NCBI GenBank assembly: GCA_009783975.1
Contig: WRCL01000026.1
Coordinates: forward strand, 1-11,577
Reading direction: 5' to 3'
Origin: Micrococcales bacterium
GTDB taxonomy: Bacteria > Actinomycetota > Actinomycetes > Actinomycetales > Cellulomonadaceae
Length of the DNA stretch: 11,577 nt
Shown: piece after piece, positions 1 through 11,577 of the stretch
Position numbering within the stretch: the first letter of the stretch is position 1
How the letters are laid out: each line of letters opens with the position of its first letter
Program-made: the position numbers and the translations under genes
Notes under the pieces: model-generated
What the model was told of the DNA's origin: nothing
Databases searched by the model: none
Seen by the model: only the letters and a program-made list of their open reading frames with translations

Positions 1-362
1 GTGCCGTCCTGCGCCGGCAGATGGTCGGCGGCCAGCCGCTGGCCAGCGCCGCGGTGCTCGTCTCGGGGTCGCTGCGGATGGACCGGGTGACCCGGCAGGT
101 CGTGCTCGACGGCACCGAGCTCGTGCTCACCCCACGTGCTGCGGCGTTGCTCGACCACCTTATGGCGCACCCCGGTGAGGTGTACAGCCGTGAACGGCTG
201 CTCAGCGCGTTGTGGGGGTACGCCGTGCCCGCCTCGGACCGGGCTGTGGACCAACGCGTCTCGGAGCTGCGGCGCGTCATGGGCGAGAGCGCTGCGGCGC
301 ACTACATCGAGACGGTCCCCGGTGTGGGGTACCGGTTCTGCGCGAAGGTGGTGCGCGGATGA
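1..362 (+). CDS. OmpR/PhoB-family response regulator, C-terminal part (5' end outside window)
   Basis: This is the DNA-binding output domain of a two-component response regulator that would act on promoters in the cytoplasm. The frame is open from the window edge (first full codon at 3) and begins with AVLRRQ, which resembles the linker between receiver and effector domains, so the receiver domain lies upstream. The visible part is a complete winged-helix (Trans_reg_C) domain: the early strand FGS-like segment SGSLRMD, LTPRAAALLDHLMAHPGEVYSRERLL as the first helices, RAVDQRVSELRRVMG as the recognition helix, and the terminal hairpin YIETVPGVGYRF. These are hallmark positions of the family. 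The stop overlaps the start of the histidine kinase gene by 4 nt (ATGA), so the two are translationally coupled and probably form a cognate pair. The signal and target genes are not evident. An ATG at 21 exists but would delete the linker and is unlikely to be the true start. Confidence 0.93.
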   Translation, partial: AVLRRQMVGGQPLASAAVLVSGSLRMDRVTRQVVLDGTELVLTPRAAALLDHLMAHPGEVYSRERLLSALWGYAVPASDRAVDQRVSELRRVMGESAAAHYIETVPGVGYRFCAKVVRG

Positions 363-1363
363 CCAGGTGGCCTGGTCAGGCGAAGATCGCGTCGCGCTGG
401 TGGCCGTTGGCGGCGGCTCCGGCAGTCGTCGGCCTCGCGCTGGGCGCCGCACACCCGTGGAGCTCTGGGACCCTCGTCAGCGTCCGGGTCGAGGTCGTCC
501 TGGGCACTGTGGGGGTGCTCGTGTCGGTCGCGGCAGCGGGTCTGCTCATCGTGTGGGACGTCGTGCGGGCCCGCGACGCGGTCGCCACAGCCGAGGCGGT
601 CACGCAGGCGGTGGCCCAGGCGCGTGAGCAGTGGGGCGCCGAGGCCCAAGAGGAGCACCGCACGTTCTTGTCCAGGCTCGACCACGAGCTGAAGAACCCG
701 ATGATGGCGATCCGCACCTCGGTGGGGGTGCTGCACGGCGACGGGGTCGACAACGCCGCGGTCGCGGTGATCGACAGCCAGTCGGCCCGGATCGCCACGT
801 TGGTGACCGACCTGCGCAAGCTCGCCGACCTGGAGACCGCACCGATCGAGGTCGCCCCGGTGGCCGTCGCCGCGCTCATCGACGACGTCGTCATGGTCGC
901 CCGTGACGAGCTGCTCGCCAACCCCGCCCGCGGTGACCGCACGATCGAGGTGCAGCTGCCCACGGTGCCGTGGCGTGTGGCCGACGTCGCCGGGGACGTG
1001 GACCTGCTGTTCTTGGCCTTGTACAACCTCGTGCACAACTCGGTGAAGTACTCCCCGCCGGGGGCGTCGATCGTCGTGCGCGCGATGGAAGACCACGGCG
1101 GGGTGCTCGTCGAGGTCGCTGACACCGGCCAGGGCATCCCCGAGGACGAGCTCGGGCAGGTCTGGCAAGAGCTGCGCCGTGGGTCCAACGCCCGTGAGCT
1201 GCCCGGGTCGGGGCTGGGCCTGCCGATGGTCCGCACGATCATCAAACGTCACCAGGGACGGCTGCAGCTGTCCTCACGTGTGGGGGCGGGCACCTCAGCG
1301 CAGCTGTGGCTGCCTTTCGCGCAGCCCGGAGCGGTCCCGTCGTGGAGCACCGGCCCGCGCTGA
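359..1363 (+). CDS. Sensor histidine kinase, two membrane segments
   Basis: This 334-aa membrane kinase should autophosphorylate on a His and pass the phosphate to the regulator encoded just upstream. The ATG at 359 overlaps the regulator stop by 4 nt and is the natural start; longer upstream reading is only the regulator gene in another frame. Two hydrophobic segments (about residues 14-32 and 45-67) are separated by only about a dozen residues, so there is almost no extracellular sensor domain. A helical linker follows, then the dimerisation H-box LSRLDHELKNP with phospho-acceptor His109. The HATPase_c domain has an N-box NLVHNSVKYSPP (223-234), a G1 box DTGQG (255-259) and a G2 box GSGLGL (283-288). 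All key catalytic residues are present, so the enzyme looks active. With so short a loop it may sense the membrane itself or depend on a partner protein. The stimulus is unknown. Confidence 0.93.
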   Translation: MTRWPGQAKIASRWWPLAAAPAVVGLALGAAHPWSSGTLVSVRVEVVLGTVGVLVSVAAAGLLIVWDVVRARDAVATAEAVTQAVAQAREQWGAEAQEEHRTFLSRLDHELKNPMMAIRTSVGVLHGDGVDNAAVAVIDSQSARIATLVTDLRKLADLETAPIEVAPVAVAALIDDVVMVARDELLANPARGDRTIEVQLPTVPWRVADVAGDVDLLFLALYNLVHNSVKYSPPGASIVVRAMEDHGGVLVEVADTGQGIPEDELGQVWQELRRGSNARELPGSGLGLPMVRTIIKRHQGRLQLSSRVGAGTSAQLWLPFAQPGAVPSWSTGPR

Positions 1364-1498
1364 GCCCACCTCGCCCCAGCGCTGGCGCACACGTCGGCGA
1401 CGCCTCTGGCGTCCCTGCCATCGCGCTCGTGGCCCCAGCGACGGCGCGCCACCGCATCTGCGACGGTGACGTCCGCGACGGCAAGAATCCGTGGACGC

Positions 1499-1520
1499 CC
1501 ACTCTCACGAGTGGTTCTTT
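1499..1520 (+). terminator. Weak terminator-like hairpin after the histidine kinase gene
   Basis: CCACTC (1499-1504) pairs with GAGTGG (1509-1514) around a TCAC loop, followed by TTCTTT. The stem is only 6 bp and the T tract is interrupted, so this is at best a weak intrinsic terminator for the two-component operon. It lies 136 nt beyond the kinase stop. Confidence 0.3.
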
Positions 1521-1541
1521 GGCCCTTTTGGGTGAGGGGAT

Positions 1542-1582
1542 GTTTCAGGCTGAAACACATTTTTCAGGCTGAAACATATGTG
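1542..1582. promoter_or_regulatory. Tandem palindromic elements upstream of the lipoprotein gene (candidate operators)
   Basis: GTTTCAGGCTGAAAC (1542-1556) is a perfect 15-nt palindrome around a central G. It recurs as TTTCAGGCTGAAAC (1562-1575), 19 bp further on, which would place the two copies on nearly the same DNA face. The second copy runs directly into ACATATGT (1574-1581), itself a palindrome. The same combination is found at 2211-2232 upstream of the DUF4870 gene. Dyad symmetry, helical spacing and reuse upstream of two genes are typical of binding sites for a dimeric regulator. I do not recognise the motif as the site of a known factor. Confidence 0.6.
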
Positions 1583-1665
1583 TCAGGATCCGAACACCAA
1601 AAATGCTCTTGGGGCCGTTGGCGGGTGTTAGCGTCGTCGCCGTGGGACGAGAGCCGTCCTGCACA

Positions 1666-1686
1666 GGTCTGGGACCAGTCCAGACC
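1666..1686 (+). promoter_or_regulatory. Hairpin in the probable 5' leader of the lipoprotein gene
   Basis: GGTCTGG (1666-1672) and CCAGACC (1680-1686) form a perfect 7-bp stem with a 7-nt loop, ending 9 nt before the Shine-Dalgarno sequence AGGAG. If the transcript starts upstream, as the operator position suggests, this stem would lie in the leader and could affect mRNA stability or initiation. No riboswitch class is recognised. Confidence 0.3.
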
Positions 1687-1695
1687 GCCATCTCT

Positions 1696-1700
1696 AGGAG
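1696..1700 (+). promoter_or_regulatory. Shine-Dalgarno AGGAG fixing the GTG start at 1709
   Basis: AGGAG lies 8 nt upstream of GTG 1709. It selects this start over the in-frame ATG at 1466, and the resulting protein begins exactly with a lipoprotein signal peptide. Confidence 0.8.
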
Positions 1701-1708
1701 ATAGGTCC

Positions 1709-2107
1709 GTGAAGTCAATCCGTACCACCACCATCGCCCTCGCTGGCACCGTCCTTCTCAGCTTCGGTGTGCTCGCCGGGTGCTCGAGCAGCTCAGATGA
1801 CAAGGCTGACGACAAGGGCGACCAGACCGAAGAGACGCAGGGCGCCGACGACGGCAAGTCCGACGACAAGGCCGGCGGCGGCTCGCAGGCGTTCTGCACC
1901 CCGGACCCGGCCACGATCGACCCGACCGACCCCAACGCCAGCCTGCAGTTCTACAAGGACTGGGCAGCCACCGCACCTGCTGATGTCAAGGACTCCTTCG
2001 ACATCATCATCGCCGCCTTGGATGGCGACATGTCAGCCATGGGCAGCCAGGACTACATGGACGCGGTGACGAAGATCGGCGAGAAGGTCGCCGAGGTCTG
2101 CCGCTGA
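1709..2107 (+). CDS. Small secreted lipoprotein, function unknown
   Basis: This 132-aa protein is exported and probably anchored in the outer leaflet of the cytoplasmic membrane. It begins MKSIRTTT, continues with a hydrophobic core (about residues 9-21), and has the lipobox LAGC with Cys25 as the predicted lipidation site. A disordered linker of Ser, Asp and Lys repeats (about 26-58) follows. The remaining compact domain (about 60-132) starts with AFCTPDP and ends with EVCR; Cys63 and Cys131 bracket it and could form a disulfide. I recognise no named domain beyond the signal sequence. The gene stands alone: a regulatory region with palindromic elements precedes it and a strong intrinsic terminator follows. 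The GTG start is supported by AGGAG 8 nt upstream. Lipoprotein assignment is secure; function is unknown. Confidence 0.88.
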   Translation: MKSIRTTTIALAGTVLLSFGVLAGCSSSSDDKADDKGDQTEETQGADDGKSDDKAGGGSQAFCTPDPATIDPTDPNASLQFYKDWAATAPADVKDSFDIIIAALDGDMSAMGSQDYMDAVTKIGEKVAEVCR

Positions 2108-2152
2108 TCGTGGTGCCACCGGGTCTTTGACCCGCCGCTAGGACGCGCCACG

Positions 2153-2197
2153 GACCGTCCGGGCCCTGGAGACCCCAAGGGTCCGGACGGTCTTTTT
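2153..2197 (+). terminator. Strong intrinsic terminator after the lipoprotein gene
   Basis: ACCGTCCGGGCCCT (2154-2167) pairs with AGGGTCCGGACGGT (2178-2191) with one G-T wobble and a 10-nt loop. The flanking G2153-C2192 extends the stem, and the T tract TTTTT (2193-2197) follows. This is a classic Rho-independent terminator 46 nt beyond the stop codon, separating the lipoprotein gene from the next transcription unit. Confidence 0.9.
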
Positions 2198-2210
2198 CCG
2201 GCCCTTCGGT

Positions 2211-2252
2211 GTTTCAGCCCGAAACATATGTGCCGGACCGTCACACATATGT
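2211..2252. promoter_or_regulatory. Palindromic elements upstream of the DUF4870 gene (same motifs as 1542-1582)
   Basis: GTTTCAGCCCGAAAC (2211-2225) matches the upstream palindrome except at two central positions and is followed by the same ACATATGT box (2224-2231). The 12 nt GAAACATATGTG at 2221-2232 are identical to 1571-1582. A further ACATATGT lies at 2245-2252. Measured from the likely transcription start at 2310, the last box is centred near -61, a position compatible with an activator. The shared elements suggest that the DUF4870 and lipoprotein genes answer to one regulator. Confidence 0.6.
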
Positions 2253-2297
2253 CAGAACTGTTACGACGCAGGGGCTTCCGCAGGCGTCCAGGCGCGC

Positions 2298-2303
2298 TAG
2301 GAT
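2298..2303 (+). promoter_or_regulatory. -10 element TAGGAT of a likely leaderless promoter
   Basis: TAGGAT ends 6 nt before the ATG at 2310, so transcription would begin at or next to the start codon. The AGGA inside the box could alternatively serve as a Shine-Dalgarno sequence 7 nt from the ATG, so leaderless initiation is likely but not certain. No good -35 box is visible, which would be consistent with activation from the upstream palindromes. Confidence 0.55.
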
Positions 2304-2309
2304 CAAGCT

Positions 2310-2654
2310 ATGACAACACAGGACACCACCATCACTGCCGATGAGCGGAAGTGGGGAATGATCTCCCACCTCGTCGCTGCGGTCTTTGCGATCGTCGGGG
2401 CGCTGGTCATCTGGTTCATGCACAAGGACAAGCCTGGCTTCGTCCGTGACCAGGCGACCGAGGCCCTGAACTTCCAGGTGCTCGTCTTCGGTGTCGAGGT
2501 CGTCGCTGTCATCCTCGCAGTGTTCGTCCCGCTGCTCAGCCTGCTCGCGTCGGTCGCGTGGCTGGCCGGCGTGGTCTTCGCGGTCCTCGGCGCCCTGACA
2601 GTGAACAAGGGACAACCGTACGAGTACCCGTTTGGCCTGCGCATCGTGAAGTGA
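2310..2654 (+). CDS. DUF4870 (Tic20-like) membrane protein
   Basis: This is a 114-aa integral membrane protein of the DUF4870 family, whose molecular role is not established. A short hydrophilic N terminus (MTTQDTTITADERKWGMISH) leads into a first membrane segment (about 17-37). The family signature follows: KDKPGFVRDQATEALNFQ (39-56), a charged cytoplasmic loop. Two further membrane segments occupy about 56-78 and 80-97, and the C-terminal GQPYEYPFGLRIVK carries the YxYPxxLRIV ending common in the family. Length and layout are normal, so the gene appears intact. It follows a strong terminator and carries its own promoter elements, and is probably monocistronic. The perfect hairpin at 2770-2805 may end its transcript. 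Family assignment is firm from the conserved loop; biological function is unknown. Confidence 0.93.
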   Translation: MTTQDTTITADERKWGMISHLVAAVFAIVGALVIWFMHKDKPGFVRDQATEALNFQVLVFGVEVVAVILAVFVPLLSLLASVAWLAGVVFAVLGALTVNKGQPYEYPFGLRIVK

Positions 2655-2981
2655 CACCGTTGTTGGCGCCGTGTCCGGTCAATACTGGCGCCGCCAGGTC
2701 CACGGGATCAGGCCCCCGTGCGACAGGCGGGTTCGTTCCGGCGGTGGCACAGCACGAAGTGCTGGGAGCCCTGGGGCTCTGGGTCTGCGGACCCAGAGCC
2801 CCAGGTGCGGTCCACGGGTCCAGCTTGGGCCCGAGAACTGACGAGAACGGCCCCGAACCCCGTCGAATCCTGGTTACCATGGACGCCCGCAGGTCTGCGC
2901 CACCGCAGGAGCCGGCTCCGGTCGCAGGACGATGGGCTGATGGGCAGTCGCTGCTGTGCCTTGGTGAGGAAGAAGTCTGAG
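2655..2981. other. 327-nt intergenic region with a perfect 16-bp hairpin
   Basis: No gene is supported here, although a frame stays open into the FHA gene from 2718. That extension would encode a Trp/Arg/Pro-rich peptide with no family character and would put the hairpin at 2770-2805 inside the coding sequence. The ten bases GGTCCACGGG occur on both sides of the hairpin (2697-2706 and 2809-2818), and TGGCGCCG occurs twice, 22 bp apart (2664-2671 and 2686-2693). TACCAT at 2875-2880 is a possible -10 box for the FHA gene, without a clear -35. Confidence 0.5.
2770..2805. terminator. Perfect 16-bp stem, TGCG loop; probable terminator lacking a T tract
   Basis: CCTGGGGCTCTGGGTC (2770-2785) and its exact complement (2790-2805) enclose a 4-nt loop TGCG. 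Such a stable stem between two genes on the same strand most likely ends transcription of the DUF4870 gene or blocks read-through into the FHA gene. There is no following T run, so it would be the U-tract-less kind described in actinobacteria. Alternatives are an mRNA-stabilising 3' structure or a protein-binding palindrome. Confidence 0.55.
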
Positions 2982-4601
2982 ATGGTCATGACCCTGGTGT
3001 CGCTCTTCGTGGCGGCAGGGGTGTACGCCTGGACCGGCGTCACCCTGGGCCGGGTCTTCGCTACGCTCGGCGCCGCACCGGCCAAGGCATGGTTCCCTAT
3101 CATCAGCCAGGTCCAGATGCTCACCTTCGCCAAGCGTCCAGGCCGGCAGGTGTTCTTGTTCCTCGTCCCGGTCTACGGCCTGGTGCTCACCTACCGGGTG
3201 CTGCAAGAGATGACGCAGATGCTCGGCCGTCCCGAGAAGCTCGCCCTCATCGGTGTGTTCTTGCTGCCGGTGTGGGCCGGTGCCGTCACCGGGGGCGCGA
3301 CGGTGAAGAACGTCGCCTCCGACGGCAAGGTCCGCTCGCACCGCGGTGTCGACTCGCTGTTTGGTTCGTCGTCGGCACCAGCAGGTTCGGGTGTGCCGAC
3401 CACCCCCCTGGAGGCTGACGTCCCTCCGGTCGTGCCCAAGCCCGCGGCTCAAGCCCAGGTCCCAGCTCGGCCCGTCGTCCCGGTCCAGGCTCCGGTTCCC
3501 GTCCAGGTTCCTGCTCAGGCTGCAGCTCAGGTCCAACCTCCGGTCCCGGTCCAGCCTCAACCGCCGGCTCCAGTCCAGCCCGTCGTTGCGGTTCCGGTCC
3601 AGGCCCCACTCCAGCCTGTGGTCCAGGCCCGACCGCCTGTTCCTGCTCAGCCTGGGGTCCTGGTCCAGCCCGCGGTTCCAGCTCGGCCCGTCGTCGCTGT
3701 TCAGGCTCCGGTTCCCGTCCAGGTTCCATCCCAGCCCCACCTCCCCGTCCCGGTTCAGCCTGGGGTCCTGGTCCAGCCCGCGGTTCCAGTTCAGCCTGTT
3801 GTGGCCGCTCAGCCTGTTGCACCTGCGCAGCCTGTGGCACCTGCCCAGCCTGTGGCTCCCGCTCAGCCTGCCCAGCCGATGGTGGTCGACCAGCCCACCG
3901 TGGCCGCGCACCCGTTGTCTCTTCCTCACCGGCCCGAGCTGTTGCTTCCGCCAGTCGTCCAGGATTCGCGGTGGGGCGGCCCAGCCGCAGGTGCGGGCAC
4001 TGCCGCAGCACCACCGCCGGTCCCGGTGCCCACCGACACCCCGTCAGCGCCGCGGCGGTCCGCGGTGCCCCCACCACTGACGCCGCTCGCCGCCGAACCT
4101 GTCGCACCGGTCGCCGTCGCGCCTGCCGTCCCCGCTGAGCCCGTTGCACCAGCCGGGCCTGTCGCGCCCGCCGCACCAGAGGCTGTCGTGGCACCCACGC
4201 CCTTGCACCCTGTGGCGGACATGGTGGACCACACCGTGGTCATCAACCGGTCGTCGCCGCACCGGTGGACGCTGGTGCTCGACGATGGCCGCAGCTTCGA
4301 CATGTGGGCGTCGTCGGTCGTCGTCGGACGCGAACCGACAGCCACAGAAACAGGGGTGCAGATGCTCGCGATCCCAGACGACACACGGACGATCTCGAAG
4401 ATGCACGCCCGTTTTGACCTGGTCGACGGTGTGTGGAAGGTCACCGACCTGGGTTCGACGAACGGGATCGTCGTCACCGGCGCCGACGGGCGCACGTTCT
4501 CGGTCCGCCCACGGGGCACGAGCGTCGTCGGCAACGGGCTCAAGCTCGGTTCGGTCGCGATGCGGTTGGCCCCCGGGCAGCCGTTGGCGCGGAGCGCATG
4601 A
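2982..4601 (+). CDS. Membrane-anchored FHA-domain protein with Pro/Val/Gln-rich linker
   Basis: This 539-aa protein should bind phosphothreonine-containing partners at the membrane. Residues 1-110 hold about three hydrophobic segments (roughly 3-20, 56-71, 86-104) with motifs such as AWFPIISQ and GRQVFLFLVPVYGLVL that resemble DUF5684-type membrane regions. Residues about 146-420 form a disordered linker built of variations on PVQPxVPVQ and QPVAPA. The FHA domain spans about 429-530: GRE at 449-451, SKMH at 472-475 (usual consensus SRxH) and LGSTNG ending at 495, so the phosphothreonine pocket looks intact. The start is ATG 2982, preceded by GAGGAAGAAG (2966-2975); in-frame ATG 2988 is an alternative. 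The kinase and ligand are unknown; no Ser/Thr kinase lies in the window. The next gene overlaps the stop, so the two are probably co-expressed. FHA is certain; the DUF5684 likeness is moderate. Confidence 0.88.
   Translation: MVMTLVSLFVAAGVYAWTGVTLGRVFATLGAAPAKAWFPIISQVQMLTFAKRPGRQVFLFLVPVYGLVLTYRVLQEMTQMLGRPEKLALIGVFLLPVWAGAVTGGATVKNVASDGKVRSHRGVDSLFGSSSAPAGSGVPTTPLEADVPPVVPKPAAQAQVPARPVVPVQAPVPVQVPAQAAAQVQPPVPVQPQPPAPVQPVVAVPVQAPLQPVVQARPPVPAQPGVLVQPAVPARPVVAVQAPVPVQVPSQPHLPVPVQPGVLVQPAVPVQPVVAAQPVAPAQPVAPAQPVAPAQPAQPMVVDQPTVAAHPLSLPHRPELLLPPVVQDSRWGGPAAGAGTAAAPPPVPVPTDTPSAPRRSAVPPPLTPLAAEPVAPVAVAPAVPAEPVAPAGPVAPAAPEAVVAPTPLHPVADMVDHTVVINRSSPHRWTLVLDDGRSFDMWASSVVVGREPTATETGVQMLAIPDDTRTISKMHARFDLVDGVWKVTDLGSTNGIVVTGADGRTFSVRPRGTSVVGNGLKLGSVAMRLAPGQPLARSA
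3462..3727 (+). repeat. In-frame 50-bp duplication inside the FHA linker
   Basis: The segment 3462-3511 (beginning CCAGCTCGGCCCGTCGTC) recurs at 3678-3727 with only a few differences, at an offset of exactly 216 nt (72 codons). Near-identity at the DNA level, rather than only the protein level, indicates recent duplication or recombination within the coding sequence that kept the frame. Confidence 0.8.
3647..3789 (+). repeat. In-frame 35-bp duplication inside the FHA linker
   Basis: The segment beginning TCAGCCTGGGGTCCTGG at 3647-3681 is repeated exactly at 3755-3789, an offset of 108 nt or 36 codons. That is half the 72-codon offset of the other linker repeat, so the linker appears to have grown by unequal crossing-over in units of about 36 codons. 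Confidence 0.8.
3810..3863 (+). repeat. Three tandem 18-bp units encoding QPVAPA
   Basis: CAGCCTGTTGCACCTGCG and two close variants follow each other at 3810-3827, 3828-3845 and 3846-3863, all in frame, giving QPVAPA three times. This is a minisatellite-like stretch where linker length could vary between strains. Confidence 0.85.
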
Positions 4602-5182
4602 TGGGCCGCGGGGGGCAGGTCAACAGTGACCGCAGCGCTCTGGCTGCTGGGCTTGTGGCGCGCGGCGAGTTCGTCTTCGTCAACTGTCTTGTCGTCGACG
4701 GCAGGACCTATAGGTACGGCTGGGACGAGAACTGCTTGGTCGTCGGCCCCGAGCTGGACGTCGCCAGCGGGGAATACGGGATCGCCGGTTTCCACGAGCT
4801 CGAACGTGTCAACGCGGGTTCGACCTGCTATTCATGCGGGTCGACGTTTGCCCACGGTGCGTCAGGATACTTCTTCAAAGCCGTCGGGCCGCGGCTCGTG
4901 TGGTTGCTCGTGTGCACGAGCTCGGGAGCGTTCAGCACCGTGCGCCAGCGCCGCGACGGGATCGAGTTCGTCTCACGACGAGGAGCGCGCTGGGTGCTCC
5001 CGGCTGAAGACGTCACCGCGGTGTTTGTCGAGCCTCCCGAACCCTCTTCTGGGCCCCGACCTGCGTCGCCGCCCTCGCGGGGTGTCCAGCGCCAGCCGGT
5101 GGCTCCCGAGGTGCGGCGGTCGGTGCCAGAGGGCCGGCGGTCGGTTCGTCCTATCACACGTTCTGGATCCCTTGGGGTGTGA
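4598..5182 (+). CDS. Hypothetical protein with CxxC motif, coupled to the FHA gene
   Basis: I do not recognise this 194-aa protein. ATG 4598 overlaps the FHA stop codon by 4 nt (ATGA); the adjacent in-frame ATG 4601 has better spacing (6 nt) from the GGAG at 4591-4594 and is equally possible. The N-terminal two thirds look folded and contain the segment NCLVV twice (in FVNCLVVDG and DENCLVVGP), a CYSC motif at 77-80 in STCYSCGSTFAH that could be half of a zinc or redox site, and a hydrophobic strand LVWLLVCTSSG. The C-terminal 60 residues (from about PPEPSSGPRP) are Pro/Arg/Ser-rich and likely disordered. There is no signal peptide or membrane segment. Tight coupling suggests it works with, or is recruited by, the FHA protein. 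Confidence 0.8.
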   Translation: MMGRGGQVNSDRSALAAGLVARGEFVFVNCLVVDGRTYRYGWDENCLVVGPELDVASGEYGIAGFHELERVNAGSTCYSCGSTFAHGASGYFFKAVGPRLVWLLVCTSSGAFSTVRQRRDGIEFVSRRGARWVLPAEDVTAVFVEPPEPSSGPRPASPPSRGVQRQPVAPEVRRSVPEGRRSVRPITRSGSLGV

Positions 5183-5303
5183 ACCACACCAATCCCTGGC
5201 TCGTGGTGGTGTTGCGCGTCGGTGGCGTTGTTGCATGGGTTGTGAGCGGAACTTGCCCCAAAACTCGTGTGCCTGGGTGGCCCGCTGGTGCGACGAAGTG
5301 GTT

Positions 5304-5309
5304 TATCAT
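5304..5309 (+). promoter_or_regulatory. -10 element TATCAT of a likely leaderless promoter for the SWIM gene
   Basis: TATCAT ends 6 nt before the ATG at 5316, and no Shine-Dalgarno sequence precedes that ATG. This arrangement predicts a transcript starting at the start codon itself. It supports ATG 5316 as the true start and shows that the SWIM gene opens its own transcription unit, separate from the FHA pair upstream. No convincing -35 box is seen. Confidence 0.6.
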
Positions 5310-5315
5310 TGTCCA

Positions 5316-6740
5316 ATGGTACGAGGTTTTGCAGGCGAGTCCACACTGTCCGACGCTGACCTGGGCCTCGCGCTGGCCCCGGCCTTGACCCCACAGGGCC
5401 TGGTCCCTGTGCCGAGCTTCTTCCACGGGTTTGCGACCCGTCCCCAGGTGCTGGCCCGCGGCCTGGTCACCTTGGCCGACGTCACGGCCACCCGCTACTT
5501 CCGTCCCGTCCCGACGAACCTGCGCGACCCGGTGCTCACCGCACAAGGTGACCGGTTGCGCGCCGAGTGCTTCTCGGCGTGCAACGGCGTGTACGCGCGG
5601 CTGGACCTGCTCGGCGCTGGTTTCGACGGTGGCGAGATCACCTACGGGACCACGAATGTCGACATCGGCCTGTCCACGCGCCAGGCGTTGTCGAAAGTCG
5701 CCCGCGACCAGCTGTTGCACCTGGACGTCGGGCTGGAGGGGATGACCGTGTCGTCCATGGACGGCACCGCCAAGGAACGTCCGGTGCAGATGCCCGACCG
5801 GTGGGTGCGCGCCCTGGGCAACGCCGCCGAGATGCACCGGGGCCTGGGTGCCCGGGTGCACCTGGACGCTGCGGCGGCCCGGCAGTTCGTCGCGTCGTTG
5901 CCCGCGGTCACCTCCAAGTCCCGTTCGGGGTGGTTGACCGTGACCCGCACCGGTGCGCAGGTCAGTCCCCGCCCCGCCAAAGACGCGGTGCACATCGAGG
6001 GTCTGCACCGCCTCAGCGCAGCAAAACGCCTGCTCACCGACGTCAAAGGTGTGTGGGTGCACGGCTCGGCCGATGGTGAACCAGGCCCGGTGCTGGTCAC
6101 CTTCGAGCTGCCCGACGCCCGGCTCGTCCTCGGCCTGACCGCCGAGGCGTGGCGCGGCTACTCCGGCGAAGGCTCGCTGCTGCCTGCCCTGGCCGACCCC
6201 AACGTCGTCGACGACGCCGACATGGTCTCCATGGTCCTAGCGTTCGAACCGGTCATCGACGTCCCGCACCTCGTCGCCGCCACAGCCCTGCCCGAAGACC
6301 GGGTCCGCTCAGCCCTCGCCGTGCTCGCCGCCTCTGGCCGTGTCGGCTGGGACGCCCACGACGAGGCCTACTTCCACCGCGAGCTGCCCGACGACGCGAC
6401 CCGCGTCGACAAAGACAACCCCCGCCTCGTCGCCGCCCGCAAGCTCGCCGAAGCTGGCGCTGCCCGCCGCGGCAACGAAGACGGCGTGTGGATGGTCCGC
6501 TCCGGCGACGCCGACTACCGCGTCCGCCTCACCGCCGACCCCGCCGCAGCCGACCTCACCCGAGGCGCCACCTGCACCTGCACCTGGTACCTGCGCCACG
6601 GCGGCGACCGAGGCACCTGCAAACACGTCCTGGCAGTCCAGCTGGTGAGCAAGTCCAGCGGCACGGTCGACCTGTCGACCTCGGCGTTCGACGAGATCGT
6701 CGCAGACCTCGGCAGCCTGGAAGAAAAATCGCATGAATGA
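5316..6740 (+). CDS. SWIM zinc-finger protein
   Basis: This 474-aa cytoplasmic protein has a C-terminal SWIM zinc finger, C420-x-C422-x12-C435-x-H437 (CTCTWYLRHGGDRGTCKHVLA), a fold used to bind DNA or proteins. The N-terminal 300 residues have the mixed character of the bacterial SWIM family related to E. coli YehQ, with a conserved-looking early segment GLVPVPSFFHGFATRPQVLARGLVTLADV. Residues about 300-356 (VPHLVAATALPEDRVRSALAVLAASGRVGWD) look like a winged-helix segment. Length is normal and the gene is intact. ATG 5316 is chosen for its leaderless-type promoter; the frame is open further upstream, but that stretch is the overlapping hypothetical gene. Its stop overlaps the next gene by 8 nt. 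In related loci such genes often sit beside HEAT-repeat or MoxR/VWA genes; here the helical-repeat gene follows but no ATPase is visible. The cellular role is unproven. Confidence 0.88.
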   Translation: MVRGFAGESTLSDADLGLALAPALTPQGLVPVPSFFHGFATRPQVLARGLVTLADVTATRYFRPVPTNLRDPVLTAQGDRLRAECFSACNGVYARLDLLGAGFDGGEITYGTTNVDIGLSTRQALSKVARDQLLHLDVGLEGMTVSSMDGTAKERPVQMPDRWVRALGNAAEMHRGLGARVHLDAAAARQFVASLPAVTSKSRSGWLTVTRTGAQVSPRPAKDAVHIEGLHRLSAAKRLLTDVKGVWVHGSADGEPGPVLVTFELPDARLVLGLTAEAWRGYSGEGSLLPALADPNVVDDADMVSMVLAFEPVIDVPHLVAATALPEDRVRSALAVLAASGRVGWDAHDEAYFHRELPDDATRVDKDNPRLVAARKLAEAGAARRGNEDGVWMVRSGDADYRVRLTADPAAADLTRGATCTCTWYLRHGGDRGTCKHVLAVQLVSKSSGTVDLSTSAFDEIVADLGSLEEKSHE

Positions 6741-7185
6741 GCAGAAAGTCGAGCCTGTCCTGTCGCTGGACGACCCCCGGCTTGGTTCTGTCGATGTGGA
6801 CAGCTGGTGTGTGGACATTCACAACTTAACGACGCCCCTCGGGCCACTTTTTGTCTCGTTTATACAATGTGGAGACCGGGCCGAAGTAGAAGCCCACCTG
6901 CCGGTGCTGAACAGCATCCTTGAGCGTCTCCCAGCTCTGTGGCCCGAGGCCGTTCGCTTCCTCTGGGAGGCGAGAGCCAGGGAGCCTCGCACCGAGGAGA
7001 CAAAGCAGCGATTCCTTGCTGCCTGGACGGTCATGGGCGTCGGCATTTTTTCCGACGGCAGTTTCGCCATTCATCTCTGTGACGAGCGCGAAGAATTCAA
7101 GGAATGGTTCTTTGACCACGGGTACTGGCCTGCAGTCCAGTTCAGCGCTGATGGGACGGCCGAGGACTGGACGATCGAGGGTTGA
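6733..7185 (+). CDS. Small hypothetical protein inserted between SWIM and helical-repeat genes
   Basis: This 150-aa acidic protein has no signal peptide or membrane segment and I cannot name its family. It is rich in Trp, Phe and acidic residues and ends AVQFSADGTAEDWTIEG; the overall look, with alternating helices and strands such as GVGIFSDGSFAIHLCDEREEFKEWFFDHGY, recalls small immunity-like or DUF proteins of polymorphic loci, but that is inference. ATG 6733 lies inside the end of the SWIM gene (8-nt overlap) with GGAAGA at 6719-6724 as a plausible ribosome-binding site. Base use is clearly less GC-rich than in the flanking genes: it has a TTA leucine codon (residue 32, 6826-6828) and an ATA isoleucine codon (residue 44), both rare in such genomes. 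This suggests later acquisition. A 61-nt gap with an 8-bp inverted repeat (7180-7187/7220-7227) separates it from the next gene. Confidence 0.82.
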   Translation: MNEQKVEPVLSLDDPRLGSVDVDSWCVDIHNLTTPLGPLFVSFIQCGDRAEVEAHLPVLNSILERLPALWPEAVRFLWEARAREPRTEETKQRFLAAWTVMGVGIFSDGSFAIHLCDEREEFKEWFFDHGYWPAVQFSADGTAEDWTIEG

Positions 7186-7234
7186 GTCCGACATGACGCG
7201 GTCGTGACCCAAGTACCCCACTCAACCACGAACC

Positions 7235-7242
7235 GGAAGGAG
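7235..7242 (+). promoter_or_regulatory. Shine-Dalgarno GGAAGGAG fixing the GTG start at 7247
   Basis: GGAAGGAG lies 4 nt before GTG 7247. The MAKNP start it defines is repeated in the two downstream decayed copies, each behind AGAAGGAG, which confirms the GTG start independently. Confidence 0.85.
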
Positions 7243-7246
7243 TCAC

Positions 7247-9694
7247 GTGGCCAAGAATCCCCGCCTCGACGAGGCTGTGAACGTTTTCAAAGAGCTGGGC
7301 TGGGCCAACGCCGCCTACGCCGACGCACCCACGTTGTCGTTGGGTACTGCGCAGCAGCGTGAGGTCGCGCTGGCTGGTCTGCGCACTGGGCCGTGGTTCG
7401 ACACGGGGGAGTGGCAGAATCTCATCGGGGTGGACCCGGTGCTGCTCGGGTTGTTCGCCGTGCGTGTCGGGGTCGATGCGCGCCGGGCAGCGAGTGTGCT
7501 GCTCACCGCCAACCCCCCGGTCTGGACGCACGTGCACCCCAGTGAGGACCCCGACGACGCCTTGGTGGTCGTGGCCGCTGAGCGTGGCCCGGCGTTCGTC
7601 GCCGAGCTGGTCGCACAGATGGCCCGCTCGGTGACCCTGGACGAGGGTGGGCGGAACGGCCGGGCGGTGGTGTGCATGGTCGTCGAGCACGACCTGCCAG
7701 TGCCAGAACAGCCGGCCTACCTGCGGGTGTGGGCCCAGTGCTGGGACGGGCTGACATGGTCGGTCCCCGCGACGCGCCGGGTTCCGGCCCGGACCGCAGG
7801 TGCCGGCCTGGACTCTCGAGCGCCGGCGTCCGCGCTGGAGGCCCGGTTCGCTGGCCATGTGCGTGTCGCAGTGGCGCTGGGCATGGCAGGCGCTGGGGTC
7901 GGCGGCCTGGCTCCGGTGCTGTCAGCAGGGGTGGCTCGGGGTTGGCTGGACAGGGACGAGGCGGTCGACCTCGTGCTGGCTGCGCTGGACGCAGCGACCC
8001 GGGCCCCCGACCACAAGGCGTGGTTGGCGGTGTGGCTCGACGACCTCGCCGTGACCGACGCCGAGGTCCTCGCACAGGTCGACGTCCTGGTCCCGGTGCT
8101 CGCCGCCGTCGGTGCCCCCGCCGTGGAACGGCTGGCCCCCACGCTCATCACCGGGGTGAGCGACGACCTGCTGCCCGAGGTGGTCACCGCCGCCCTCGCA
8201 GCGACGACAAAGAAAGCTCTTCGGGTGGTGCTCGCCGCCTTGGCGGCCCGGCCCCGGCCGTGTGCTGGCACGGTCGAGGTGATCGCACCGCTGGTCACCG
8301 CGGTGCAGGACGCCACGCTGGCCACGGCCGTCGCTGCTGTGGTCCAGGCGTGGGGCCTGGCTGCCGAGCCCGGGCCGGCACCGCCCACGTCGGGTATGTG
8401 GCGCCCGGTTCCGCCGGTCTGGCAGGTGCCAAGGTTTGACCCTGGCCCGCAGACTCCCGCCGAGCTGGCCGTGCTCGGCGCGGAGCTGGTTCGTCGTCAG
8501 CACCGGCCCGGAACGTTGCTCCCGGTCGATATCGCCGTCGAACGGTTCCTGGTCCTCGCCAACGCGGTGACCAGGAGCGACCGTGCCGCCGCTGAGGAGG
8601 CGCTGCTCGCGGCGGGCTGTCCGGGGTTCGACGCGACGGCCGAAGGGCTGAGCGAGCACACCAGCTTTGTTCCGGACCTGCTTTCGGCTCGTGAGGATGC
8701 GGTGCGCTCACGGCTGGGCCAGCTGCCGTGCCTGCTGTCCGAACCGTCGTGGGTTGACCTACGCATCAACCCGGCCGACCTGGTCGCCCGGCTGCGTGCG
8801 TACGAGCAGGCCGGGACCGCAGCGAGCGAGGCCGACCTGTTCTTGGCCTTGACCAGGCTGGACACCACGATGGCCGACGAGGCGGTTCGCGCTGAGCTTG
8901 CCGATCTGCCCATCCCGGTGGTGCTGCTCGACGCATGCACCATGGACCTGACTGCCGGGCCTGCCGCCGCCGCCTACCTCGACGACCCGGTCACCGAGCT
9001 GGTGCTCGACACCGACCGTGACGGTCGTTGGCGGACCCAGCCGGGGCCAGGGCTGCCTCAGGCGCTGCGGACGTTCCCGCGGCGCCTCGCCAGGTTCCCC
9101 TGGTCAGGGATGAGCTCCGCGGCGGCGTTCCCCACCTGGACCGGTGACGCGCTGCTGGTCACGTACGTCATCCCCGAAGCGCAGCAGGGCCTGGTGTGGC
9201 GGCAGGTGGTGCGTCGGGCCACCCCGCTGCCGCCCGGCGGCGCGATGAACCTGCTGGTTGCGCACCAGGCCCTACCCCCCGAGGCGGTCCGTGACCAGGC
9301 GGTCGCCATCGCGGAGGCGTGGGACCGCGGGTTGCTACGTCCCGACGTAGCTGACCCTCGCTACCTGGGCTGGGCCACCCCTGCCAGCAAGGTGGCCACT
9401 GCCGCTCGTGCCCTCGCCGAGGTGGCGGCCGACGGCATGCTCGCCGTGGCCTGGCCGCTGCTGGACGACCTCGTCGCGGCGTGTACCGGTCCACGTCTGA
9501 CCACTGGCGTGGCGGAGGTCGTCCAGACCGTCGCGGACCTGCTACCCGAGGTTCAGCACGCTGTGACGACCGGCCTGGCTGACCCGTCAGTGCTCGACCT
9601 GCCTGGTGTCCGGGCCCTGGCTGCCTGTCCAGGTTCGTCGCAGGCCGTGAAGACCGCCCGTGCCGTCGTCGCCCAGCTGGCGAAGCCGTCGTGA
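7247..9694 (+). CDS. Large helical-repeat (DUF6493-like) protein, intact copy of a tandem array
   Basis: This 815-aa soluble protein is almost entirely alpha-helical, with repeated amphipathic helices rich in Ala, Val and Leu (for example DEAVDLVLAALDAATRAPDHKAWLAVWLDDLA). That suggests an armadillo/HEAT-like solenoid acting as a scaffold. From memory its layout resembles DUF6493-type proteins encoded next to SWIM zinc-finger genes in actinobacteria; the name is tentative. The N terminus MAKNPRLDEAVNVFKELGWANAAYAD is a distinct small module that recurs in both downstream remnants. A Pro-rich break near residues 375-400 (PGPAPPTSGMWRPVPPVWQVP) divides it into two halves. There are no membrane segments, catalytic motif or nucleotide-binding loop. 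It probably cooperates with the SWIM protein two genes upstream. It is the full-length member from which the 9707 and 10327 copies derive, or their better-preserved sister. Confidence 0.85.
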   Translation: MAKNPRLDEAVNVFKELGWANAAYADAPTLSLGTAQQREVALAGLRTGPWFDTGEWQNLIGVDPVLLGLFAVRVGVDARRAASVLLTANPPVWTHVHPSEDPDDALVVVAAERGPAFVAELVAQMARSVTLDEGGRNGRAVVCMVVEHDLPVPEQPAYLRVWAQCWDGLTWSVPATRRVPARTAGAGLDSRAPASALEARFAGHVRVAVALGMAGAGVGGLAPVLSAGVARGWLDRDEAVDLVLAALDAATRAPDHKAWLAVWLDDLAVTDAEVLAQVDVLVPVLAAVGAPAVERLAPTLITGVSDDLLPEVVTAALAATTKKALRVVLAALAARPRPCAGTVEVIAPLVTAVQDATLATAVAAVVQAWGLAAEPGPAPPTSGMWRPVPPVWQVPRFDPGPQTPAELAVLGAELVRRQHRPGTLLPVDIAVERFLVLANAVTRSDRAAAEEALLAAGCPGFDATAEGLSEHTSFVPDLLSAREDAVRSRLGQLPCLLSEPSWVDLRINPADLVARLRAYEQAGTAASEADLFLALTRLDTTMADEAVRAELADLPIPVVLLDACTMDLTAGPAAAAYLDDPVTELVLDTDRDGRWRTQPGPGLPQALRTFPRRLARFPWSGMSSAAAFPTWTGDALLVTYVIPEAQQGLVWRQVVRRATPLPPGGAMNLLVAHQALPPEAVRDQAVAIAEAWDRGLLRPDVADPRYLGWATPASKVATAARALAEVAADGMLAVAWPLLDDLVAACTGPRLTTGVAEVVQTVADLLPEVQHAVTTGLADPSVLDLPGVRALAACPGSSQAVKTARAVVAQLAKPS

Positions 9695-9706
9695 GAAGGA
9701 GCCCTC

Positions 9707-10314
9707 GTGGCCAAGAACCCCCTCCTTGACGACGCCATTGCCGTCTTCACCGAGCTGGGCTGGGCCGACGCGACCTACGCCGACGTCACCACGCTGCCGG
9801 TGGGCGATGCCGCCCAGCGCAAGGCTGCGTTGGCGGGCCTGCGGTCGGGGGACTGGGCAGAGGAGAAGCGGCCCTCGACGTGCCTGAGCCGTCAGGTGTG
9901 TAGGGCCTGTGGCAGCCGACCCGCCGGTGTGGACCCCACCGGCGTGCGACCACGGCGAGGAGACCCGAGGTCCTGACCGCGCTGGCCGTCGAGTTGACCC
10001 GACGTTCGAAGTGCGAGGTGATCGGGTCTGACGTCGTGGTCGAGCAGTTACCCGCTGTGGTGAACGCGGTGGCGCGCACGAGTTGGCGTCCCGTGCTTGT
10101 GGCGCGCCGTCTGGTCGTCTCCTGGCTGGTGCCGCCGAGGTCGTCGGCGTCGCCGACCTGCTGCCTGAGGTCCAGCACGCCGTGGGCACCGGCTTGGCAG
10201 ACCCGTCCGTCCTGGACCTGCCCGGTGTCCGCGCCCTTGCGGTGCGGGCCCGGTTCGTCCCAGGCGGTGAAGACTGCCCGTGCCGTTGTCGCCCAGCTGC
10301 CCGGCCGGTGGTGA
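9707..10314 (+). pseudogene. Decayed second copy of the helical-repeat gene (three fragments)
   Basis: This is a tandem copy of the 815-aa gene with most of the middle deleted. Fragment 1 (9707 to about 9870) encodes MAKNPLLDDAIAVFTELGW and onward, about two thirds identical to residues 1-50 of the intact protein, behind AGAAGGAG. Fragment 2 (about 9910-10077) matches residues 385-442 (LWQP...PPVW, then EVLTALAVELTRR and VVVEQLPAVVNAVA) but needs frame changes. Fragment 3 (10137-10314) matches residues 757-815: PEVQHAV-TGLADPSVLDLPGVRALA is nearly identical, then a 1-nt insertion shifts the frame before GSSQAVKTARAVVAQL. The reading from 9707 stops at 9976 as an 89-aa stub. The deletions remove about residues 55-384 and 443-756. 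The stub might still be translated, but no function is supported. Confidence 0.85.
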
Positions 10315-10326
10315 GAAGGAGCTGTC

Positions 10327-10629
10327 GTGGCCAAGACCCCCTCGACGAGGCTGTTGACATCTTCGTCGAGCTCGGCTGGGCCGATGCTGACCCGTTGGAC
10401 GCGGCCACGTTGCCACTGGGCACTCCGGCCCAGCGCCAGGGTGGCGCTGACGTCCGCCGACCTTGTGGGTGGCGCGGTGGCAGTCCCAGACCGCCCGTGG
10501 GCTGAAGCCGACGGGACGGCCACACGATGCTGCAGGTGGCGCGTCTTGTCGCGATCTCCCGGCTCCCTGTGCCCCAGCTGGTCGGCCTGCCGTGTGGGTG
10601 GTACGTGCGAGGATCGTCGCACCGATAGC
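10327..10629 (+). pseudogene. Decayed third copy of the helical-repeat gene (N-terminal stub)
   Basis: GTG 10327 sits behind AGAAGGAG and 12 nt after the previous copy's stop, exactly as in the preceding copy. GTGGCCAAGACCCC matches the start, then 4 nt are missing relative to the intact gene, and the homology continues in another frame: LDEAVDIFVELGWADADPLDAATLPLGTPAQRQ, matching residues 7-37 of the intact protein. Beyond about 10470 the match fades. A stretch at 10527-10627 reads MLQVARLVAISRLPVPQLVGLPCG before a stop and may be a remnant of the second half, but that is tentative. The gene cannot make a normal protein. The 3' part appears replaced by the nuclease remnant that follows. Confidence 0.78.
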
Positions 10630-10647
10630 GGGAAGGGGCTGGTCAGG

Positions 10648-11205
10648 GTGGAACACAGCACGCCAGAGCGGATGCCGGACGGGTACGCACAGTGGTTGCT
10701 CGAGGTGAAGGCCCGGGTGCAGGCTACCCAGGTCCGAGCGGTGCGGGCGGTCAACAGCGAGGTCATCATGCTGTACTGGTCGATAGGCCGTGACATCGTC
10801 GAGCGCCAGGGCGCCGCAGGCTGGGGAGCCAAGGTCATCCGCCGGATCGCCGCTGACCTCAGCTGTGAATTCCCAGGTCAGCGTGGCTGGTCGCCGACGA
10901 GCCTGAAGTACATGCGGGTGTTCGCCCAGGCGTGGCCAGAACTTGGCGCAATTGGTCCACAAGTTGTGGGCCAATTGCCGTGGGGCCACATCAGAGCACT
11001 GCTCGACCCAGCCTGTCGTGCGCCCAGTTGCACGGCCTCGGTGCGAAAAGCCTGCCGCAGAGGCCAACCCAGGAGCAGATCGCCGAACGGCTGGGAGTCA
11101 CCCAAGCCGCCGTCTCACAGATGGAACACCGGCCCGACATGCTGCTGTCCACCCTGCGCGACTACCTCGTCGCAGCCGGCGCCCAACGGCCCCGGCTCCT
11201 GGTGA
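10648..11205 (+). pseudogene. Truncated DUF1016 (YhcG-type PDDEXK nuclease) N-terminal domain, chimeric 3' end
   Basis: GTG 10648 (behind GGAAGGGG, 10631-10638) or ATG 10672 starts a typical DUF1016 N-terminal domain: YAQWLLEVKARVQ, AVRAVNSEVIMLYWSIGRDIVERQ, GWGAKVIRRIAADLSCEFPG, GWSPTSLKYMRVFAQAWPEL and QLPWGHIRALLD. In intact proteins this domain is followed by the linker helix region and a C-terminal PDDEXK nuclease domain. Here family likeness ends at about 11007, and the remaining frame to 11205 is an Arg/Pro-rich out-of-frame reading of an antitoxin gene. The nuclease domain is absent, so no nuclease activity is expected. The N-terminal domain alone could still be made. Such genes are common in restriction-modification and other defence islands, which suits the toxin-antitoxin remains beside it. 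Confidence 0.85.
10948..10978. repeat. 15-bp inverted repeat within the DUF1016 remnant
   Basis: GCAATTGGTCCACAA (10948-10962) and TTGTGGGCCAATTGC (10964-10978) are complementary apart from one G-T pair, around a single G. The one-base centre argues against an RNA hairpin and for a DNA palindrome. It encodes AIGPQVVGQLP, the part of DUF1016 just before PWGH, so it may simply be coincidence under coding constraint. Confidence 0.5.
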
Positions 11206-11240
11206 CCGTCCACGGCGCGGAAATCGACGTAGCGCTCTGA
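11028..11240 (+). pseudogene. 5'-truncated XRE-type antitoxin (C-terminal fragment)
   Basis: From about 11028 this frame encodes LHGLGAKSLPQRPTQEQIAERLGVTQAAVSQMEHRPDMLLSTLRDYLVAAGAQ and ends VHGAEIDVAL. The TQEQIAERLGVTQAAVSQMEHR segment is a Cro/C1-type helix-turn-helix, and the following DMLLSTLRDYLVAAG is typical of XRE antitoxins paired with RelE/HigB-like toxins, where it forms the post-HTH helix. The usual N-terminal 20-40 residues and a credible start codon are missing; upstream in frame is only DUF1016 sequence read out of phase. No toxin gene adjoins. The helix-turn-helix itself is complete, so a product might bind DNA if an unusual start were used. Confidence 0.75.
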
Positions 11241-11365
11241 CGTCGCCGTGGACCGGCTTTTGCCCGCCAGTTCGTCGAACGGGCTGCTCGGGTCCCCCGG
11301 GAGGTCGCCGCCCGGGAGTCTCGTCGCCTCCTGGTCTGGCTAACCTGGTCTGGTAGACTCGATAG
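11241..11365. other. Short intergenic region with direct repeats before the Phd antitoxin gene
   Basis: The 125 nt contain no gene. CCTGGTCTGG occurs at 11330-11339 and 11344-11353, 14 bp apart and directly adjoining the -10 box, so the pair is a candidate autoregulatory operator for the downstream antitoxin. CCCGGGAG also occurs twice (11297-11304 and 11312-11319). Confidence 0.5.
11354..11359 (+). promoter_or_regulatory. -10 element TAGACT of a likely leaderless promoter for the antitoxin gene
   Basis: TAGACT ends 6 nt before ATG 11366 and there is no Shine-Dalgarno sequence, the same geometry as at 2298-2310 and 5304-5316. It supports ATG 11366 over the in-frame ATG 11378 and overlaps the direct-repeat region, as expected for an autorepressed antitoxin promoter. 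Confidence 0.6.
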
Positions 11366-11577
11366 ATGACCGTGGTGATGAACGTCCAGGACGCCAAGGT
11401 GAATCTGTCACGACTGCTGGCCTCGGCCGAACGCGGTGACGAGGTGGTGATCGCGCGCAGGGGTGTGCCCGTGGCCCGGCTGGTACCGGTGGCCTCCGCG
11501 CGCCGTTTCGACCTGTTCCCGACCGAGCTGAGCGATGATGCCGCCAGCGCGTCGCTGGCCCCGCTGGACGACGCTGA
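11366..11577 (+). CDS. Phd/YefM-family antitoxin (3' end outside window)
   Basis: The first 70 codons encode a type II antitoxin that would neutralise a toxin by direct binding and repress its own operon. MTVVMNVQDAKVNLSRLLASAERGDEVVIARRGVPVARLVPV is the classic Phd/YefM DNA-binding and dimerisation domain: short strand, helix with NLSRLL, GDEVVIARRGxPVARLVP. After it comes an acidic, probably flexible tail (FDLFPTELSDDAASASLAPLDD) that would wrap the toxin. No frameshift is present up to the window edge. The partner toxin, usually a PIN (VapC), Doc or RelE type, should be encoded immediately downstream and is not visible. The start ATG 11366 fits a leaderless transcript. The gene appears healthy, in contrast to the broken genes just before it. 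Confidence 0.9.
   Translation, partial: MTVVMNVQDAKVNLSRLLASAERGDEVVIARRGVPVARLVPVASARRFDLFPTELSDDAASASLAPLDDA

Follow-up and report, generated by a model that had tools for sequence, protein, structure and literature searches.

An intact scaffold gene and two broken tandem copies point to turnover of a SWIM protein's partner in an actinobacterial genome

The window analysed here (11,577 nt; contig WRCL01000026.1 of a Micrococcales bacterium assembled in 430 contigs at 68% completeness) carries one intact gene for a large helical-repeat scaffold, followed by the remnants of two further copies (Table 1). Taken as a whole, our explanation is turnover of the scaffold partner in a SWIM system that is possibly defensive, to which we assign a probability of roughly 0.6. 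Its evolutionary part appears highly probable, and the suggested defence role, against phages or the toxins of rivals, is tentative.

Table 1. Features of the window around the scaffold array
Feature	Position	Strand	Remarks
DUF5684-like membrane region + C-terminal FHA domain	2982..4601	+	Pfam FHA 29.6 bits (cut-off 20.7)
ORF, 193 aa, without convincing family	4601..5182	+	
SWIM zinc-finger protein, 474 aa, conserved scaffold partner	5316..6740	+	Pfam SWIM 19.8 bits (cut-off 19.6)
150-aa ORF in SWIM/scaffold interval, without family	6733..7185	+	
41-nt block (ribosome-binding site + first codons), identical in G004 syntenic locus	7235..7275	+	
Intact scaffold gene, 815 aa	7247..9694	+	ARM/HEAT-like half (predicted) 1-372, linker, DUF7824-bearing half ~400-815
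Copy 2, residues 1-50	9707..9856	+	tblastn + frameshift-tolerant alignment
Copy 2, residues ~370-444	9862..10080	+	stop at 9901, shift near 9919
Copy 2, residues 745-811 + stop codon	10095..10314	+	shift near 10242
Copy 3, residues 1-44	10327..~10455	+	4-nt deletion near start, shift at 10440
DUF1016 N-terminal domain, truncated gene	10702..11004	+	Pfam 94.9 bits, profile 1-101 of 137

When the intact protein was searched against positions 9695-11577 with tblastn, four segments were returned in three frames, in the order residues 1-50, 745-792 and 795-811, and then residues 7-39 of a further copy. Frameshift-tolerant alignment scored 443 for copy 2 (25 dinucleotide shuffles: maximum 171, mean 152) and 156 for copy 3 (25 shuffles: maximum 112, mean 97); because its gap cost was low, brief matches lying between the listed segments are due to chance. 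The middle piece of copy 2 is weak by itself (score 92; maximum of 40 shuffles, 83), but positions 9902-9961 within it match a further copy, located on contig C284, at 85% identity (E = 4e-11). Confirmed in this way, the fragments of both broken copies are collinear with the intact gene beyond chance, in agreement with the tandem array of one intact and two broken copies described in the initial annotation. The identical 12-nt stop-to-start spacing reported there holds to the nucleotide at each junction (TGA 9692-9694 to GTG 9707; TGA 10312-10314 to GTG 10327), and the sequence itself shows the 4-nt deletion early in copy 3. Several details required correction: the ribosome-binding site of copy 1 reads GGAAGGAG and not AGAAGGAG; residues 1-50 of copy 2 were placed correctly, but its middle piece begins near residue 370 instead of 385 and its end piece covers residues 745-811 instead of 757-815; and recognisable copy 3 stops near 10455 and not at 10629. 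Because two large internal deletions, a stop codon and several shifts occur together, the damage is not simple sequencing error, even in so fragmented and incomplete an assembly.

Copies 1 and 2 are separated by a dS of 0.71 (bootstrap 0.51-1.06), compared with 0.64 for a flanking kinase gene between the window's own genome (G000) and its relative G004, so that the age of the two copies is close to that of the species split. These values offer a rough date for the decay, and since 88% of residues (57/65) are nevertheless kept in the C-terminal segment, the break-up seems far more recent than the duplication. The "near-identity" previously noted for this segment describes the amino acids better than the nucleotides, which are identical at 0.76 and 0.90 in its two pieces. 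It had been ascribed to recombination between copies 1 and 2; however, dS is 0.74 at the C-terminus vs 0.68 at the N-end, and recent gene conversion of the copy 2 C-end from copy 1 is rejected, its silent sites being no closer than those of the N-end, with the exception of one 17-codon piece that alone is closer (0.71 of third positions). As dS there is not lower, the similar C-terminus is explained by conservation of the protein. Recombination among scaffold copies in general is likely, judging from exact shared tracts: among the best 30 tracts from 351 pairs, the three longest genuine ones (41, 49, and 53 nt) lie at gene ends, and tracts of 29-38 nt also occur within genes, four 61-nt matches having been excluded because they count one stretch of DNA twice, once in each of two adjacent genes. 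The 41-nt block at the start of the intact gene is flanked on either side by sequence that diverges from the syntenic locus of G004.

Diversifying selection, which had also been proposed, does not agree with the substitution rates. In five chosen single-copy pairs, dN/dS was 0.21-0.44 for the scaffold and 0.13-0.17 for SWIM, and no 80-codon window had dN clearly above dS. The scaffold therefore evolves faster than SWIM while still being constrained, and gene-wide positive selection is rejected at a dN/dS below 0.5. Not every short copy is decaying, because a gene with only the C-terminal half is open in two species at a dN/dS of 0.40 over 469 codons. Of the duplicate-diverge-lose scheme in the initial annotation, tandem duplication, divergence before decay, and loss are thus retained, but decay is not the whole story.

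Perhaps the clearest sign of turnover is the imbalance in gene number. The scaffold occurs in 17 of 80 other genomes of the same genus, 15 of which have a single gene, in contrast to at least 13, 15, and 14 matches in G000, G004, and G083, respectively, all three of them fragmented assemblies. These counts are lower bounds, since no more than 12 initial candidates were scored in each genome. SWIM numbers 2, 1, and 1 plus a remnant in the same genomes, showing an asymmetric expansion in which the scaffold multiplied in the window's lineage and SWIM was kept at one or two copies. Fourteen complete copies are open in the three multi-copy genomes, broken ones are present in each of them, and many copies are without the C-terminal module of about 290 aa. 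Open tandem copies do exist in relatives: three lie end to end in G083 (contig C39), where the first is without its N-end and the second and third each start where the preceding copy stops, and two complete copies adjoin in G004 (contig C14). The syntenic locus of G004 (contig C25) has one intact copy and neither remnant. In a tree of the 19 sufficiently long copies of these genomes (the joined pieces of copies 2 and 3, row W_10311, were left out of the copy set), all fall on one side of a 100/100 branch, and the genomes are interleaved with 6 changes (least possible, 2), a number as low in 15 of 200 shuffles. Birth-and-death turnover is the best reading of how this family churns.

The syntenic pair of G000 and G004 differs in dS between SWIM (0.34) and scaffold (1.02), as opposed to five chosen single-copy pairs (which share members), where the two agree within 0.6- to 1.3-fold. 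The proposal that the syntenic scaffold is not an orthologue, its dS being three times that of SWIM, is weakened by the other genes of the locus (0.52-0.88, a range that leaves aside the DUF1016 gene); given these values, the scaffold is only modestly high and SWIM may be the odd one. What stands is only the SWIM/scaffold disagreement itself. Nor is this contrast peculiar to multi-copy genomes, because the single-copy pair G096/G093 is discordant too, with protein identities of 0.87 for SWIM and 0.57 for the scaffold (among 40 of 153 pairs listed).

In most carriers, SWIM and scaffold form one accessory two-gene unit. SWIM is present in all 17 other same-genus scaffold carriers (in G013 as an end piece only), and of the 15 single-copy loci measured, 13 show a 4-nt overlap of the two genes, the other two being G033 (gap of +14, start codon uncertain) and G097 (order reversed). 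By its sequence, the window's scaffold belongs, as a divergent member, to the SWIM-linked DUF6493/DUF7824/DUF7825 superfamily: it matches Pfam DUF7824 at residues 478-547 (32.6 bits; cut-off 27.5), and profile comparison with three SWIM-linked DUF6493-type proteins gave 98.9% probability over 674 columns. Of 10 further scaffold relatives scanned, two pass the DUF7824 cut-off and the others score 20-27; DUF6493 and DUF7825 had no Pfam match in the window's scaffold or in these relatives. Residues 1-372 were modelled as a putative ARM/HEAT-like solenoid. PADLOC models matched the scaffold in 0 families at E <= 10 (most weak matches being removed by the program's filters), Foldseek gave no lead, NCBIfam none for the scaffold or the small ORFs, and the plasmid collection searched contained no match to the scaffold or the 150-aa ORF. 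To our knowledge, the pair of SWIM and scaffold has no assigned function.

In the four multi-copy loci with SWIM, the window included, SWIM and scaffold are 211-506 nt apart and separated by three kinds of small ORF. The window's 150-aa ORF has relatives in 3 of 394 genomes, its own included, and the other three loci hold two other kinds, one only as a remnant (G083). The ORF of G004 exceeds the Pfam cut-off for PF01320, colicin/pyocin immunity (8.5e-5), the one such match among ten ORFs scanned, and this single family match suggests that it is immunity-like. DUF4259 and DUF2199 ORFs occur next to or near scaffold remnants in G083 (contig C44), and a DUF7716 match was below its cut-off. Elsewhere in the window, the DUF5684 score of the 2982..4601 product is 26.5 (cut-off 27.4), and homologues of this FHA-domain gene adjoin scaffold copies on another contig of the same genome (C95) and on G004 contigs C25 and C3. 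The position of the truncated DUF1016 gene is taken by a 474-aa ORF in the G004 locus.

In the explanation we favor, the scaffold would be an ARM/HEAT-like protein working with the SWIM protein encoded just upstream, perhaps binding a target while SWIM relays the signal; a conflict-system role, too, we only infer. On this view, scaffold copies arise, are cut down to half-length versions, probably recombine, and disappear, while small ORFs, including an immunity-like one, have settled in the SWIM/scaffold interval. The window is an example, with a single open copy and two more on the way out. A bolder version, which we regard as doubtful, has one conserved SWIM effector drawing on a set of interchangeable helical sensors. 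Each genome would maintain one or two SWIM genes alongside at least a dozen scaffold stretches, the conserved ends of which would act as joints, with bodies, half-length forms, and immunity-like cargo swapped between loci. If true, it would be a bacterial counterpart of receptor repertoires.

Selfish or neutral amplification is an unlikely alternative, in which the locus is a dumping ground where toxin-antitoxin and nuclease genes insert and recombine, and scaffolds hitchhike and then decay, their number bringing no advantage. Many copies do adjoin genes of antitoxin, toxin, DUF1016, and AAA/nuclease-like type (most named by eye), the antitoxin sequence at 11327-11577 shares 97% identity with G004, well above neighboring genes, and broken copies occur in all three multi-copy genomes; the 14 complete open copies and the constrained half-length gene of two species argue against it. 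The same antitoxin segment, near-identical in another genome, forms the contig end and, together with the fragmented and incomplete bin, could suggest that intact paralogues were joined chimerically, or with many errors, to give copies 2 and 3. This is very improbable, as the ends of copy 2 match no other copy above 0.78 (N) or 0.88 (C) and so are not misjoined known paralogues, and comparable remnants occur on contigs of G004 and G083. It is also improbable that the locus is an orphan immunity array in which scaffolds and small ORFs neutralize the toxins of neighboring bacteria, with the scaffold as a toxin-binding immunity protein. The colicin/pyocin-immunity-like ORF adjoining the G004 scaffold and the DUF4259/DUF2199 ORFs at remnants would fit, but the conserved partner is SWIM, the common 4-nt overlap leaves no space for an interposed immunity gene, and DUF4259 and DUF2199 are families of unknown function. 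Under the favored turnover reading, the expansion of one partner only points to the scaffold as the part varying in specificity, and the co-occurring intact, half-length, and broken copies are natural material for testing it.

Among known systems, the window's SWIM protein (93% identical to the G004 copy) matches the PADLOC model SWIM_XIII (1.4e-40), which we take to be the retron type XIII accessory protein; such SWIM proteins are spread across the class, as this model has matches in 17 of the 196 other genomes in a class-wide draw. A retron locus is rejected, since the window's genome, at its 68% completeness, has no RVT_1 match; the reverse transcriptase family had no match in G000, G010, G021, or G033 and one in G004, on a different contig. 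In acquired interbacterial defence (orphan immunity) clusters, immunity-like genes are gathered near recombining repeats, whereas the system described here is centered on a SWIM-linked scaffold and includes only one clear immunity family. MoxR-vWA diversifying conflict systems have repeat proteins, including HEAT, in the effector position (Kaur et al. 2020, PMC7159879); that text does not mention SWIM (0 occurrences), and no MoxR or vWA domain was found among nine window ORFs scanned. The closest likeness is the actinobacterial pair of SWIM and DUF6493/DUF7824/DUF7825 genes (G139, G277, G193): the same two genes are neighbors, the SWIM proteins are 43-44% identical over most of their length, and the partner proteins align with the window's scaffold over the 674 columns given above. 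In contrast to that pair, DUF7824 is the only one of these domains whose cut-off is passed by the window's scaffold, and unlike the 15 of 17 same-genus carriers with a single copy, the window's genome, G004, and G083 are multi-copy.

In the window, the scaffold gene (7247-9694) has an uninterrupted reading frame of 815 codons, and tblastn placed four further scaffold segments across three frames downstream of it. The frameshift-tolerant alignment proposed in the initial annotation assigned these pieces to two broken copies, each scoring above all 25 shuffles (copy 2, 443 versus ≤171; copy 3, 156 versus ≤112). By itself, the middle piece of copy 2 scored 92, barely over the 40-shuffle maximum of 83, and positions 9902-9961 within it are 85% identical to another paralogue. 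On direct reading of the sequence, the first residues of copy 3 begin at 10327, ahead of its 4-nt deletion, and the previously reported 12-nt stop-to-start spacing is exact at both copy junctions. Behind the scaffold remnants lies a second gene wreck (10650-11240), a DUF1016 N-terminal domain continuing into a helix-turn-helix tail in a different frame. The window is an entire contig of an assembly of 2.36 Mb in 430 contigs, estimated to be 68% complete.

Scaffold remnants in the window, small ORFs near scaffold copies, and multi-copy contigs
Feature	Position or accession	Description
Copy 2, residues 1-50	9707-9856	frameshift-tolerant alignment
Copy 2, residues about 370-444	9862-10080	frameshift-tolerant alignment
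Copy 2, residues 745-811	10095-10297	frameshift-tolerant alignment
Copy 3, residues 7-44	10341-10455	frameshift-tolerant alignment
Small ORF, window	6733..7185	150 aa; between SWIM and scaffold
Small ORF, G004		colicin/pyocin-immunity-like; 23.0 bits versus cut-off 21.2
Small ORF, own contig C332		DUF7716-like, below cut-off; 23.3 versus 26
Multi-copy contig L017 (coordinates as G004:C14)	WRET01000014	isolate Lab288P4bin104
Multi-copy contig L015 (coordinates as G083:C39)	WRMB01000039	isolate Th196P3bin61

A search of 81 genomes of the genus, the window's own among them, found the scaffold gene in 18. Three are multi-copy, with at least 15 (G004), 14 (G083), and 13 (own) matches, fragments and split genes counted in, and with 6, 7, and 1 complete genes, respectively; the remaining 15 carriers have one scaffold gene each, some interrupted by contig ends. 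The complete genes of single-copy carriers, Rhodococcus among them, are without exception of a long form (12 genes, 1079-1150 aa), while complete copies in the multi-copy genomes comprise 5 long and 9 short forms (804-919 aa). Isolates Lab288P4bin104 and Th196P3bin61 presumably originate from termite guts.

The zinc-finger partner gene, SWIM, was present in 17/17 other carriers, as an end piece only in G013 and with a second, weaker relative in G066 and G033. With start codons picked by script, the SWIM reading frame runs 4 nt into the scaffold gene in 13 of the 15 single-copy loci measured (Rhodococcus L016 included, G013 left out); the distance is +14 in G033, where the start is uncertain, and in G097 (L089) the gene order is reversed, with about 1.35 kb between the two. 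In the four multi-copy loci having SWIM, the gap is 211-506 nt and holds small ORFs of three kinds. In G083, the DUF7716-like ORF is kept merely as an end piece (by eye), and on contig C44 a DUF4259 ORF adjoins a scaffold remnant, with a DUF2199 ORF nearby. Toxin-antitoxin-like genes, named mainly by eye, lie beside many scaffold copies. The sole reverse transcriptase family match in the five genomes searched is G004:C41:24449-25054.

G004:C25 is syntenic with the window, with DNA matches in the regulator and kinase genes (names assigned by eye), FHA gene, SWIM, and DUF1016. Between the two loci, SWIM is 91-93% identical (dS 0.34) and the scaffold 47-53% (dS 1.02), with the other genes at dS 0.52-0.88. 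Silent divergence of SWIM and scaffold agrees in five chosen single-copy pairs (0.6- to 1.3-fold); in the single-copy pair G096-G093, the two proteins differ widely in identity (SWIM 0.87, scaffold 0.57). Given these values, orthology of the window and G004:C25 scaffolds is doubtful, though it may still hold. Only two of eight own-genome scaffold stretches have a close G004 counterpart, the C-half gene of C95 (73%) and an end piece on C134 (89%, 83 aa); the best for the other six are 45-67%. Separately, the antitoxin (Phd family) region at 11327-11577 is 97% identical to G004:C105, which, being far above neighbouring genes, suggests that a toxin-antitoxin unit recently passed from one of the two lineages to the other.

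In the tree, a 100/100 branch sets apart all 19 copies from the multi-copy genomes that were long enough to include; among them the genomes are interleaved, yet somewhat clustered. Judged by silent divergence, copies 1 and 2 are about as old as the G000 (own)/G004 split, because their pooled dS of 0.71 (bootstrap 0.51-1.06) resembles that of the kinase gene (0.64). Copy 2 shares 88% of its C-end residues with copy 1, for which recombination had been suggested; dS is no lower there (0.74) than at the N-end (0.68), so the resemblance reflects protein conservation. The window and G004:C25 have in common an identical 41-nt block that covers the first codons and the ribosome-binding site, flanked on both sides by divergent sequence, with no other occurrence within three mismatches in the five genomes searched. 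On G083:C39, adjacent copies are identical over 49 nt close to the gene start and over 53 nt close to the gene end; shorter exact tracts (29-38 nt) also occur inside scaffold genes. We favour exchange between copies, which would be anchored at gene ends, over the alternative that selection acting on these ends explains the conserved end tracts.

Six open half-length copies, four N-halves (359-426 aa) and two C-halves, break near residues 370-391, coinciding with a domain border of the structure model. This break is frequent but not exclusive, since three more truncated copies have instead lost the first 135-194 residues. Similarity between the C-half genes on own contig C95 and on G004:C14 extends across 1588 nt, upstream DNA included. 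With a dS of 0.52 and dN/dS of 0.40 over 469 codons, this short form is probably older than the species split and has been retained. The proposed decay of copies thus holds for the two broken ones in the window, but not for this C-half gene, kept open in two species. Upstream of it on C95 (L010, 5820-6019), the tail of an antitoxin gene adjoins roughly eight codons of the scaffold start (by eye), as if a toxin-antitoxin unit had replaced the N-half. At locus L082 (3451-4005), the scaffold's first 30 residues fuse in frame to an unrelated ORF (about 155 aa), and a stand-alone ORF further along (14958-15854) resembles, by eye, the C-terminal module (~290 aa) that marks the long form; neither ORF has a Pfam or NCBIfam match.

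Constrained codon evolution of the scaffold counts against a defence role for the SWIM-scaffold unit, as does the poor assembly quality of these genomes, and the scaffold matched none of the PADLOC models. Such a role is possible, with a probability of roughly 35%; it would fit an accessory two-gene unit of which only one partner is expanded, an immunity-like neighbour, and the match of the SWIM protein to a PADLOC model.
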